A stretch of DNA of 64,000 nucleotides from contig JARGOZ010000015.1 of the NCBI GenBank assembly GCA_029213025.1, forward strand, positions 1 to 64,000, given 5' to 3'. Positions within the stretch are counted from its first letter, which is position 1. The number at the start of each line of letters is the position of its first letter. The position numbers and the translations under genes are program-made. Origin of the DNA: Verrucomicrobiales bacterium (lineage in GTDB: Bacteria; Verrucomicrobiota; Verrucomicrobiia; Verrucomicrobiales; DEV007). The notes under the pieces were generated by a model that searched no databases, was not told where the DNA came from, and saw nothing but the letters and a program-made list of their open reading frames with translations. Shown here one piece after another: positions 1 through 64,000 of this stretch.

Positions 1-674
1 AACTTAACAACTCTTAACAACCTCGCGATATTTTTTATGAAATATTCGGGCTAGGTAATATTACCCTTTTTGGCCGGAGGCCTTACCCTTCTCTTCCGCG
101 AAGCGGATCTATTTTTTTGGGCTTTGCCCAGTCCCAATTTGCGTAGGCTTTCTGCAGCCCTTCCGCGTTGGCCTCTTTACTGGATTGATACCAACCGAAG
201 TTTGATAAGGCTCAGGAACGGTAAAACCGGGAGTCGATCTTCTGCCACCCCTGCCGGGGTGGTGGGAATTTTCGGTCTTTTTCTCCCGGTGTTTCGCTGC
301 GCTGCACCCCGCGCTACTATCTTGATGCTCCTCCGGAGCACGGGAATGTATTTCACGGGCGGTGCTTGGTCGGATAGGTCGGATAGGACCCATTGGTCCC
401 GCTGCCAGACGCCGCCGCCAGAGTATCCCAACGGGATTACGCAACATAGCCCGGGGTTGCGACAGCTACCCCGGGATACCACGGTAAAAGTGTATCTACC
501 CCGAAGGGGTTGCGGAAGCTTTTCAGGGCATAATGGGTGGCCGGGAGGAGCAAACTTGCGAAGCAGAGTCCAAATGGCGCGGCTACATAACGTCACCTTT
601 TGGGGGCTTCACAAATTGCGAGCACGGGTACGTTCTCAGCGCGATTCGACCGTACCTTGCTGATTCGCGCAAAA
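1..674. repeat. Non-coding region packed with short perfect palindromes
   Basis: No convincing gene lies here; open frames on both strands lack family resemblance and contradict each other. The stretch holds at least eleven short inverted repeats: 28-45, 54-65 (GGTAATATTACC), 72-82, 95-107 (TCCGC-GAA-GCGGA), 118-130 (TGGGC-TTT-GCCCA), 146-159, 245-262 (CCACCCC/GGGGTGG), 326-340, 425-437 (ATCCC-AAC-GGGAT), 450-475 (CCCGGGGT/ACCCCGGG) and 498-510 (ACCCC-GAA-GGGGT). A direct repeat CTTAACAAC occurs at 3-11 and 13-21. Many loops are three bases long. The arrangement resembles a REP/BIME-like cluster or a decayed repetitive element; which of these it is cannot be told from one copy. Confidence 0.75.
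649..661 (-). repeat. Possible degenerate copy of the 22-bp-periodic repeat core
   Basis: The sequence ACCGTACCTTGCT matches 10 of 13 bases of the core ACTGTACCCTGTT that recurs elsewhere in the window. Like other copies it lies close to a stop codon, that of the isomerase-like gene ending at 675. It has no partner 22 bp away, so it may be chance. Confidence 0.25.
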
Positions 675-1523
675 TCAAACCAGACCGAGGATTTTATCCA
701 TCCGCTGGGAGATGTCGAGCAGGCGCATGCGGTCGCCGCCGCGCACTTCGGCGGTGGCCCAGCCTTCGTAGTTGATTGACTTGAGCGCTTGTCTCACGTT
801 CGCCCAGTTGATGGTGCCTTCTCCGAGCTCGGATTTGAATCCGGCGCGCAGGCCTTCTTTCTGGTGAAGGCGCTCGTCCCATTCTTTGATATCGAGTTTG
901 CCGATCCGTGAACCCAAAATTTCGATCCAGTGCTCGGGAACGCCCCATCTCACGTTGTTGCCCACGTCGTAGTAGGCTCCGAAGGACGGGTGACCGATTT
1001 CATCGACGAAACGCTCCATATCGAGGGCGCTGATGAGAAATCCCGCCCAGACATTTTCGACCAGAATTTTCACGCCGTGTTTTTCCGCCGCCGGCAAGCC
1101 ATTGCGGATCACCGCCTGAGTTTCCTTCCAGCTGTCCATGAGCGGGCGCTTTTTATCGTATCGGGCGACGTAAAGAACGCTGGTTCCTCCGAGATCGGCG
1201 GAGAATTTTACCGCCGTTTCGAGGTCGGGATTGGAAGAGTTCACTACGCCGTGAACTTTGAAATCGGATTGCGCGAGGGCTTTTTCAAACTCGGCCCGTC
1301 TTTCGATGTCGGTAGTTCGCAATTCCGTGCCGTGATAGCCGAGATCTTTGAGCATTTTGAACCGGTCGACGATGGAGAGGGTCGGTTCGTTCACCATGGA
1401 GAACTTCACTCCTTTTTTAATGATCCCGGAAAACTCTCCCTGACCAAAGCTCAATTCGCGGGCTGCGGCGAGAGCCGTACCGGCGTAGAGAGCTGAATTT
1501 CGGAAAAAGTTACGGCGTTCCAT
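675..1523 (-). CDS. Tat-exported sugar phosphate isomerase/epimerase-like TIM barrel
   Basis: The 282-aa protein begins with a twin-arginine-type leader (RRNFF followed by an Ala-rich stretch to about residue 25), so it is probably exported folded. The rest is a xylose-isomerase-like TIM barrel. Likely metal or active-site positions are the Glu in LVEN (about 156), the Asp in YYDVGN (about 186), the Asp in DIKEWDE (about 211) and the Glu in the C-terminal AEVRGG. The family contains hydroxypyruvate isomerases, epimerases and AP endonuclease-like enzymes acting on sugars or sugar acids; the substrate cannot be read from sequence. Such exported barrels are common in Verrucomicrobia and Planctomycetes. 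It faces the palindrome-rich region at its 3' end and appears monocistronic. Confidence 0.82.
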   Translation of the reverse strand: MERRNFFRNSALYAGTALAAARELSFGQGEFSGIIKKGVKFSMVNEPTLSIVDRFKMLKDLGYHGTELRTTDIERRAEFEKALAQSDFKVHGVVNSSNPDLETAVKFSADLGGTSVLYVARYDKKRPLMDSWKETQAVIRNGLPAAEKHGVKILVENVWAGFLISALDMERFVDEIGHPSFGAYYDVGNNVRWGVPEHWIEILGSRIGKLDIKEWDERLHQKEGLRAGFKSELGEGTINWANVRQALKSINYEGWATAEVRGGDRMRLLDISQRMDKILGLV

Positions 1524-1592
1524 GCGCTAAATTATGGGCGGATGGGTAGTTTTCAATTCCGCGTTTCAGTCTCCGGAGAAGGGGATTCTTCC

Positions 1593-2261
1593 CTAATCCC
1601 GAACCGTAATGAGGCGACGTTGTTCTTTTCTCACCATCAATTTGAAATGCATAATGACATGAATGAGCAGATCGATGAGCAATTTCCCCCCAATAAAGGC
1701 GAACGATGCCCACATTACCATTTGTAAGTGGATGCAGCCGTAGGTGGCCCCGACTGCGAATGCCATCACCGGGATGACCCGCAGATACGGGGCAAACATG
1801 CGTCGCAGCACGGAAGTCCGTTTGAATTCCCGCTGAGCGATGAAATTCCAGCAGTAGGAAAAGATATGCGAAATGACGAGGGGCCAGAAAATCAGTTTCG
1901 ATTTTCCGGAAAGCATCTGGATGATTTGGTTTCTAACCTCGAAGTTCTCCTCGCCGAAAAGCACCTGCATGCCCAGCCCAATGCCGACGCAAAACATCCC
2001 GAAATGGCCGGCGAAAAAAGGGATGTAGGCGATTTTCAGCAGGTGAAAAGCGGGTGTCGAGCCCTGCGGATTGACGATAATCATCCGGAAAATATTGATC
2101 ACTCCGATGAGGATTGTTTCCGTCCAATACAGCACGAGAAGATCGTAGCAGGTCCAGTTGTGTTTCCAGACTGCGATGAGCGGCAGCAGGTTTGCCGCAA
2201 AAAGGATGAGTCCGGAAGCGAACACAGAGCGCTTGTTCTGATCGGTAAGGTGCTGGGACAT
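1593..2261 (-). CDS. DUF6498-like multi-pass membrane protein
   Basis: The 222-aa protein has about five hydrophobic segments. Its N-terminal signature, NLLPLIAVWKHNWTCYD followed by LLVLYWTETILIGVINI, matches the DUF6498 pattern of a Trp/Asp turn and an LYW-E-I-IG-N helix. No function is established for this family. It lies alone between two minus-strand genes with gaps of about 70 bp on each side. Family assignment is from memory of the motif; the role is unknown. Confidence 0.7.
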   Translation of the reverse strand: MSQHLTDQNKRSVFASGLILFAANLLPLIAVWKHNWTCYDLLVLYWTETILIGVINIFRMIIVNPQGSTPAFHLLKIAYIPFFAGHFGMFCVGIGLGMQVLFGEENFEVRNQIIQMLSGKSKLIFWPLVISHIFSYCWNFIAQREFKRTSVLRRMFAPYLRVIPVMAFAVGATYGCIHLQMVMWASFAFIGGKLLIDLLIHVIMHFKLMVRKEQRRLITVRD

Positions 2262-2331
2262 TCAGGGCAGGGTGAGTTACGGGACTGAAGCGGTAAATAT
2301 CCCATGCCTGAGACAGGCGGTAAAGACCGGG

Positions 2332-3282
2332 TTACTTTCTTTTCTTTTCCAGAACCGCGGCGGCGATTTCCCTGATGTGTTCAAAATCGGTTCCGCAGCA
2401 GCCGCCAATGATTTGGATTCCCGGGGCGACATCGAGCAGTTCTGCCATTTCCGAAGCGAGATTTTGGGGGGTTCCCCGGTCGAGAGTTTCCGATTGATCG
2501 AGTTCCTCGTGCGACATGGTGGAGGCGTTGGCGCGGATGCCCCGGATTCGGTTGATCCAATCGCCGCCACCACGAAAAGTTTCCGCAAAGTGGGTGGGAT
2601 GAGCGCAATTGATCATGTAACCGGTCGCGTAATCTCCCGTTTCCGAATCGCATTTATCGATGGCCTCGGCAAGCGGTTCCCCGTTGGGCAGGCGGCCATC
2701 GGTTTCGACGGTGAAAGAGATGGTCACCGGCATATGGCAGGCCCTGGCGGCTTCGATGATTCCGATCGCTTCGCCGGGATAGCTGAGGGTCATGGCGGTG
2801 ACAGCGTCCGCCACCGTGTCGGACAGGATCCCGATCTGAGTGTGGTGGTATTCGGTCGCTTCGGCGGCCGTCATCATTTCGCCGGGGATGTAGCCGTCGC
2901 CTCTCGGTCCGATGCATCCGATAATCGGCATGGGGCTGTCCGGCGTTTCGTTCTCCTCCCGCAGCGATTTCATCAGGCCGATGGAATCACGGATCACCGT
3001 TTCGAGTTGATTTTGGTTCATGCCCAGCTTTTGCCCCCACGCCGGGTTCGCGCGCCAACCACAGTCGACCAGCTGAAAAGCGCTTTTCAGTTCCACGGCC
3101 AAATCGATGTAGGGCTGCAGATAGTCGCGGAAAAGTTGCTCACCGTCTTCGCGTTTGAAGAGGGTGAAGGAAGCAAACTCCGGCAGATCGATTCCGTGTT
3201 CAAAGACGAGAACCGTTTCCAATCCACCATCCGTGAGGCAGATTTTGTCCTCCGGCAGGTCCGGTGAATTTCGATATTTCAT
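2332..3282 (-). CDS. Homocysteine S-methyltransferase family protein
   Basis: The 316-aa protein is a single pterin-independent Hcy-methyltransferase barrel (Pfam S-methyl_trans). The three zinc-ligand cysteines are visible as the Cys of MINCAHP and the CC pair of IIGGCCGT near the C terminus. IGCIGPRGDGY and SFTVETDGRLPNGEPL are also family hallmarks. It probably transfers a methyl group from S-methylmethionine or a related donor to homocysteine. It is shorter than MetH and has no folate or B12 domains; a full MetH is present at 56.2 kb, so this would be an accessory methionine route. It is divergent from the flavoprotein gene starting at 3323, with a 40-bp shared promoter region. Confidence 0.85.
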   Translation of the reverse strand: MKYRNSPDLPEDKICLTDGGLETVLVFEHGIDLPEFASFTLFKREDGEQLFRDYLQPYIDLAVELKSAFQLVDCGWRANPAWGQKLGMNQNQLETVIRDSIGLMKSLREENETPDSPMPIIGCIGPRGDGYIPGEMMTAAEATEYHHTQIGILSDTVADAVTAMTLSYPGEAIGIIEAARACHMPVTISFTVETDGRLPNGEPLAEAIDKCDSETGDYATGYMINCAHPTHFAETFRGGGDWINRIRGIRANASTMSHEELDQSETLDRGTPQNLASEMAELLDVAPGIQIIGGCCGTDFEHIREIAAAVLEKKRK

Positions 3283-3322
3283 TGGCTTCGATTCGATTGC
3301 AAACTATAGATCGCAACAGACC

Positions 3323-4525
3323 ATGGCTCAGGACGGTAAGCAAAAAAAGATTGTCGTGGCCGGTGGCGGACCGGCCGGGCTTCGCGCCGCCGAGGTCGCT
3401 GCGGAAAGTGGTGCCGATGTTGTTGTTCTGGAAGCAAAACGCTACGTGGGCAGAAAATTTCTCGTCGCCGGCAAGAGCGGATTGAATCTAACCAACGCTG
3501 AATCTCCCACCACTTTCGCGGAGAAATATACCGGTTCGGCTCCTGCGAATCGATGGCAGGCAATACTGGGCGAATTCTGCAACGATGATCTGCGTGCCTG
3601 GGCCGGGGACCTTGGTTTTGAAACGTTCGAGTCTTCCGGTGGTAAAGTTTTTCCCCGGCCGATGAAGACCGCGCCTCTACTCCGTGCCTGGATGAAGCGG
3701 CTCGATTCTCTCGGCGTGAAATTTCGCTTCAAAGCCAACGTGCACTCGCTTGAGCCGGGCCAACTCACTTTGGATAGTGGTGAGCACATCGCTTTTGATG
3801 CGGCAGTGCTGGCCTTCGGAGGCGCGTCGTGGCCGTCGACGGGCTCGGATGGAACCTGGCTGGATCTGTTGGCTCCCCACGGAGTCGCGATTGCCCCGTT
3901 CCAACCCGCCAACTGCGGTTGGCAGGTGAATTGGCCTGCGGAATTGATCGAAGTGGCGGATGGGCTGCCTCTAAAAAATGTCGTCGCCCGCTGCGGAACT
4001 TCTTCGGTGGCAGGGGAGTTGATGGTCACCCGTTATGGTCTCGAAGGCGGTCCGGTTTATCATCTGGGACCGGTGCTGCGGGGCATGGAGCAGCCCGAAA
4101 TCTTCCTCGATTTGAAACCGGAAATCAGCCTGGAAGAGGTCAAAAAGCGGCTTTGCCCGGTGAAAAAGAATTTTGTCCGCGAGGCCCGACGCCGGTTGAG
4201 GATCAGCAATGCCGGTGCCGCTTTGTTGAAATATTTGCCCAATCTCGGTCCGTGGAAAGACCCGGAACATCTGGCGACGGTGATTAAAAACTGTCCGGTT
4301 GCACTGACAGGCCCGCGCCCGATTGCGGAAGCGATATCTTCGGCCGGCGGGATTGTTTGGGGTGAATTGGACCGGCAGTTGATGCTGAAAAAAATCCCCG
4401 GGGTGTTTGTCGCCGGGGAAATGATCGACTGGGAAGCCCCAACCGGTGGTTATCTACTTCAGGGTTGTTTTGCGACCGGAACAATCGCCGGCAAAGGAGC
4501 TTCAGCTTTTGCTGAAAAACCGTAG
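3323..4525 (+). CDS. NAD(P)/FAD-dependent flavoprotein, HI0933/PP_4765 type
   Basis: The start is placed at 3323 (MAQDGKQKK), giving 400 aa. The frame is open further upstream, but that part is antisense to the neighbouring methyltransferase gene. The N terminus is a Rossmann FAD-binding fold (VVAGGGPAGLRAAEVAAESG). It is followed by AGKSGLNLTNAE, characteristic of the TIGR03862 branch of the HI0933/BaiN superfamily. The C terminus ends in the usual GVFVAGEMIDWEAPTGGYL flavin-contact motif. The physiological substrate of this branch is unknown. Its last 24 bp overlap the convergent methyltransferase-like gene. Confidence 0.88.
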   Translation: MAQDGKQKKIVVAGGGPAGLRAAEVAAESGADVVVLEAKRYVGRKFLVAGKSGLNLTNAESPTTFAEKYTGSAPANRWQAILGEFCNDDLRAWAGDLGFETFESSGGKVFPRPMKTAPLLRAWMKRLDSLGVKFRFKANVHSLEPGQLTLDSGEHIAFDAAVLAFGGASWPSTGSDGTWLDLLAPHGVAIAPFQPANCGWQVNWPAELIEVADGLPLKNVVARCGTSSVAGELMVTRYGLEGGPVYHLGPVLRGMEQPEIFLDLKPEISLEEVKKRLCPVKKNFVREARRRLRISNAGAALLKYLPNLGPWKDPEHLATVIKNCPVALTGPRPIAEAISSAGGIVWGELDRQLMLKKIPGVFVAGEMIDWEAPTGGYLLQGCFATGTIAGKGASAFAEKP

Positions 4526-5107
4526 AGCGATTCCGCCCTCCCATTCCTGCAGCGTTTCATGTTTCCTTTTTGTGGTCGCAAGAAATTCGCGGAACGCTTT
4601 CAGATACTCGTTTACGATGATCACCTCGCCGTCGTAGCGGTCGAGGAATTTCCCGATTCCGGAGGCGGTGGCCTGGCAATATATAGAAAAGCAGGCGACT
4701 GCTAGATCGCATTCCGGGGGAACAGCGATTTTCGTAAAGTCGCCGGGTATCAGTTGGTAATTAGTTAATTCATTAATGTCGAGTTGTTCGGCGCAAAGTT
4801 TCAGGGACAGTTCGGATAGATCATTCAGATAGATATTCTTACCGTATTTCGCCAGTGCGAGCGTTTCGATCCCCGCACCGGCTCCGAGGATAATGATATT
4901 ACGGTTTGCTACCAGATGACGGTTTTCGGCAAGCCAGTTCGAGAAATTTGTCGTCAGTCCCCAGCGGTTGTCATAGTAGACATCGAAACCGGTGTCCATT
5001 TCATCGAGGATCAGGCTTTCGATCGTGGGGTGATCGAAATTGAGTAATTTATATGACTCGGTGCCGATGGTGTGAGCAAGCCATCGCGAAGATGAATTTT
5101 TTTTCAT
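4502..5107 (-). CDS. Class I SAM-dependent methyltransferase-like protein
   Basis: The start is placed at ATG 5107 (MKKNSSSRW), giving 201 aa. A longer frame to 5191 would translate the repeat array at 5138-5172 and is unlikely. The segment NIIILGAGAGIETLALAKYG is a SAM-binding motif I, followed by the acidic IYLNDLS of motif II and GDFTKIAVPPECDLAVA of motif III/IV. The layout resembles the protein-lysine methyltransferase (METTL/ETFB) branch, but the substrate is unknown. It lies downstream of the PNPOx-like gene, separated by a repeat array, and converges on the flavoprotein gene with a 24-bp overlap. Confidence 0.7.
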   Translation of the reverse strand: MKKNSSSRWLAHTIGTESYKLLNFDHPTIESLILDEMDTGFDVYYDNRWGLTTNFSNWLAENRHLVANRNIIILGAGAGIETLALAKYGKNIYLNDLSELSLKLCAEQLDINELTNYQLIPGDFTKIAVPPECDLAVACFSIYCQATASGIGKFLDRYDGEVIIVNEYLKAFREFLATTKRKHETLQEWEGGIALRFFSKS

Positions 5108-5137
5108 AGGATACAGAATCCGGGCGCGGCCTTTGAA

Positions 5138-5172
5138 ACTGTACCCTGTTGAATGCCGGACTGTACCCTGTT
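5138..5172 (-). repeat. 22-bp-period repeat array, two copies
   Basis: Two perfect copies of ACTGTACCCTGTT lie at 5138-5150 and 5160-5172, start-to-start distance 22 bp. The spacer, read on the minus strand, is CCGGCATTC. The last copy overlaps by one base the TAA stop codon (5172-5174) of the pyridoxamine oxidase-like gene. Confidence 0.9.
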
Positions 5173-5621
5173 TAATCGATAGGGACATCAAAATATTCGA
5201 GGGCCCATTCGCGCATAAATCTCACCCGGGAGGGTTTGATTTGGTAGATGATCAATTCGGGATTGTTGATCGAACCGAGGTATTGGCGCAGCAATGGGTT
5301 GGAGTCCCATATTTCCTGAAGCAAATCCGGGTCGCTGAGGACTTCGGCCTGTCCTGTGATTCGAACCTGGTCGTGATCGGCAGCCATGTACGCCAATTCG
5401 ACTTTCGGGTTCGCTTCGATTTCGGCGGTTTTGTGGTAGGAGCGTAAATTGGCCACGTAGATGGTGAAATCCTCGTCCACCCGGACCGGCGAAACCGGCC
5501 GCACTCGGGGCCAGTCGTCCTGATCGACCGTTGCGAGCATCGGAAATTTGGCGGATTTGATGACAGCGTGAGAAAGTTCCGGCAGTTTTTCCGGGTCGAC
5601 GGGATCGGGTTCAGGTTTCAT
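5172..5621 (-). CDS. Pyridoxamine 5'-phosphate oxidase-like flavin-binding protein
   Basis: The protein is 149 aa from ATG 5621 (MKPEPDPVD); a TTG at 5639 is the less likely alternative. It is a compact split-barrel of the PNPOx-like superfamily: FPMLATVDQDDWPRVRPVSPV at the N terminus, IYVANLRSYHKTAEIEANPK in the middle, and VRITGQAEVL. These positions usually bind FMN, F420 or haem. Real PdxH is longer and has PLP-specific residues, so a general flavin/haem-binding stress or reductase role is more likely than vitamin B6 synthesis. Its stop codon abuts the 22-bp repeat array. Confidence 0.82.
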   Translation of the reverse strand: MKPEPDPVDPEKLPELSHAVIKSAKFPMLATVDQDDWPRVRPVSPVRVDEDFTIYVANLRSYHKTAEIEANPKVELAYMAADHDQVRITGQAEVLSDPDLLQEIWDSNPLLRQYLGSINNPELIIYQIKPSRVRFMREWALEYFDVPID

Positions 5622-5653
5622 GGTCACGGCACTATACAAATTCTTTCAAAAAA

Positions 5654-6289
5654 ATGAAACGCCTCTTTCTGATCTTCCTGATTCTCGCAGCACTTGTGCT
5701 GATACCGTTTGCCATCATGGGCGAGCGGATCGAGGACGCGATGTCGATGGAAAATACAGTGAAAGCTCTGCAGGCCAGGGGGCAATGGGCGTGGGCGGTG
5801 GGGATCGGACTTCTCCTCGCGGATTTGTTCCTTCCCGTTCTCGGAACTGTGGTGATGTCAGCCCTGGGTCTGACTTATGGCTGGTTACTCGGCGGGATAT
5901 TTGCCTCGCTCGGGTCCATTGGTGCGGGATTGCTGGCCTACGGATTGTGCCGGGGGGCGGGGCGCGGAATTGCGGAAAAAATAGCCGGGAAAGAGGGGCT
6001 GGAACAAGGGGAACGACTGTTCTCCGGCGAGGCAGGCGGCTGGCTGATCGCTCTGTCCCGCTGGATGCCGGTGCTTCCGGAGGTAATGGCCTGTATGGCA
6101 GGACTGACGAAAATGCCGTTGCCGAAGTTCGTCGTCGCTTTGGCGAGCGGGAGCGTTCCGCTCGGATTTACCTTCGCTGCGATTGGGTCTGCCGGAGTGG
6201 AAAAACCGGTTTTGACCCTGTTGCTGAGTGCCTGTTTGCCGCCGGTGATATGGCTGTTGCTGAAGCCGGTGTTTTTCGGGAAAAAGTGA
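5654..6289 (+). CDS. TVP38/TMEM64-type (VTT domain) membrane protein
   Basis: The 211-aa integral membrane protein has an N-terminal membrane segment (residues 4-22), then a VTT/SNARE-associated core. The core has LLLADLFLPVLGTVVMSALG and GWLLGGIFASLGSIGAGLLAYG with the conserved Gly-rich helices, then ALSRWMPVLPEVMACMAGL, matching the family's R-x-x-P-P/E re-entrant motif. DedA/VTT proteins are lipid scramblases or flippases and affect membrane homeostasis; that role is inferred from the family. It is convergent with, and directly abuts, the YggS gene (stop codons at 6287-6289 and 6290-6292). Confidence 0.82.
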   Translation: MKRLFLIFLILAALVLIPFAIMGERIEDAMSMENTVKALQARGQWAWAVGIGLLLADLFLPVLGTVVMSALGLTYGWLLGGIFASLGSIGAGLLAYGLCRGAGRGIAEKIAGKEGLEQGERLFSGEAGGWLIALSRWMPVLPEVMACMAGLTKMPLPKFVVALASGSVPLGFTFAAIGSAGVEKPVLTLLLSACLPPVIWLLLKPVFFGKK

Positions 6290-6985
6290 CTAACCCCTCT
6301 CTCCGAAAATGGAAGAACCGACCCGGACAAGGGTGGCACCTTCTTCGATAGCGACTTCGTAGTCATGACTCATGCCCATCGACAGCTCCGGCAGTTTTCG
6401 ACCGGAGGCCTGCTCAAGCCGGTCGCGCAACTTCCGCAGGTTGGCGAAATGGATTCGCGTATTTTCCGGATCGGGATCAAAAACCGGAATCGTCATCAGG
6501 CCCACGATTTCCAAATTGGGCAAATTGGTTATTTTTTCGAGAGCTTCTGCGGTTTCGTTTTCGCCGAAACCGAATTTTGCTTCGTCTTCGGAAATATTTA
6601 CCTGAACAAGTGCTTTCGTGGTGATCCCCAGTTCACCGGCGATGCGATCCACCTGGCCGGCCAGTTCAAGAGAATCGAGAGTATGCAGCAGATCACAGAA
6701 AGGCAGGGCTTTCCGGATTTTGTTTTTCTGCAAATGCCCGATGAGATGCCACTGAATCCCGTCGGGGAACGCAGGGCTTTTGGTGATCAGTTCCTGCACT
6801 TTGTTCTCGCCAAAATCGATCTGACCCGCTGCGACCGCTTCGGTGATCATCCCGTTGGGTTTTGTCTTGCTCACTGCGACAAGTTTTACCGCGCCGCGGC
6901 TGCGAACTGACTTTTGGCAGGCTGTGGCGATCCCGGACTCAATGCGGGCCAGATTTTCAGCAATCGACATCGCGAAAAGTGCCAT
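6290..6985 (-). CDS. YggS/PLPBP family PLP-homeostasis protein
   Basis: The 231-aa protein is a single-domain alanine-racemase-like barrel that binds PLP. The Schiff-base lysine is K40 in LVAVSKTKP. Other hallmarks are DFGENKVQEL, WHLIGHLQKNK and the C-terminal LSMGMSHDYEVAIEEGATLVRVGSSIFG, which binds the phosphate. YggS proteins regulate PLP availability and amino-acid pools and lack robust catalysis. ATG 6970 (MSIAENLAR) is an equally possible start. The gene is convergent with the VTT protein and divergent from the Na/Pi symporter. Confidence 0.92.
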   Translation of the reverse strand: MALFAMSIAENLARIESGIATACQKSVRSRGAVKLVAVSKTKPNGMITEAVAAGQIDFGENKVQELITKSPAFPDGIQWHLIGHLQKNKIRKALPFCDLLHTLDSLELAGQVDRIAGELGITTKALVQVNISEDEAKFGFGENETAEALEKITNLPNLEIVGLMTIPVFDPDPENTRIHFANLRKLRDRLEQASGRKLPELSMGMSHDYEVAIEEGATLVRVGSSIFGERG

Positions 6986-7087
6986 TATGAGATCAAGACC
7001 GCAACGGAGAGATTTATTTTCAATTTTGATTGCCGAATTTCCTGAAAATGTGACGATGCCGCCACAGTTTAACTCCGGGTTCGGATT

Positions 7088-8842
7088 ATGATTTTCACTA
7101 TTCTTGAGATTTTAGGTAGCGTAGGTGTGTTTTTGTACGGCATGAAGGTCCTCAGTGAGGGCATTCAAAAGGTGGCCGGACAGAAGATGCGAAAGTTCAT
7201 GGAAACCATGACTCGCAACAGGTTTTCCGGAATTATGACGGGGTTCCTGACCACTTGTCTGCTCCAGTCGTCATCGGCCACGACAGTGATCGTGGTGAGT
7301 TTCGTGAATGCTGGACTGCTGACCTTAATTGAATCGATCGGGGTGGTCATGGGGGCGAATTTGGGAACGACTTTGACCGCCTGGATCATCGCCTTGATTG
7401 GCAAATTCAGTTTGTCCAAAATCGCTTTGCCGATTATCGGTGTGGGACTGCCGTTCTTGTTTATCGGCAAAAACCGGATCAAAAGTTTCGGGGAGGTCTT
7501 GATTGGATTCGGTCTGTTGTTCTTTGGTTTGGGGCTGCTAAAAAACTCCGTTCCGGATGTTCATGCGATGCTTGAGAGTGATAATGCGATGGTGGCCGCT
7601 CGAGCCACAGCGACTCTGGAATGGATCAAAAGCGTCAGTGGATACGGATATTTCTCCCTGCTGATTTTCCTGACTCTCGGCGTGATATTAACCTTAATGG
7701 TTCAGTCGTCTTCGGCTGCGATGGCCATCACCGTGACTCTGGCGGTCAATGGCTGGATAGGATTTGAGGAAAGTGCAGCGATTGTCCTCGGCGAAAATAT
7801 CGGTACAACTGTGACCGCCTGGCTGGCCTCAATTGGGGCCAATCTAAGTGCGAGGCGGGCGGCCCGGGCTCACTTTATGTTCAACGTTCTCGGCGTGCTC
7901 TGGATGTTACTGGTTTTCTATGCATTCACGCCATTTGTTCAACAACTTGGCGATATGTTGCCGAAGTCATTCCGAACCGAAAAGCATTCTACTGACATGG
8001 GTTTCGATCTGGCGATTTTCCATAGTTTGTTTAACGCTTTAAATATTATTCTGCTGGTGGGTTTTGTTCCGTTAATTGCTAGTATTGTGACCCGGTGGGT
8101 AAAAGCGAAAGGGCCGGAATCGGATGCGCCCCGATTGAAGTATATCTCTCAGAATATGCTTAATCTCGGGGAGTTGAATCTTCCGGAGGCGGAAAGTGCT
8201 ACGAGGGAGTTCGCATCACTTACCAAAAAGATGTTCGAAGGCTTCACCGGTGTGTTCGCCAAACCGAAGGAAGATCTGTCTTCGGAGGTGGTACGGTTAA
8301 AGGATATGGAGGATGACGCCGATGTGTTGACCCATGATATTACCGAGTATCTGGTGCGCTGTTCGGCGGCGGATATCGGAGTGCATCATGCCGGGGAGGT
8401 CGCTTCGATGCTGAGGATCGTGGCCGAACTGGAGGAAATATCGGATTGCATCTACCGCCTCGTTATCTATACCGAACGGAAATACAAAAAGAAGCGGGAT
8501 TTTTCTCCGGAAACACAGGAGGAAGTTCTGCGGTTTGCCTCACTGGTTTCGAATTACATCGATTTCTATATTGAGCACTTGTTTTCAGAAATCGATGCGA
8601 AGACCGTTGAGGAAGCGGAAAAATACGAGAGACGGATTTCTTCGGCAAGAAAAGCGCTCAACAAATCTGCCATGAAGAGGATGCCTATGGATGAGTATGA
8701 CGTGAAGACAGAAATGCTGAACATAGATATCAACAACCACCTCGAGAAGATCGCGAGTCACGCAACCAATGTGATCAACTCTACCTATTACCTGCAACAC
8801 GGTGATGATGTGCCTGACAAGTACCTGGACAGCGATCTGTAG
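7088..8842 (+). CDS. Na+/phosphate cotransporter with C-terminal PhoU-like domain
   Basis: The 584-aa protein has two inverted NptA/Na_Pi_cotrans repeats carrying the QSSSATT signature at about residues 60-66 and QSSSAAM at about 206-212. Each is followed by a GANLGTT/GENIGTT motif (VVMGANLGTTLTAW, IVLGENIGTTVTAW). Eight or more membrane helices run to about residue 345. The C-terminal 230 residues are helical and PhoU-like (LKDMEDDADVLTHDITEYL, LRIVAELEEISDCIYRL). It probably takes up or releases phosphate using the sodium gradient, with the PhoU-like part as a regulatory tail. The start overlaps no other gene. Confidence 0.9.
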   Translation: MIFTILEILGSVGVFLYGMKVLSEGIQKVAGQKMRKFMETMTRNRFSGIMTGFLTTCLLQSSSATTVIVVSFVNAGLLTLIESIGVVMGANLGTTLTAWIIALIGKFSLSKIALPIIGVGLPFLFIGKNRIKSFGEVLIGFGLLFFGLGLLKNSVPDVHAMLESDNAMVAARATATLEWIKSVSGYGYFSLLIFLTLGVILTLMVQSSSAAMAITVTLAVNGWIGFEESAAIVLGENIGTTVTAWLASIGANLSARRAARAHFMFNVLGVLWMLLVFYAFTPFVQQLGDMLPKSFRTEKHSTDMGFDLAIFHSLFNALNIILLVGFVPLIASIVTRWVKAKGPESDAPRLKYISQNMLNLGELNLPEAESATREFASLTKKMFEGFTGVFAKPKEDLSSEVVRLKDMEDDADVLTHDITEYLVRCSAADIGVHHAGEVASMLRIVAELEEISDCIYRLVIYTERKYKKKRDFSPETQEEVLRFASLVSNYIDFYIEHLFSEIDAKTVEEAEKYERRISSARKALNKSAMKRMPMDEYDVKTEMLNIDINNHLEKIASHATNVINSTYYLQHGDDVPDKYLDSDL

Positions 8843-8873
8843 CAGAGACCGCTGCCGGACTTTGTTGTAGCTA

Positions 8874-9797
8874 CTACACCGTGCAGATTTCGATTCCCTG
8901 TTTCAGAGAAGCGATTTTGTCTTCCCGTGCGGGTTGGAACTCCTGTCCGAGCCAACCTTTGTATCCGGTATCGACGATAGCACGGATGATGGCCGGGTAG
9001 TAGAGTTCCTGCGTCTCGTCAATCTCGTGACGCCCCGGAACTCCGCCGGTGTGGTAGTGGCTGAAATACTGATGGTTTTTGCGAATCGTAGCGATCACGT
9101 CGCCCTCCATGATTTGCATATGATAGATGTCGTAGAGGAGTTTGAATCTTTCTGAACCGACTTTTTCGCAGAGTGCCACGCCCCAGTCGGAATAGTCGCA
9201 CTGGTAGTCTTTGTGATTCACTTTGGAATTGAGAAGTTCCATCGACATAGTTACTCCGAGCTTTTCGCAAAGCGGCATCAGTCTTTGCAGCCCTTTGGCG
9301 CAGTTTTCGAGTCCTGCTTCGTCGTCGAGGCCTCTGCGATTTCCGGAGAAACAGATCACGTTGTCGTAGCCGGCTTCTTTGGCCGCTTTAAGTTGGGGTT
9401 CGTAAATTTCCACGAGGGTGTCATGATTTTCGAGGCGGTTAAAAGCGTGGCCGATACTGCCTATTTTCACTTTCTTGCCGTCAACCGTTCCCGGAGCGGA
9501 GGGAAAACCGACCATGGCGATGTGCATCCCGTGTTTTTTAATCGTAGCAAAATCCTCCGGACCGAGCAGCTCCACTGACCTCAAGCCGAATTCTTTTCCG
9601 GCTTCACACAACTCATCGAGAGTCACTTTGGGATAACACCATTTGCAGGCGGAGTGATTTACGGCACCGGCGACCCCGCTTTTTTGGGCTGCCTCTTCAG
9701 CCAGAGAATACCGTTGGTGGAGCGAAGCGGCCACGGTTGCTACAGTGGCGGCCGAACCCGTGACAAAGCGTCGACGATTGAGATTAGGGACTTTCAT
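8874..9797 (-). CDS. Tat-exported hydroxypyruvate isomerase-like TIM barrel
   Basis: From ATG 9797 the protein is 307 aa. The leader NRRRFVTGSAATVATVAASL is a canonical Tat signal. The barrel carries SMELLNSKVNHKDYQCDYS, the YDIYHMQIMEGD motif of hydroxypyruvate isomerase (Hyi), YFSHYHTGGVPGRHEI and GQEFQPAR, which together supply the Glu/Asp/His metal ligands. Members act on hydroxypyruvate or related keto-sugars. Export and the divergent Gfo/Idh/MocA oxidoreductase 97 bp away suggest a periplasmic sugar or sugar-acid modifying pair, but the substrate is not known. Confidence 0.85.
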   Translation of the reverse strand: MKVPNLNRRRFVTGSAATVATVAASLHQRYSLAEEAAQKSGVAGAVNHSACKWCYPKVTLDELCEAGKEFGLRSVELLGPEDFATIKKHGMHIAMVGFPSAPGTVDGKKVKIGSIGHAFNRLENHDTLVEIYEPQLKAAKEAGYDNVICFSGNRRGLDDEAGLENCAKGLQRLMPLCEKLGVTMSMELLNSKVNHKDYQCDYSDWGVALCEKVGSERFKLLYDIYHMQIMEGDVIATIRKNHQYFSHYHTGGVPGRHEIDETQELYYPAIIRAIVDTGYKGWLGQEFQPAREDKIASLKQGIEICTV

Positions 9798-9893
9798 GAT
9801 AGTCATTCTAGCTCGAATCCGGGGTGGTTCGAGTAAACAATTACGTAACAGGATTCTCTTCCCCGTTGATTGTTTTTTTCCTAGGTTCCCCGC

Positions 9894-11210
9894 ATGAAGA
9901 ATTCACCGGGCCTGACCTCTACAAGACGCAATTTTATCGAAAAGACCGGCACAGCCGCCTCGGTCACTCTCGCGCTGGCGGCAGGCCGGCAAGTTCATTC
10001 CGCGACGGAGTCACCAAATCTGAAGCTTGGTTTAGTGGGGTGCGGCGGGCGCGGTGCGGGGGCGGCGAATCAGGCAATGAATGCGGATGATCATGTCAAT
10101 CTCCACGCCATGTGCGATGTGGACCGGCAGACGCTCGACAAAGCGGAGCAGATTCTGGCAAAAGGAAAGCCGGGCAGGGTGTCGGTTCCGGAGGAGCGCC
10201 GGTTTTCAGATTTCGAGGGATACAAGCGGGTCATCAATGAGTGCGATGTGGTGATACTCGCTACGTCTCCGGGGTTTCGTCCCCAGCATTTTGAAGAGGC
10301 TGTCAATCAGGGGAAACATGTGTTTATGGAAAAACCGGTGGCTTCGGATGTAGCCGGGATAAAAAGAGTTCTCAATGCCGCCAAAGTCGCCGACGAGAAA
10401 AATGTAAAAGTGGCCGTGGGCCTGCAGAGAAGGCATCAACCGGGATATCAGCAATGGATCAAGAAGATTCAGGACGGGGCGATTGGTGATGTCCTGACGA
10501 TGCGCGCGTTATGGAACGGTTCCTCCCGTGCGGGAAAACTTCGCGAGGAGGGGGAATCAGAGCTGGAATACCAAATCCGGAACTGGTACTATTTTACCTG
10601 GTTATCCGGGGATCATAATGTGGAGCAACATGTCCACAATCTGGATGTGGCGAACTGGATTAAAGGTGAGCAACACCCTGTTGTAGCTCGCGGAATGGGC
10701 GGGCGCGAAGTTCGCAACAAGCTGGAAAACGGTCAGATTTTTGATCATCACTTTGTCGAATACGAATACGCCGACGGGACGCTGCTCTACAGCCAGGCGC
10801 GGCAAATTCCCAATTGTGCCCGTGAGATAGGGGAGACGGCCGTAGGTTCCATCGGGCGGGCCGAACTCACTCAGCGACTGTTTACTATCTCGGGCCCCAA
10901 TGCAGTGAAGAAAAATTTCCGCAGAAACGAAGACGGCCATCAACTGGAACATTTTCCGTTTTTCAAAGCGATTCGCGAAGATCTTCCCTACAATGAAGCC
11001 GAGCGCGGTGCCAATGCCACAATGACCGCGATTATCGGCAGGATGAGTAATTATTCCGGGCAGCCTGTCACCTGGGATGATGCGATGGCCTCGAACCATA
11101 TCCTCGTTCCCACGGATTTAGTTGATTTTACCTCTCCGGCCCCGGTCCAGCCGGATGAAAACGGTTGGTATCCGGTTGCTGTCCCCGGTGTGACCGGACC
11201 TTTTGACTAA
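9894..11210 (+). CDS. Tat-exported Gfo/Idh/MocA family oxidoreductase
   Basis: The 438-aa protein starts with a Tat leader (TRRNFIEKTGTAASVTLALA) followed by a Rossmann domain (LKLGLVGCGGRGAGAANQA) and the MEKPVA motif (about residues 144-149) that carries the catalytic lysine of this superfamily. AVGLQRRHQPGYQQ and WYYFTWLSGDHNVEQHVHN match the subgroup common in PVC bacteria, which has a His-rich second domain. It is an NAD(P)-dependent dehydrogenase or glycosidase-like enzyme on an unknown sugar. It is divergent from the hydroxypyruvate isomerase-like gene. Confidence 0.9.
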   Translation: MKNSPGLTSTRRNFIEKTGTAASVTLALAAGRQVHSATESPNLKLGLVGCGGRGAGAANQAMNADDHVNLHAMCDVDRQTLDKAEQILAKGKPGRVSVPEERRFSDFEGYKRVINECDVVILATSPGFRPQHFEEAVNQGKHVFMEKPVASDVAGIKRVLNAAKVADEKNVKVAVGLQRRHQPGYQQWIKKIQDGAIGDVLTMRALWNGSSRAGKLREEGESELEYQIRNWYYFTWLSGDHNVEQHVHNLDVANWIKGEQHPVVARGMGGREVRNKLENGQIFDHHFVEYEYADGTLLYSQARQIPNCAREIGETAVGSIGRAELTQRLFTISGPNAVKKNFRRNEDGHQLEHFPFFKAIREDLPYNEAERGANATMTAIIGRMSNYSGQPVTWDDAMASNHILVPTDLVDFTSPAPVQPDENGWYPVAVPGVTGPFD

Positions 11211-11276
11211 AGGGATGACAGAGGTCCGACTTGCTTCGCCGGTATTCAAAGGCGAACCTGTGTCGTATTTTATTCT

Positions 11277-12497
11277 ATGGCCTTCGATGTCGAAAAAATC
11301 CGGGAGGATTTCCCGATCCTGTCTCGCGTTCTCCCTAACGGGAATCGCCTCACCTACCTTGATAACGGTGCCACTTCCCAGAAGCCGGAGGTTGTAATTG
11401 AGCGGTTGAACCGTTTTTTCCGGGAGGAAAATGCGAATATTCATCGCGGACTGCACTACCTGAGTGCCGAGGCGACTTCAAATTACGAAAATGCCCGCAA
11501 TTCCATTTCGGAATATCTTCAAACACCCGAGGACAGCGAACTGATATTTACCCGCGGCACTACGGAAGCAATTAATCTGGTAACCCACGGTTTCTCCGGG
11601 GAAATCAAGGAAGGCGACGAAATCGTCATCACTCTGATGGAGCATCACGCCAACTTTGTCCCGTGGCAGATCCTGGCTCAGAAAACCGGAGCGAAAATCC
11701 GCTACGTAACAGTAAAAGATAACGGGGAACTCGATATGGAGGACTGGGAAGCTGCGTTCACCGAAAAGACGCGGATCGCGGCTTTTACGCACGTTTCCAA
11801 TGCACTCGGGACGATCAATCCGGTTGCTGAAATGACGGCTTTCGCGAGGGAGAGAGGCGTTCTCACTTTAATCGACGGTGCTCAAAGTGTTCCTCATGGA
11901 CCGGTGAATTTGCAGGCTCTCGGCGGTGACTTTTTCGTCTTTTCCGGGCATAAGGTATTCGGGCCGGACGGTATCGGCGTGCTTGTCGGCAACCGGGATA
12001 TCTTGAATCGCTTTCCTCCGTATCAAAGCGGTGGTGACATGATCGACAAGGTGGCTGTGGAGGGAACCACGTTCCGCGAGGCGCCTGAAAAATTTGAGGC
12101 CGGGACGCCCAATATTTCAGCGGTGATCGGGCTGGCGGCAACCTTTGAGTACCTCTCGGGACTTGATTGGGACGGCGTCAGGAAACATGAGCAGTCTTTG
12201 CTTCAGGAAACTACTGAACGGTTGAAATCAGCCGGAGGAGTCAGGATTCTCGGCGAAGCCCCCGGTAAAGCGTCGGTGATTTCTTTTTTGATGGATGATG
12301 CTCATCCACAGGATATTGCCACAATTCTCGACAACGTCGGAGTTGCGATTCGGACCGGCCATCACTGCGCCCAACCGCTGATGACCCACTTTGGGATCAC
12401 GGGCACGGCGCGGGCTTCGTTTGCGTTCTACAACAACCGGGATGACGTCGACGCGCTGATGGCGGGGATCGAGAAAGTGAAACGAATTTTTTCCTGA
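11277..12497 (+). CDS. sufS: Cysteine desulfurase SufS
   Basis: The 406-aa length, a PLP lysine near residue 226 (FSGHKVFGPDGIG) and the sulfur-accepting Cys at position 364 (RTGHHCAQPLM) match group II cysteine desulfurases exactly. The RGLHYLSAEAT and ANFVPWQ segments are also typical. The enzyme takes sulfur from cysteine and passes it, normally through SufE or SufU, to the SufBCD scaffold. No other suf gene is adjacent in this window; the gene follows the oxidoreductase by 66 bp on the same strand. Confidence 0.95.
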   Translation: MAFDVEKIREDFPILSRVLPNGNRLTYLDNGATSQKPEVVIERLNRFFREENANIHRGLHYLSAEATSNYENARNSISEYLQTPEDSELIFTRGTTEAINLVTHGFSGEIKEGDEIVITLMEHHANFVPWQILAQKTGAKIRYVTVKDNGELDMEDWEAAFTEKTRIAAFTHVSNALGTINPVAEMTAFARERGVLTLIDGAQSVPHGPVNLQALGGDFFVFSGHKVFGPDGIGVLVGNRDILNRFPPYQSGGDMIDKVAVEGTTFREAPEKFEAGTPNISAVIGLAATFEYLSGLDWDGVRKHEQSLLQETTERLKSAGGVRILGEAPGKASVISFLMDDAHPQDIATILDNVGVAIRTGHHCAQPLMTHFGITGTARASFAFYNNRDDVDALMAGIEKVKRIFS

Positions 12498-12548
12498 AAA
12501 TACGCTTTTTCGCCGTGGAAACGGCTTCATTCCGACCGAAGTTTGTGG

Positions 12549-14942
12549 ATGATTAGAAAGTGTCTTATTTTCCTGCTGGCGGCGAATGCTGTTACCGCTG
12601 CGGAATATTTTGATACTGCCTTAATTCCTTTCTTCGAAAATCACTGTTATGACTGTCACGATGGCGACGTGAGTAAAGGTGGGCTGGATTTACTTTCCCT
12701 GAGCCGGGATCTCCAGAAAGAGGAACACTTCGCCAAATGGGAGCGAATCTATGACCGGGTCACGAAGGGCGAAATGCCGCCGGAGAAAAAGCCCCGACCA
12801 GGGAACGACGAATTGGCCGCATTCAGTAAAAGTCTTTCCATGCCTTTGGCTGCTGCTCATGAAAAAGGGAAGGGGACGGTATTGCGGCGACTGAATCGAA
12901 AAGAGTACGAGAATACGCTGAACGACATTTTCGGAACTAAAACCGATCTGGCGAATTTGTTGCCGGAGGATGGCCGGTCGCATGAATTTGATACGGTCGG
13001 ATCGGCACTGGGTATTTCCATGGTTCAGCTGGAGCGATATCTCGAAGGTATCGAAGCCGTCCTCGACGAAGCCATTGCATCAACCCCGGAAAAACCCGAA
13101 ACCAATGTGCTGAAAGCGGACTATGTGAGTTCCCGCGAAGGGCAGAAGCACATACCTTCCGCCTGGGGAAAAGCGCCCGACGGAGCCGTTATATTTTTCC
13201 GTCCCATCGGTTATCCCTCCGGCATGTTACGCGGAACCGGGGTCCGGGAAGACGGGTATTACAAAATCCGGGTCACGGGATACGCCCACAATTCCGACAA
13301 ACCCATCACGTTTTCAGTAGGTGGAACCAGTTTTGCGCCGGGCTCGGAAAAACCAGTCTACGGATACTATTCTTTTGCTCCGGGAAAACCGCAGACGATT
13401 GAGATAACACAACTGATTCGGCGTAGCTACATGGTGGATATTACTCCGTGGGGGTTGACGGATGAAAATAACTACATCAGAGAGAAAAAGTCCACGGAGG
13501 GATATCCCGGCCCCGGATTGGCTATTAATCATGTAGAAGTGGAAGGGCCGCTTCTCGAACAGTTCCCCACCAAAGGCCATCAATTGTTATTCGAAGGACT
13601 CGACCGTGAAGTAACCAATCCGGGTAATAAATGGAAAAAATATACCTTTCAAATCAACTCCACCGATCCCACAAAGGATGCGGTTACCGTATTGAAAAGA
13701 GTTGCCGCCAGGGCTTTCCGGCGTCCGGTTTCGGAAAATGATATACAACCCTATCTGAAGCTTTTTTCGGAACAGTTGTCTGAAACGGACGAGTTTGAAC
13801 CGTCGCTTCGTGCCGCTGTTTCAGCGCTGTTCCTTGCTCCTGACTTTTTGTATCTCAAAGAAAATCCCGGTTATCTCGATGACTATGCATTAGCGTCAAG
13901 ACTGTCCTATGCATTTAACCGAACCCTGCCGGATGATGAGTTGCTCGCCGCCGCTACAGCAAAGAAACTGAGTAAAAGCCCGTCGGAATTGTGGAAGCAG
14001 ACTGAAAGGCTTATGGCGAAACCGCAATTCGCCCGGTTTATCGATGAGTTTTGTGATTCGTGGCTGAATTTGAGGGAAATTGATTTCACCGCTCCGGACA
14101 AGCAGTTATTCCCGGAATACGATCGTTTTTTGCAGTATTCGATTATCGAAGAAACCAAAGCCTATCTCCGCACATTAATCGAATCGAATCTGAATGTGGC
14201 GAATATAGTGAAATCCGATTTTGCTATGCTCAACAACCGGCTCGGTGTTCACTACGGAATTGACGGAGTACACGGACCGGAGATCCGCAAATTTCCTCTG
14301 CCGCCGGGTAGTGTCAGGGGCGGCCTTTTGTCACAGGGTAGTATATTGAAAGTATCCGCCAACGGAACCAATACTTCTCCGGTGGTTCGCGGGGTATGGG
14401 TGCTAGAGCGCATCCTCGGAATTTCACCGTCTCCGCCGCCTCCGGGCATTCCCGGAGTTGAACCCGATATTCGCGGCGCGGAGACACTGCGGGATATTCT
14501 CGATAGACACAGAGATTCGGAAAGTTGCAACAGCTGCCACCGGGAAATCGACCCGCCGGGTTTTGCTCTCGAAAGTTTCAATCCGATCGGTGGATGGAGG
14601 GAGAATTTCCGCAGCCTTGGCGGGGGCGAAAAGGTCAATTTGGAAATTGATGGACGAAGAGTCAGGTATCGAACCGGACCGGTAGTTGATTCTTCCGGGG
14701 TAATGAAAGATGGGCAGGAATTCGCCGGTTACCATGAATTTCGAGACATTCTCGCAGCCGACGAGGATCGCCTGGCGCGGGCCTTTGCCTATAAATTTTT
14801 AACTTTCTCGACGGGTAGAGAAATGGGTTTCTCGGATCGACCCGAAATTCATGCTATTGTTGAGAGGTCGGCGAAAAACGGCCACAAAATTCAGGAACTG
14901 ATACAGGCAATTGTGCTCAGCGAAATCTTTCGCAGGAAGTAG
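12549..14942 (+). CDS. DUF1592-type (PSD1-like) exported cytochrome protein
   Basis: ATG 12549 gives 797 aa with a short signal peptide (MIRKCLIFLLAANAVTAAE). A haem c motif CYDCH lies near residue 35, inside the planctomycetal cytochrome-like segment. It is followed by DUF1587 (VLRRLNRKEYENTLNDIFG), a central beta-rich domain (about 210-340), DUF1595/DUF1592 (RAFRRPVSENDI onward), DUF1588 containing a second haem motif CNSCH (about residue 660), and DUF1585 at the C terminus. This architecture is nearly confined to Planctomycetes, Verrucomicrobia and relatives and is thought to be a periplasmic redox enzyme. The DUF1552 partner follows 15 bp later, indicating one operon. Confidence 0.9.
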   Translation: MIRKCLIFLLAANAVTAAEYFDTALIPFFENHCYDCHDGDVSKGGLDLLSLSRDLQKEEHFAKWERIYDRVTKGEMPPEKKPRPGNDELAAFSKSLSMPLAAAHEKGKGTVLRRLNRKEYENTLNDIFGTKTDLANLLPEDGRSHEFDTVGSALGISMVQLERYLEGIEAVLDEAIASTPEKPETNVLKADYVSSREGQKHIPSAWGKAPDGAVIFFRPIGYPSGMLRGTGVREDGYYKIRVTGYAHNSDKPITFSVGGTSFAPGSEKPVYGYYSFAPGKPQTIEITQLIRRSYMVDITPWGLTDENNYIREKKSTEGYPGPGLAINHVEVEGPLLEQFPTKGHQLLFEGLDREVTNPGNKWKKYTFQINSTDPTKDAVTVLKRVAARAFRRPVSENDIQPYLKLFSEQLSETDEFEPSLRAAVSALFLAPDFLYLKENPGYLDDYALASRLSYAFNRTLPDDELLAAATAKKLSKSPSELWKQTERLMAKPQFARFIDEFCDSWLNLREIDFTAPDKQLFPEYDRFLQYSIIEETKAYLRTLIESNLNVANIVKSDFAMLNNRLGVHYGIDGVHGPEIRKFPLPPGSVRGGLLSQGSILKVSANGTNTSPVVRGVWVLERILGISPSPPPPGIPGVEPDIRGAETLRDILDRHRDSESCNSCHREIDPPGFALESFNPIGGWRENFRSLGGGEKVNLEIDGRRVRYRTGPVVDSSGVMKDGQEFAGYHEFRDILAADEDRLARAFAYKFLTFSTGREMGFSDRPEIHAIVERSAKNGHKIQELIQAIVLSEIFRRK

Positions 14943-14957
14943 TAACACCGGAATCTA

Positions 14958-16265
14958 ATGAAAAAATCACCTCACATCGCTACCAACCGTTCGCTTGATC
15001 GACGTCATTTCCTGCGCGGAGCGGGCGGCGTATTTCTCGGGCTACCGATGTTGGAAGCAATGATTCCGGCTTTTGCCGGCCGGGCCAGCGCTGCGGAGGC
15101 AGGAAATCCGAAACGGTTTATGGCGGCCTGCGCCGGTCTTGGGTTTCACGCCCCGTATCTGTTTCCGGAAAAGCCAGGCACGGATTACTCCCCGACACCC
15201 TACTTGAACAAACTGGAGAAACACCGCGATAAAATGACGGTATTCTCCGGTCTTTCTCATCCGGAGCAGAGTGGCAACAACGGTCATGCTTCGAGTATGA
15301 CCTGGCTGACCTCAGCGAAACGACCGGGGCTGGCTGGATTCAAAAACACCATTTCCCTGGATCAGTTGATCGCTCAGCAAATCGGTATCGAAACCAGATT
15401 TCCCTATCTTGCTTTGTCGTCCGGCGGGCAGTCGCTGTCGTGGACATCCAACGGAGTGGCTATACCGGGTGAGTCGAGTCCGGCAAAACTTTTCAAAGCC
15501 ATGTTCATTGACGGAACAGAACGGGAAATTGAAAGCGAAGTGCACCGGTTTCAAACCGGTAGGTCGATACTTGATACGGTTCTTTCCGAGGCAAAAAAGT
15601 TGAGTAACGATCTGGGTCACCGGGATAAGGAAAAACTCGATGAATACCTCACTTCAGTGCGGGATTTGGAAGGCCGCCTGCAGCAGTCGGAAGGGTGGGT
15701 GACCCGGCCGAAGCCCAAAGTAGACGTAGAACCGCCGACAGATATCCAGGACCGGAACGATGCGATCAACAAACAGAAACTCATGTATGATATGATCGTA
15801 TTGGCTCTGCAATCTGACTCGACGCGAACGATCACCTACTCCCTCGGCGGGATGAATGCGGTTCCTTCGAATCTGCCCGGAGTGAAAACGGATTGGCACA
15901 ATCTTTCCCACCACGGCAGGGATGAAGAGAAGATCAACGAATTGAAACTCATCGAAGAGGCTGAGTTCAGTGCGTTCAATGGATTTCTCGACAGGCTGGC
16001 GTCGATTAAAGAAGGAGACCAATCGCTCCTCGATATGACCTCGGTATTGTTTGGCTCGAATTTGGGGAATGCGAGTAGTCACGATTGGAGAAATCTGCCG
16101 ATTATCGTGGCCGGCGGCGGCTTCAGGCACGGAGGGTATGTAGCTCATGATGAAAAGGACAACACTCCGCTGGCGAATCTGTTCGTTCAACTCGGCCAGC
16201 GTATGGATCTCGAAACCGATGCATTCGGCAGCAGCACAGCTTCCGGGGTGAAAGGTCTCGGTTAG
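14958..16265 (+). CDS. DUF1552 family Tat-exported protein
   Basis: The 435-aa protein has a Tat leader (DRRHFLRGAGGVFLGLPMLE), then the DUF1552 core: FMAACAGLGFHAPYLFPEKPG, the THSL-like stretch around YLNKLEKHRDKMTVFSGLSH, SLDQLIAQQIG, a helical segment at about 170-250, and LFGSNLGNASSHDWRNLPIIVAGGG. The fold is related to DUF1501/alkaline-phosphatase-like proteins. It is the standard partner of DUF1592 proteins and is translated 15 bp downstream of one, so the two probably act together outside the cytoplasmic membrane. The biochemical reaction is not established. Confidence 0.88.
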   Translation: MKKSPHIATNRSLDRRHFLRGAGGVFLGLPMLEAMIPAFAGRASAAEAGNPKRFMAACAGLGFHAPYLFPEKPGTDYSPTPYLNKLEKHRDKMTVFSGLSHPEQSGNNGHASSMTWLTSAKRPGLAGFKNTISLDQLIAQQIGIETRFPYLALSSGGQSLSWTSNGVAIPGESSPAKLFKAMFIDGTEREIESEVHRFQTGRSILDTVLSEAKKLSNDLGHRDKEKLDEYLTSVRDLEGRLQQSEGWVTRPKPKVDVEPPTDIQDRNDAINKQKLMYDMIVLALQSDSTRTITYSLGGMNAVPSNLPGVKTDWHNLSHHGRDEEKINELKLIEEAEFSAFNGFLDRLASIKEGDQSLLDMTSVLFGSNLGNASSHDWRNLPIIVAGGGFRHGGYVAHDEKDNTPLANLFVQLGQRMDLETDAFGSSTASGVKGLG

Positions 16266-16332
16266 CGCCTTTTTGGTGTGAATTTGGGCACGTATTTCTG
16301 CCGGAACCGGTATGCCCATAAAAAAAGTCGGA

Positions 16333-16357
16333 AAAATGTTCGATTGCTGAACATTTT
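16333..16357. promoter_or_regulatory. Perfect 9-bp inverted repeat, candidate operator
   Basis: AAAATGTTC and GAACATTTT are separated by 7 bp, in the non-coding stretch between the DUF1552 gene and the 64-aa gene. A perfect 9+9 dyad of this shape is typical of a dimeric repressor site. The half site TGTTC/GAACA equals the half site of the published verrucomicrobial LexA motif, but the gap is 7 bp rather than 4, so LexA binding is doubtful. A second hairpin, TGCCGG-AAAA-CCGGCA, follows at 16386-16401. Confidence 0.4.
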
Positions 16358-16452
16358 AGAAATCGCCTCCGGGCAGTAGGTATTCTGCCGGAAAACCGGC
16401 AAAACGGTAGATTTTTTATACATCGGGGTCGGCGCACGATTCTTTACGGGAA

Positions 16453-16458
16453 TATAAT
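16453..16458 (+). promoter_or_regulatory. Candidate -10 element of the 64-aa gene
   Basis: A consensus TATAAT stands 74 bp before the 64-aa start codon, downstream of the inverted repeat at 16333-16357. No good -35 hexamer is visible at the usual spacing, so this is only a tentative promoter. Confidence 0.35.
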
Positions 16459-16531
16459 TTTAAACTTCATCGGTTACGACCGGTTCGGGCCGCCAGGAAG
16501 TTTTCATAAGTTTCCGTTCCGGTAGTCGGAC

Positions 16532-16726
16532 ATGAACACAACTCTATCTATGAAACAAACGATATCCCGTTATTCGATGACCCGGCAGAAAGCTGACAGT
16601 GAACTGTTGGAGATGATTCATTCTGATATTAAATTCTTTACCGTAGAGGAGGATGGTTCCTTCGCTCTGAAGAAGAAGTCGAGAGACGAAATTAAAATGA
16701 TTCTCGAGAAGACGGGCAATCTATAG
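16532..16726 (+). CDS. Small 64-aa hypothetical protein
   Basis: This short charged protein (about one third Lys/Glu/Asp/Arg) has no signal peptide or membrane segment and no family I recognise. ATG 16550 (MKQTISRYS) is an alternative start. Support comes from context: a TATAAT box upstream, an isolated transcription unit of its own, and a strong rho-independent terminator 32 bp after its stop codon. The C-terminal half (KKKSRDEIKMILEKTGNL) looks helical. It could be a small regulator or a structural protein; nothing in the sequence decides this. Confidence 0.6.
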   Translation: MNTTLSMKQTISRYSMTRQKADSELLEMIHSDIKFFTVEEDGSFALKKKSRDEIKMILEKTGNL

Positions 16727-16758
16727 ATATCGTTTATTTCGATCTCATATAGTAAGGG

Positions 16759-16792
16759 AATGCCGGAATCTGACGATTCCGGCATTTTTTTG
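16759..16792 (+). terminator. Rho-independent terminator after the 64-aa gene
   Basis: AATGCCGGAATC and GATTCCGGCATT form a perfect 12-bp stem with a TGAC loop, followed directly by a T-run (16785-16791). It lies between the 64-aa gene and lpxB, so lpxB must use its own promoter or read-through. It also argues against starting lpxB at the ATG inside the stem (16760). Confidence 0.9.
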
Positions 16793-16846
16793 TTTTCGGC
16801 GGCATTCGTCTGGAAAATTGCTTCGGATGAGCCACTGTTGCGACTC

Positions 16847-17968
16847 ATGAAAAAACTCTTCCTCGTTGCCGGCGAAATTAGCGGCGATAGCCATGGTTCC
16901 GCTCTGTTGGAGGCGTTGCCGGGGGAAGGGTTTTGTCTTCTCGGCCTCGGAGGACCGAAGATGCACAATATCTCCAGCCAAATTGAAAACTGGCTGGATC
17001 AAGCTGCCGTGCTCGGCTTGTGGGAGGTATTAAAAAAATACGGCTATTTCAAAGCAAAGATGGAGGAAACCGTCGCCCGGATTGATGCGGAAAAGCCGGA
17101 CGGCGTGGTATTGATCGACTATCCCGGATTTAACCTGCGTCTCGCAAAACGACTTCGCGACGAAGGCTACACGGGTAAGTTGATCTACTACATCAGTCCC
17201 CAGGTGTGGGCCTGGAAAAAAGGCCGGGTCAAGGTGATGGCGGAACTGCTTGATTTGATGATATGTATATTTCCTTTTGAGAAGGAACTATATGAATCCA
17301 GCGGTCTGGAAACCGTATTTTGCGGTCATCCACTGGTCGACTCTCTTGCTGAAATCAAGTCTGCTGACATAGAGAGAGAGGCAAACCTGGTAGCGTTACT
17401 TCCCGGATCCCGGGAGAGGGAAGTGGTAAAACTGTTTCCGCCGATGCTGGATGCCGCAGAGATTCTGCTCGAGGAGCATAGCGGCTTGAAATTTGTTACT
17501 ACCGGTGCAACTCCGGCTCTTACCGAAAAACTGCGCGGGATGGTTGATGAGAGATCTCTCGGGGGGAGTATCGATGTTCTCGAAAGCAGTGGCCAGGAAA
17601 TTATGCGCCGGGCGCAGGTTGGTGTAGTCGCATCCGGCACGGCCACATTGGAGGCGGCAGTTCTCGGTTTGCCTTACTGTTTGGTTTACAAGGTTGCCTG
17701 GCTAACAGCATTTGCCGCGCGGCGGGTCCTGAAGGTGAGGTTTCTGGGTATCGTTAACGTGATCGCCGGTCGGGAAGTGGTGAAAGAACTCCTCCAGGAC
17801 AAGGCGAGGGGAGAAGACATGGCGAAGCAGCTTAGCGCATTGCTGGACGATCGTGACAAGCGGAATCAGTTGATTGAGGACCTCGACAAAGTTGTCCGCG
17901 GGTTAGGCGGCGGTGGCGCTCACAAAAATGCCGCAGACGCCGTGGTAAAAGCACTTTCTGAAACGTAA
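16847..17968 (+). CDS. lpxB: Lipid-A-disaccharide synthase
   Basis: The start at ATG 16847 (MKKLFLVAGEISGDSHG) gives 373 aa, close to the family norm. A longer frame would begin inside the terminator stem. LpxB condenses UDP-2,3-diacylglucosamine with lipid X to form the lipid A disaccharide at the inner face of the membrane. Family motifs are AGEISGDSHG, LLGLGGPKM, DYPGFNLRLAKRLR, YYISPQVWAWKKGRV, CGHPLVDSL and LLPGSREREV, plus the C-terminal ASGTATLEAAVLGLPYCLVYK. It confirms an LPS-type outer membrane. The M28-like gene follows 8 bp later and may be co-transcribed. Confidence 0.95.
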   Translation: MKKLFLVAGEISGDSHGSALLEALPGEGFCLLGLGGPKMHNISSQIENWLDQAAVLGLWEVLKKYGYFKAKMEETVARIDAEKPDGVVLIDYPGFNLRLAKRLRDEGYTGKLIYYISPQVWAWKKGRVKVMAELLDLMICIFPFEKELYESSGLETVFCGHPLVDSLAEIKSADIEREANLVALLPGSREREVVKLFPPMLDAAEILLEEHSGLKFVTTGATPALTEKLRGMVDERSLGGSIDVLESSGQEIMRRAQVGVVASGTATLEAAVLGLPYCLVYKVAWLTAFAARRVLKVRFLGIVNVIAGREVVKELLQDKARGEDMAKQLSALLDDRDKRNQLIEDLDKVVRGLGGGGAHKNAADAVVKALSET

Positions 17969-17976
17969 AAGTAGAT

Positions 17977-18984
17977 ATGGTAAAAGAGGGTAAATGGCTT
18001 CGAATTGCAGTGGTGGCGCTTCCCGTGGGATTATTTATTCTCGGGGTTGCATCGATGATCTATACCAATTTCAGACCGGAGCGTCCCGAGTATGATGAGG
18101 ACTATAGAAAACGTATGGACGCGGCGAGTTTGAACCGCAAACCGGTAAATCGCGCCGATTTGGAGAGATATACGAAAATTCTGGCTACAGAAATCGGCGA
18201 GCGAAATCTGGCTCATCCGAAAAAGCTGGAAAGTGCCGCGATATGGATTCAGTCGACTCTGAAAGGCGGAAATCTCGGTTACCGGGTGAAATCTCAGGTT
18301 TTTGCAGTGGATGAAAAAACCGAGGTTCGTAACCTACACGCCGATTTAACAGGCGGTTCCCGGCGCAGGGAAATTATTGTCGTCGGGGCGCATTACGATT
18401 CCGCCCCGGGCTGTCCCGGTGCCAATTCGGGGGGCAGCGGAGTGGCCGCCGTGCTGTCTCTGGCTCAGGCTTTCGCGGGGGATCCGCAGGAACGCACAAT
18501 CCGTTTTTCCTTTTTCGTTAACAGCCAGGGAGAGATGCCGGGCAGTCGGGTTGCCGCTAAACGAAGTGAGGAGGACGGGGAAAATATTGTAGCGATGTTG
18601 AGTCTTGATTCGATAGGGTATTTCAGCGAGGCCGAAGGCAGCCAGAAGTGGCCGGAGGGTTTGGCCCCGGATTTGCCGGACCAGGGGAACTTCATCGCAT
18701 TTTCGGGTGATGAACTCGCCCGCTTCCGTATGGATTCCGCCAAAACCTTGTTTTCCGCCTCATCCGGTATACCGGCTGTTGCGATCCGGATTCCGGGATT
18801 GGAATCGGATCATACTTCTTTTGCCAGGTACCAGTTTCCGGCCGTTCTCGTTACCGATACGGCCCGCTATCGCGATCCCTCCTACGGGAAGCCGACCGAC
18901 ACGTATGATAAGTTGGACTTCGACGCTCTGAAAAATGTGTCTGTCGGTTTGAAGTCTGTGGTCGAAGCGTGGGCGAATCCGTAG
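17977..18984 (+). CDS. Membrane-anchored M28-like peptidase with degenerate active site
   Basis: The 335-aa protein has one N-terminal membrane anchor (residues 7-29) and an M28 (aminopeptidase/glutaminyl cyclase type) fold outside. Aligning with M28 enzymes, the first zinc His is kept (H139 in HYDS), as are D211 in SLDSIGY and H279 in SDHTSF. The bridging Asp of the GANDNxSG motif is Ser (S151 in GANSGGSG), and the catalytic Glu-Glu pair is Ser-Gln (S183-Q184 in VNSQGEMPGS). Two-zinc peptidase chemistry therefore looks lost. It may be a binding or regulatory pseudo-enzyme. It follows lpxB by 8 bp, which suggests an envelope-related role. Confidence 0.8.
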   Translation: MVKEGKWLRIAVVALPVGLFILGVASMIYTNFRPERPEYDEDYRKRMDAASLNRKPVNRADLERYTKILATEIGERNLAHPKKLESAAIWIQSTLKGGNLGYRVKSQVFAVDEKTEVRNLHADLTGGSRRREIIVVGAHYDSAPGCPGANSGGSGVAAVLSLAQAFAGDPQERTIRFSFFVNSQGEMPGSRVAAKRSEEDGENIVAMLSLDSIGYFSEAEGSQKWPEGLAPDLPDQGNFIAFSGDELARFRMDSAKTLFSASSGIPAVAIRIPGLESDHTSFARYQFPAVLVTDTARYRDPSYGKPTDTYDKLDFDALKNVSVGLKSVVEAWANP

Positions 18985-18985
18985 G

Positions 18986-19042
18986 ATCGTACCCTGTTGA
19001 CTCGCTCATTGTACCCTGTACAATGATGCACCGTACCCTGTT
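18986..19042 (-). repeat. 22-bp-period repeat array, three copies
   Basis: Three cores lie at 18986-18998 (ATCGTACCCTGTT), 19008-19020 (ATTGTACCCTGTA) and 19030-19042 (ACCGTACCCTGTT), each start 22 bp after the previous. The invariant part is GTACCCTGT. The array fills the gap between the stop codon of the M28-like gene (18982-18984) and the start of the papain-like gene (19051). Confidence 0.88.
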
Positions 19043-19050
19043 TAATTGAT

Positions 19051-20523
19051 ATGAGACCTGCCCTTTCCCTTTTTCTACCGGTTCTTTTTTGTTTCTCGAG
19101 TTTATTTTCTCACGGGGCCGGCGGAACGGTCACCATCACGCAGGCGAAATCGGGCAACTCTCTGGAAATCGAGGTGGAGAGCATTGAAAACGGCAATCTC
19201 ACCTTCAAAACTCTGCAGGGAAGGCAGTTTACTATTCCGGTTTCCCAGTTGACGCCGGACAGCGTGCAGCGCTTAAAAGACCATCTCGCAAAGGCTTCCG
19301 CACCCTCTGCTGAATTTTTGGAGACCGCTAAATTGCTAAATAAAATCATCGGGCATGATTTGTTCGGTGAGAAAGAATCGATCTGGACGGAGGACTCCGG
19401 CGATGTAGCGAAACGCCTGAATTGGAAGTTGGAAAGTCGAAAGAAGGATTCCAGCAGCTACCGTTACTATACCAAACTGGATTATCACTTTCTCGGTGCT
19501 CATCCCTATTGCGCTACGTTGTATGGCGGCGAGGGTGGCAGACCGGAAAGAATCTCGCTGGTATATGCGAACAAAGGGGATTTCGGCAGTCGACTTGGCA
19601 TGGGCCCGGAGCATTTTAAAGTAATACATCCCGACCGTGAGCCGCCGGAAGATTTGGAGGAGGCGATAGAGATCGATGCGGAAGTGATCGCGGAAAAATT
19701 GACGGAAGGCCTCGGCGAGGCGGAGCAGCAATACTACGGGGAGAAAGAGGATAAACGAAAGGTAAAACGCTGGAACTTCGGTGATCACGCTTTTCTGCTG
19801 TCCAGTCTCGAAGGGGAATATACCAGTCTGCTGGTCGTGCCGAAAGAGGATGCGGATGCCCAGGGCAAAGTTCGGTTTGTGGCGGATTCTATACTGAAAA
19901 AGATCCAAATCACCAATGTGACCAAAGGTGAAAACGGAGATGTTTGGATCGACAATATCCCGATGGTGGATCAGGGACCTAAAGGGTACTGCGCTCCGGC
20001 GACCTTTGAGAGGGCGATGCGGTATATGCGTATCCCGGCGGATATGTATTTGCTGGCTACAGCCGCCACTGAAGCGGGCGGGGGCACCAATACCACAAAA
20101 CTTTCCGAAGACTGCAAGCGGATCGTCAGCAGCAAAGCCCGCCGGATAAAGGAACTCGATCTCAGGGAGGACTTTGAGATCAAAAATTTAAAGAAATTTA
20201 TAGATAAAGGTGTGCCGGTTCTCTGGCAGATGCGGAGTCTGGAAGGCTACAATGAGTTGGCAAATGCCCGCTCGGAAGCGAGATCATCAGTAACGGATTT
20301 CGGGAAATGGACCGCTGAAATCGAGGCGGAGGCGCAGCGCAAATTTCTCCAGTTCAAAGAGAATAATTCCAACCATCACATCTGTATGGTGATCGGGTAT
20401 AACGAAACGACCCGGGAAGTAGCGGTAAGTGATTCGTGGGGGCCAAACTATGAGCTGCGCTGGGTTCATGAAGATATTGCCAGGGCAGTGACGAGTTATG
20501 GCGGTTTTGTAATCGATTTCTAA
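19051..20523 (+). CDS. Exported protein with SHD1-like and C39/papain-like domains
   Basis: The 490-aa protein has a signal peptide (to about residue 23), an SHD1-like beta domain (SLEIEVESIENGNLTFKT and GRQFTIPVSQLTPD, about 33-75), a middle region of unknown fold, and a C-terminal cysteine-peptidase-like domain. The triad candidates are C314 in DQGPKGYCAPAT, H443 in NHHICMVIGYN and D461 in SDSWG, in the order found in C39/C70-type papain-fold domains. It is probably a periplasmic or surface protease or transpeptidase-like protein with unknown substrate. The repeat array lies immediately upstream, so no ordinary promoter is obvious close to the start. Confidence 0.72.
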   Translation: MRPALSLFLPVLFCFSSLFSHGAGGTVTITQAKSGNSLEIEVESIENGNLTFKTLQGRQFTIPVSQLTPDSVQRLKDHLAKASAPSAEFLETAKLLNKIIGHDLFGEKESIWTEDSGDVAKRLNWKLESRKKDSSSYRYYTKLDYHFLGAHPYCATLYGGEGGRPERISLVYANKGDFGSRLGMGPEHFKVIHPDREPPEDLEEAIEIDAEVIAEKLTEGLGEAEQQYYGEKEDKRKVKRWNFGDHAFLLSSLEGEYTSLLVVPKEDADAQGKVRFVADSILKKIQITNVTKGENGDVWIDNIPMVDQGPKGYCAPATFERAMRYMRIPADMYLLATAATEAGGGTNTTKLSEDCKRIVSSKARRIKELDLREDFEIKNLKKFIDKGVPVLWQMRSLEGYNELANARSEARSSVTDFGKWTAEIEAEAQRKFLQFKENNSNHHICMVIGYNETTREVAVSDSWGPNYELRWVHEDIARAVTSYGGFVIDF

Positions 20524-20599
20524 TCCACTCCGGTCCAAAGAGTAATCGCTATTGTAGTGGCGGAACGGGTATTTACCCGGTACAATTACGGAATTCTTT

Positions 20600-21163
20600 A
20601 TGGAACCGTTAGTTATATTGTTTATTCCGCTGGGCATCATTTTCTTTATCGGCATTTTCGCTGTCGCGATTTACAACGGTCTGGTTAGTAAAAGAAATAT
20701 GGTGAGAAATGCCTTCAGCACGATTGATGTGATGCTGAAGAAACGCCACGATTTGATTCCCAATCTGGTGGAAACGGTGAAGGGCTTTGCGGCACATGAA
20801 AAGGCAACTTTCGAAAGTGTGATTGCGCTTCGAAATCAGGCTGTGCAACCCGGTATCCCGGACGACGAACGTCTCCAGGTGGAAGGGAAACTCGGTGTCC
20901 AAGTCGGGCGGTTACTCGCGATAGGGGAATCTTATCCGGAATTGAAATCAAGTGACCAGTTTCTCAATTTGCAGAGGAATCTTACTGAGATCGAAGAACA
21001 GATCTCCGCTGCGCGCCGTGCTTATAACGGCGCTGTTCTGGGGATAAACAACGCGGTAGAGACTTTTCCTTCAAATATCATAGCCTCGAAATTTGGATTT
21101 ACCCGTCACGACTTTTTTGAAGGCGACGAAGCCGCCAGACAATCCGTTTCGGTCAATCTCTAA
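20600..21163 (+). CDS. LemA family protein
   Basis: The 187-aa protein has one N-terminal membrane segment (residues 3-25) and a long helical bundle. The family signature is YNGLVSKRNMVRNAFSTIDVMLKKRHDLIPNL, followed by ETVKGFAAHE and the C-terminal AYNGAVLGINNAVETFPSN and A-x-x-FGF region. LemA proteins have no firmly known enzymatic role and are usually found beside a second membrane protein. Here that partner is the DUF3137 protein 12 bp downstream, so the two form one operon. Confidence 0.92.
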   Translation: MEPLVILFIPLGIIFFIGIFAVAIYNGLVSKRNMVRNAFSTIDVMLKKRHDLIPNLVETVKGFAAHEKATFESVIALRNQAVQPGIPDDERLQVEGKLGVQVGRLLAIGESYPELKSSDQFLNLQRNLTEIEEQISAARRAYNGAVLGINNAVETFPSNIIASKFGFTRHDFFEGDEAARQSVSVNL

Positions 21164-21175
21164 CCCGGAATCGCA

Positions 21176-22144
21176 GTGAGAAATTTCGAGCAGGTCATCG
21201 AAGAGGTATACCCGACTCTCCAGGCTCTGGAACATGACCGGGCGGTGTATATCAACAAAAAGAGTAACTGTATCTGGGGAGTCATTGTCCCGGTCATGGT
21301 ATGTGCCGGTGTGGCTGCCATGGTGTTCTTTCCCTTCGGTATCGTGGCTCTCATTCCGGGCGGAATTGCTTCGGCCGTGGCGTGGCATTTTATGGCGGGT
21401 AAGTATGGCAATGCCTATATCAGATCGTATAAACAAACGGTAATCGAAAAGCTGGCGAATCTGATTGATCCCGGCCTGCATTATGATCAGCAACGGGGAA
21501 TCGACTCCCGGTATTTCGTGGCCAGTGAACTGTTTACCAGTCGGCCGGACCGATACAATACGGAAGATCTGATCTATGGCGAATTTGCCAAAACCGGTTT
21601 GCAACTCGGTGAGCTACACGCTGAAGACCGTCGCACATCGACTGACAGCAAAGGGAATACCCGGACGCACTACGTTACCATATTTAAAGGGCTCATGTTG
21701 ATTGCTGACTTCCACAAGCATTTCCACGGGCGGACTTTTGTGTTGCCGGATGTGGCGGAAAAGACATTTGGCGGCTTCGGTCGTGCCCTGCAGAAGCTGG
21801 GCGGGCGGAGTGGCACGGAACTGGTCCAACTGGAAGACACGGAGTTCGAAAAATCTTTTGCCGTCTACTCTACCGATCAGGTGGAGGCGAGGTATATATT
21901 GAGCCCGGCTATGATGCGGCGGTTGCTCGATATGCGAAACCGGTTTGGCAAAGACGTTCGGATCGCATTCAAAGATTCGTGCGTCTGGATAGCGGTTCCA
22001 CATACATCGACTTACCTGGAACCTGATACAAAAGTGGAAGCGACGGATCGGGTGCAGATAGGCAAAATGATGGATGAGATATCCCTGTTTCTCAATGTGA
22101 TTGAGGAGCTGGATCTCAATACCCGTATCTGGACGAAAGTGTGA
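21176..22144 (+). CDS. DUF3137 membrane protein
   Basis: The 322-aa protein starts at a GTG 12 bp after lemA. It has two close membrane helices (about residues 35-75, GVIVPVMVCAGVAAMVFFPF then ALIPGGIASAVAWHF) and a large soluble domain. DUF3137 markers are FVASELFTSRPDRYNTEDLI, FKGLMLIADFHKHFHGRTFV and the late VYSTDQVEARYILSPAMMRRLLDM. LemA with DUF3137 is a common bacterial pair, thought to be involved in envelope processes but not characterised. It converges on lsrF, with a terminator between them. Confidence 0.88.
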   Translation: MRNFEQVIEEVYPTLQALEHDRAVYINKKSNCIWGVIVPVMVCAGVAAMVFFPFGIVALIPGGIASAVAWHFMAGKYGNAYIRSYKQTVIEKLANLIDPGLHYDQQRGIDSRYFVASELFTSRPDRYNTEDLIYGEFAKTGLQLGELHAEDRRTSTDSKGNTRTHYVTIFKGLMLIADFHKHFHGRTFVLPDVAEKTFGGFGRALQKLGGRSGTELVQLEDTEFEKSFAVYSTDQVEARYILSPAMMRRLLDMRNRFGKDVRIAFKDSCVWIAVPHTSTYLEPDTKVEATDRVQIGKMMDEISLFLNVIEELDLNTRIWTKV

Positions 22145-22154
22145 AGACACCACA

Positions 22155-22189
22155 AAAAAGCCCGGCTTCGCAGATCTGCAAAACCGGGC
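22155..22189 (-). terminator. Rho-independent terminator of lsrF
   Basis: On the minus strand, GCCCGG (22189-22184) and CCGGGC (22165-22160) close a stem that encloses a second palindrome GCAGATCTGC, followed by a run of six T. It lies 27 bp after the lsrF stop codon and faces the end of the DUF3137 gene. Confidence 0.8.
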
Positions 22190-22215
22190 GGTAAAATGTG
22201 GCTGAAAACCGGAAC

Positions 22216-23091
22216 CTAGGAATTTTTTGCCTCTTCGAAAAGCTCGAGGGCTTCCTTCGGTTTAAGACCGTCGTGGACAACTCCGGCAACAGCTTTGATC
22301 ATAGCGAGAGGTGCTTCGGACTGGAAAACATTCCGTCCCATATCGACACCGCTTGCTCCGCACTGAATTGCGTTGTAGGCAAGTTCGAGAGCTTCGATTT
22401 CGGGAAGCTTTTTGCCTCCTGCAATCACAACCGGAACCGGGGTGCAGGCTACTACATTTTCGAATCCTTCTGTGTAGTAGGTTTTCACGATGCTAGCACC
22501 GTTTTCCGCACATACCCGTGAGGCGAGGCTGAAGTAGCGAGAGTCGCGAGCCATATCTTTACCTACGGCAGTCACACCCATTACCGGAATGCTGTATTTG
22601 TTTCCGATATCAACAAGACGACTGAAGTTGGCGATAGTGGAAGCTTCCGTCGCTGCGTCACCTACAGAAATCATCGCAGCCATAGCGGCGGGGTTCATGC
22701 TGATCGCCTGCTCTTCGGAGAGGAGAACGTTGTGATTCATCTCGGTGAGGATCGTGGTGCCTGTATCAGTCCGGAGACAGACTGGCTTGGTGTTCTCCGG
22801 AGGGATGCAGGAACGAATCGAACCGCGGCAGCCCATCAGGCAGTCGGCGTGTTCCGCGAGTGGCGCGATATTGAGATCAATCCGCTCCAGGCCGGATGTA
22901 GGCCCCATGAGGAAGCCGTGATCAAAAGCCAGCATCACGGTGCGTCCCGATTTGCGATTGAAAATTCGGGACATCCGGTTTTTGATTCCCCAATCGGTGT
23001 GGTTCATTCCTTTCAGGTAAAATGCACTGGTGTCGGCCGGGGTGCCCAGTCCAAAATTATCTCCGTCTCTGATGTCATCGAGGTCTGCCAT
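22216..23091 (-). CDS. lsrF: LsrF-type 3-hydroxy-5-phosphonooxypentane-2,4-dione thiolase
   Basis: The 291-aa length, the N terminus MADLDDIRDG and the segments KSGRTVMLAFDHGF, GLERIDLNIAPLAEHADCLM, VIAGGKKLPE and GASGVDMGRNVFQS closely match E. coli LsrF. The Schiff-base lysine is K203 (SIVKTYY). LsrF is a class I aldolase-fold thiolase in the last step of autoinducer-2 phosphate breakdown, yielding DHAP and acetyl-CoA. No lsrABCDKRG genes are nearby, so the protein may instead serve another phosphoketose or aldolase reaction. It is divergent from an AraC-type regulator and has its own terminator. Confidence 0.88.
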   Translation of the reverse strand: MADLDDIRDGDNFGLGTPADTSAFYLKGMNHTDWGIKNRMSRIFNRKSGRTVMLAFDHGFLMGPTSGLERIDLNIAPLAEHADCLMGCRGSIRSCIPPENTKPVCLRTDTGTTILTEMNHNVLLSEEQAISMNPAAMAAMISVGDAATEASTIANFSRLVDIGNKYSIPVMGVTAVGKDMARDSRYFSLASRVCAENGASIVKTYYTEGFENVVACTPVPVVIAGGKKLPEIEALELAYNAIQCGASGVDMGRNVFQSEAPLAMIKAVAGVVHDGLKPKEALELFEEAKNS

Positions 23092-23284
23092 GATATTTGC
23101 TCGTTAGTAGTTGGATTGTATTTATTTGTTTGAAAAATGCCCCGCAATATTATCCGGGGAATCAGGCTGTGCATCCTGGAAAACTGATCTTTTCATATTT
23201 GCGCTGTTTCTTCGATGGCCAGCCTCGCTTATTTTGTGTCCTATTTCGCAACCTTTTCCTGAAAAATATGCTAGGATTACATCA

Positions 23285-24118
23285 ATGAGTGAGCCCGAAA
23301 TGGCAGTCATCAGCCTCGTGCCGGAAGGGGAAAAGCACCAGGTGGTCGGTGAACGGAAGGTGATACTGCCGGGAATCAACCTGGAGATTTGGACCACCCG
23401 GATGATTGCACTTTCGAGATGGGAATTGCACGGATTAAACGATCCTTTCTGGCGGCTTTACATCCCGGTAAAAGGTGGAGCGAAGATTACGGTGGATGGT
23501 GATCAGGACCGGATCGAGTCGACGCTGCGGGTCGGCGAAGCCTATATCATCCCGCCGCATACCACGATGTTTTCGGAAACTTCGGGGGAATTCGCCAAGT
23601 GGTATGTCCATTTTACACTCGGCCACAGAGGCGACCGGGTTTCCCCGGGGATATTTCCGGTGGAAATGACCGGGGTGATGGAGGCTGCGGTCAAAAATTT
23701 GTCGAATTTGGAAGCTGGCGCATATCCGTGGGCTTCTCTTAATCTGGTGGGCGAAGCTCTCAAGCAACTGCCCGGTTCGGTTTGGAGTTTTCGAAAGCTG
23801 GACCACAGAGTCGAGACGGCGATAGAGTTCATGCATGTCAACCTGGGCAGAAAACTGGTCGCCCGGGAAGTGGCCGCTGCGGCCGGGGTAAGTGTCCGCA
23901 ATTTGAATCATCTTTTCCAGCATCATCTCGGTAAATCGCCGATGAATGTGCTGCTCGATTTCCGCCTCAACCAGGCGTGCCGGCTGCTTCGGCACAGCAA
24001 TATTTCCATCGATCAGATTGCGGAAGATTGCGGCTTCCCGAATCGCTACTATTTCAGTCGTATGATGAAACAGGTCCGCTCCACATCACCGGCTGCGTAC
24101 CGGAAAGCGGAATTTTAG
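23285..24118 (+). CDS. AraC family transcriptional regulator
   Basis: From ATG 23285 the protein is 277 aa. Residues 1-165 form a cupin-like sensor domain (LRVGEAYIIPPHTTMFSE, WYVHFTLG). Residues about 178-277 are a double helix-turn-helix of the AraC/XylS type, ending in IDQIAEDCGFPNRYYFSRMMKQ and SPAAYR. It is divergent from lsrF across 193 bp and may control it. The effector is not predictable; a sugar or sugar phosphate is plausible for a cupin AraC protein. The 3' end is only 3 bp from the convergent hypothetical gene. Confidence 0.9.
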   Translation: MSEPEMAVISLVPEGEKHQVVGERKVILPGINLEIWTTRMIALSRWELHGLNDPFWRLYIPVKGGAKITVDGDQDRIESTLRVGEAYIIPPHTTMFSETSGEFAKWYVHFTLGHRGDRVSPGIFPVEMTGVMEAAVKNLSNLEAGAYPWASLNLVGEALKQLPGSVWSFRKLDHRVETAIEFMHVNLGRKLVAREVAAAAGVSVRNLNHLFQHHLGKSPMNVLLDFRLNQACRLLRHSNISIDQIAEDCGFPNRYYFSRMMKQVRSTSPAAYRKAEF

Positions 24119-24121
24119 CGA

Positions 24122-25792
24122 TCAAAGAATGACCTGGTCGTCCGTGGCCTGTTCCGGTTTTTCCTCGTAGAGAGTAATCTCGAAAACCGTACCGGAAGGG
24201 ATCTGCCGCCCGTTCCAGCCGCAATATTGCTCGGCGACTTCGCCTTCACTGGTTGAAAGATGCCCGAAGCCCCATCCTCCGTAGGTAAATAGTGTTTCCA
24301 CTTCGGTAGGGCATTCTTCAGAGAAGAAACCGAGGTGTCGTGCCCCGTAAAAATATTCGTTGGAGCCGTTGAACCCGCAGGGTTTTCCTTCGCCATTGGA
24401 TTTAAGATCTTCGAGAGCGATTTCCGAGAATACTTCCTCACCGGTGTCGATTCTTTTGATTCCCATCCATTTCACCGCTCCGGTGATTTCGTTGATCGCA
24501 ACGGCCTGTTCGTCATCTCCATTGCTGACTGTGGTATTCCAAATCTCCGGATTATCGGACCGGAAAATCACCAGACTGGCGGCTCCGTCAGGGCTCTCCT
24601 TTGCCGGACCAAACGGGTTGAAGCTAAACTTTTTGGATTTTTTTGAGTTTGCATCCAGACCGAAATCCGCCGGAGTGGCCCAGACTGACTCTGCGGGACC
24701 GTTTTCGCCGGAATCTTTTTCCGGCGGGGTAAACGGAGGAATTTCCTCCTCTTCGGCTGTTTCCGGCGGGCTGTCCGGTTTTACGGGGGGCGGTGTGTCA
24801 AAAAGAGTCGGCACCGGTTCCGGAATTTCTTTTTCCGGCTCATCCTCTCCAATCAGCGGCGGGATTTCATCCGCCGGATGCTCATTTTGTATGGGACTCT
24901 CTGTTTCCGGCGCGGCTCCGCCGTGAAAGGCGCTGATCGCTTTTTCGACCGCGTCGATCAGGTCGTTTCTGCCGCCGGGCCGGTGCTTGCTGCTGAACAA
25001 ATCCATTGCGGTTTGCTCTTTCCAAACGGCGTGCAAGTCCTCTTCCGGGATGTGGCTGGTCGATTCCCTGAACAGGTCTTGAGCCTGTGCACCGGTAGTC
25101 TTCGCCACGGTCCTGAGGCCGTCCGGCAGATCGGAAAGCTTGCTTTTTGCCGCTTCGAGTTTGGCGATCGCCGCCGCAATTTCCGGCCCGGGAATCCTGT
25201 TATTCCGGGCTTTTTCCTCCAATTCGGAGATTTCACTGAGGACGTGACGGAGCAGATTCTGCGATTTACGGAGGTCCTCGCGATTACTCTGAATCATCTG
25301 TCTACACAGTGACATTTTGGAAAGCCACTTCTCCGTTCCGGCTCCCTTTCCGGTTTGGTTGATGCATTCCTTACCCAGTTTTCTCAATCTGCGGTCAATC
25401 AGGGACAGTTTGGAAATATCGGTGCCGAGATGCTGCCTCTCTTCGCGGATTGTTTCCGCCAGAAAAAACAACCGGGTCGCTGCATAGGTGAGAGGATGCG
25501 CATTCGCCGGAGCGACTGAGTTGATCAGGGTGGCGAGTCGGGAATGCTTTTCGCGTGCCTGGCTTTCCATCAGGAACCGCTTTTCCCGATACCACTCCAG
25601 CTCCTGGTTGCGGGCTTCGTTGACCTGCTCTTCGATCAACGCCTTTTCAGCTGATTTTCTTTCCTGAAGTTTTTTGAGTAAATACAAGGCCATAAGCAGA
25701 CAAAACAGTACAAACACAATACAAACCAGGGCAACCGTTACCGGGGCCGACCCGTTCAACGGGTTGCTCGAAATCGAAAAGATAGTTTGCAT
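24122..25792 (-). CDS. Membrane-anchored coiled-coil protein with acidic Pro-rich linker
   Basis: I do not recognise a family for this 556-aa protein. It has one membrane segment (residues 18-40), then a long charged helical region (about 42-245) with coiled-coil character (ERKSAEKALIEEQVNEARNQ). A Glu/Pro-rich low-complexity linker follows (about 290-385, with PPPVKPDSPPETAEEEEIPP), then a C-terminal globular domain (about 415-545) rich in Gly, Trp and Asn. The C-terminal part resembles a small enzyme or binding domain but shows no diagnostic motif. The architecture suggests an inner-membrane protein reaching across the envelope or cytoplasm to display a terminal domain. Confidence 0.75.
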   Translation of the reverse strand: MQTIFSISSNPLNGSAPVTVALVCIVFVLFCLLMALYLLKKLQERKSAEKALIEEQVNEARNQELEWYREKRFLMESQAREKHSRLATLINSVAPANAHPLTYAATRLFFLAETIREERQHLGTDISKLSLIDRRLRKLGKECINQTGKGAGTEKWLSKMSLCRQMIQSNREDLRKSQNLLRHVLSEISELEEKARNNRIPGPEIAAAIAKLEAAKSKLSDLPDGLRTVAKTTGAQAQDLFRESTSHIPEEDLHAVWKEQTAMDLFSSKHRPGGRNDLIDAVEKAISAFHGGAAPETESPIQNEHPADEIPPLIGEDEPEKEIPEPVPTLFDTPPPVKPDSPPETAEEEEIPPFTPPEKDSGENGPAESVWATPADFGLDANSKKSKKFSFNPFGPAKESPDGAASLVIFRSDNPEIWNTTVSNGDDEQAVAINEITGAVKWMGIKRIDTGEEVFSEIALEDLKSNGEGKPCGFNGSNEYFYGARHLGFFSEECPTEVETLFTYGGWGFGHLSTSEGEVAEQYCGWNGRQIPSGTVFEITLYEEKPEQATDDQVIL

Positions 25793-25968
25793 GAAGGAAC
25801 GGAAACGATAAAAGTCTCAGAATTATAAAAATAGCCACTGATTCTGGAAAGCCAAGTATATTTTATTGATTTCTTGATTCGTTTTCGAGATTTTTATTAT
25901 TTCCGACGTGTGTTGCTGGTGGCGTGTCTCTTATCTTGAGTCTTGGAAAAACCGGGGCAGAATGGGAA

Positions 25969-26949
25969 ATGAGACTTTTTTCGTGGATCTGTTTGTTGGC
26001 TTCGTTTCCGGTTTTCGTTTTCGCTCAGGACGGTTTGTCCGAAACTCAGATCACAAAAATCAGGGAACAGCTGAAAATTCTCCGGGAGCAGAACCTCACC
26101 GGAAATATCAGTAAAAACAGCTCGGCGGCCCAGTCTTTCCGGAACGCGGCATCGAGTCCCAAAGCTGCGCTGGAACTCTACTTAAAGTGCGTAAAAGAAG
26201 TTGATTTTTCCCGTCTCGGAAAATCCGACAGCGATTTCCGGGAGTGGGTCGAACCCAGAAAAGATTTGCATGATTTTAAGCCTTTTCTGACCGCGCTGCA
26301 GTTGCAACTCGAATATCTTTCGCTGTCGACCCGCTCCGCCCACGCCGAGGATTTGTCGAAAATCTTTCCGGACCTGACAACTTTCCTGAAAAATATGGCA
26401 TCGCTGGATGCCCCGCCTCACCCGATTCTGGATCGAAATGTGAGCACAACAGTATTTGCCGACGTTTACGGAATCGATGAGCAATTGAATCGAAGTGGTG
26501 AGCAATGGGAACCCAACCCGATGAAAATCGGTTCGATCTACGACAAAACTATCCTGCCCTATCTCCGCGAAGCCCGTCCGGAAGCTCTCGATTCCGCCTG
26601 GCAAAACCGAATCGCTACAGAGGGAAATATGGCCAAACTCTATTACACCTTTGAAGATGAGATGGATCGTTTTGCGGAGCGGATCGATGACCGGAGACTC
26701 AAGGAGGAAATGAAACGATTCGTCCGGAACAAAGCTCTGGAAGGCGCTCAGTTCACAACGAGAGATCTGCCCCTGCTGATGTGGAAGCAACTCGTGGATC
26801 GCTTTACTTACGGCAATAAGGCGCTGGCCGCCAAGGCAATGCTCGATCACATCCAGAAGCATATCGCTCATGATGATGCGATGGAATGGATGAATTCTCT
26901 CGATGAGATGGTCAGTAATGACGCAGCTGCCAACCCGGCAGACAAATAG
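25969..26949 (+). CDS. Exported helical protein of unknown function
   Basis: Start ATG 25969 (MRLFSWICLLASFPVFVFAQ) gives 326 aa with a clear signal peptide, cleaved about residue 20. The upstream in-frame ATG would put 15 extra residues before the signal. The mature protein is almost entirely helical and charged, with no cysteine motif or recognisable catalytic pattern (KAALELYLKCVKEVDF, MDRFAERIDDRRLKEEMKRF). It is divergent from the coiled-coil protein at 24.1-25.8 kb across 176 bp and may belong to the same lineage-specific envelope gene set. Confidence 0.75.
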   Translation: MRLFSWICLLASFPVFVFAQDGLSETQITKIREQLKILREQNLTGNISKNSSAAQSFRNAASSPKAALELYLKCVKEVDFSRLGKSDSDFREWVEPRKDLHDFKPFLTALQLQLEYLSLSTRSAHAEDLSKIFPDLTTFLKNMASLDAPPHPILDRNVSTTVFADVYGIDEQLNRSGEQWEPNPMKIGSIYDKTILPYLREARPEALDSAWQNRIATEGNMAKLYYTFEDEMDRFAERIDDRRLKEEMKRFVRNKALEGAQFTTRDLPLLMWKQLVDRFTYGNKALAAKAMLDHIQKHIAHDDAMEWMNSLDEMVSNDAAANPADK

Positions 26950-26965
26950 TGTGAAAAAGTGCAAA

Positions 26966-26979
26966 CTTTCATTTGAACA
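26966..26979. promoter_or_regulatory. Candidate LexA operator upstream of imuA
   Basis: CTTTC-ATTT-GAACA matches 8 of 10 defined positions of the verrucomicrobial LexA motif TGTTC-N4-GAACA (established for Verrucomicrobium spinosum), with a perfect right half. It lies 43 bp before the imuA start. A similar but weaker copy, TCTC-ATTT-GAACC, overlaps the imuA start codon (27017-27029). The position suits SOS control of a mutagenesis cassette. Confidence 0.4.
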
Positions 26980-27022
26980 CTGTTTTAATGATGCGTAGTT
27001 ATAAAAAAACAACGCATCTCAT

Positions 27023-27757
27023 TTGAACCAGGAATCACAATCCCATCCTGCCCTGGCGGAGCTGAGGCAGGTCTTGAAAGAGAAGTTTGCCACCGCCCAC
27101 CGGGACTATACGCCCCGGGAAACAATACGTTGCGGGGTGGACTGGATCGATCAGGCCGGACTGGAGAAGGGCAGCCTGTGCGAGATCTCCGCCCGGGAAA
27201 GTTCCCCGGCGGGCGGGGCGGTAATTCTCGGCCGGATCCTCCAACACATCATCCGGGAGCGTCAGCGACTGGTGTTGATCGACGGGGCTGATGCATTTGA
27301 TCCCGCGATTCTGCCTGCTTTCGGCGCGGTAATTCCGGCCGAAAGCCAGGATGCTGTGCCGCAGGGATGTGATCTCGATGGTTCGTTGATTTGGGCCCGC
27401 TGCCGGGGTGTCGCCGAGGCGGTAAAAGTGGCCGATATGATGCTTCGCGACGGAAATCTGCCGCGCACTGTGATTGATCTGCAGAACAACGATCTCAAAG
27501 AAATTCGCTCTATCCCCGCTTCCAGTTGGCTGCGGCTGCGGTCTTTGACAGAGGATTCCGGCGTTAATTGTCTGATTCTGACTCCCGCCCCCGCCATCAA
27601 TTGTGCCGCGATGCGATTTGAAATCACCGGCCGCTACACTCTCGATGATTTGGAGTGTCCGGAATGGATTTGGGCCGAAAAAAATACCGGGAAGACCGGG
27701 CATTGTCAGCGCCGGCTGAAGTCCGGCGGAAAAAGTGGACTTCTTATGGCCGGATAA
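27023..27757 (+). CDS. imuA: ImuA-like RecA-fold mutasome protein
   Basis: The 244-aa protein has the RecA-related ImuA layout: a helical N terminus, then VDWIDQAGLEKGSLCEISARE at the strand-loop position where RecA has Walker A (no GKT here), RLVLIDGADAFDP as a Walker-B-like strand, and LPRTVIDLQNN. Together with ImuB and usually DnaE2 it forms the SOS-induced translesion mutasome; ImuA binds RecA. TTG 27023 is the only start after an in-frame stop at 27002. imuB begins 6 bp downstream, indicating translational coupling. No dnaE2 follows in this window. Confidence 0.82.
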   Translation: MNQESQSHPALAELRQVLKEKFATAHRDYTPRETIRCGVDWIDQAGLEKGSLCEISARESSPAGGAVILGRILQHIIRERQRLVLIDGADAFDPAILPAFGAVIPAESQDAVPQGCDLDGSLIWARCRGVAEAVKVADMMLRDGNLPRTVIDLQNNDLKEIRSIPASSWLRLRSLTEDSGVNCLILTPAPAINCAAMRFEITGRYTLDDLECPEWIWAEKNTGKTGHCQRRLKSGGKSGLLMAG

Positions 27758-27763
27758 CAAAAG

Positions 27764-29401
27764 ATGTTTGCTGCGATCCATATCCCGCGCCCGGCGCTGC
27801 AGGCTTTGTTCATCGAAAAGCCGGGGATGCGTTATCAACCTGTCGTTGTGCTGGATGAAGCGGAGAAAACCACCACATCAAAGCGGGACCGGGGCAAACT
27901 CCGGGTTCTCGAAATATCGGCTGAAGCGGAGGAGTTCGGGATTCATCGCGGCATGACCGCCGTCCAGGCGCAGGCCCGCTGTGATTATCTGGAGCTGCTC
28001 AACCGGTCTCCCCGGGCTGAAACCGATCTTACCGAAACGCTGCTCGATTGTGCGGGCGATTTTACTCCGGATTTCGAAGATACAGAGTGCGGGACCTGTA
28101 TTCTCGATTTGGGAGGAGTGGCGGCGATAGATCGCGACGCTCTGCGGATTAGTCGACAGATACACGAGCGCATCAGCGATCATCAGTTTTTTCCCCGGAT
28201 CGGAATGGCCACCAATCCCGATCTCGCCGCCCTGGCCGCCCGCGCCTGCCGGTACGTTGCCGGGGCGGAGGAAATCCTTGTCATCCGGGATCAGGACCGG
28301 GAGCAAATCCTGTCGCCGCTGCCGGTTGGGTTGCTCGACCTGACTCCGGAGATGTCCGATTTATTTGATCTCTGGGGATTGCGTAACCTCGGGGAGCTGG
28401 CGCGTCTCAGTCGGGCCGACCTCGTTGAGCGACTCGGGGCGGAATCCGCTGTTTTGTGGGATCAGGCCTGTGGGACAAGTCGTCGTCTGCTCCGTCTGGT
28501 TCGTCCTGTAGCCGAATATTCCGGAACCATCGAACTGGAATATGAGATCACCACAACCGAACCGCTCGTTTTTTTGCTGCGACGACTTCTCGATACTATC
28601 GCGGCCCGGCTTCGCAGTGCCTGGTTGGTCGCCGCACGTCTTTCGCTGCGGCTCGATCTGGCGGGCGGGAACCGGTATCAGCGCGTCTTCCGGATTCCCG
28701 AGCCCTGTGCCGATGTCGACATGCTCACCGGGATGCTCGCGGTTCATCTGGAGGATTTTGAAGCCCGCTCACCGGTTACCGGGATAACTCTCCAGGCGAT
28801 TCCGACCCGGGCGGGGAAACACCAGTTTGATCTCTTTGCCGCCGGAGTCAAAGATCCCAACCGGCTTTCCGAAACCCTGGCCCGGGTCGAAGCCCTGCTC
28901 GGCAGCGAACGCTTCGGTGTGCCCCGGCTGCGCCCGACTCACCACCCCGACAGCTTCGAGATGCGTCCCTTTCACCCCGGCAAAGAACCGGTATGCCCGG
29001 AAGACGAAACGCTTTTGATCATGAAACAACTGCCCATGCGGCGCTACCGCCCGCGACGTCATGTTCTGGTTCAGTGTGAAGGGGATTCAACAGGGTACAG
29101 TCCTGCATTCAACAGGGTACAGTCCCGGACTCAACAGGGTACAGTTGGTGATTCAACAGGGTACAGTGCGTTGAAAAAGACTCCGCCGGCTCCGGCTCAG
29201 CAGACGGCTCCGCTGGTGATTCTTTCCGGGGATTTTAAAGGTCGAATTGTCGACACCCGCGGTCCGTATTCCGCATCGGGCAGCTGGTGGGAAAAGCGGA
29301 TCTACTGGCGCCGCGAAGAATGGGATGTCGCCCATGAAAACGGTCGAATCTATCGACTGGTCAAAGAGAAAGGAGAGTGGTTTGTGGAAGCCGTAGGGTA
29401 A
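27764..29401 (+). CDS. imuB: ImuB, Y-family polymerase-like mutasome protein with in-frame repeat insertion
   Basis: The 545-aa protein keeps the Y-family layout (palm/fingers about 1-200, little-finger-like region to about 420). It lacks the catalytic acidic residues of active DinB at the N terminus (MFAAIHIPRPALQ replaces the D-x-D motif), as ImuB proteins do. It would act as a beta-clamp-binding hub for DnaE2. The C-terminal ImuB-specific module is intact (GDFKGRIVDTRGPYSASGSW, WDVAHENGRIYRL). Between these modules, residues about 442-468 are encoded by four copies of the 22-bp-period repeat. Since 3 x 22 bp is 66 bp, the frame is preserved and GDSTGYS appears at both ends. Confidence 0.88.
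   Translation: MFAAIHIPRPALQALFIEKPGMRYQPVVVLDEAEKTTTSKRDRGKLRVLEISAEAEEFGIHRGMTAVQAQARCDYLELLNRSPRAETDLTETLLDCAGDFTPDFEDTECGTCILDLGGVAAIDRDALRISRQIHERISDHQFFPRIGMATNPDLAALAARACRYVAGAEEILVIRDQDREQILSPLPVGLLDLTPEMSDLFDLWGLRNLGELARLSRADLVERLGAESAVLWDQACGTSRRLLRLVRPVAEYSGTIELEYEITTTEPLVFLLRRLLDTIAARLRSAWLVAARLSLRLDLAGGNRYQRVFRIPEPCADVDMLTGMLAVHLEDFEARSPVTGITLQAIPTRAGKHQFDLFAAGVKDPNRLSETLARVEALLGSERFGVPRLRPTHHPDSFEMRPFHPGKEPVCPEDETLLIMKQLPMRRYRPRRHVLVQCEGDSTGYSPAFNRVQSRTQQGTVGDSTGYSALKKTPPAPAQQTAPLVILSGDFKGRIVDTRGPYSASGSWWEKRIYWRREEWDVAHENGRIYRLVKEKGEWFVEAVG
29089..29167 (+). repeat. 22-bp-period repeat array, four copies inside imuB
   Basis: Four perfect copies of AACAGGGTACAGT start at 29089, 29111, 29133 and 29155, each exactly 22 bp apart. 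The 9-bp spacers are CCTGCATTC, CCCGGACTC and TGGTGATTC, all ending in TC. The array is translated as part of ImuB in the linker before the C-terminal module. Confidence 0.95.
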
Positions 29402-29590
29402 TTAGTCATTCGGAGGCCATTTTTCGCCTGTTTTTCTCCGGGATTGATTTTTTCGACGATACACACAGAAAAGACGGAAAATGAGCCTCTATGAACTGCA
29501 ATTGTGACCAGCAATGGTCCACCGATATCAGGGCAACTGAGTGAGGATTTTTTGTTGCCTTGATAATTCACCTGTCTAAGGTAATTCACG

Positions 29591-32110
29591 ATGCCAAACA
29601 CAGAAGACAAACCAACCAAGCTGACTCCCATGATGAAGCAGTATATGGACATGCGCCGGAGCCTGCCGGACGATGTCCTGCTGCTGTACCGTCTGGGAGA
29701 CTTCTATGAAATGTTTTTTGATGACGCGGTGCGGGCTTCGCCGATCCTTAATGCGGCGCTGACTAAAAGGAACGGAATCCCCATGTGCGGGGTGCCGCAT
29801 CACGCGGCGGAGGGCTACATCGCAAAGTTGATCCGGGCCGGGAAGCGGGTGGCGATTGCGGAGCAGACGACGACGCCGCAACCGGGAAAAATCGTGGAGC
29901 GTGAGATTTCCCAGATCATCAGCGCGGGCACCATCGATGATATGAATCTGCTCGATGCGGAACGGTCCAATTATCTCGCCGCTGTCTATAAAGCGAAGCG
30001 GCGCTTTGGTCTGGCCTATCTCGAACACACCACGGGGGAGTTCAAATTGACGGAGTTTGGCGAAATTGACGGGTTGATCGACGAACTGTCACGGCTCCGG
30101 CCCAGCGAGCTGCTTTTCTCCGATGAACAGGGCGAATGGTTCGATACTCTGGCAAACGCTCAGGATTACGATGGCTACACCTTTTTGTTCGACCAGGCGC
30201 AATATGCTCTGAAAGAGCATTTTAAGGTGAAGACTCTCGATGGTTTCGGCTGCGGTAACTGTGTCGCAGCGGTCTGTGCGGCGGGGGCGATTCTTCACTA
30301 CGTCGAGACCCAGCTGCGTCGCAAAGTGGATCACGTCCGGACGCTGGGTACTTATCACACAGACAGTTTTGTGTTAATCGACGCCGCCAGCCAGGCGAAT
30401 CTTGATCTTGTTAACAGTCGCTCGGGCGGCGTGAAACACAGTTTGCTCGGGGCGATCGACCGGACGGCGACTCCCATGGGGGCGCGGAAACTACGCGACT
30501 GGGTGCTGCATCCGATCCGCGATCTGGGAGAACTTCTGGCCCGGCAGGATGTCGTCGAGGCGGCTTCGAATCAGCACTTTGTGCTCACGCAGATGCAGGA
30601 ATCACTGAAGGAGATCCGGGATGTGGAACGAACCTTGAGCCGACTCAGTCAGGGCTCGGGTAATGGTCGCGATCTCAAGGCGCTGGAAGTTTCGCTGATG
30701 AAAGTGCCGGATGTGAAAGCTCATCTCGATGCGATTCAAGGCGGGGAACTTTGCGAAAGATTGCAACGCCAGCTGGGAGATTTTTCCGATCTGGTGGCTT
30801 TGCTGAACAAGGCTCTCGTTGATGAACCGCCTGCCACAATCAAAGACGGTGGAATTTTTGCGGACGGTTACAGCACGACGATTGATGAATTGCGCAAAGG
30901 GGCCACAGAAGGAAAACAGTGGATTGCGGAACTCCAGATCAAGGAACAGGACCGGAGCGGAATCCCGTCGCTCAAAGTGAAATACAACAATGTGTTTGGC
31001 TATTTCATCGAGATCACAAAGTCCAATCTCGACAAGGTACCGACCGAATACACCCGGAAGCAGACCATGGCGAATGCGGAGCGCTACATCACGCCGGAGC
31101 TGAAGGAGATGGAGAACAAAATCCTCGGCGCTGACGAACGACTTCGCGCTCTGGAATATGAAGAATTCCTCAACCTGCGGGAAACGGTGTTGGAACATCT
31201 CGAAGCGATTCAGAAAACGGCGGCGGCTTTGGCTGAGATTGACGTGCTGATTTCCTTCGCGGAAACGAGCCGGATGTTCGGTTATACCCGTCCGGTTTTG
31301 AATGACACTCGCAATCTGCACATCGTTCAAGGGCGTCACCCGGTTCTGGATCAGAATATCGGCGAGGAAAAATTTGTTCCCAACGATACGGTTCTCGATG
31401 GCGATGAACAGCGCCAGATCCTGATCACCGGGCCGAATATGTCGGGTAAATCCACTTACATTCGTCAGGTCGCGCTGATTACTTTGATGGCTCAGATCGG
31501 GAGTTTTGTTCCGGCGGAGTCGGCGGAAATCGGCCTGGTCGACCGAATCTTTACCCGGGTGGGTGCGAGCGATGATCTCGCACGGGGCCACTCCACATTT
31601 ATGGTCGAAATGACTGAGACGGCTGTAATCGTCAACAGCGCCACGGACCGGAGTCTCGTGGTGCTCGATGAAATAGGCAGGGGCACCGCGACGTACGACG
31701 GTCTTTCCATTGCCTGGAGCGTATCCGAGCATCTTCATGACAGCGTGAAAGCCCGGACTCTGTTTGCAACGCATTACCATGAGTTGACCGAACTGGCGGA
31801 GTCCCGTCGTGGCGTAAAAAACTACAGTGTCGCGGTTCGGGAATGGAATGATCAGATCATTTTTCTTCACCAAATTGTTCCGGGCGCAGCCAATCGAAGC
31901 TATGGAATCCAGGTAGCGCGGCTCGCCGGATTGCCGGATTCCATCGTATCCCGGGCCAAGGAAATTCTATCGGGCCTCGAAGGGGGAGCGGCGATTCCGG
32001 TTACTCAGGAGGTGGAAAAGCCGAAACGCAAGAAAGCGGTAAAGCGGAAGCCGGAAGTGGTGAAAGAGCGAATCGAGGAGGACGATCCGCAGTTGCTGCT
32101 CTTCAGCTGA
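29591..32110 (+). CDS. mutS: DNA mismatch repair protein MutS
   Basis: The 839-aa protein has the MutS1 order: mismatch-binding domain with GDFYEMFFDDA (the Phe-x-Glu that wedges into mismatches, about residues 36-46), connector, core/lever, clamp, and ATPase. The ATPase has Walker A TGPNMSGKST (about 613-622), Walker B SLVVLDEIGRGT and FATHYHEL. A Lys/Arg-rich linker leads to a short C-terminal tail. It recognises mismatched DNA and recruits MutL. It is 189 bp downstream of imuB with no terminator seen, and its stop is 2 bp from that of recQ. Confidence 0.96.
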   Translation: MPNTEDKPTKLTPMMKQYMDMRRSLPDDVLLLYRLGDFYEMFFDDAVRASPILNAALTKRNGIPMCGVPHHAAEGYIAKLIRAGKRVAIAEQTTTPQPGKIVEREISQIISAGTIDDMNLLDAERSNYLAAVYKAKRRFGLAYLEHTTGEFKLTEFGEIDGLIDELSRLRPSELLFSDEQGEWFDTLANAQDYDGYTFLFDQAQYALKEHFKVKTLDGFGCGNCVAAVCAAGAILHYVETQLRRKVDHVRTLGTYHTDSFVLIDAASQANLDLVNSRSGGVKHSLLGAIDRTATPMGARKLRDWVLHPIRDLGELLARQDVVEAASNQHFVLTQMQESLKEIRDVERTLSRLSQGSGNGRDLKALEVSLMKVPDVKAHLDAIQGGELCERLQRQLGDFSDLVALLNKALVDEPPATIKDGGIFADGYSTTIDELRKGATEGKQWIAELQIKEQDRSGIPSLKVKYNNVFGYFIEITKSNLDKVPTEYTRKQTMANAERYITPELKEMENKILGADERLRALEYEEFLNLRETVLEHLEAIQKTAAALAEIDVLISFAETSRMFGYTRPVLNDTRNLHIVQGRHPVLDQNIGEEKFVPNDTVLDGDEQRQILITGPNMSGKSTYIRQVALITLMAQIGSFVPAESAEIGLVDRIFTRVGASDDLARGHSTFMVEMTETAVIVNSATDRSLVVLDEIGRGTATYDGLSIAWSVSEHLHDSVKARTLFATHYHELTELAESRRGVKNYSVAVREWNDQIIFLHQIVPGAANRSYGIQVARLAGLPDSIVSRAKEILSGLEGGAAIPVTQEVEKPKRKKAVKRKPEVVKERIEEDDPQLLLFS

Positions 32111-32112
32111 GC

Positions 32113-34260
32113 TTATTGGTAGCGGCGAATTTCTTCAAGGATTGGCTCCAGATACCGTTCGGCTTTGACTTCGCCAACCCCGCTGATTCGCATCGCTTCC
32201 TCGCGGGTTTTTGGCCGAAGTCGGGTAAAGGCTTCGAGAACCTGATTGCTGAAAATGACAAAAGCGGGCTTTCCACCGTCTTCTTCTGCAATTTCGGCGC
32301 GCTTTTCCTTCAGTTTTTCGTAGAGCTTTTCATCAAAGGCGAGTTCATCGAGTGCGATCGCGGGAATTTTGTCGGCTCTCTTTGATTTCGGCTTTTCAAA
32401 ATGAGCCTGCTCCGGCCATTCGATTTTGAATTGGTTGTTGCCGTGCATCACCTCCGCTCCGCGCCGGGTGAGAGTGAGAAGGGGATAGGGCGTTTTCTGG
32501 ATCGCGACAAAGCCCGATTTCTGCAACTCGCCGAGAAGGGCAAAAAGATAGGCGGTGCCCTGCTTTTTGAGCAGGCCGTAGGTAGAAAGATTGTCCAGTT
32601 TAGCGGACAGGACTTCCTGTGATCTTCCTCCCACAAGCATTTGCACGATGCGTCCTTTGCCGAAGCGGCCTTCCCATGACCCGTCCGGCCGGTGGGTGGA
32701 ACAGCGCGCCACACCGCTGAGGGCCTTTCTAACGATGAGAAACTCTTCATCGGTCGGAGCCCGCCGCACGGAGTTGTGGCCGGAAGCGCAGTTGTCGCAA
32801 GTCCCGCAGTTGGCGGCATCGTCTTCGCCGAAATAGTTCAGGATCCAGGCCTGGCGGCAGGTACTGTCATCGTAACAGAACTGCACCATGGCATCGAGAC
32901 GGGCCCGGTCGCGGCGCTCTTTTTCGGTGAGTGCGGCGTGATCGATGATCATTTCATCAGGATTTAACCCCGGTCGGCTGAGCCTTGTGCCCCGCATTCG
33001 TTTTCCCGGAATATCAAAGCGCTCGATGTATCCGGCTTTGGCGAGATGGGAAAGAGCACTGCCGACCTGCATGGTATTATTCAGCTGAATCTGATCCGCC
33101 AGATCCTTGATCGTCATGTGGATTTCATTGTTCACTGCGAGCTGTTGCAGTGCCCGGTAAAGCATCACGATGGTTTCATAACCGGGATTGTTGCCTTCGA
33201 TGAAAAATTCCTGGGTGCGGGTATCAGCGTAGTTGAAATAGAGCTCGCACTCCGAGCTCTCGCCGTCCCGTCCGGCCCGTCCCGCCTCCTGGTAGTAGGC
33301 TTCGATACTGCCGGGCACATCGAAATGCGCGACAAAGCGGACATCCGACCGGTCGATCCCCATTCCAAAAGCGTTGGTTGCCACAGCCACATCCCGCGTT
33401 TTCTCGATAAACACATTCTGCGCCCACGCCCGATCCTGGTCGTCCATCCCGCCGTGGTAGGCGATTACTTTTTTTCCGATCGATTCGAGATGAGCACAGA
33501 CTTCCTCGACTTTTTTCCGGGTCGAACAGTAGACGATGCCGGTTCGCTGCCGACTGATAAGTGCTTCGAGCCGTTCATATTTTTCCCGGTTGCCCCCGCA
33601 CTGGACGACTTTCAGGCTGAGATTGGGGCGTTCAAATCCACTGATCGAAACGTAGGGATCGCGGAGTTTGAGATGTTTAAGAATATCGGCCCGGACATCG
33701 GGCGTGGCTGTCGCGGTAAAGGCGGCGGTTTGCGGATTATTCAGTTTTTCCAGCGCGTCTCCGAGCCGCACATAATCAGGGCGGAAATCGTGCCCCCACT
33801 GACTCAGACAGTGGGCTTCATCGACCGCAAAAAGGGCGATCTGCACCTGACTGAGGGCATTGATAAAGCCCTGGCTGCGAAATCTTTCCGGGGCGACGTA
33901 AACCAGCTTGAATTGTCCGGCGGCCAGTCCCTTCAGCCGCTCGCCCTGTTCGCCCGGGGAAAGAGTGCTGTTTATCATTGTCGCCGAGATTCCCTTTTTC
34001 TGTAATCCATCGACCTGATCTTTCATGAGAGCAATCAACGGGCTGATGACCAGCGTCACTCCGTCCATAACCAGCGCGGGAAGCTGGTAGCAAAGCGACT
34101 TACCACCTCCCGTAGGCATCACTGCCAGAGTGTCTTTGCCGGAAAGGAGAGCAGATACCACTGGCTCCTGGCCGGACAGAAAATCCCGGAAACCGAAATG
34201 GTGCTCCAGAGCCTCGCGGGGATCACGGATGACTTTGGAAGAATTGGCGGCGGAAGACAT
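32113..34260 (-). CDS. recQ: ATP-dependent DNA helicase RecQ
   Basis: The 715-aa protein has the full RecQ set: helicase core with Walker A TGGGKSLCYQLPA and DEAHCLSQWGHDFRPDY, GMGIDRSDVRFVAHFD, an arginine-finger region VGR-type QEAGRAGRDG, a zinc-binding RQC subdomain (C...CGTCDNC at about residues 380-400 of the core), winged helix, and a C-terminal HRDC domain (VLEAFTRLRPKTREEA, ISGVGEVKAERYLEPIL). It unwinds recombination intermediates and works with SSB and TopoIII. It converges on mutS, and its start is about 80 bp from the divergent HisA-like gene. Confidence 0.95.
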   Translation of the reverse strand: MSSAANSSKVIRDPREALEHHFGFRDFLSGQEPVVSALLSGKDTLAVMPTGGGKSLCYQLPALVMDGVTLVISPLIALMKDQVDGLQKKGISATMINSTLSPGEQGERLKGLAAGQFKLVYVAPERFRSQGFINALSQVQIALFAVDEAHCLSQWGHDFRPDYVRLGDALEKLNNPQTAAFTATATPDVRADILKHLKLRDPYVSISGFERPNLSLKVVQCGGNREKYERLEALISRQRTGIVYCSTRKKVEEVCAHLESIGKKVIAYHGGMDDQDRAWAQNVFIEKTRDVAVATNAFGMGIDRSDVRFVAHFDVPGSIEAYYQEAGRAGRDGESSECELYFNYADTRTQEFFIEGNNPGYETIVMLYRALQQLAVNNEIHMTIKDLADQIQLNNTMQVGSALSHLAKAGYIERFDIPGKRMRGTRLSRPGLNPDEMIIDHAALTEKERRDRARLDAMVQFCYDDSTCRQAWILNYFGEDDAANCGTCDNCASGHNSVRRAPTDEEFLIVRKALSGVARCSTHRPDGSWEGRFGKGRIVQMLVGGRSQEVLSAKLDNLSTYGLLKKQGTAYLFALLGELQKSGFVAIQKTPYPLLTLTRRGAEVMHGNNQFKIEWPEQAHFEKPKSKRADKIPAIALDELAFDEKLYEKLKEKRAEIAEEDGGKPAFVIFSNQVLEAFTRLRPKTREEAMRISGVGEVKAERYLEPILEEIRRYQ

Positions 34261-34342
34261 CGGAATGGGTATTCGAACAGTACTCAGGGGTTGTGGAATT
34301 GCAATTTATTGCTTATGGAAACTCTCTGATAAAACCAGCAAA

Positions 34343-35119
34343 GTGTTGAAGCAAGACCGAACCAAATTCCGTCCCTGTATCGATCTTCACGAGGGAAAAG
34401 TGAAGCAAATCGTCGGGGGCACACTGACCGACTCCGGCGACTCGCCCGCTACCAATTTCGAGAGCGATAAGTCGCCTGCCTGGTTTGCCAATCTGTATAA
34501 AGAGGACGGCCTGAACGGGGGCCATGTCATCAAGCTGGGGCCCGGAAATGAAGAGGCTGCTAAATCGGCCTTGTCTGCGTGGCCTGGCGGACTGCAGATC
34601 GGCGGGGGGATCACAGCGGAAAATGCGGCGGATTGGTTGGCTGCCGGAGCCTCGCATGTGATCCTGACATCATATCTCTTTGATAAACAGGGAAGATTTC
34701 TTGAAAGTCATCTCGACCGGGTTCTCGCCGAGACGGGTAAGGAAAAACTCGTAATCGACCTGAGCTGCCGTCGTAGTGATGATGGCTGGATTGTAGCGAT
34801 GAATCGCTGGCAGACTCCCACCGAAATGGCGGTAGATGAAAATACACTCGATTTCCTCGCCGACCGGTGTGATGAATTTCTGATCCACGCAGCCGATGTG
34901 GAGGGGCTTTGTGGCGGGATTGATACAGAGTTGGTGTCCCTGTTAGGCGGTTGGGGAAAAATACCGGTTACCTACGCAGGCGGAGCAAGAAGTCTGGCAG
35001 ACCTCGACAGTGTAAATCAACTCAGCTCCGGCAGAGTGGATCTCACGATAGGAAGTGCACTGGATATCTTCGGCGGAGACTTGATCAAATATCGTGATTG
35101 TGTTGCGTACAATTCCTGA
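34343..35119 (+). CDS. hisA: Eukaryotic-type HisA (ProFAR isomerase, HIS6-like)
   Basis: The protein matches the HIS6/TIGR02129 branch, not the usual bacterial HisA: FRPCIDLHEGKVKQIVGGTL, HVIKLGPGNEEAA, LQIGGGI, KLVIDLSCRRSDDGWIVAMN, FLIHAADVEGLCGGID and DLTIGSALDIFGG. The catalytic aspartates are those in CIDLHEG and HAADVEG. It isomerises ProFAR to PRFAR in histidine biosynthesis. GTG 34343 gives 258 aa, close to fungal HIS6 (about 261); TTG 34346 and ATG 34265 are alternatives, the latter adding a non-conserved leader. No other his gene is nearby. Confidence 0.85.
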   Translation: MLKQDRTKFRPCIDLHEGKVKQIVGGTLTDSGDSPATNFESDKSPAWFANLYKEDGLNGGHVIKLGPGNEEAAKSALSAWPGGLQIGGGITAENAADWLAAGASHVILTSYLFDKQGRFLESHLDRVLAETGKEKLVIDLSCRRSDDGWIVAMNRWQTPTEMAVDENTLDFLADRCDEFLIHAADVEGLCGGIDTELVSLLGGWGKIPVTYAGGARSLADLDSVNQLSSGRVDLTIGSALDIFGGDLIKYRDCVAYNS

Positions 35120-35144
35120 ATGTGTAGTTACGGTAAAAGCAGCC

Positions 35145-35184
35145 TGGCTAAACCATATGTGATTATATGTTGCCCGTGTAGCCA
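35145..35184. other. Two-part hairpin downstream of hisA
   Basis: TGGCTA (35145-35150) pairs with TAGCCA near 35179-35184 and encloses CATAT (35154-35158) paired with ATATG (35165-35169). There is no T-run, so this is not a clear intrinsic terminator. It lies between hisA and the SUMF1-domain gene. Confidence 0.35.
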
Positions 35185-35227
35185 AAATCGCTGAAGCCTC
35201 ACCTCCAGAAGATTAAGTTGACGAAAG

Positions 35228-35243
35228 ATGATGTATACATCAT
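35228..35243. promoter_or_regulatory. Perfect 16-bp palindrome, candidate operator
   Basis: ATGATGTATACATCAT is its own reverse complement over all 16 bases. It lies 33 bp before the start codon of the SUMF1-domain gene, where a dimeric regulator would overlap the promoter. The regulator is unknown. Confidence 0.5.
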
Positions 35244-35276
35244 TATCTGTGCCTTTTTCTTTACCCAGAACTTGCT

Positions 35277-36581
35277 ATGAAACCAACCCGGCTGCTACTG
35301 GCTGTTCCTTTATTTTTCTGCCAATTGATGGTCCTAATTGGTGCTGCGTCCGCCCAGGATGGAAAAGAAGGCGGCGAACCGAATGAGTTGAACAGGTTGC
35401 GCAACGGTTTCCAGCTGAAGCTGAATGAGTTGAACCAGCCTTTGAGTGTGCTCAATACCAATTATCGCAGCTATCTGGAGAAACAGAAAACTGCCTATCA
35501 GCAAAAAGGGCAGCTTAAGGAGATGTTGGCAGTAGAGGAAGAGCTGACTACGTTTGAGACGGAGCCGGTTGATGAACTTTCGACTTATCCCGAACTGAAA
35601 CGTCTCCAGGAAATCTATCGGGAGCAGCGGAAAGTGCGGGAAAAAGCTATGGTTGAGCCAAAGCGGAAGTTGATCGCGTACTACCGGAATATTGCCGGGG
35701 AGATGGCGGCGGCATGGACACGTGACGGCAAGATCGAACCGGCGAAAGGGGCGCTCGTTTTGGCGGAACGGTTTGCGACGATGGAGAAAGATGCAGAGGC
35801 CGCCTTGCAGGAGAGCCGCGTCAGTCGGCTGGGGATGAAGTCGGAGAGCGAATTTGAAGGAAAGACCGCCGGCGAGGAGATGAGAAACAGTCTCGGTATG
35901 AAGCTTTGCTGGATACCGGCGGGAAAATTCACGATGGGGAGCCCGCCGGGCGAGGAAGGCCACAACCCGAACCAGGAGACCCAGGTGGAAGTGAGGATGA
36001 CCCGCGGATACTGGATCGGGAAATACGAGGTCACCAAAGGCGAATACAAAAAGCTGACTGGAATTAATCAGTCAAGTTTCGGAAGATTGAGCGAAGACGG
36101 GCCGGTGGATAAGGTGAGTTGGAACGAAGCTGTGGCTTTCTGCAAAGCACTGAGCGAACGTGAAAAATCCAAACTTCCGGAGGGCTGGGCCTACCGGTTA
36201 CCGACTGAAGCGCAGTGGGAGTATGCGTGCCGGGCGGGAGAAAAAGGACGATTTTGCGGTGACAATATTGACGAAGTGGGATGGTATAAGGCGAATAGTG
36301 AAGGTTCTCCTCAGGAGGTGGGGAAAAAGAAAGCAAATGCCTGGGGGTTACACGACGTTCACGGAAACGTGCGGGAATGGTGTCAGGACTGGATGACCGG
36401 TGAACTGGAAGGTGGCAGAGACCCTGATGGACCTTCTTCAGGCACCGCCCGTGCGGTTCGTGGCGGTTGCTGGAATTATCCGCATGGCGCCAGTCGGGCC
36501 GCTCAACGCAGCGGGCAGCTTCCTACAGATAAAGTCTACGATCTCGGTTTCCGGGTGGTCCTGAGTCCGTTGAGTAAGTAA
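35277..36581 (+). CDS. Exported coiled-coil protein with SUMF1 (FGE-sulfatase) domain
   Basis: The 434-aa protein has a signal peptide (to about residue 26), a helical coiled-coil segment (about 35-200: LNRLRNGFQLKLNELNQPL, EMLAVEEELTTFETE), and a C-terminal SUMF1 domain (about 205-430: LGMKLCWIPAGKFTMGSPPG, YEVTKGEYKKL, RLPTEAQWEYACRAG, NVREWCQDW, RAVRGGCW). The cysteine pair used by true formylglycine-generating enzyme is not present in the GGCWNYPHGASRAAQR region, which has one Cys. It is probably a non-enzymatic or different SUMF1-family protein rather than the activator of the sulfatase at 52.7 kb. A perfect palindrome lies upstream. Confidence 0.85.
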   Translation: MKPTRLLLAVPLFFCQLMVLIGAASAQDGKEGGEPNELNRLRNGFQLKLNELNQPLSVLNTNYRSYLEKQKTAYQQKGQLKEMLAVEEELTTFETEPVDELSTYPELKRLQEIYREQRKVREKAMVEPKRKLIAYYRNIAGEMAAAWTRDGKIEPAKGALVLAERFATMEKDAEAALQESRVSRLGMKSESEFEGKTAGEEMRNSLGMKLCWIPAGKFTMGSPPGEEGHNPNQETQVEVRMTRGYWIGKYEVTKGEYKKLTGINQSSFGRLSEDGPVDKVSWNEAVAFCKALSEREKSKLPEGWAYRLPTEAQWEYACRAGEKGRFCGDNIDEVGWYKANSEGSPQEVGKKKANAWGLHDVHGNVREWCQDWMTGELEGGRDPDGPSSGTARAVRGGCWNYPHGASRAAQRSGQLPTDKVYDLGFRVVLSPLSK

Positions 36582-36621
36582 CGGGAACCTGGAAGGGATC
36601 GTATCCCGGCTCGCAAATGAA

Positions 36622-37062
36622 ATGAAAATCGATTTTGTAGCCCTGGACAAAGATAATTGGGAAGAGTGCGTCCTACTGTGGAGTTCGGATGACCAATTCG
36701 TGACTCCGAATCTGCGTAGCATTGCAGAAGCTCAATTCTACCCAAAAGCAATATCGAGAGCAATCTTCGTTTCAGAAGAAATGGTAGGATACTCCATGTA
36801 TGGAGAAGATGAAGACGATGCAGAAGCGTGGGCCATTGATAGATTTATGATTTCCGGAAAGTTTCGAAGGAAAGGTTATGGATTGGAAGCACTAAGACAG
36901 ATACTTGAAATGGGAAGAACAAAGGGTTTCCAAAAATTTATCACCAGCACTGCAATAAAAAACGAAGCTATGCAGAATCTATTGTCGAAAGTCGGCTTTT
37001 CTACCAGATATGAAGTTAAAGACGGTGAATACCTCTACTACAAAGACGAAAAACCATCATAA
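36622..37062 (+). CDS. GNAT family N-acetyltransferase (BltD-like)
   Basis: The 146-aa protein is a single GNAT domain. WAIDRFMISGKFRRKGYGLEAL carries the acetyl-CoA-binding R-x-x-G-x-G/A motif (RRKGYG), followed by EAMQNLLSKVGF, a typical alpha-4/beta-7 segment. The arrangement resembles spermidine/spermine acetyltransferases such as BltD, but the substrate is not determined. It begins 40 bp after the SUMF1-domain gene and is followed by a HAD phosphatase and a second GNAT, all on the same strand. Confidence 0.82.
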   Translation: MKIDFVALDKDNWEECVLLWSSDDQFVTPNLRSIAEAQFYPKAISRAIFVSEEMVGYSMYGEDEDDAEAWAIDRFMISGKFRRKGYGLEALRQILEMGRTKGFQKFITSTAIKNEAMQNLLSKVGFSTRYEVKDGEYLYYKDEKPS

Positions 37063-37130
37063 TAAAAGTCTGCTAATATCGGAGGGAAGGTGGACAATAG
37101 CAGGATTAGCGTTTTTTCTGGCAATAAACC

Positions 37131-37790
37131 ATGCTGGCCATCTTCGATATCGACGGGACGATTTGTGACACACAGGAGGTCGAGGGTAGATGTTTCGCCC
37201 TGGCGTTTGAGGAAGTCTGCGGCATCTCCCTCAAAACTCTTGATTGGACGCAGTATAGCGAAGCAACAAGTAGTGGAATTGCCCGGGAACTTTTGATCAA
37301 CCAATCGGATTCGGTCAATAAAGAACGTTGCTTCCAGGACAGGTTTGTGGAGCTTCTTCGTAAAGCGCAGCCAGGCTCCCCGGGAGACTTCTGTCCACTT
37401 CCCGGTGCGACTGAATTTATCGCCCGTCTGCAAGGCCATCCGGCCATAACTGTTGCTTTTGCTACGGGTGGATTTGATACAGAGGCCGCCTTTAAGCTCG
37501 ACTGCTGCGGAATTCAATTGTCAAATTTTCCCCATGCGACATCAAGCGACACGCCTCGACGGCGGGACATCATTCCTCTTGCGGCGGAGCGGTCCGGAAT
37601 ACACATCTCCAGGGCTGTCTACTTTGGTGATGGTAACTGGGATGTAGAAGCTTGCCGAACTCTTCAGATTCCAATGATTGGAATTGGCCGCCGTATTGAT
37701 CACCTTGCTGTCCGGGATGGGTATAGAGATTTCTCTGATCCGGACTCGATTCTCGAAACCTTCGAGAGAATCAACAATAATAACTTGTGA
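37131..37790 (+). CDS. HAD-superfamily hydrolase
   Basis: The 219-aa protein has the HAD motifs: I, IFDIDGTICDT (nucleophile and acid Asp at about residues 5 and 7); II, AFATGGFD; III, a Arg/Lys-rich TPRRRDII; IV, YFGDGNWDVEA. The cap insert (about 16-80) is helical, type C1. It would dephosphorylate a small molecule or a phosphosugar. A weak inverted repeat (GCTAAT/ATTAGC, 37072-37110, followed by T6) precedes it and may attenuate read-through from the GNAT gene upstream. Confidence 0.85.
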   Translation: MLAIFDIDGTICDTQEVEGRCFALAFEEVCGISLKTLDWTQYSEATSSGIARELLINQSDSVNKERCFQDRFVELLRKAQPGSPGDFCPLPGATEFIARLQGHPAITVAFATGGFDTEAAFKLDCCGIQLSNFPHATSSDTPRRRDIIPLAAERSGIHISRAVYFGDGNWDVEACRTLQIPMIGIGRRIDHLAVRDGYRDFSDPDSILETFERINNNNL

Positions 37791-37811
37791 TTCACCTGGT
37801 GCACCGGAAGT

Positions 37812-38252
37812 ATGACGATATATATGAGAAAGATTCGCCGTATCGAAATTGGTGAAGTGGAACTCTATCGGGAAACCCGGTTAAAATCCCTTCGCGAATC
37901 GCCAAATGCCTATTCGTCGAAATATGACGATGCAGCATCTCGAAGTGAAGAGAGCTGGCGCAGCCAGGTAGATGCTTCTGCTGCAGGTGGTGATCGAGCC
38001 ACGTTCATCATGCTGGACGAACATCCTGTGGGGCTTGCTGCGCTCTACCGAAGTGAGAATTGCCCCCGGGACGGCGAGCTTATCCAGGTGTGGATTGCTC
38101 CGGAGGAGCGTGGAGGATCGGCTGCCGCTGAGTTGGTGGAAGAAATCTTCCGGTGGGCGGCGGACAACGGCTTTCTACGCGTTCGAGCGGAAGTGATGCC
38201 GGGGAATTCACGAGCATTACGATTCTTTGAAAAGAATGGCTTTACCAGATAG
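37812..38252 (+). CDS. GNAT family N-acetyltransferase
   Basis: The 146-aa protein contains a GNAT core: HPVGLAALYRSENC, IQVWIAPEERGGSAAAELVEE with the P-loop-like ERGGSA motif, and VMPGNSRALRFFEKNGF at the C terminus. The start may be the internal ATG 37824 (MRKIRRIE). The substrate is unknown. It lies 21 bp downstream of the HAD gene, so the two are probably co-transcribed. I looked for integron attC features in the spacers of this GNAT-HAD-GNAT run and found none. Confidence 0.8.
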   Translation: MTIYMRKIRRIEIGEVELYRETRLKSLRESPNAYSSKYDDAASRSEESWRSQVDASAAGGDRATFIMLDEHPVGLAALYRSENCPRDGELIQVWIAPEERGGSAAAELVEEIFRWAADNGFLRVRAEVMPGNSRALRFFEKNGFTR

Positions 38253-38325
38253 TCGGGGCAACCGGCTCACTCAGAATCCAGCGTAGTGTTAACAAAGCCT
38301 GTCGAATGATCACAGTCTATAAATC

Positions 38326-39048
38326 ATGAAATACCTATTCCCGGCTACACTCATCTGCTTTCTATATTTTTACAGTGCCATTGCGGAGGAGAAGACCGTT
38401 CGGGTATTTGTCGCGCTTTGTGATAACGCGACTCAGAGCATCGTAAAAGTAAATCCGCGGATCGGGGACGGCGATAATCCGGATACAAATCTCTACTGGG
38501 GATGTTCAGACGGGTTGCCTCTGTATTTTAAAAAATCCGGCATGTGGAAGCTGGTGAAAAAGGAGAGGGATCTATCTCCTGCGGTACTTGAACGCGCTAC
38601 CTTTCAGCACAGTTCACAAAGCGGGCTGGTGCTGGTGGCGGATGCGTATCGCGGTTCTGAGATGAAGCAGTGTCTGCTCGATTTTATGAGTGCGGCGGCT
38701 GATGAGGACGCTGCAGGAGCGGATCTGGTAGCCTTTATCGGGCACAACGGTTTGATGGATTTTCGGGATCTGGAATTTGCTCCGGCAAAGGGGAATCGCG
38801 ATGCAATCGTGCTTTGCTGCCTGAGTAACTCGTTTTTTTCCAACAGGTTAAAGGCGGTAGGCGCGGAACCTGTATTGCTGACGAAGTCTTTGATGTATCC
38901 GGGTTCGTTCATCCTTCATGACGTTCTGGAAGGCTGGAGGCGGCGCGAATCCAAGGCACAACTGCGCGAGCGGGCGGCCAAGGCCTACGCCCGTAACCAG
39001 AAGATCTCTACCCGGAGTGCGCGGTCCGTATTTGCGGAACTGAAGTAA
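38326..39048 (+). CDS. Exported unknown protein with possible His-Cys dyad
   Basis: The 240-aa protein has a signal peptide (MKYLFPATLICFLYFYSAIA). The mature part begins with VRVFVALCDNATQSIVKVN and GDGDNPDTNLYWGCSDGL, segments I recall from uncharacterised bacterial proteins but cannot name. Two strand-like hydrophobic stretches end in H140 (LVAFIGHNG) and C164/C165 (AIVLCCLSNSF), about 24 residues apart, the order and spacing seen in clan CD caspase-like peptidases. That relation is a guess: no Asp/Glu specificity residue can be identified. Confidence 0.72.
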   Translation: MKYLFPATLICFLYFYSAIAEEKTVRVFVALCDNATQSIVKVNPRIGDGDNPDTNLYWGCSDGLPLYFKKSGMWKLVKKERDLSPAVLERATFQHSSQSGLVLVADAYRGSEMKQCLLDFMSAAADEDAAGADLVAFIGHNGLMDFRDLEFAPAKGNRDAIVLCCLSNSFFSNRLKAVGAEPVLLTKSLMYPGSFILHDVLEGWRRRESKAQLRERAAKAYARNQKISTRSARSVFAELK

Positions 39049-39186
39049 GCTGGAAATTTCGCTGAGTTGTAGAAATTCGACTTGGCGCAGATTATTCGTC
39101 AATTCTTAAAATAATATCGGTTTTGACGAAATACCCTTCGATCTTTTTAGTAACGTCGATTATTTTAGGTTTCTTAGAAATAAACC

Positions 39187-39582
39187 ATGAATTGTTTTCA
39201 TTTACCGATCGATGTAAAAGCGCAGATTGCCCGAAAGCACTCCAAGTTCCATCACTTGGCGGAAAAGTCGGGCAACGTACAGTCCGGTGCTTTGATTCGT
39301 CAGTGTCTCTCCGAGATCTCCCCCGATGATCCGGAAAGGGGAATAGCTGCTGCCCGGGTGATGCAATGCGCGCTCCGCGAAATCACGCAACAGGACCGGG
39401 TGAAGCACAGTCTGGCTGAGTATTACGGAGTGAATTATCTGCTAACGACTCTGAATCAGGCGATTCAATCATACGAAAGCTTCGGCCGCTTCGATGAATT
39501 GATGTTTGTGACGATGCGGATCGGCAGTGAGCTGGCCGGTAGCGGATGTGATTTTTCGAAGAAACCGGCCCGGCTTTTCTAG
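39187..39582 (+). CDS. Hypothetical 131-aa protein
   Basis: I do not recognise this family. The protein is predominantly helical, with a cluster of His and Lys in the first 30 residues (RKHSKFHHLAEKSG), a Pro/Asp turn at SPDDPERG, and a helical C-terminal half (YYGVNYLLTTLNQAIQSYE). No signal peptide or membrane segment is seen. It is separated from the preceding gene by 138 bp of AT-rich DNA and abuts the convergent M50 gene (2 bp between stops). Confidence 0.6.
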   Translation: MNCFHLPIDVKAQIARKHSKFHHLAEKSGNVQSGALIRQCLSEISPDDPERGIAAARVMQCALREITQQDRVKHSLAEYYGVNYLLTTLNQAIQSYESFGRFDELMFVTMRIGSELAGSGCDFSKKPARLF

Positions 39583-39584
39583 TC

Positions 39585-40241
39585 TCAGTAAGTGAGGTAC
39601 TGTTTTTTGCGGATAATCATCCAGTTCTGGTAGATAAATATCCCGAACAGAACGGTGGCGAAGTATCGTCCGGTAATCGCACCGAGTATGGCGATCAGTA
39701 TCGAAAGAAGCAATCCGACAAGGGGAACAATCAGCGGTCCCCGGCCGATTCTGGCGACCCGGTAGATTTGACCGCCGTCGAGCGGCAGGACCGGGGCTAT
39801 ATTAAAAATCGCCCACGCCAGATTGGAGAGCCAGACCAACTCCCACATCGGTTCGGCATGGGGATATTCGAGCAGGGGAGTGTATTTCAGCGGGAACACC
39901 AGAGCGACGATGATGAGGTTGTAGAGCGGCCCGGTCATGGCGACTTTGACGACTTGCCGTTTGGTAAAGTTCGCTTCCCCGGCGCAGAACCCGGAAACGG
40001 CGCCGCCGATAGTACTGAGATCGCCGAGAACGATTTTCGAATCGACACCGTATTTTCTGCGGGCGAATGCGTGGCCGAGCTCGTGCCACAGCATGGTGAT
40101 AAATACGATAACTACCAGCACGGGAATCATAATCAACTCCGTGTCGCCGCTGATAAAGCGGCTGAATCCGATTGTCAGACAAAGTAGCCAGAAAAACTTG
40201 TGAATTTGAATAGGGAAACCAAAGAGTTTGAGTCGGATCAT
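39585..40241 (-). CDS. M50 site-2 protease family membrane protein
   Basis: The 218-aa multi-spanning protein carries the zinc motif HELGH (residues about 51-55, LWHELGHAFARRKYG) and the third ligand Asp in LPLDGGQIYR (about 154). The arrangement matches compact group III site-2 proteases that cut transmembrane segments of substrates inside the membrane. There is no PDZ or CBS domain. Substrates often are anti-sigma factors or membrane proteins, but none is suggested by the neighbours. It is followed upstream by the squalene/phytoene synthase gene on the same strand after a 50-bp gap. Confidence 0.85.
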   Translation of the reverse strand: MIRLKLFGFPIQIHKFFWLLCLTIGFSRFISGDTELIMIPVLVVIVFITMLWHELGHAFARRKYGVDSKIVLGDLSTIGGAVSGFCAGEANFTKRQVVKVAMTGPLYNLIIVALVFPLKYTPLLEYPHAEPMWELVWLSNLAWAIFNIAPVLPLDGGQIYRVARIGRGPLIVPLVGLLLSILIAILGAITGRYFATVLFGIFIYQNWMIIRKKQYLTY

Positions 40242-40291
40242 TAGCTAAGTTGGGGTAAGGTCCGGTTTTTTCGCAAATTCACAAGAACTCC

Positions 40292-41176
40292 TCAAGGAAA
40301 AAGGGCCGCACGAATTGCCATTTTCCAAACGGTGGAACGGGGCACTTTAATTTTTTTTCTCCGGATTTCCGCTTCTCCCGCCTCTTCGAGACGGTCCGCC
40401 GTTGCCTCCGCCAGGTAGAGCGGCAGGGCGGTGGCAAATTTCACTTTTCTGTGCCGGACTTTCCGGACGTATTGTTTTCCGTCGTTCAGAAAATCCCGGC
40501 AAACCGACAGCCAGCGCCGGATGTCGTCATCGGGAAGGTAATGGCGACCGGCGGGGACGTCTTCGTGCAGATCGCGGATGATATTGATCAACTGCAGTCC
40601 CTGGCCCAGCTTTTTTCCGCTTGCCAGCATCAGGCGTCGATCTTCCTCTGCGGCGAACTTTGAGCCGAGATTGAGAAACCCAACCTCAGTCCAGAATTCG
40701 CCAACACAGCCGGCGACCTGCCAGGTGTAGCGGAGCAGTTCTTCATCAGAAAGTTTCGCATTCTGGTTCGGGAAGCGGGCCAAATCCCATTTTTGTCCTT
40801 CGATAATGGTTCCGAGAACTTTCCTAATCGCTTCACGGTTTTCCGGCGTGTTGGAAGCGAGGCGCTCGATCACTTCGGAAGTGGACCGGAGCAGGATTTG
40901 CTCTCCGGGATGAGACACCGCGGGTACAAATTCGGCGAAATTGCAGTCAAAGTTGAGCGTTTCGATATGTTCCGCCAGACGGTTCAGGGCGTCGGTTCGG
41001 CTCTGTAGTGGAATTTCACCGGAATCTGCGATTGTGTCGGTGAGCCGGGCGAGCAAATAGCCGGTCGAGACCGGTTCGCGCATTTCCCGGGGCAGAAATT
41101 TGATGCTGAGGTAAAAAGAACGGGAAACTGATTCGAGCAGTTGAGCGTGGTTGAACCGTTTTCCAGCGAAAGACAT
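40292..41176 (-). CDS. Squalene/phytoene synthase family protein
   Basis: The 294-aa protein has the two Asp-rich motifs of trans-isoprenyl head-to-head synthases: DTIAD (about residues 47-51, LLARLTDTIADSG) and the second motif in INIIRDLHEDVPAGRHYLP (about 193-211). Members condense two farnesyl or geranylgeranyl diphosphates to squalene, presqualene, or phytoene for hopanoids or carotenoids. The product cannot be decided; no hpn or crt gene is nearby. A two-copy 22-bp repeat array lies only 9 bp upstream of the start codon. Confidence 0.85.
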   Translation of the reverse strand: MSFAGKRFNHAQLLESVSRSFYLSIKFLPREMREPVSTGYLLARLTDTIADSGEIPLQSRTDALNRLAEHIETLNFDCNFAEFVPAVSHPGEQILLRSTSEVIERLASNTPENREAIRKVLGTIIEGQKWDLARFPNQNAKLSDEELLRYTWQVAGCVGEFWTEVGFLNLGSKFAAEEDRRLMLASGKKLGQGLQLINIIRDLHEDVPAGRHYLPDDDIRRWLSVCRDFLNDGKQYVRKVRHRKVKFATALPLYLAEATADRLEEAGEAEIRRKKIKVPRSTVWKMAIRAALFP

Positions 41177-41184
41177 TAGGACTT

Positions 41185-41219
41185 AACAGGGTACAGTCCG
41201 GGACTCAACAGGGTACAGT
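41185..41219 (+). repeat. 22-bp-period repeat array, two copies
   Basis: AACAGGGTACAGT occurs at 41185-41197 and 41207-41219, 22 bp apart, with spacer CCGGGACTC. It sits just upstream of the start codon of the squalene/phytoene synthase gene (41176) and downstream of aroG, both on the minus strand. This is the only array in the window that abuts a start rather than a stop codon. Confidence 0.92.
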
Positions 41220-41326
41220 CAAGTCCGCACCGGCGATTTTCAGTCGCCGAGTCCAGCGCCGGTATCAGGAAGCCATCCATTTCATTCAGTGGTACCAGTC
41301 GAACAAAAGCCGCCGGTACAATCAGT

Positions 41327-42373
41327 TTATGACAGCTTTTCCGCGGCTTCGCGGACAATCCTTTCAGTGGTTTCCCAGTCGATACAGGGATCGGTAACCG
41401 ACTGGCCGTAGACCAGTTTACTGCGGTCCGAAGACACTTTCTGATTTCCGGCGACGAGATGACTCTCGAGCATGGCACCGACGATATTTTTGTTCCCGGC
41501 GGCGCGCTGGGCGACGACGTCTGCAAAAACGCCGGGCATTTTATTGTGATCTTTCGAGCAGTTGGCGTGGCTGGCATCGACCATGATCGCTCCGAGAACC
41601 TTGCCTTTCTCCAGTTGAGCGGAAACTTTAGCGATCTCTTCCGCGCTGTAGTTGGGGCCGTCCTCGCCACCGCGGAGCACAGTGTGACAAAACTGGTTTC
41701 CTTTGGTTTTCACCATGGAAGCAACACCTTCCGGACTGATTCCGAAAAATGTTTGCGGGGCGATGGCTGCTTTGAGCGCGTTTACCACGGCTGACATGCC
41801 TCCGTAGGTGGTATTTTTCATGCCGACAGGCATGGACAGCCCGGAAGCCATTTGACGATGGGTTTGCGATTCCACGGTGCGCGCGCCAATCGCCGCCCAG
41901 CAGATCAAATCACCAATGTATTGCGGAGTAACCGGGTCGAGAAATTCGGTAGCGGTGGGAACGCCCCGGTCGAGGACATCGGAAAGGAGCTGGCGGGCGA
42001 TCCGCAGTCCTTTTGGCAGGTTGGCGGAGTCGTCCATATCCGGGTCCATAATGAGACCTTTCCAACCGACATTGGTGCGGGGTTTTTCAAAATAAACCCG
42101 CATGACGAGTTCGAGCTGGTCGCTGACTTCCTCGCGCAGTTTGGCGAGTTTTTCGGCGTATTCAATGCCCATTTTCGGGTCGTGAATCGAGCAGGGACCG
42201 ACAATGACCATAAACCGGTCCGATTTTCCGTGGAGAATTTCCTCCAGCCGGCGGCGGCCTTTGATAACCACTTCTGCCTCCGCATCCGTCCTCGGCAATT
42301 CATGCATGAGGAGGGCGGGAGCCGGGAGAGGAACGTTAAAATCGACGTTGAGATCAGATACCTGGGCGCTCAT
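41327..42373 (-). CDS. 3-deoxy-7-phosphoheptulonate synthase, class I
   Basis: The 348-aa length and motifs define a class I alpha DAHP synthase: VIVGPCSIHDPKMGIEYAEKL, VYFEKPRTNVGWKGL, GARTVESQTHRQMASGLSMP, VGMKNTTYGG and MVDASHANCSKDH, covering the metal and PEP/E4P sites. It makes the first intermediate of the shikimate pathway. The segment FFGISPEGVASMVKTKGN and the N-terminal extension are like the Tyr/Phe-sensitive AroF/AroG group, so feedback regulation is likely, but which amino acid cannot be told. Confidence 0.95.
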   Translation of the reverse strand: MSAQVSDLNVDFNVPLPAPALLMHELPRTDAEAEVVIKGRRRLEEILHGKSDRFMVIVGPCSIHDPKMGIEYAEKLAKLREEVSDQLELVMRVYFEKPRTNVGWKGLIMDPDMDDSANLPKGLRIARQLLSDVLDRGVPTATEFLDPVTPQYIGDLICWAAIGARTVESQTHRQMASGLSMPVGMKNTTYGGMSAVVNALKAAIAPQTFFGISPEGVASMVKTKGNQFCHTVLRGGEDGPNYSAEEIAKVSAQLEKGKVLGAIMVDASHANCSKDHNKMPGVFADVVAQRAAGNKNIVGAMLESHLVAGNQKVSSDRSKLVYGQSVTDPCIDWETTERIVREAAEKLS

Positions 42374-42438
42374 AGGGCCGCTAGGTTCGTCTCAAACGTG
42401 TTTGTGTCAAGGCAGCCGGTGTTTTCAATGTACGGCAA

Positions 42439-42774
42439 TTACCGGGGCGTCTCGTTGAGTTTGTTGAGCTCAATTTCCATCATCGTGAGATAGGCGTTGA
42501 ACTCTTCGAGATTGAGGGCGGGTGGCTTAGGTTGCTGAGCGGGTTGGATGGCTTTGTTCGCCTCCGGATTTTTGTTCGATATCGTCACGGTGCGTTGGCG
42601 GCTGTCTCTATTGGAGGTCTTCCTGGCCGCTTTGGGAACGCTTTGTACATTGGAGCTGGTTACGATCATCGTTTCCGGGGCAGGCCTTTCGCGAAGCCGG
42701 GCGAACTCATCTCCACTAAAGGTGAGAAAGATAGAGATTGAAAAAATCGTTCCGATTGCCAAAGGAGTTTTCAT
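42439..42774 (-). CDS. Hypothetical short secreted protein
   Basis: The 111-aa frame begins with a signal-like segment (MKTPLAIGTIFSISIFLTFS) followed by a polar, Pro/Gln-rich region (PEANKAIQPAQQPKP) and a short helical tail (LEEFNAYLTMMEIELNKLNE). The signal sequence and the minus-strand context after aroG argue for a real gene, but there is no recognisable family and an overlapping plus-strand frame cannot be fully excluded. Confidence 0.5.
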   Translation of the reverse strand: MKTPLAIGTIFSISIFLTFSGDEFARLRERPAPETMIVTSSNVQSVPKAARKTSNRDSRQRTVTISNKNPEANKAIQPAQQPKPPALNLEEFNAYLTMMEIELNKLNETPR

Positions 42775-42950
42775 AAAGTTATAAATACCATAATTTCGAA
42801 ACGGTTCGCTCTCAAGGGATATTCCTGAAAATAGGGGAAATTGTCAGGCGGAGAGATTTGCGTTGCAATGAATCCGAATATTTCGAAACTCTTGCCTGCG
42901 TCGATGGTTAACTGAGACAGCAATTTTCCCTTCGGAATTCCAAGACAATC

Positions 42951-45143
42951 ATGCCGCTATTTATCACTGCCATTTTCCTGAGTGCATTTTTGCTCTTTCA
43001 GGTTCAGCCGATTATCGCCCGCTACATACTTCCTTGGTATGGGGGCAGTCCTGCTGTGTGGACGACTTGCATGCTGTTTTTCCAGCTCGGATTACTCGGC
43101 GGGTATGCCTATGCCCACGTCCTCGCGTCGTCTTTCCGGGAGAAACCGAAAATGCAGCTCTGGATTCATCTGGGTGTGGTGGTGTTGGCTCTGGTGTTTA
43201 TGCCGATTACGCCGTCGGAAAGTTTGCGCCCGGTCGGTGGAGGCGACACGTCGGATGTCTGGGGGATCGTGAAATTGCTCGCGCTCACAGTGGGGCTTCC
43301 CTATGTGGCTATTTCCGCATCCGGCCCGCTGCTGCAACACTGGTTTGCCGGCGCTCATCCGGGAAAGTCGCCTTATCGTCTCTATGCGGTTTCGAATTTT
43401 GGATCGCTTCTAGGCCTGCTCAGTTATCCGTTTTTGTTTGAGCCGATGATGGGCCTGAAAAGCCAGACCTGGTGGTGGTCGGGAGGTTTTGTGATCTACG
43501 GGGCACTGGCGATTGCCTGTGCCTGGCGATACGCCCGGGCGGATCCGGAACCGAAGTTCGACGGGGAGATTCCGAAACCGGCGGACAACGATAAAGCCGG
43601 AACCGGCCGGAAGATTTTGTGGGTCCTGTTCTCCGCCTGTGGTTCAGCCGGAATGCTGGCGATTACCAATCAGATGTGTCAGGATGTAGCTGTGGTGCCG
43701 TTTCTCTGGGTGCTGCCGCTGGGGTTGTATCTCACTACATTTATTATTTGTTTCGACCGCGAAGCCTGGTATCACCGGGCGGTATGGGTTCCGCTTGCTG
43801 TTATCGGAGTGGCGGCACTGGTTTTGTTGATCAATCAGCAAACTCTGGACAGTGGGAGTACAGATCACTTTGTATGGAAAACGGCGGGAAAGATCCGTCA
43901 TATTTTTGCGGGCGACGGGGTTGCAATCAACGACGAATTTCATCTCTACTGGCAGATAGCGTTTTTCCTGTTTGCTCTCTTCACATTGTGTATGGTGTGC
44001 CACGGCGAGATGGTTCGTCTTAAGCCTTCGAGCCGTTATCTGACCTCTTTCTATCTTTTGATTTCACTGGGCGGGGCTCTGGGCGGAGCCTTTGTATCGT
44101 TGGTAGCCCCCCGGCTGTTTAACGGCTACTGGGAACTGCACATCATCATTCTTCTGGTCACTTTGTTAGTCGGGTTTGTAATTTCTTTCGATGGATTCAG
44201 GAGGTATAAAGCTCCGGTTTGGGGCGGATTGGGTTTGATAGCGACCCTCCAGGTATTTGCGATCTTTGCTCTCGGTTTGCGGAGTCACTACCTGGAGACA
44301 AAGGAGGATGCCATTGCCAGTTTACGAAGCTTTCACGGTGTAGTTCACGTCTATGAATCGCTGAAGGGGACGGAAGACCATTACCTCGCGATGTATCATG
44401 GCCGGATTACCCACGGGCGCCAATACCAAAGCGAAAAGTTTCGAAATATTCCTACCACTTACTACAGTGAAAACAGCGGGGTGGGCGCGCTGCTGCAATC
44501 TGTTCCCCAGCGCCAACCTGAAACAAGAGGTCCGCTGAACATGGGAGTAATCGGGCTCGGCAGTGGTTCGCTTGCCGTGCACGCTGAAGCCGGTGACAGT
44601 ATGGTATTCTACGAAATCAATCCCCAGGTGGAGCAACTCGCCAAATCGCACTTTACCTATCTGGCGGATTGCAAAGGTGATGCCTCCGTGATTCTCGGCG
44701 ATGCGCGGACTTCGCTGGAGCAGGAACTGGCCCGGGGAGAACCCCGCAATCTGGATATTCTTTTCGTCGACGCGTTCAGTGGCGATTCGATACCGGTTCA
44801 CCTTGTTACTGAAGAGGCTTTTGCTATCTATTTTCAACATATCAAAGAAGACGGATTTCTCGTTACCCATATCACAAATTTGCATATCGATCTGAGTGAC
44901 CCGGTTCGACAGTTGGCTGATAAGTTCGGACGGGAAGCTTTGCTGGTGATTCACAACCCGGACTATGAAGTGTATCATCTTTACTACTCCGAGTGGGTGA
45001 TTATTACGAAGAACGAGGAGGTGATTAAACGCCTTCGCGATGGCGGTTGGGTAAACGAGTGGGTCAGGAAGGAACCGAAACCTATTCATTGGACAGACGA
45101 CTACAGCAATCTGTTCCAGGTAATCATGTTTGAAGGGGAATGA
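42951..45143 (+). CDS. Fused membrane/spermidine synthase-like protein
   Basis: The 730-aa protein has about ten membrane helices in residues 1-460 ([54 protein letters not shown]), then a C-terminal Rossmann methyltransferase-like domain of spermidine synthase type. That domain has [15 protein letters not shown] at the SAM/dcSAM site, an acidic YEINPQ at motif II, and [14 protein letters not shown], the aspartate-bearing catalytic strand (about 605-618). Such fusions are widespread and poorly characterised; aminopropyl transfer is not proven. It overlaps moaC by 4 bp (ATGA), so they share a transcript. Confidence 0.85.
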
Positions 45144-45607
45144 GTGAAGAATCGAATAGCGGCTTAAGTCACATCCGGGAAGACGGTACGGCAGCCATGG
45201 TAGACGTCTCGGACAAGGCCGTGACCCGTCGGGAGGCGGTAGCGACGGGTTCGATCAAATTGCAGAAACAGACAATTGCCGCGATAGCCGAAGGGGATGT
45301 TCCCAAAGGCGATGTACTGGCGGTGGCGAGAATAGCCGGAATCCAGGCCGCGAAGAAAACAGCGGATTTGATTCCACTCTGTCACCAGCTTCCGCTGACC
45401 AAAGTTTCGATCGATTTTACCATTGAAGAAGAGGCAGTCGAAATCACCTGCCTCGTGAGAACCGATGCAAAAACCGGCGTGGAAATGGAAGCTTTGACGG
45501 CGGTCAGTGTCGCTGCGCTTACCATCTACGATATGTGTAAAGCTATCGACAAATCCATGGTGATCAGTGAAGTTACCCTGCAGAAAAAGACCAAGTCAGA
45601 GATTTGA
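45140..45607 (+). CDS. moaC: Cyclic pyranopterin monophosphate synthase MoaC
   Basis: The 155-aa protein contains all MoaC hallmarks: [68 protein letters not shown] and the late [16 protein letters not shown]. MoaC converts the MoaA product to cyclic pyranopterin phosphate in molybdenum cofactor synthesis. It is translated from the last bases of the spermidine-synthase-like gene (4-bp overlap). The convergent PHP gene begins at the next base, so no terminator space exists between the stop codons. Confidence 0.96.
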
Positions 45608-46828
45608 TTAGTTTTCCCTCCAGCCCACCGGCTGAAGCCAGGCCTGTTTTCTTTGCCCGGGATAGGAAGGATTTGTGTGCGGCTTTGAGGAGGTGATCGT
45701 GGCTCTCATATACAGGGCGTCCTGTGGAACTTTGCAGGATGCGGTAGTTCCGGATACCGTGGCAAAGACTTCACCTATTTCGACATCTTTAGTAGCGCCT
45801 TTCCTGGTGCCGATAAATTGAGTGGTGTATTCAGCTCCGTACTCAGCATTGATTTCAAATGACAAGGTCCGGTCCGAATCGGTATAGTCGAGACTGGTTA
45901 AGGTAACTCCGGAGCTGGCATAGAATTTTCCAATCTGCATCGCTTCGACAATCTCGTCGCCGTGCAACTTTTCCGCACCAACCATGATCCATCCCCGGCC
46001 GGGTGAAACATCGCCGCCGTGGTAGGTATGGGAATCATCAGATGCTACACCGAGCAGAGGATGGGCGTTCATTTCCCCGAGACGGATTGTATTCGCGATA
46101 TCCCAGATCTTTTCATCGCCGGGAACGCCTTCCTTGCCGAGATGATTGATTCCGGGGTGGCCGTTGTATACTTCAAAGAATTTTTCCTCCGCCACAGCGG
46201 CCAGGTCTTCCGCGGTAATGGCCCACTGGAAATTGGGATGGTTCAAATGGGCGATCACCGGCTTTCCGGTTTTTTCCGCCTCTTCAGCCACCGCGCGGAG
46301 AGTTCGCCTCATGACCTCGCGTGTATCGACAGTTTTGTCTTTGATCGACGGCAGTACATTGATCAGATTCAGGGCGTTGATGTGAACCGGACCGGATTTC
46401 GAGTTGTTTGAGATCTCTTCCGCTTTCATGATGTAGAACTTTCCGGGTTCTTCAAATTTGCCGCGGTATTCCTCGAGGGTTTTCAAAACGATTACCTCTT
46501 TGTCGTTTACCATTTTGCGTTGAATCCAGTCTTCGCCGAAACGCGCTTCACATTTGGGGATGGCTCCGTGCCCAATGGCTCTCTGTCGGGCTTTGATTTG
46601 AGCTACCGGCAGCATTTTCTCTCCCTCGGCAAGGATATCGTGATCACTGAGAGCGATGAAGTCATAACCATGGCGATGATACCAGTCGACGATCATTTCC
46701 GGAAAATCATTGCCGTCGCTCCAAAGGGAATGAGTATGGGTATTTCCTTTAAACCATCCCGAGACGTCCTCGGATTTTCCGGCGGGAGTGAAAAGGACAG
46801 CCAAAAAGACAAGCAGGACTCGGTTCAT
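45608..46828 (-). CDS. Exported PHP-domain phosphoesterase-like protein
   Basis: The 406-aa protein has a short signal peptide (MNRVLLVFLAVLFTPAG) and a PHP domain: GNTHTHSLWSDG (first metal His pair), YDFIALSDHDIL, IAHLNHPNFQWAI and the late VASDDSHTYHG. The PHP fold covers histidinol phosphatases, exonucleases and CehA-type phosphoesterases, and several of these use three metals; export fits the CehA/McbA-like group. The last 90 residues form a beta-sandwich with no named motif. It is convergent with moaC and divergent from the EamA transporter, whose start is 72 bp away. Confidence 0.85.
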   Translation of the reverse strand: MNRVLLVFLAVLFTPAGKSEDVSGWFKGNTHTHSLWSDGNDFPEMIVDWYHRHGYDFIALSDHDILAEGEKMLPVAQIKARQRAIGHGAIPKCEARFGEDWIQRKMVNDKEVIVLKTLEEYRGKFEEPGKFYIMKAEEISNNSKSGPVHINALNLINVLPSIKDKTVDTREVMRRTLRAVAEEAEKTGKPVIAHLNHPNFQWAITAEDLAAVAEEKFFEVYNGHPGINHLGKEGVPGDEKIWDIANTIRLGEMNAHPLLGVASDDSHTYHGGDVSPGRGWIMVGAEKLHGDEIVEAMQIGKFYASSGVTLTSLDYTDSDRTLSFEINAEYGAEYTTQFIGTRKGATKDVEIGEVFATVSGTTASCKVPQDALYMRATITSSKPHTNPSYPGQRKQAWLQPVGWREN

Positions 46829-46900
46829 AAACTCATCTTAGTTGATGGAACAGATCTTGATCAAGAGCGCTTTCAGGCGCATATGCTGCACTACTAATTC

Positions 46901-47809
46901 ATGGTTGCCGCTTTTCTCACCGCTTTGTTTTTCGCCCTTTCCGGGGTTACCGGCCAAAAAGTGGCGTTTCGCCTCGGCGCGCAGTGGGGCAATTTTATCC
47001 GCCTGGTGATAGCGGTCGTTGTATTGGGTGGTGTTACGTGGAGTCTGTTTCCTGAATCGCTCCACGCAAAAACCTTCACCTGGTTTTTTCTCAGTGGTCT
47101 GATCGGCTTCGGTCTGGGCGATGTAGCGCTTTTTGCGGCCTACTCGCGGCTTGGTTCCCGGCTCACCATTCTATTGACTCTTTGTCTCGCTCCGGTCTTT
47201 GCCCTGATTATCGAATGGCTTTGGCTGGGCAGCCACCCGACGGCCAGGGTAATGGTCTGCGTCGCAACCATATTAGCCGGAGTCGGGTTGGCGATTTTGC
47301 TTGGCTCAGGAAAAAGGACTCACCGCGAGCGCATCGGCAGCTTTCCTCTCGGAGTGGTGGCTGCTTTGATCGCTGGATTCGGTCAGGGGGCGGGGGCTGT
47401 GGTGAGCCGGAAGGCGGAAGCTGTCGCGGGAACTTTCGGGGTGGAGATTCACGGGGTCAGCGCCGCTTTTCAGAGAGTTTTTGCCGGAGTGGTTGTCGCT
47501 TTACTGACGGTGGTGGCTTTGCGGTTCTTCGGCAAACAGAGGCTGATGATTCCCACATGGGCCGCCCATCGCAAGGTCACCGGGTGGATGCTGGGAGCGG
47601 CGCTGTTCGGACCCGCGGTTGGGGTGAGCTGCTTTCAGTGGGCGCTTAAAAGCCAAGAAAGTGGTGTGGTCCTCGCGGTAGTGGCTTTGACTCCGGTAGT
47701 TATGATGCCGATGTCGGCAGTGACCGAAGGCGACCGCCCAGGGTTGTGGGCAGTGATCGGAGCACTGTTGGCAGTAGGAGGCGTGGTGGCGCTGTATCTT
47801 TGGGTTTAA
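46901..47809 (+). CDS. EamA/DMT family transporter
   Basis: The 302-aa protein has ten predicted helices in two repeated EamA halves (VAAFLTALFFALSGVTGQKVAF; LGVVAALIAGFGQGAGAVVSRKA). The first half has the usual G-x-x-x-A-x-R-L-G segment (AYSRLGSRLTILLTLCLAPVF) and the second ALKSQESGVVLAVVALTPVV. DMT transporters export or import metabolites such as amino acids and nucleotide sugars; the substrate is unknown. The next gene begins 29 bp downstream, in the same direction. Confidence 0.85.
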   Translation: MVAAFLTALFFALSGVTGQKVAFRLGAQWGNFIRLVIAVVVLGGVTWSLFPESLHAKTFTWFFLSGLIGFGLGDVALFAAYSRLGSRLTILLTLCLAPVFALIIEWLWLGSHPTARVMVCVATILAGVGLAILLGSGKRTHRERIGSFPLGVVAALIAGFGQGAGAVVSRKAEAVAGTFGVEIHGVSAAFQRVFAGVVVALLTVVALRFFGKQRLMIPTWAAHRKVTGWMLGAALFGPAVGVSCFQWALKSQESGVVLAVVALTPVVMMPMSAVTEGDRPGLWAVIGALLAVGGVVALYLWV

Positions 47810-47838
47810 ATCACGGGAAAATCAGTCCAGAGTTACGG

Positions 47839-49311
47839 ATGAGTGAGATCAATCGCTATCATTCTTACAAGGGCTTGCCGCCACTCGCCGGAGTAGGGAG
47901 CTTTGAAAGAGCAGCAGGGCCGGGGTTGAGCATTGAAGACTGTGTCGCGAGGCACAAACGATTTCACTACAGTTGTCACCGTCTGTGGGCTCTGATGTTG
48001 GCGCGACTCACGGCAGAGCCAATCTATGAGCTGAAGATGGGGCTCAGCCACCACGCTTACCTCGCCTCGGAGCATGTGACTCTATTGCGGGACCGGGTCG
48101 CTGAAATGCGTCATCCACCTCTGGGACTGGACAAAGTTCCCCATCCGGAGTTGGAGACGTTGTTTGACGAAATTCTCATGTCCGAGTCGGCTCTGGAGCT
48201 TCTCACCGGGATATACCGGGTGGCGTTTCCTGCCCTGCGGGACGGGTTGAAGCGGCATCTGGTAGATTCCAATCCACTTGTAGATGCTCCTTCCGTGCGG
48301 ATTTTTCGCATTATGCTTCCGGAAATTGAGCAAATGATCGAGTGGGGGGAATCAGCCGTTTCAGCGTTGCAGGCCGGTGTTTCGGATCAAGACCTCAATC
48401 GAATTGAGGGGTGGGCAGATGATTTGCAACTTTGGTTGACCGGCGCCGGTGGTTTGGACGGAACAAGTCCGGCGGAGAACGAAAAAAGACCGGAACCAAC
48501 CTTTTCCAATCAACCGTGGAAATATGATAAAAGCCCGCGACGTGATGAGCGATTTCCCGATCCCTACAATATGGGGGTTCATGCGGAAGAGTTTCTCTAC
48601 GATGACCGCTTTGAAGACAGGGACAAAGTTCTCATGATGTATTACAAGCGACTTCGCGAGATCGATGTTCCCGAAATGATGGCCTCCATTCTCTACGAAA
48701 TGGCTGTCGGAACGGGAGATGAAGAAATCGGCGGACATCCATGGCTGTTTTATCGGGATTTGACCCGGCAACTGTGGGATGAAGCCCGCCATGCGATGAT
48801 GGGGGAAGTGGGATTTGCCAAACTGGGAGTCGACTGGGGAAAAGACGTGATGATTAATTTCACCTGGTCAAAAGGTCTCAACGAACAGCTGACTCCCACC
48901 GAACGGCATGCAGTTCTCTGGTTCATTGAGCAGGGTTTGATGACCAAAACCGGCAAGCGCTTCGAGTGGGAGGTGGGCAAAAAGTCCGGCGATCCTTATG
49001 CGGAACTCATTCAGGACTACGATTGGGCCGACGAAGTGTTGCATGCCCGGATCGGGCGGGACTGGTACGTGAAAAACTTCGATTCCGTGAAAGCTGCCGC
49101 CGAATACGGCAGCGCCTGCTGGGACAAAGTAATGAGCGACTGGGAGGCGTGGAAAAGGGATGGATTAACGGAACACCGCAACTGGTGGCCGGACCTGTAT
49201 TCCGGCGTTTGCCGCCTGCGGGGCGAGGAACCGAACCCGGAAGTGCTCTCATTTGCGGAGACTTATGCCGCGAGTAGGGCAGATTTACAAAGGATCTCAG
49301 CTTCGGGGTGA
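47839..49311 (+). CDS. Ferritin-like di-iron-type protein of unknown function
   Basis: Start ATG 47839 gives 490 aa. I do not recognise a named family, but two ExxH motifs of the ferritin-like superfamily are present: E315-H318 in WDEARHAMMGE and E399-H402 in WADEVLHARIG. Additional candidate Glu ligands lie in LMSESALELLTGIY and SILYEMAVGTGDEE. This is the usual ligand set for a di-iron oxygenase or oxidase. A Gly/Glu-rich linker separates an N-terminal half (about 1-210) from the C-terminal helical domain. Function is inferred only as iron-dependent; substrate unknown. Confidence 0.62.
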   Translation: MSEINRYHSYKGLPPLAGVGSFERAAGPGLSIEDCVARHKRFHYSCHRLWALMLARLTAEPIYELKMGLSHHAYLASEHVTLLRDRVAEMRHPPLGLDKVPHPELETLFDEILMSESALELLTGIYRVAFPALRDGLKRHLVDSNPLVDAPSVRIFRIMLPEIEQMIEWGESAVSALQAGVSDQDLNRIEGWADDLQLWLTGAGGLDGTSPAENEKRPEPTFSNQPWKYDKSPRRDERFPDPYNMGVHAEEFLYDDRFEDRDKVLMMYYKRLREIDVPEMMASILYEMAVGTGDEEIGGHPWLFYRDLTRQLWDEARHAMMGEVGFAKLGVDWGKDVMINFTWSKGLNEQLTPTERHAVLWFIEQGLMTKTGKRFEWEVGKKSGDPYAELIQDYDWADEVLHARIGRDWYVKNFDSVKAAAEYGSACWDKVMSDWEAWKRDGLTEHRNWWPDLYSGVCRLRGEEPNPEVLSFAETYAASRADLQRISASG

Positions 49312-49387
49312 TGACAGTCTCCGGAATCCAGGCTATAGTCGCAGCCACGGCCGCAAGGCACCTAACACAACACGATTAACGCTTTTA

Positions 49388-49924
49388 ATGAGTCAATTGC
49401 ACCAAATGCAGTTGTCCTACGTGTCGGAGGAAGATCGGATTCTTCTGCGAATGAACACCAGGGCACGTCAGGAATTCCGGTTTTGGGTAACCCGCAGATA
49501 TGTGGATCTCCTCTGGAAAACAATCACCAAAGTCGTGGAGAAGAGAGAGGTCGAGGAGACTGAAGTCCAGGACGAATTAAAAAAAGCGACCCAAATTCAG
49601 GAGAAGCACGAAAAGACCGTCGAAAATTCAGACTTTCAAACGGAATACCAGGAAAGCACCTATTTGCCACTCGGCGAAGAGCCTGCTGTCCTGTTCAGCG
49701 CCGGGATAAAGGCGGATCCTGAAGGGCGGGCTCTTTTGTGCATGCACCCCAAAGAGGGGCAGGGAATTGAACTGGCTCTCAATGACCAGATTGTACATTC
49801 GCTGTGCAAACTGCTCGCAGATACCTCAAAAAAGGCCGGATGGGGGCTTGACCTTTGCTGGTCGAAAATCGAACCGAAACAGGGTCCGGATGCGATAGAC
49901 GAGTTGGATCAGGGGCTGAACTAG
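49388..49924 (+). CDS. Small hypothetical protein with conserved EEDRILLRM motif
   Basis: Start ATG 49388 gives 178 aa; an upstream in-frame extension overlaps the ferritin-like gene and is not convincing. The N terminus QLSYVSEEDRILLRMNTRARQEFRFWVTRRYVDLLW resembles an uncharacterised domain seen in gamma-proteobacterial proteins (YxxEQDRILLR...FRLWLTRR). A helical charged middle (EVEETEVQDELKKATQIQEKHEK) and a beta-rich C terminus follow. No function is known. It lies alone between the ferritin-like gene and an AT-rich stretch. Confidence 0.6.
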   Translation: MSQLHQMQLSYVSEEDRILLRMNTRARQEFRFWVTRRYVDLLWKTITKVVEKREVEETEVQDELKKATQIQEKHEKTVENSDFQTEYQESTYLPLGEEPAVLFSAGIKADPEGRALLCMHPKEGQGIELALNDQIVHSLCKLLADTSKKAGWGLDLCWSKIEPKQGPDAIDELDQGLN

Positions 49925-49951
49925 AGCATTTTACAAGTTTTCAAGACCGGG

Positions 49952-49971
49952 TAATAATTGTAAAATTATTA
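49952..49971. promoter_or_regulatory. AT-rich inverted repeat before the receiver-domain gene
   Basis: TAATAATT and AATTATTA are separated by GTAA in an unusually AT-rich 120-bp stretch (49925-50045). The stem is perfect over 8 bp. It could be an operator or promoter element for the gene at 50058; no -35/-10 pair is clear. Confidence 0.4.
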
Positions 49972-50057
49972 TCAAATTATGATAATTAGCTAAGAGATTG
50001 TTGAATTACAGCTGTTTTGTGAAAAAATGAGATCCTCTTTCCATCTCAACTCACCAT

Positions 50058-50870
50058 ATGACAGCTTTCACCGACGAAACCATTGTCGAACTTGCCCCGG
50101 ATGATTCAACGCTCACCGAAGCGGGCATTCTGGTCGTAGATGAAGATCCGGCGTTCCAGCTGGGATTGAAAACCTTTCTCAAAGAGTATGTAGGATTCGA
50201 AAAGGTTTTCACGGCTCGAAGCGGTCAGGAAGCGATTGATTTGATCGGCAAAGAGGAATCGATCGAGCTGCTTACGGTGGATTTTCAGATGCCGGGGATG
50301 GATGGTATCGAGCTGCTCCAGCACCTCCGTGATAATGCTCCCCGGCCACTTGGGGTCACGATGATAACCGGATTTCCTTCCGAAAAACTGCGGAAGGAAT
50401 TTGCCAAACTTACCTCGTCGAAACTTTTGACCAATCATTTTCTCGCCAAGCCGGTTGAGTTTGAAAAGCTGGAGCCGGTCATTCTCGACTCCTACGAAGA
50501 ACTGAAGCGCTCCCAGATGTTGACGGAAACGATGACTGGTGGAGACGATTTCCCGGAAGAGCAAATTTCGGTGTCGGACCTGAATGCGATGGCGATCGCT
50601 GCCTCCAACCGCGAACTTTCCGCTCGTTTTGACAGGCTCGAAGAAAAGCTGGATCAACACCTGAAAACGGTTCGGGAAGCCCGTCCACCCGGAGCAGGGA
50701 AATCGTTTGTTGTCGATGTGCTGAAACTTCTGGTAGCAGCCGCTATCGCCTGGGGAGTATGGCAAAGCGGAGTGCTTTCCGGATTCGGGCCTGACAGGGC
50801 GAAAGCCGGTGGCGGAGGTGATGCTGTGCCGTCATTACCAGCCCCGGGTGATTTCCCGAAACCTCAGTGA
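50058..50870 (+). CDS. Receiver-domain protein with C-terminal membrane anchor
   Basis: The 270-aa protein has a response-regulator receiver domain in residues about 20-150: VVDEDPAFQ (acidic pair), phospho-acceptor D75 in LLTVDFQMPGMDG, and the conserved Lys in FLAKPVEF. There is no DNA-binding or enzymatic output domain. Instead a coiled segment (about 180-215, NRELSARFDRLEEKLDQHL) leads to one membrane helix (about 222-242) and a short Gly/Pro tail. A receiver tethered to the membrane is unusual and suggests phosphorylation-dependent recruitment of partners. No histidine kinase is adjacent. Confidence 0.82.
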   Translation: MTAFTDETIVELAPDDSTLTEAGILVVDEDPAFQLGLKTFLKEYVGFEKVFTARSGQEAIDLIGKEESIELLTVDFQMPGMDGIELLQHLRDNAPRPLGVTMITGFPSEKLRKEFAKLTSSKLLTNHFLAKPVEFEKLEPVILDSYEELKRSQMLTETMTGGDDFPEEQISVSDLNAMAIAASNRELSARFDRLEEKLDQHLKTVREARPPGAGKSFVVDVLKLLVAAAIAWGVWQSGVLSGFGPDRAKAGGGGDAVPSLPAPGDFPKPQ

Positions 50871-50936
50871 TACCGTTATAAAGCGGGCCTCGAATTGTAA
50901 TCGCTCCTTGATTAAAATGAGGCAAAGTGGCGCTGT

Positions 50937-51326
50937 ATGACTGAAGACAATGACAGCCCCCGCCCGGAGGATGAACCATCTGAAGAGCCGCAAAAGGCAC
51001 CCGACCCGGCACCAAACATTCCTACCTTGAAGGAAAAAGCTGTGGATGCTTTCAAGCAAGGTGCTGAAGAGGCAAAGGAAAGTTTTGAAAAATCATTTCC
51101 CAATGCCAAAGAAGATTTCGCGAAGGGAATTAATGACGCATCCTACGCGATCGGATACGCTGTGTCATTCGGATCGGCGCTGATAAGAGAGTTTACTCCG
51201 GACAATGTTACCGACGGATTTGAGCGCGGATCACAGGCAGGCAACAAAGCCGCTGAAGAAGTGATCGAACATCGCAAAGCCCGTCAGGCTGATTCACCGG
51301 AAGATTGCGACCCGACTCCCACCTGA
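50937..51326 (+). CDS. Small acidic hypothetical protein
   Basis: The 129-aa protein has an acidic Pro-rich N terminus (EDNDSPRPEDEPSEEPQKAP), an amphipathic helical middle (KEKAVDAFKQGAEEAKESFE) and a Gly/Ala-containing region (INDASYAIGYAVSFGSALIRE) that could touch a membrane. No family is recognised. It lies 66 bp downstream of the receiver-domain gene, in the same direction, and ends in front of a strong bidirectional hairpin. Confidence 0.65.
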   Translation: MTEDNDSPRPEDEPSEEPQKAPDPAPNIPTLKEKAVDAFKQGAEEAKESFEKSFPNAKEDFAKGINDASYAIGYAVSFGSALIREFTPDNVTDGFERGSQAGNKAAEEVIEHRKARQADSPEDCDPTPT

Positions 51327-51362
51327 ATTTTTTCATAGGTTACAACCATATCATCAACAACA

Positions 51363-51398
51363 AAAGGGACGTTGTGGCGAAAGCTGCAGCGTCCCTTT
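51363..51398. terminator. Bidirectional terminator with 9-bp perfect core stem
   Basis: AAAGGGACG (51363-51371) pairs perfectly with CGTCCCTTT (51390-51398). The inner bases continue the stem through G-U wobbles to a GAAA tetraloop, giving about 16 stacked pairs. The stem is flanked by A and T runs and lies between the convergent genes ending at 51326 and 51402. Confidence 0.85.
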
Positions 51399-51401
51399 GC
51401 T

Positions 51402-52661
51402 TTATTTGTCGATCCGGTAAAGGTGGGATTTGGTTCGGAGAATCAGTGAATTTTTATATACCGAAGGGGAGGCCATAAAACCGGCGTCGAGATGGTTTTC
51501 ACTTACTACCTCGAGATTTTTATCCGCTTTCACTACCGTACAAAGACCGTCTTCATCAAAGAAATAGACATGACTGTTGGCGGCAAGCAGGGATGCTGAA
51601 TAGTCGCCACCCATCCTCGCATTCCAAAGAATCTCACCGGTCTTTGGATCAACACAACTACCCAGGCTGTCGTTGGCAAAGAAGAGCAGCCCGTTAGCCA
51701 AAACGGGGGAGGAGCGTTTGGGAGTGCGTTTCAAAGCTTTCCATACAACGTGACTTTCAGAGATGTCACCTTTGGCCTCGGGGTCGAGACGAATTGCCCA
51801 TACTTCAGCTTTGCCCAGACCGGTGTTGATATATAAAAGATTTTCCTCCGGGCTGTAAACGGTTCGGGACGATGGCGAGTGAGTTTTGTAGGTTACGTGC
51901 CAGAGTTCTTTTCCGGTATCGGGATCGTAGGCCCAGCAGGCTTTGGCGGAATTGCTGACCATAATATTTTTTCCCTCTGTTGAGACCACGAAAGGTGTAC
52001 TGTAGCCTTTTCTCATATCTCCTGAGTTGGCGGGTATTCCGTCTTTGTCATCGTCGTACTCAGTGGCGCGGTCGGTTCTCCATACCGTACTGCCGGTGTC
52101 GCAATCCAGCGCAATGAGGAATTGTTGATCCGCGCCGTCGAAGGTAAGAATCATCGTGTTCTTCCACAAGATCGGAGAGGAGCCCGGACCCCGCCAGTGA
52201 CTGCACTGGATGTCGCGTCGCTGCCAGATTGTTTCACAGGTATTGGTGTCGATGCAGAATGTACCGTAACTGCCGAAACTCACATAGATCCTGTCATCCC
52301 GAATCACCGGGGTGCAGGTCGCATAGGTATTCATTTTGTTACCGAGAGGCTCCGGATTATCGCAGGTGACCAGAAGTTTATCGAAAAGTCTATCCCCGTT
52401 TACATAGTCAAAACAAAGTAGAGACATAGTCGTCCCGTTTACGGCTGCAGTGGTAATCCAGATTTTTCCATCTTTGATTACCGGCGTGGACCAGCCGAGT
52501 CCTTCGATTTCTTTTTTCCAGGTGACGTTCTTTTCCTCACTCCATTCCACCGGCAGATCTGCGGAGATGGTACCGTCGGCATTGGGTCCGCGGAATTCCG
52601 TCCAGTCGGCGTGTGCCGATATAGCGGCAAGAAAGAGGGCGGTATAAATAGGCAGTTTCAT
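51402..52661 (-). CDS. Exported PQQ-binding-like beta-propeller protein
   Basis: The 419-aa protein has a signal peptide (MKLPIYTALFLAAISAHA) and repeated propeller blades ending in the PQQ/BamB pattern of G-x-x-x-W (STPVIKDGKIWITTAA, TPVIRDDRIYVSFGS, DPDTGKELWHVTYKTH, DPKTGEILWNARMGG). It starts with WTEFRGPNADG, typical of PVC-group quinoprotein-like secreted proteins. Whether it binds PQQ is not visible. It lies 17 bp after the stop of the sulfatase gene on the same strand and is probably co-expressed with it. Confidence 0.88.
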   Translation of the reverse strand: MKLPIYTALFLAAISAHADWTEFRGPNADGTISADLPVEWSEEKNVTWKKEIEGLGWSTPVIKDGKIWITTAAVNGTTMSLLCFDYVNGDRLFDKLLVTCDNPEPLGNKMNTYATCTPVIRDDRIYVSFGSYGTFCIDTNTCETIWQRRDIQCSHWRGPGSSPILWKNTMILTFDGADQQFLIALDCDTGSTVWRTDRATEYDDDKDGIPANSGDMRKGYSTPFVVSTEGKNIMVSNSAKACWAYDPDTGKELWHVTYKTHSPSSRTVYSPEENLLYINTGLGKAEVWAIRLDPEAKGDISESHVVWKALKRTPKRSSPVLANGLLFFANDSLGSCVDPKTGEILWNARMGGDYSASLLAANSHVYFFDEDGLCTVVKADKNLEVVSENHLDAGFMASPSVYKNSLILRTKSHLYRIDK

Positions 52662-52678
52662 AAAGGTGTTAGTAGAGC

Positions 52679-55231
52679 TTACTGTTTTTTCTTCTTCGGG
52701 TCAGCCGAAAAGCTTCCCGCACCCGGACTGAAATCCCAGGGTTCCGTTTGGGAGCCGAATTGGTCGAGAAATGCTCCCGACGAAAAGGCCAGGAAAAAGC
52801 TTTGGTCGCCGGTTTGGTGACGATGTTTGGCATACAGGGCTTCCATTCGGGGCAGTAGAGATTTTGCTTTAAGCCCAAGTAGCTCAATCGATCGGCAGGC
52901 GCGCAGGGCAGTCCACCAGTTTTCGTGTTCCGTGTCAGCGATTAATTTTGCCAGAGCGGCGTCCCGGTATTTTTCCGATCGGTCAGCGAGCCACGAAGCG
53001 GTTTCGATTCGGACATCGGGAGAGATGTCATCGAGATGATCGACCACTTTTTCATGGAGTTCGGAATCGCCGGGGAAATCGACCCGCATTCCGATTATCG
53101 CCCAGTACCGGTCCTGGGGCACGGCGCTGGAAAGCAGTTCGAGAAGTTCTTTCCGGTTTTCTGTTCCTACGAGGTCGGCATTTTTCCATGCGAGTTTCAA
53201 GTCCGGCGCATGATTGCTTTGTGATCCTGTCAGAATGTCCCGGATCGGCATACCTTCTTCCTCAACATGAGATCGCATGATGGATTCCGGAAGTACGCCG
53301 ACATCCTGAATCACGTTCCGGGATTTTTGAAACGCGGTTTTGAGGCGATCAAAAGCCTCCTTTTGGTCTTCGCTTAATTCGCCTTCGAGAAGGTTATTGA
53401 GATTCATCGGATCGGCGATGCAGTCATAAAATTCCTCCACCGGCTTGTCCGGTCCCGCGTAGGCCAGCTGGGCTTTGCTCATTTTGTCCGGCTTCTGCGA
53501 TTTGATACTGGTCCGAATTTCGCCGAGATCGGAGAATACACTGGGTTGATTGTAAGAGAGGTGGGGCATGTAGTTTCGGATGTATAAATACTGCTTGTCC
53601 CGGACTGACCTCGCCATCTCGAATACCTCATCGACGCGGTCTCTGGTTCCGTATATGTAGGATCGCTCATTGTCTGAATCAGGTCCGAGGAACGGAATTC
53701 CCTGCATATATTCGGGAATCGGCTGGCCGGTGAGATTCAAAACGGTTGCCGGAAAGTCGACAAAACTCACCAGACGGTCGGTTTTCGTTCCGGGCTTCTC
53801 CGGAGCAAGATGCCGATATTTTTCCGGGAACCGGACCATCAGGGGCACGCGCATGCCTGAGTCGAGCAGCAGTCGTTTGTGACGCGGCATTCCGGAACCG
53901 TGATCGGAATAGAAAAAGACAATCGTATCATCGGCGAGACCATCGTCTTCGAGCTGGTCGAGGATTCGCTTCACGTTTTTGTCCATGACAGCGACACAAT
54001 CATAGAATCGGGCCATGGTGCGGCGCACCTCCTCTGTGTCGGGATAGTAGGGAGGAATCGGGGTCTTGGCCGGATCGTTAATTTCTTCCGCTGAAAGTCT
54101 CGACTGGACGTGTTCTTTGAACGCTGCATAAGGCCAAACCATGGTGCGCGACTGGTGGGTCGTCATATCGTTGAAGACAGCGAAAAACGGTTGTTTCTCC
54201 TTTTTCGAACGCCAATGAGCGTCGGCGCTGGATTCATTCCACGATTCGGTGGTGAGTCGTTCATTCTCCGCACAGTTGTAATCAGTTTTTACATTGTTGG
54301 TTGTGTGATACCCAACTTCCCGGAGATACGAAGGAAAACCTCTTACTCCGGTGGGGATATGGTTTGCCGATCTCATCTGGTTCGTTCCCATGCTCGCGTT
54401 GTAGAGCCCGGTGATCAAAGTCGAGCGCGATGGCGAGCACACCGGTGAAGCGGCAAAAGCATTGGTGTAAAGAACGCTTTCTTTGGCAAATTGATCGAGG
54501 GTGGGAGTGTTGGCAAAGGTGTCGCCGTAACAACCGAGAGTGGGGCTCATGTCTTCCACCGTGATCCAGAGAATATTGGGATGATCCGCGGTGCTGTCGG
54601 GCAGCTCCCGGGCCCGGATGTTGCGAAATTTCACCACGCCGCCTTTGCCGTGATGCTGGATCGCAAAAAATCCTTTCAGAGATGCGCTGCTTTCCACCTC
54701 GGCGATTTTTTTGCCGTTCACGAAAGTTGTGATTTTCGGGCCCTGGCAAATCACCCGGTAGTGATTCCATTCGCCTTTTTTGATTACCTCCTGAATCTGT
54801 TCGGTGAAGTGAGCTTTTTCCTCATTTTTGGGATACAGCCAACCACCGAGGCCGATGCCAAAGACTCCACCGCTCATCCCGGGGATTTTTCCATCGATCT
54901 CCACCTGATAACCTTTCGGTTTGCCGGTTTCGTTGATACAGCGAAACGCAAATCCTGAATTAAAACCGGAAGTCGTGGCATCTCCCGGGGTGAGCACCTC
55001 CACTTCCGCTTCGAAATTCGCCATTTCCCGGTCGGAAGTCACCCAGCAGTTCTTTTCTGAATCGAGGTGAATCTCGCCGTTTTCCACTTTGAAAACCGTG
55101 GTTTCGGTCCTCGGAGCCCAGCCGGCTGTGGTTTTTCCGTCGAAAAGATCGATCCATTCCGATCCGGAACAGGTGAAACTAGCGAAAAAAAGACCGGCAA
55201 AGATGCAAAAAAATGTTCGAAAGAACGTCAT
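52679..55231 (-). CDS. Exported DUF1080-sulfatase fusion protein
   Basis: Start ATG 55231 gives 850 aa. A signal peptide (MTFFRTFFCIFAGLFFASFT) is followed by a DUF1080 concanavalin-like domain (about 25-190, WIDLFDGKTTAGWAP) and a type I sulfatase domain (about 195-620). The sulfatase signature CSPSRS (Cys converted to formylglycine; PVCSPSRSTLITG) and PNILWITVEDMSP (metal Asp) are present, as are FFYSDHGSGMPRHKR and SFVDFPATVLNL. The C-terminal 180 residues contain HEAT-like helical repeats. It probably hydrolyses sulfate esters of an extracellular polysaccharide and needs a formylglycine-generating enzyme, which is not obvious in this window. Confidence 0.92.
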   Translation of the reverse strand: MTFFRTFFCIFAGLFFASFTCSGSEWIDLFDGKTTAGWAPRTETTVFKVENGEIHLDSEKNCWVTSDREMANFEAEVEVLTPGDATTSGFNSGFAFRCINETGKPKGYQVEIDGKIPGMSGGVFGIGLGGWLYPKNEEKAHFTEQIQEVIKKGEWNHYRVICQGPKITTFVNGKKIAEVESSASLKGFFAIQHHGKGGVVKFRNIRARELPDSTADHPNILWITVEDMSPTLGCYGDTFANTPTLDQFAKESVLYTNAFAASPVCSPSRSTLITGLYNASMGTNQMRSANHIPTGVRGFPSYLREVGYHTTNNVKTDYNCAENERLTTESWNESSADAHWRSKKEKQPFFAVFNDMTTHQSRTMVWPYAAFKEHVQSRLSAEEINDPAKTPIPPYYPDTEEVRRTMARFYDCVAVMDKNVKRILDQLEDDGLADDTIVFFYSDHGSGMPRHKRLLLDSGMRVPLMVRFPEKYRHLAPEKPGTKTDRLVSFVDFPATVLNLTGQPIPEYMQGIPFLGPDSDNERSYIYGTRDRVDEVFEMARSVRDKQYLYIRNYMPHLSYNQPSVFSDLGEIRTSIKSQKPDKMSKAQLAYAGPDKPVEEFYDCIADPMNLNNLLEGELSEDQKEAFDRLKTAFQKSRNVIQDVGVLPESIMRSHVEEEGMPIRDILTGSQSNHAPDLKLAWKNADLVGTENRKELLELLSSAVPQDRYWAIIGMRVDFPGDSELHEKVVDHLDDISPDVRIETASWLADRSEKYRDAALAKLIADTEHENWWTALRACRSIELLGLKAKSLLPRMEALYAKHRHQTGDQSFFLAFSSGAFLDQFGSQTEPWDFSPGAGSFSADPKKKKQ

Positions 55232-55323
55232 AGTGAGTGATACCCGCATCCGGGCGGGAATCAAAGTGCGTTAGTGCGCCGCGCTATTGCGCAGAATGTT
55301 TCCCTCGGTATAATACGAACCAA

Positions 55324-56112
55324 ATGCATAAGAAACCTGCCTATCTCTTTCCTGTGTTGCTTCTCGCAATTCTAGCGGTGGTTGTGGGGTGTTCCTCAGT
55401 TCCTGACAGTGATCGTCAGCAGATTAATTTCCTTAAACCCGGCGAAGAAGCCGCCATGGGGATTTCCGAATTTAAGAAAATGAAGGGGACTTTGAAGATC
55501 TCCACCAATTCGACCTACAACGCTCAGGTTCAAAAGGTGGGGCAGCGTCTCTCGAAAGTTATGCCGGTTCCGAACGCCGAATGGGAGTTTGTGGTTTTTG
55601 AAGATCCCACCCCGAATGCATTTGCTCTTCCGGGAGGAAAGGTTGGCGTTCATACCGGGCTTTTCCAGGTTACCGAAAATGAAGCGGGAATGGCTGCGGT
55701 GATGGGGCACGAGGTGGCTCACGTTGTAGCCAGGCATTCCGGCGAGCGGTTGTCCCGCGGCGCACTTTCCGCCGGTGCCGTGGCGGTGGGAACCAAGGTA
55801 ATCAACAAAAAAACCGGTTTGAATCCCGCTATCGTTGCCGCCGGACTTGGCGCGGGTGCAACGCTGAATCATCTTTCCCATTCCAGGGAACAGGAACTGG
55901 AAGCAGACCGGCTCGGAGCCCTTTATATGGCCAGAGCCGGCTATAATCCGTCCGAATCGGTGAAACTTTGGGAGCGTTTCGCCGCTTACCGGAAAAAATC
56001 CTCGCAGGCAGACGGTCCACCCGCTTTTCTGAGAACTCATCCGCTCGATGAAACCAGAATTGCCGCTCTCCAGGCCTATTTGCCGACCGCTCTCAAAGAG
56101 TACAAGAACTGA
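55324..56112 (+). CDS. M48-family metallopeptidase lipoprotein
   Basis: Start ATG 55324 gives 262 aa with a lipoprotein signal and lipobox (LAVVVGCSS, Cys about residue 21), so it is anchored to a membrane. The zinc motif is HEVAH (VMGHEVAHVVARHSGERL), and the third ligand Glu is in REQELEADRLG. Such single-domain M48 proteins (LoiP/YcaL/BepA-like) degrade misfolded envelope proteins. It is transcribed opposite to the sulfatase and in the direction of metH, from which it is separated by about 100 bp including a 7-bp stem hairpin (56125-56149). Confidence 0.9.
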   Translation: MHKKPAYLFPVLLLAILAVVVGCSSVPDSDRQQINFLKPGEEAAMGISEFKKMKGTLKISTNSTYNAQVQKVGQRLSKVMPVPNAEWEFVVFEDPTPNAFALPGGKVGVHTGLFQVTENEAGMAAVMGHEVAHVVARHSGERLSRGALSAGAVAVGTKVINKKTGLNPAIVAAGLGAGATLNHLSHSREQELEADRLGALYMARAGYNPSESVKLWERFAAYRKKSSQADGPPAFLRTHPLDETRIAALQAYLPTALKEYKN

Positions 56113-56211
56113 TCCCGGAATGGCTGTCATCTCACTTTTGTTGATGACAAAATTATCGGTACCGCTGCGGCTCATTTCATGTATGATATCGACATATCTT
56201 GATTTGTGAAT

Positions 56212-59200
56212 ATGAGCCTGACTGCCGAACTACAAGCCGAACTGAAAAAACGCATCATGGTCCTCGACGGGGCCATGGGAACCACGATTCAGGGGTATGG
56301 CCTGTCTCAGGCTGATGCGAGAGGGGAGCGGTTCAAGGATAACAAAGAAGACCTCTTAAATAACGGGGATATCCTGTCACTTACAAGGCCGGACGTCATT
56401 GGCGACATCCACAAAAGATTTCTCGAAGCCGGTTCGGACATTATCGAAACCAACACGTTTGGCGGGACCTCTCTTGTCCAAAGTGACTTCTTCCGGGACC
56501 ACGGCGAAGGCCGGAAAAACCCGGAGTTTTACCAGACGATGCTCGATGACAAAGATCTCAACGATCTCGTCTACGAAATGAATGTCGAGTCCTCCAGGCT
56601 CTGCCGGGAATGGTGCGACAAAATCGGTTCGGACACAGGCAGGAAACGCTATGTAGCCGGTGCGATCGGCCCGATGACGGTTTCCCTGTCGACCTCTCCG
56701 GAGACTGATGATGCCGGGTTTCGGGTGGTTACCTTCGACCAGGTTAGGGATGCATATAAGCACCAGATTCGGGCGTTGATCGAGGGTGGCTGCGACATCA
56801 TGATGGTGGAGACCATTTTCGATGCTCTCAATGCGAAAGCGGCTCTCGTTGCCCTTCGGGAAGTGTATGATGAAGACGGTGTCGAATTTCCTATCATCGT
56901 TTCTGCAGCGGTTGGCCGTGGTGGCGAGACACTGATTTCTGCGCAAAAGGCGGAAGCCCTCTGGAACGCGGTGGCTCATGCGAAACCACTGGCGATTGGC
57001 TTAAACTGCTCTTTGGGACCGGATTTGATGGAGCCCCATTTGGCTCATCTCTCAAAAGTTTCCGAAACCTTTATTTCTGCTTATCCCAACGCCGGTTTGC
57101 CGAATCCGCTCGCCCCGACCGGATTTGATTTGCTGCCCCCGGATATGGAGAAATTTATCGGTAGTTTTGCCGAGCAGGGACTGGTGAATTTGATTGGCGG
57201 TTGCTGCGGAAACACCCCGGAACACGTCGCTGCTATCGCCAAGGTGGCGGAGAAATATCCGCCCCGGCAAATACCGACTCCGGATTCGGTGATGAGACTG
57301 AGCGGTTCGGAAGCCTACAACCATACTGCGGAAAAGAATTTCCTGATGGTGGGCGAGCGAACCAACGTCGCCGGTTCTCCGAAATTCAAGAAACTGATCA
57401 AAGCAGATCAACTCGAAGAAGCGGTCACGGTCGCCCGGCAACAGGTCGAAAACGGAGCTCCGGTGATCGACATCTGTATGGACGAAGGCATGCTGGACGG
57501 GGTTGTTGTAATGACTCGGTTTCTCAAGCTTCTCCAGGCCGAACCTGACGTCGCCGCTGTGCCGGTGATGGTCGATTCCTCGAAGTGGGAGATTATCGAA
57601 GCGGGGTTGAAATGCTTGCAGGGTAAAGGAATCGTGAACTCGATTTCGCTCAAGGAAGGGGAAGACGCATTCCGGGAAAATGCGCGCAAGGTAATGAAAT
57701 ACGGGGCTGCTGTGGTAGTGATGGCTTTTGATGAAAAAGGCCAGGCTGACAGCTACGAAAGCAAAATCCGGATTTGCGAGCGCGCCTATCGAATTCTCGT
57801 CGACGAAGTAGGTTTTAATCCGGAAGATATCATTTTTGATCCCAACATCCTTACCGTCGCCACCGGGATGGATGAGCACAATAACTATGCCGTCGATTTT
57901 ATCGAGGCTACCCGGTGGATTAAAGAAAACCTGCCCGGCGCGAAAGTCTCCGGAGGTGTATCCAATATATCTTTCAGTTTCCGGGGAAATAATACCGTTC
58001 GCGAAGCGATGCACGCCGCGTTTCTCTATCACGCCGGTAAGGCGGGAATGGATATGGGTATCGTCAATCCAGGTATGCTGGAGATCTACGATGAAGTCGA
58101 ACCGGAACTTCTCAAACTGGTCGAAGATGTACTACTCAATTGTCACGACGGAGCCACGGAAGCGCTCATCGATTTTGCCGAAGAGCTGAAAAATCAGGGC
58201 GCTCACATTAGAGATAAAGCCTCTGGACCCGACCTTTCGTGGCGCGAAGGAACCACTGTCACCGAACGGATGACGCATGCTCTCGTCAAAGGAATCACCG
58301 ACTTTATCGAAGAGGACACAGAGGAGGCCCGTAAGGAACTGGGCAAACCTCTCAATGTGATTGAAGGCCCACTCATGGACGGCATGAAAGTTGTCGGCGA
58401 GTTGTTCGGTTCCGGTAAAATGTTCCTTCCCCAGGTTGTCAAAAGTGCCCGGGTGATGAAAAAGGCGGTCGCCTATCTGGAGCCCTATATGCTGGCAGAG
58501 AAAAAAGACGGCGACGATGACAATGCCCCGGTTTTTGTGATCGCTACCGTGAAAGGCGATGTTCATGATATCGGGAAAAATATTGTTGGTGTTGTGTTAG
58601 GTTGTAACGGCTACAAAGTTGTCGATCTCGGCGTGATGGTGGATTGTGAGCGCATCATGGAGGCTGCGATAGAGCACAAAGCCGACATTGTAGGGATGAG
58701 TGGTTTGATCACGCCGTCTCTGGATGAAATGATCCACAATGCCAAAGAGTTGGAGAAAAAGGGATTCAAGGTTCCTCTACTTATCGGGGGCGCTACCACT
58801 TCACGGGCTCATACCGCGATAAAGATCAGCGAATTCTACAGTCAACCGGTTGTTTATGTAGGTGATGCTTCGCTGGTAGTAGGTGTATGTAACAGTCTGT
58901 TGTCGGATAACCTCCGCGATGAGTTTCTGAAAGAGCATGCCGCCACCGAGCAGCGCGACCGGGATTTGCATGCCGGGAAAGGATCGAGCGCTGTATATGT
59001 TCCCTACGAAGAAGCGAAGCAGAATCGCTATCAAATTGATTGGCAAAAATCGGATCTTGCCGTCCCTGAGAAGACCGGTCAGCAAATTTGGGATCCGGTT
59101 CCGCTGGACAAGATTGTCGAAGTATTCGACTGGAGTCCCTTCTTTCACGCCTGGCAGTTGCGCGGTGTGTTTCCGAAGATTCTGCAACACAAAGACCACG

Positions 59201-59967
59201 GCGAGGAAGCGCAAAAACTTTATGACGATGCCCGCCGGATTCTGGATGATTTAGTAGAGAATAAGAGAGTCTATGCCCGCGGCACCTGGGGGATTTGGCC
59301 GGCTCACTCCACCGGGGATGATGTTGAACTTTTTGCCGATGCGGATAAAAAGGAACTTCTTTCTACCTTTCACTTTCTGAGACAGCAGAAGGAAAAAGTC
59401 AAAGCGGGAACTCCCCATCAGAGTCTGGCCGATTTCATCGCGCCGAAAGACTGCGGCAGAACCGACTGTATCGGCGGGTTTGCGGTGACCGCAGGCAACG
59501 AGGTGGAAGAATATGCAAAGACATTCAAAGACGCCGGTGATGATTATACCGCTATTATCATTCAGTCCCTGGCGGACCGTTTTGCCGAAGGTCTTGCTGA
59601 GTTGCTTCACAAGCGGGTTCGCGATGAAATGGGCTTTGGAAAAAATGAAGGTCTCAGCACCGAAGACTACATCAAAGAGCGATACCGGGGAATTCGTCCG
59701 GCCGCAGGATATCCCGCCTGTCCGGATCATACCGAAAAGGCGATCCTCTGGGATTTGCTCGATGTAGAGAAAACGGTCGGGATGCAGCTCACTACCAGCT
59801 ACGCGATGTTCCCGCCGTCGTCCGTCAGTGGGCTCTACTTTTTTAATGAAGAGGCGCGTTACTTTAATGTAGGTAAAATTGAACGGGATCAGCTGGAAAA
59901 TTATGCCGCCCGCAAGAAGATGTCGATCGAGGAAGCGGAAAAGTGGCTGGCTCCGAATCTGGCGTAG
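56212..59967 (+). CDS. metH: Cobalamin-dependent methionine synthase MetH
   Basis: The full-length 1251-aa protein (ATG 56212; GTG 56206 is an alternative) has all four modules: Hcy-methyltransferase (zinc in [11 protein letters not shown]), pterin-binding ([36 protein letters not shown]), cobalamin cap/binding ([19 protein letters not shown] with the axial His at about residue 785, and [14 protein letters not shown]), and the SAM-binding reactivation domain ([19 protein letters not shown]). It methylates homocysteine using methyltetrahydrofolate and B12. No cobalamin riboswitch was found in the 100-bp leader. The gene ends in front of a repeat array. Confidence 0.97.
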
Positions 59968-59976
59968 TAAAGTGCG

Positions 59977-60037
59977 ATTGTACCCTGTTGGATCGCAGAC
60001 CTGACAGGGTACAGTGCCGGACCTAACAGGGTACAGT
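59977..60037. repeat. 22-bp-period repeat with inverted copy between metH and arsJ
   Basis: One core in forward orientation (ATTGTACCCTGTT, 59977-59989) is followed by two cores in reverse (GACAGGGTACAGT at 60003-60015, AACAGGGTACAGT at 60025-60037, 22 bp apart, spacer GCCGGACCT). The first and second can fold into a 13-bp stem with a 13-nt loop. The array lies between convergent stop codons and supplies the stop codon of the arsJ-like gene. Confidence 0.9.
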
Positions 60038-61276
60038 CGATGTGCTGTCACTGTTCTCCCGGCTCGACTTCAGAAAAAAGGTGAGAAAGGCGGCGACGAA
60101 CAGGAAGCCGGCACTGGTCCACAGACAACCGGGCAGTCCTTTCCAGATAAAGGTGAGGCCGGAGAGTAATGTTCCCGCCAGTCGGCCGAGCGCGTTTGCC
60201 ATATAGTAAAATCCGACGTTGAGAGCTACTTTATCAGAATCGGAGAAGGAGAGGATCAAAAAGGAATGAAGGGAGGAATTGATCGCAAAGATCACTCCGA
60301 AAATAGCCAGTCCCCCCAGTATAGAAAACATGAGATGGTAGTTGTAGAGAACCGCAATACCTATCCCTGCAGTGACGACAAAAAGTAGGGTTCCCCAGAT
60401 CCTCGAAAGAACGATGGCAAGCCCCGCTTCGGTCTGGCGTTTTGACCGGGCAAAGGCAGGGACCATCGCCTGAACAATTCCATAGCCGATCACCCAGGCG
60501 GCCATAAAGGCGCCGATTTTGTCGAAGCCCCAACCCAATTCAGAGAGAAACACCGGGAGCGCCACGACAAACCAAATGTCACGGGCGGCAAACAGGAAAA
60601 ATCTCGCGATGGAGAGAATATTGATCTCCCGGTTCTTCGAAAAGATCCCCGAAAACTTCACTTTTGTCTTTGACCGGCCCATTTCTTCCCGCAGACCGAT
60701 CAGGCTCGCGATGAGGATCACTCCGAGAAAAATGGCCATCGCATAGAGGGAGTTTTCAAATCCGAGACGGGTCAAAAGAATACCGCCGAGGAAAAAGCCG
60801 ACTCCTTTCAGAGTGTTTTTCGATCCGGTCAGAATCGATACCCATTTAAACAGGCCCCGTTCGCTGCCGGATTCGGTGGCGGGCGCCAACAGTTTTACGG
60901 CACTTTTCGAACTCATTTTGGTGAGGTCTTTGGCGATTCCCGACAAAGCCTGCGCGCCCATCACAAAACCGACAGACAATGCCAAACTCCAGGCGGGGTC
61001 GGTTTGGGCTAGCAACACCAAAGCCGTAATTTGTATGGCCAGCCCGGTGTACAGCGTGATCCGCAGTCCGAAACGGGAACCGATCCATCCACCGATAAGA
61101 TTCGTTGCCACTCCGCAAAGCTCGTAAAGCAGGAACAAAAATGCCAGCTGAACCGGCGAAAACCCCAGTTTATGAAAGTGTAACAGGACCAACATTCTGA
61201 GGGCCCCGTCTGTCATGGTGAATCCCCAGTAGGCCAGGGTCACAAGGCTGTAGCTGCGCACGTTTTGATTTGCCAT
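60023..61276 (-). CDS. arsJ: MFS transporter, ArsJ-like organoarsenical exporter
   Basis: The 417-aa protein has twelve predicted helices. The N-terminal signature LAYWGFTMTDGALRMLVLLHFHKLG, with FLFLLYELCGVATNLIGGW, is that of ArsJ, which exports 1-arseno-3-phosphoglycerate and usually works with an adjacent GAPDH. No GAPDH or arsR gene is next to it here. The last residues STVPC and the stop TAG are encoded by the 22-bp repeat core (60025-60037), so the original C terminus may have been altered. Assignment rests on motif recall; the substrate is not shown. Confidence 0.78.
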   Translation of the reverse strand: MANQNVRSYSLVTLAYWGFTMTDGALRMLVLLHFHKLGFSPVQLAFLFLLYELCGVATNLIGGWIGSRFGLRITLYTGLAIQITALVLLAQTDPAWSLALSVGFVMGAQALSGIAKDLTKMSSKSAVKLLAPATESGSERGLFKWVSILTGSKNTLKGVGFFLGGILLTRLGFENSLYAMAIFLGVILIASLIGLREEMGRSKTKVKFSGIFSKNREINILSIARFFLFAARDIWFVVALPVFLSELGWGFDKIGAFMAAWVIGYGIVQAMVPAFARSKRQTEAGLAIVLSRIWGTLLFVVTAGIGIAVLYNYHLMFSILGGLAIFGVIFAINSSLHSFLILSFSDSDKVALNVGFYYMANALGRLAGTLLSGLTFIWKGLPGCLWTSAGFLFVAAFLTFFLKSSRENSDSTSTVPC

Positions 61277-61339
61277 AATCCAGTCAAAAATAGTGGTGTC
61301 ATTGTGATCGGCAATCGCAATTTTTCGACGATTCGGTAA

Positions 61340-62623
61340 CTATCGGCGGCGGCGGAAATAATTCACGAGGCCGGCGGTAACTCCGTCCGCATACTCCTGG
61401 TAGATGTTCTTTTTGTACACCCCGTCGAATTCGCGCAGGCCCCGGTATTCGCCGGCCTGGACACGGGCGTGAACCTCGCGGTGATTCATGCAGTAAGGCT
61501 CAAAAAACACCACCGGACACATGAATGAACGGTTGGCGAGCAGGTTGCGCGCCCAGATGTACCGGTTGTCACAGATAGCTTTGCCGCTTCTCCCCCCGTA
61601 GGAAAAATTGGGTAGCCTCGTTTCATCCTGCATTGTTTCCGCCAGTTCTTTGGCCAGATCGAGTTCCTCGTAGTAAATGCGTTCCAGAATTCGTCGCACC
61701 ATTTCAAAACGGGTGTCATCCTCCGAAATCTCCCAGCGGCTGTAGCAGCCGTTGATGAGAATGTGGAGATGGTTGTCGCTGCGGAAAGAAGGTCGGCTGC
61801 CCCACGGGGATGCATTGAAATGCAGGCACAGCGCGAGATCGGGCTGAAAGGCCTGGTTGACTTTTTCCGCCCGGGTGCGGATTTCGGAGGAAATTGCGAA
61901 CATCTTTTTGGTCGTCGATTTGATCGCTTTGCTCGACGGAATCATTCGTTTTCGGAGCAGATAGTTCCTCGCTTCGGCGCTGAGCTGCTCCGGGCGCAGC
62001 GCAGTCACCGGGTTGTTGTCTTCACGGGTCAGTTGAACAATGGCTCCGAGGGCGGTGAGATCGCGCTCGAGGATTTTTGCCACCCGCAGGGTCATTTCGC
62101 CTTCGCGGACTTCGATCGTATTCACGCCGAGGGCAAAATGCCGGTCATCCCATTGCACCCAGTCACCGCCGATGTGGCCCGGATCGATCGCGATTTTTAC
62201 ATCCTGCAAAGGCCGGTGCGAATTGGCCGGGACGTCGTTCATCACATAGGTATCGCGCCAGTAGGTTTCCGCTTTCCCTTCATCGTGAGCCCGGGCTTTG
62301 AACCAGAGGATGAAATAACCCGCTCCCGGATGATTGGATTGTTTGGCGATGAGTGCGCGGTCGTACTGCACTTCGATCAGGCCGCTGTACTCTTTGTTGT
62401 TCCGCGCATAACAATGGTCGAGCAGCCAGGCGAACTCCGAGCGGGTCATGGTGCGCTGAAATTTTTCCAGTTGCGACCAGTCGGGATAGGAGCCCAGCCT
62501 TGCCACATTGGGCGAAGGAGGCGCTTGCGGATTTTCCTGAGCGGAACAATTCAGCCCCACTGGAAATGCCAGCAGGCAGATCAGGTTTATCCAGAGTAAG
62601 GGAGATTTAATTTGGTGATTCAA
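61340..62623 (-). CDS. Secreted N-acetylmuramoyl-L-alanine amidase (Amidase_3)
   Basis: The 427-aa protein has a signal peptide (NLICLLAFPVGLNCSAQ) and an Amidase_3 domain. The zinc ligands are the His of IAIDPGHIGG, the Glu of EVREGEMTLRVA and the His of LCLHFNAS. The catalytic Glu should lie in the late CPVVFFEPYCMN segment. The domain carries inserts (about residues 250-340), making it longer than AmiC. It cleaves the bond between MurNAc and the stem peptide. The start is a TTG at 62623, 24 bp from the divergent phosphodiesterase gene; a later ATG cannot be excluded. Confidence 0.85.
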   Translation of the reverse strand: MNHQIKSPLLWINLICLLAFPVGLNCSAQENPQAPPSPNVARLGSYPDWSQLEKFQRTMTRSEFAWLLDHCYARNNKEYSGLIEVQYDRALIAKQSNHPGAGYFILWFKARAHDEGKAETYWRDTYVMNDVPANSHRPLQDVKIAIDPGHIGGDWVQWDDRHFALGVNTIEVREGEMTLRVAKILERDLTALGAIVQLTREDNNPVTALRPEQLSAEARNYLLRKRMIPSSKAIKSTTKKMFAISSEIRTRAEKVNQAFQPDLALCLHFNASPWGSRPSFRSDNHLHILINGCYSRWEISEDDTRFEMVRRILERIYYEELDLAKELAETMQDETRLPNFSYGGRSGKAICDNRYIWARNLLANRSFMCPVVFFEPYCMNHREVHARVQAGEYRGLREFDGVYKKNIYQEYADGVTAGLVNYFRRRR

Positions 62624-62647
62624 CGAAGGTGGTCGAATACAGTAACC

Positions 62648-63448
62648 ATGATTCGGATTCTTTTTCTAGGCGATATTGTGGGCGAACCGGGCCGTAAAGC
62701 GGTGCGCGCCCGCCTGCCGGAAATCAAAGTGGAGAAGTCGATCGACTTCGCAATCGTCAACGGCGAAAACTCGGCCGGGGGCAGGGGCATCACGCCGAAA
62801 ATTTCCATCGAGCTGCTTCGCGCCGGTGCCGCAGTGATTACCACGGGTGATCATGCGTGGGATCAGGTGGAGATTTGCGAGTATTTCCCCACTGAACCGC
62901 GCCTGCTTCGACCGGTTAATTACCCTCCGGGCACTCCCGGCTCGGGCTCGATTGTGTTGGAAACCAAAAAGGGCAAAGTGGGTGTGTTAAATGTTCAGGG
63001 CCGGGCTTTTATCCAGCCTCCGCTGGAAAATCCCTATCTCTATGCCGAACAGGAGGTGCAGCGAATGCGCGACGAAGAAGGGGCCAAAGTGATTTTCGTC
63101 GATTTTCACGCGGAAACCACCAGTGAAAAAATTGCCATGGGGCGGATGCTGGATGGTCATGTTTCCGCAGTGGTCGGGACGCACACTCATGTGCAAACGG
63201 CTGACGAACAGATTTTTCCCGGCGGAACAGCTTTTCTTTGTGATGCCGGAATGTGCGGCCCGGTTGAGTCGATCCTCGGCAGACGCATCGAGCCGGTTGT
63301 GGAAAGATTTAAAACCGGTCTGCCGCAGCGTTTTCCTGTCGCAAAAGGCACCACCGGACTGCGCGGGGTGATTGTCGATGTTGATGAGGAAACCGGCAAA
63401 GCCACGGCGATTGAGCGATTTGCCGAGGATTATGACCGCGAGGAATAG
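62648..63448 (+). CDS. YmdB-type metallophosphoesterase (TIGR00282)
   Basis: The 266-aa protein (ATG 62648) has the binuclear phosphoesterase motifs: LFLGDIVGEPGRKAV, VNGENSAGGRGITP, TGDHAWDQ, IFVDFHAETTSEK and VVGTHTHVQTAD. TIGR00282/YmdB enzymes hydrolyse 2',3'-cyclic mononucleotides and influence biofilm and mRNA levels in Bacillus. In this context the flanking amidases suggest an envelope-growth neighbourhood. It ends 5 bp before a repeat array. Confidence 0.93.
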   Translation: MIRILFLGDIVGEPGRKAVRARLPEIKVEKSIDFAIVNGENSAGGRGITPKISIELLRAGAAVITTGDHAWDQVEICEYFPTEPRLLRPVNYPPGTPGSGSIVLETKKGKVGVLNVQGRAFIQPPLENPYLYAEQEVQRMRDEEGAKVIFVDFHAETTSEKIAMGRMLDGHVSAVVGTHTHVQTADEQIFPGGTAFLCDAGMCGPVESILGRRIEPVVERFKTGLPQRFPVAKGTTGLRGVIVDVDEETGKATAIERFAEDYDREE

Positions 63449-63452
63449 ACTG

Positions 63453-63487
63453 AACAGGGTACAGTCCCGGACCTAACAGGGTACAAT
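63453..63487 (+). repeat. 22-bp-period repeat array, two copies
   Basis: AACAGGGTACAGT at 63453-63465 and AACAGGGTACAAT at 63475-63487 are 22 bp apart, with spacer CCCGGACCT. The array follows the stop codon of the YmdB-type gene by 4 bp and precedes the stop of the convergent amidase (63514). Confidence 0.9.
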
Positions 63488-63513
63488 CCACCTGCAGGAC
63501 TCGTAGGGGCCGC

Positions 63514-64000
63514 CTACTTTTTGCCGACAGCGCTTTTGAACTTCACTACCGCATTGGCGATTGATTCCGCCGTGCGCTGGCGATAAGCGGGATCGTGAAT
63601 TTTGGCGGCTTCGGTGGGATTTGTCAAAAAGCCACCTTCATACAGAATAGCAGGCTTGTTGATGCCGCGAAGAACATTGAATCTGGCCCGTTTTATGCCG
63701 CGATCTGTCGGTTTCAAATCATGGATCACGTGGGCATGGACCGCTGTGGCGAGAGCGATGTTTTCCGCATCCCGGATATTTCCGCTCAAGGAAGAGGACC
63801 AGCCGGCCCGGTTCGCTTCATTGGTGGACGCGGTTCCCTGCGGAGCCAGCGCGTAGGTTTCCACGCCCGTGGCGGTTCGCCCGGCCGTCGAGTTGTGGTG
63901 GATGCTGATAAAAATGGCCCGCTTTTGTGCGTTGGCGATGGCAACCCGATGGCCCAGTTCGATAAACCGGTCATCCGAGCGGGTCATCACGATTCGGAAC
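63514..64000 (-). CDS. N-acetylmuramoyl-L-alanine amidase, 5' end outside the window
   Basis: The visible 162 codons are the C-terminal part of an Amidase_3 domain. They contain VMTRSDDRFIELGHR (family pattern of strand followed by T-R-x-x-D), IFISIHHNSTA with the third zinc His, and PAILYEGGFLTNPTEA with the catalytic Glu (EGGF). The frame runs without a stop to position 64000, so the N-terminal metal motif lies beyond the window. It is on the same strand as the other amidase, with the phosphodiesterase gene between. Confidence 0.88.
   Translation of the reverse strand, partial: FRIVMTRSDDRFIELGHRVAIANAQKRAIFISIHHNSTAGRTATGVETYALAPQGTASTNEANRAGWSSSLSGNIRDAENIALATAVHAHVIHDLKPTDRGIKRARFNVLRGINKPAILYEGGFLTNPTEAAKIHDPAYRQRTAESIANAVVKFKSAVGKK

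Follow-up and report, generated by a model that had tools for sequence, protein, structure and literature searches.

The window analysed here, the whole stretch of 64,000 nucleotides, contains a tandem array of four 22-bp units within the coding frame of imuB, which raises the question of whether this array is an on/off switch of the gene, as proposed in the preliminary description, or a copy of a repeat that resides there for other reasons.

The array in the linker of ImuB

The imuB ORF (27764..29401, + strand, 545 aa) contains the Pfam IMS domain (PF00817, E 5e-17), and its full-length orthologue in a related Verrucomicrobia MAG (G030) is 59% identical. The assignment to ImuB is based on the IMS fold match, on the imuA-like neighbour found upstream both in the genome of the window (G000; 7.88 Mb, 338 contigs) and in G030, and on the presence of a C-terminal extension. 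The imuA-like ORF directly 5' of imuB (27023..27757, + strand) is named from its position and from the matching ORF beside G030 imuB; Pfam and NCBIfam searches with it gave no match. QFDLF (28823..28837, + strand), recognized by eye 5' of the array and replaced by QYELF at the same position of the G030 protein, is a possible beta-clamp-binding motif of ImuB. The C-terminal module on the 3' side of the array (29168..29398, + strand) has no meaningful match in Pfam and has a conserved counterpart in G030, encoded in the same frame; the ORF is considered intact because its translation 3' of the array can be aligned with that of the G030 orthologue up to the protein end. Positions 27023-34260 of the window comprise a cluster of the imuA-like gene, imuB, mutS, and a gene for a recQ-like helicase, which was identified by ORF reading only.

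The array itself (29084..29168, + strand) encodes residues ~441-469. Perfect matches to TCAACAGGGTACAGT begin at 29087, 29109, 29131, and 29153 on the + strand, all four 15-nt cores being perfect, and TRF detects a period of 22 at 29083/29084-29167. The preliminary description of four perfect cores at a 22-bp period, lying in frame in the ImuB linker, is confirmed, as is the recurrence of the peptide GDSTGYS 22 residues on. The units are translated in three different frames, as STGYS, FNRVQS, and TQQGTV. In ImuB proteins of the genus that have no array, this position is occupied by a short turn, in agreement with the earlier view of an in-frame linker insertion. The frame arithmetic also holds: in computed variants with one or two units removed or added, the protein ends after 447-484 aa, ahead of the C-terminal module, whereas a change by three units retains the C-terminus. 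A non-triplet tandem repeat that lies within a coding frame and truncates the product upon a one-unit change is a feature shared with contingency loci and, together with cores perfect over 15 bp, argues for phase variation of imuB through gain and loss of 22-bp units.

Distribution and structure of the repeat family

The imuB unit recurs in five further arrays of the window that were absent from the preliminary description. These are a two-unit array at 5138..5174 (- strand), a three-unit array between two genes at 18986..19044 (- strand), a two-unit array between two genes at 41183..41219 (+ strand), whose syntenic junction in G030 holds three 21-bp units, a three-unit array of mixed orientation at 59977..60037, located 9 bp past the stop codon of a 1254-aa ORF, and a two-unit array just past a stop codon at 63451..63487 (+ strand). 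The gene upstream of this last array has a G030 orthologue that likewise precedes an array, which is oppositely oriented. The whole window contains 17 sites with at most three mismatches, compared with 0.6 expected from dinucleotide shuffles, and has no match in Rfam. On the scale of the G000 genome, CAACAGGGTACAGT with at most one mismatch is found in 931 places, versus 2 for the reversed-pattern control. No two-unit train was found in IMG/VR viral contigs.

We analyzed 92 arrays comprising 239 units in 61 stretches of G000 (1.22 Mb in total), which were chosen partly via search hits, so that array densities are inexact. Arrays of two and of three units are equally common (39 each), followed by four units (10 arrays) and single units (4 arrays). 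According to gene calls that consider long ORFs only, 40 arrays are intergenic, 25 extend across an ORF edge, 14 (about 15%) are internal to ORFs, and the remaining 13 are located at N- or C-terminal ORF ends. Start codons are probably misplaced at many of these 13, and the 11 N-terminal in-gene arrays were set aside for this reason. The median distance of the arrays from a stop codon is 20 bp.

The unit of the family is a 19-bp imperfect palindrome repeated at a 22-bp pitch, with gaps of 3 bp. Its G000 consensus, GAYTCAAC AGG GTACARTC, has the arms G-A-Y-T and A-R-T-C around an asymmetric core. Unit positions 3 to 11 are near-invariant, with the reservation that the core doubled as the search key (at most three mismatches allowed), and A at position -2, beyond the searched 15-mer, is conserved in 224 of the 239 units. 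The 3-nt gaps are represented by 37 different sequences among 143. Of 147 pairs of adjacent palindromes, 143 have their centres exactly 22 bp apart, comprising 128 pairs of like and 15 of opposite orientation, and the remaining four have a distance of 44 bp, corresponding to one missing unit. This exact phasing, independent of orientation and with no odd spacing, and the invariant core next to variable gaps are consistent with trains of selected sites at which a DNA-binding dimer, of a nucleoid, replication, or regulatory protein, would occupy one helix face every 22 bp, the sites changing together with the specificity of the protein in each species. We regard this possibility, to which we return below, as rather unlikely.

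The palindromes might instead function at the RNA level, forming hairpins that terminate or stabilize transcripts, the imuB copy being a by-product. The proximity to stop codons agrees with this, and so does the unit of another genome, G009, which is a near-perfect palindrome, GACCTAAC AGG GTTAGGTC, and thus a near-perfect hairpin; one G009 array (L202:884-976) folds strongly as RNA, with a z-score of -4.7. On the other hand, arrays of G000 and G030 have no folding advantage over shuffled sequences (z -0.6 to +0.4), the central arm positions are mismatched in nearly all units, and the variable Y-R arm pair is a C-A mismatch in 9 of 91 units, with no clear compensation; both orientations relative to genes also occur. 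Given the folding results, the RNA-hairpin reading was rejected for G000 and G030, and as a general explanation of the arrays it is improbable.

The G000 unit is stop-free in all sense frames and has a stop in every antisense frame. A train can therefore be translated in the sense direction as a soft linker, and the same property agrees with the finding that multi-unit internal arrays are in sense orientation. In the G009 consensus unit stops are present in every frame of both strands, hence units of this type are hardly readable through in genes.

In the broad sense, REPs are perfect or imperfect palindromes of 20-40 bp that are present in high copy number and mostly intergenic. The present repeats are palindromic, occur in hundreds of copies, and in 65 of the 92 sampled arrays are intergenic or extend across an ORF edge. 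They have no conserved tag, in the unit or in the adjacent bases, that would correspond to the terminal tetranucleotide of the GTAG/CGTC superfamily. They also differ from REPINs, which consist of two inverted REPs with a conserved spacer, since 128 of the 147 pairs are in the same orientation at 22 bp and the gaps are variable. It is a new REP-like family, strictly phased and untagged.

Species dialects and arrays at orthologous sites

Genus-wide counts were obtained with the palindrome pattern RAYYNAACAGGGTNNRRTY, which has at least five matches in 20 of 33 other genus members and 0 or 1 in genomes of other genera; the numbers are 689 in G000, 254 in G009, and 117 in both G007 and G029. The family of palindrome trains is confined to the genus and has species dialects. 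In G030, with just 2 matches to this old pattern, the dialect is AATAGGGTACAAT/AGT, mostly in two units, and 28 of 29 pairs have a pitch of 21 bp. A search of genome contigs with ImuB revealed no close relative, and a second scan, for the tandem pattern, gave at least the G030 MAG.

Internal arrays of G000 are found in ImuB, a double-length UvrA, DnaE2, DnaE, RsmB, an AcrB-like pump, an FtsX-like permease, several PSD1/PSCyt proteins, and, with one clear unit, a PBP1C-like protein. No enrichment of repair genes among them is claimed, since the dnaE2 and dnaE stretches were picked via search hits. The UvrA gene (L081:1597-7194) encodes a 1866-aa protein in which two UvrA moieties are fused, the array lying between the halves, and has orthologues in G030, G005, and G035.

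Comparison with G030 revealed arrays in the same linkers as in G000 in ImuB (three units, 21 bp), UvrA (three units), and DnaE2 (two units). The MenD and RsmB linkers are also occupied, but by inverted arrays; two antisense frames of the 21-bp unit are readable, and the unit occurs in this orientation in these two proteins. No array is present in G030 DnaE at the linker filled in G000, and the FtsX-like protein of G030 has a plain empty linker at the site filled in G000. Sharing of five in-gene sites out of seven is far beyond chance if ~1.5% of genes have an internal array, a rate that is our own estimate. An orthologous neighbour was recognizable for 13 G000 arrays at gene junctions, and for 4 of these the end of the G030 gene also has an array, versus roughly 6% expected (binomial 0.006, with the background rate being our rough estimate); two of the four are in opposite orientation. 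In another genome, G005, UvrA, DnaE2, and RsmB are array-free, and MenD contains two degenerate units at a distance of 22 bp. Arrays have been gained or lost at the FtsX and DnaE linkers, and their inversion at RsmB, MenD, and two junctions shows that they are subject to change.

Two other repeats were observed in these genomes. In the dnaE2 linker of G030 (L218), the 21-bp array is followed by a further hairpin-like repeat, AGAGGCGGCTTTCCAGCCGCCTC, and a second related copy. In 325 kb of G005 contigs (L177-L196), AGATGTGTATAAGAGAC occurs ~24 times, counting both strands; we take it to be part of the Nextera adapter sequence, and its copies in G005 are probably an assembly artefact.

The distribution of the family bears directly on the proposed on/off switch of imuB, which is not borne out. 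The imuB array belongs to a genome-wide family of dispersed copies, with one to four units in any of the sampled arrays, and the same insert is present in uvrA, dnaE2, dnaE, rsmB, and menD. Its units are few and imperfect, and the spacers between the cores vary, unlike those of typical contingency loci. The preliminary description had held that the same array in all orthologues would count against its proposal: the G030 gene does have an array in the same place, while the number of units, three, and the period are different. A frame-shifting repeat is not conserved there, and since the period is 21 bp, a copy-number change in G030 imuB cannot shift the frame. Phase variation of imuB is therefore very improbable, and the array has the appearance of a REP-like insertion that is tolerated, not of an on/off switch built into the gene.

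Least probable of all is selection of the encoded peptide, DSTGYS...FNRVQS...TQQGTV, for a function as linker or interaction tag in proteins of the mutasome and of DNA repair. The same peptides are found in ImuB, DnaE2, DnaE, and UvrA, and G030 uses the same ImuB, DnaE2, and UvrA linkers. However, the G030 peptides differ, because the frame, period, and orientation differ; arrays also occur in RsmB, AcrB-like, FtsX-like, and MenD proteins, and the sampling of repair genes was not blind.

Maintenance of the arrays and known palindromic repeats

For the observed combination of phasing, dialects, in-frame location, and occupancy of the same linkers in several orthologous proteins, the explanation that we favour, with a probability of about 0.7, is that the imuB array is one copy of a dispersed, genus-confined, REP-like palindrome family that is refreshed preferentially at occupied sites. 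The family consists of trains of one to four imperfect 19-bp palindromes exactly 3 bp apart, with an ancestral unit of about GAYYNAAC-AGG-GTTNRRTC. Copies reside mostly between genes, often near stop codons, and would survive within genes only where they are readable and lie in a flexible linker, as in ImuB, which probably remains functional despite the array. A putative site-recognizing enzyme would spread and refresh the copies, preferring already occupied sites, and this preference would explain why the same linkers in related species have another dialect, another period, and sometimes another orientation. The shared sites of each species hold the local dialect, which requires that occupied sites are either subject to replacement or selected by a recognizer. 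Similarly, invariant cores and perfect phasing at old shared sites exceed the expectation for decaying insertions, and thus constraint or ongoing replacement is needed.

Constraint could be imposed by a genus-specific recognition system, in which a putative protein would read the several hundred trains phased at exactly 22 bp (about two helical turns); we propose this only tentatively. Drift of its specificity might have rewritten the sites in place throughout the genome, changing the core letter, pitch, and orientation even in coding sequence of repair and housekeeping genes, a scenario that we likewise consider doubtful. The uniform 21-bp pitch in G030, the near absence of old-dialect relics there, and the retention of arrays at orthologous sites are all in line with selected binding sites. 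However, presence or absence at FtsX and DnaE and the flips at RsmB, MenD, and two junctions amount to turnover, no binding protein is known, and the copies near stop codons and within genes have no obvious common context. We favour a REP-like element acting preferentially at old sites over the pure binding-site reading. The shared linkers (UvrA, DnaE2, ImuB, MenD, and RsmB), the empty sites (FtsX and DnaE), and the inverted copies form a set for separating insertion, inheritance, and in-place replacement with the help of closer genomes. The finding concerns less a local switch of a mutator than a question about the whole genome, namely how hundreds of repeats, some of them in protein genes, retain an exact pitch and change dialect jointly between species.

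The closest precedent is found in the sections considered here of a 2013 report on GTAG/CGTC REPs (PMC3733652), which describes such repeats inside genes, many of them for replication and repair, including uvrA and dnaE2. These sections note linkers as neutral sites, speculate on a mutator role, give the highest number of intragenic GTAG REPs for Opitutus terrae, also a member of the Verrucomicrobia, and mention one species pair with REPs at about the same recB site. Both families are short palindromes with hundreds of copies per genome, mostly intergenic and near stop codons, with an in-frame minority. In contrast to the GTAG/CGTC REPs as described there, the palindrome trains have no tag, follow a constant 21- or 22-bp pitch, and have no RAYT gene found in association; imuB, rsmB, and menD are not among the targets named in the same sections. 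The present arrays add an independent case to that part of the report that places such repeats within DNA-repair genes.

Rickettsia palindromic elements, as cited in the same sections of PMC3733652, are also palindromic DNA translated in apparently functional proteins. Their sequence is unrelated, though not compared letter by letter, and the present family differs in being tandem, mostly intergenic, and divided into dialects. BIME clusters of REPs similarly contain palindromic units, some in mixed orientation, located after genes, but BIME spacers are variable or long and conserved, whereas the gaps of the trains are constantly 3 bp long. Species-specific classes with an abundance roughly following host phylogeny are common to the present family and to the RAYT/TnpA-REP systems (PMC3686654, PMC8266576), from which it differs in that a cognate RAYT flanked by it was not found.

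Indeed, among 12 matches to Y1 transposase genes in G000, none is flanked on both sides by palindrome trains within 350 bp, and the Y1 gene of L040 is accompanied by a single two-unit array, at one of its sides. In G009, despite the abundance of the palindrome, no Y1 match was found in a genome that is 69% complete. A RAYT as the mobilizer of the family is not supported by the flanks of Y1 genes. The sole Y1 gene with repeats on both sides, that of L040, is flanked by a different palindrome family, CGACAGGATTGTCG. This second family has 116 matches in G000 with at most one mismatch, for example in the L040 flanks, L082:361-577, and L089:16123-16397, and forms BIME-like clusters with long conserved spacers, also beside palindrome-train arrays.
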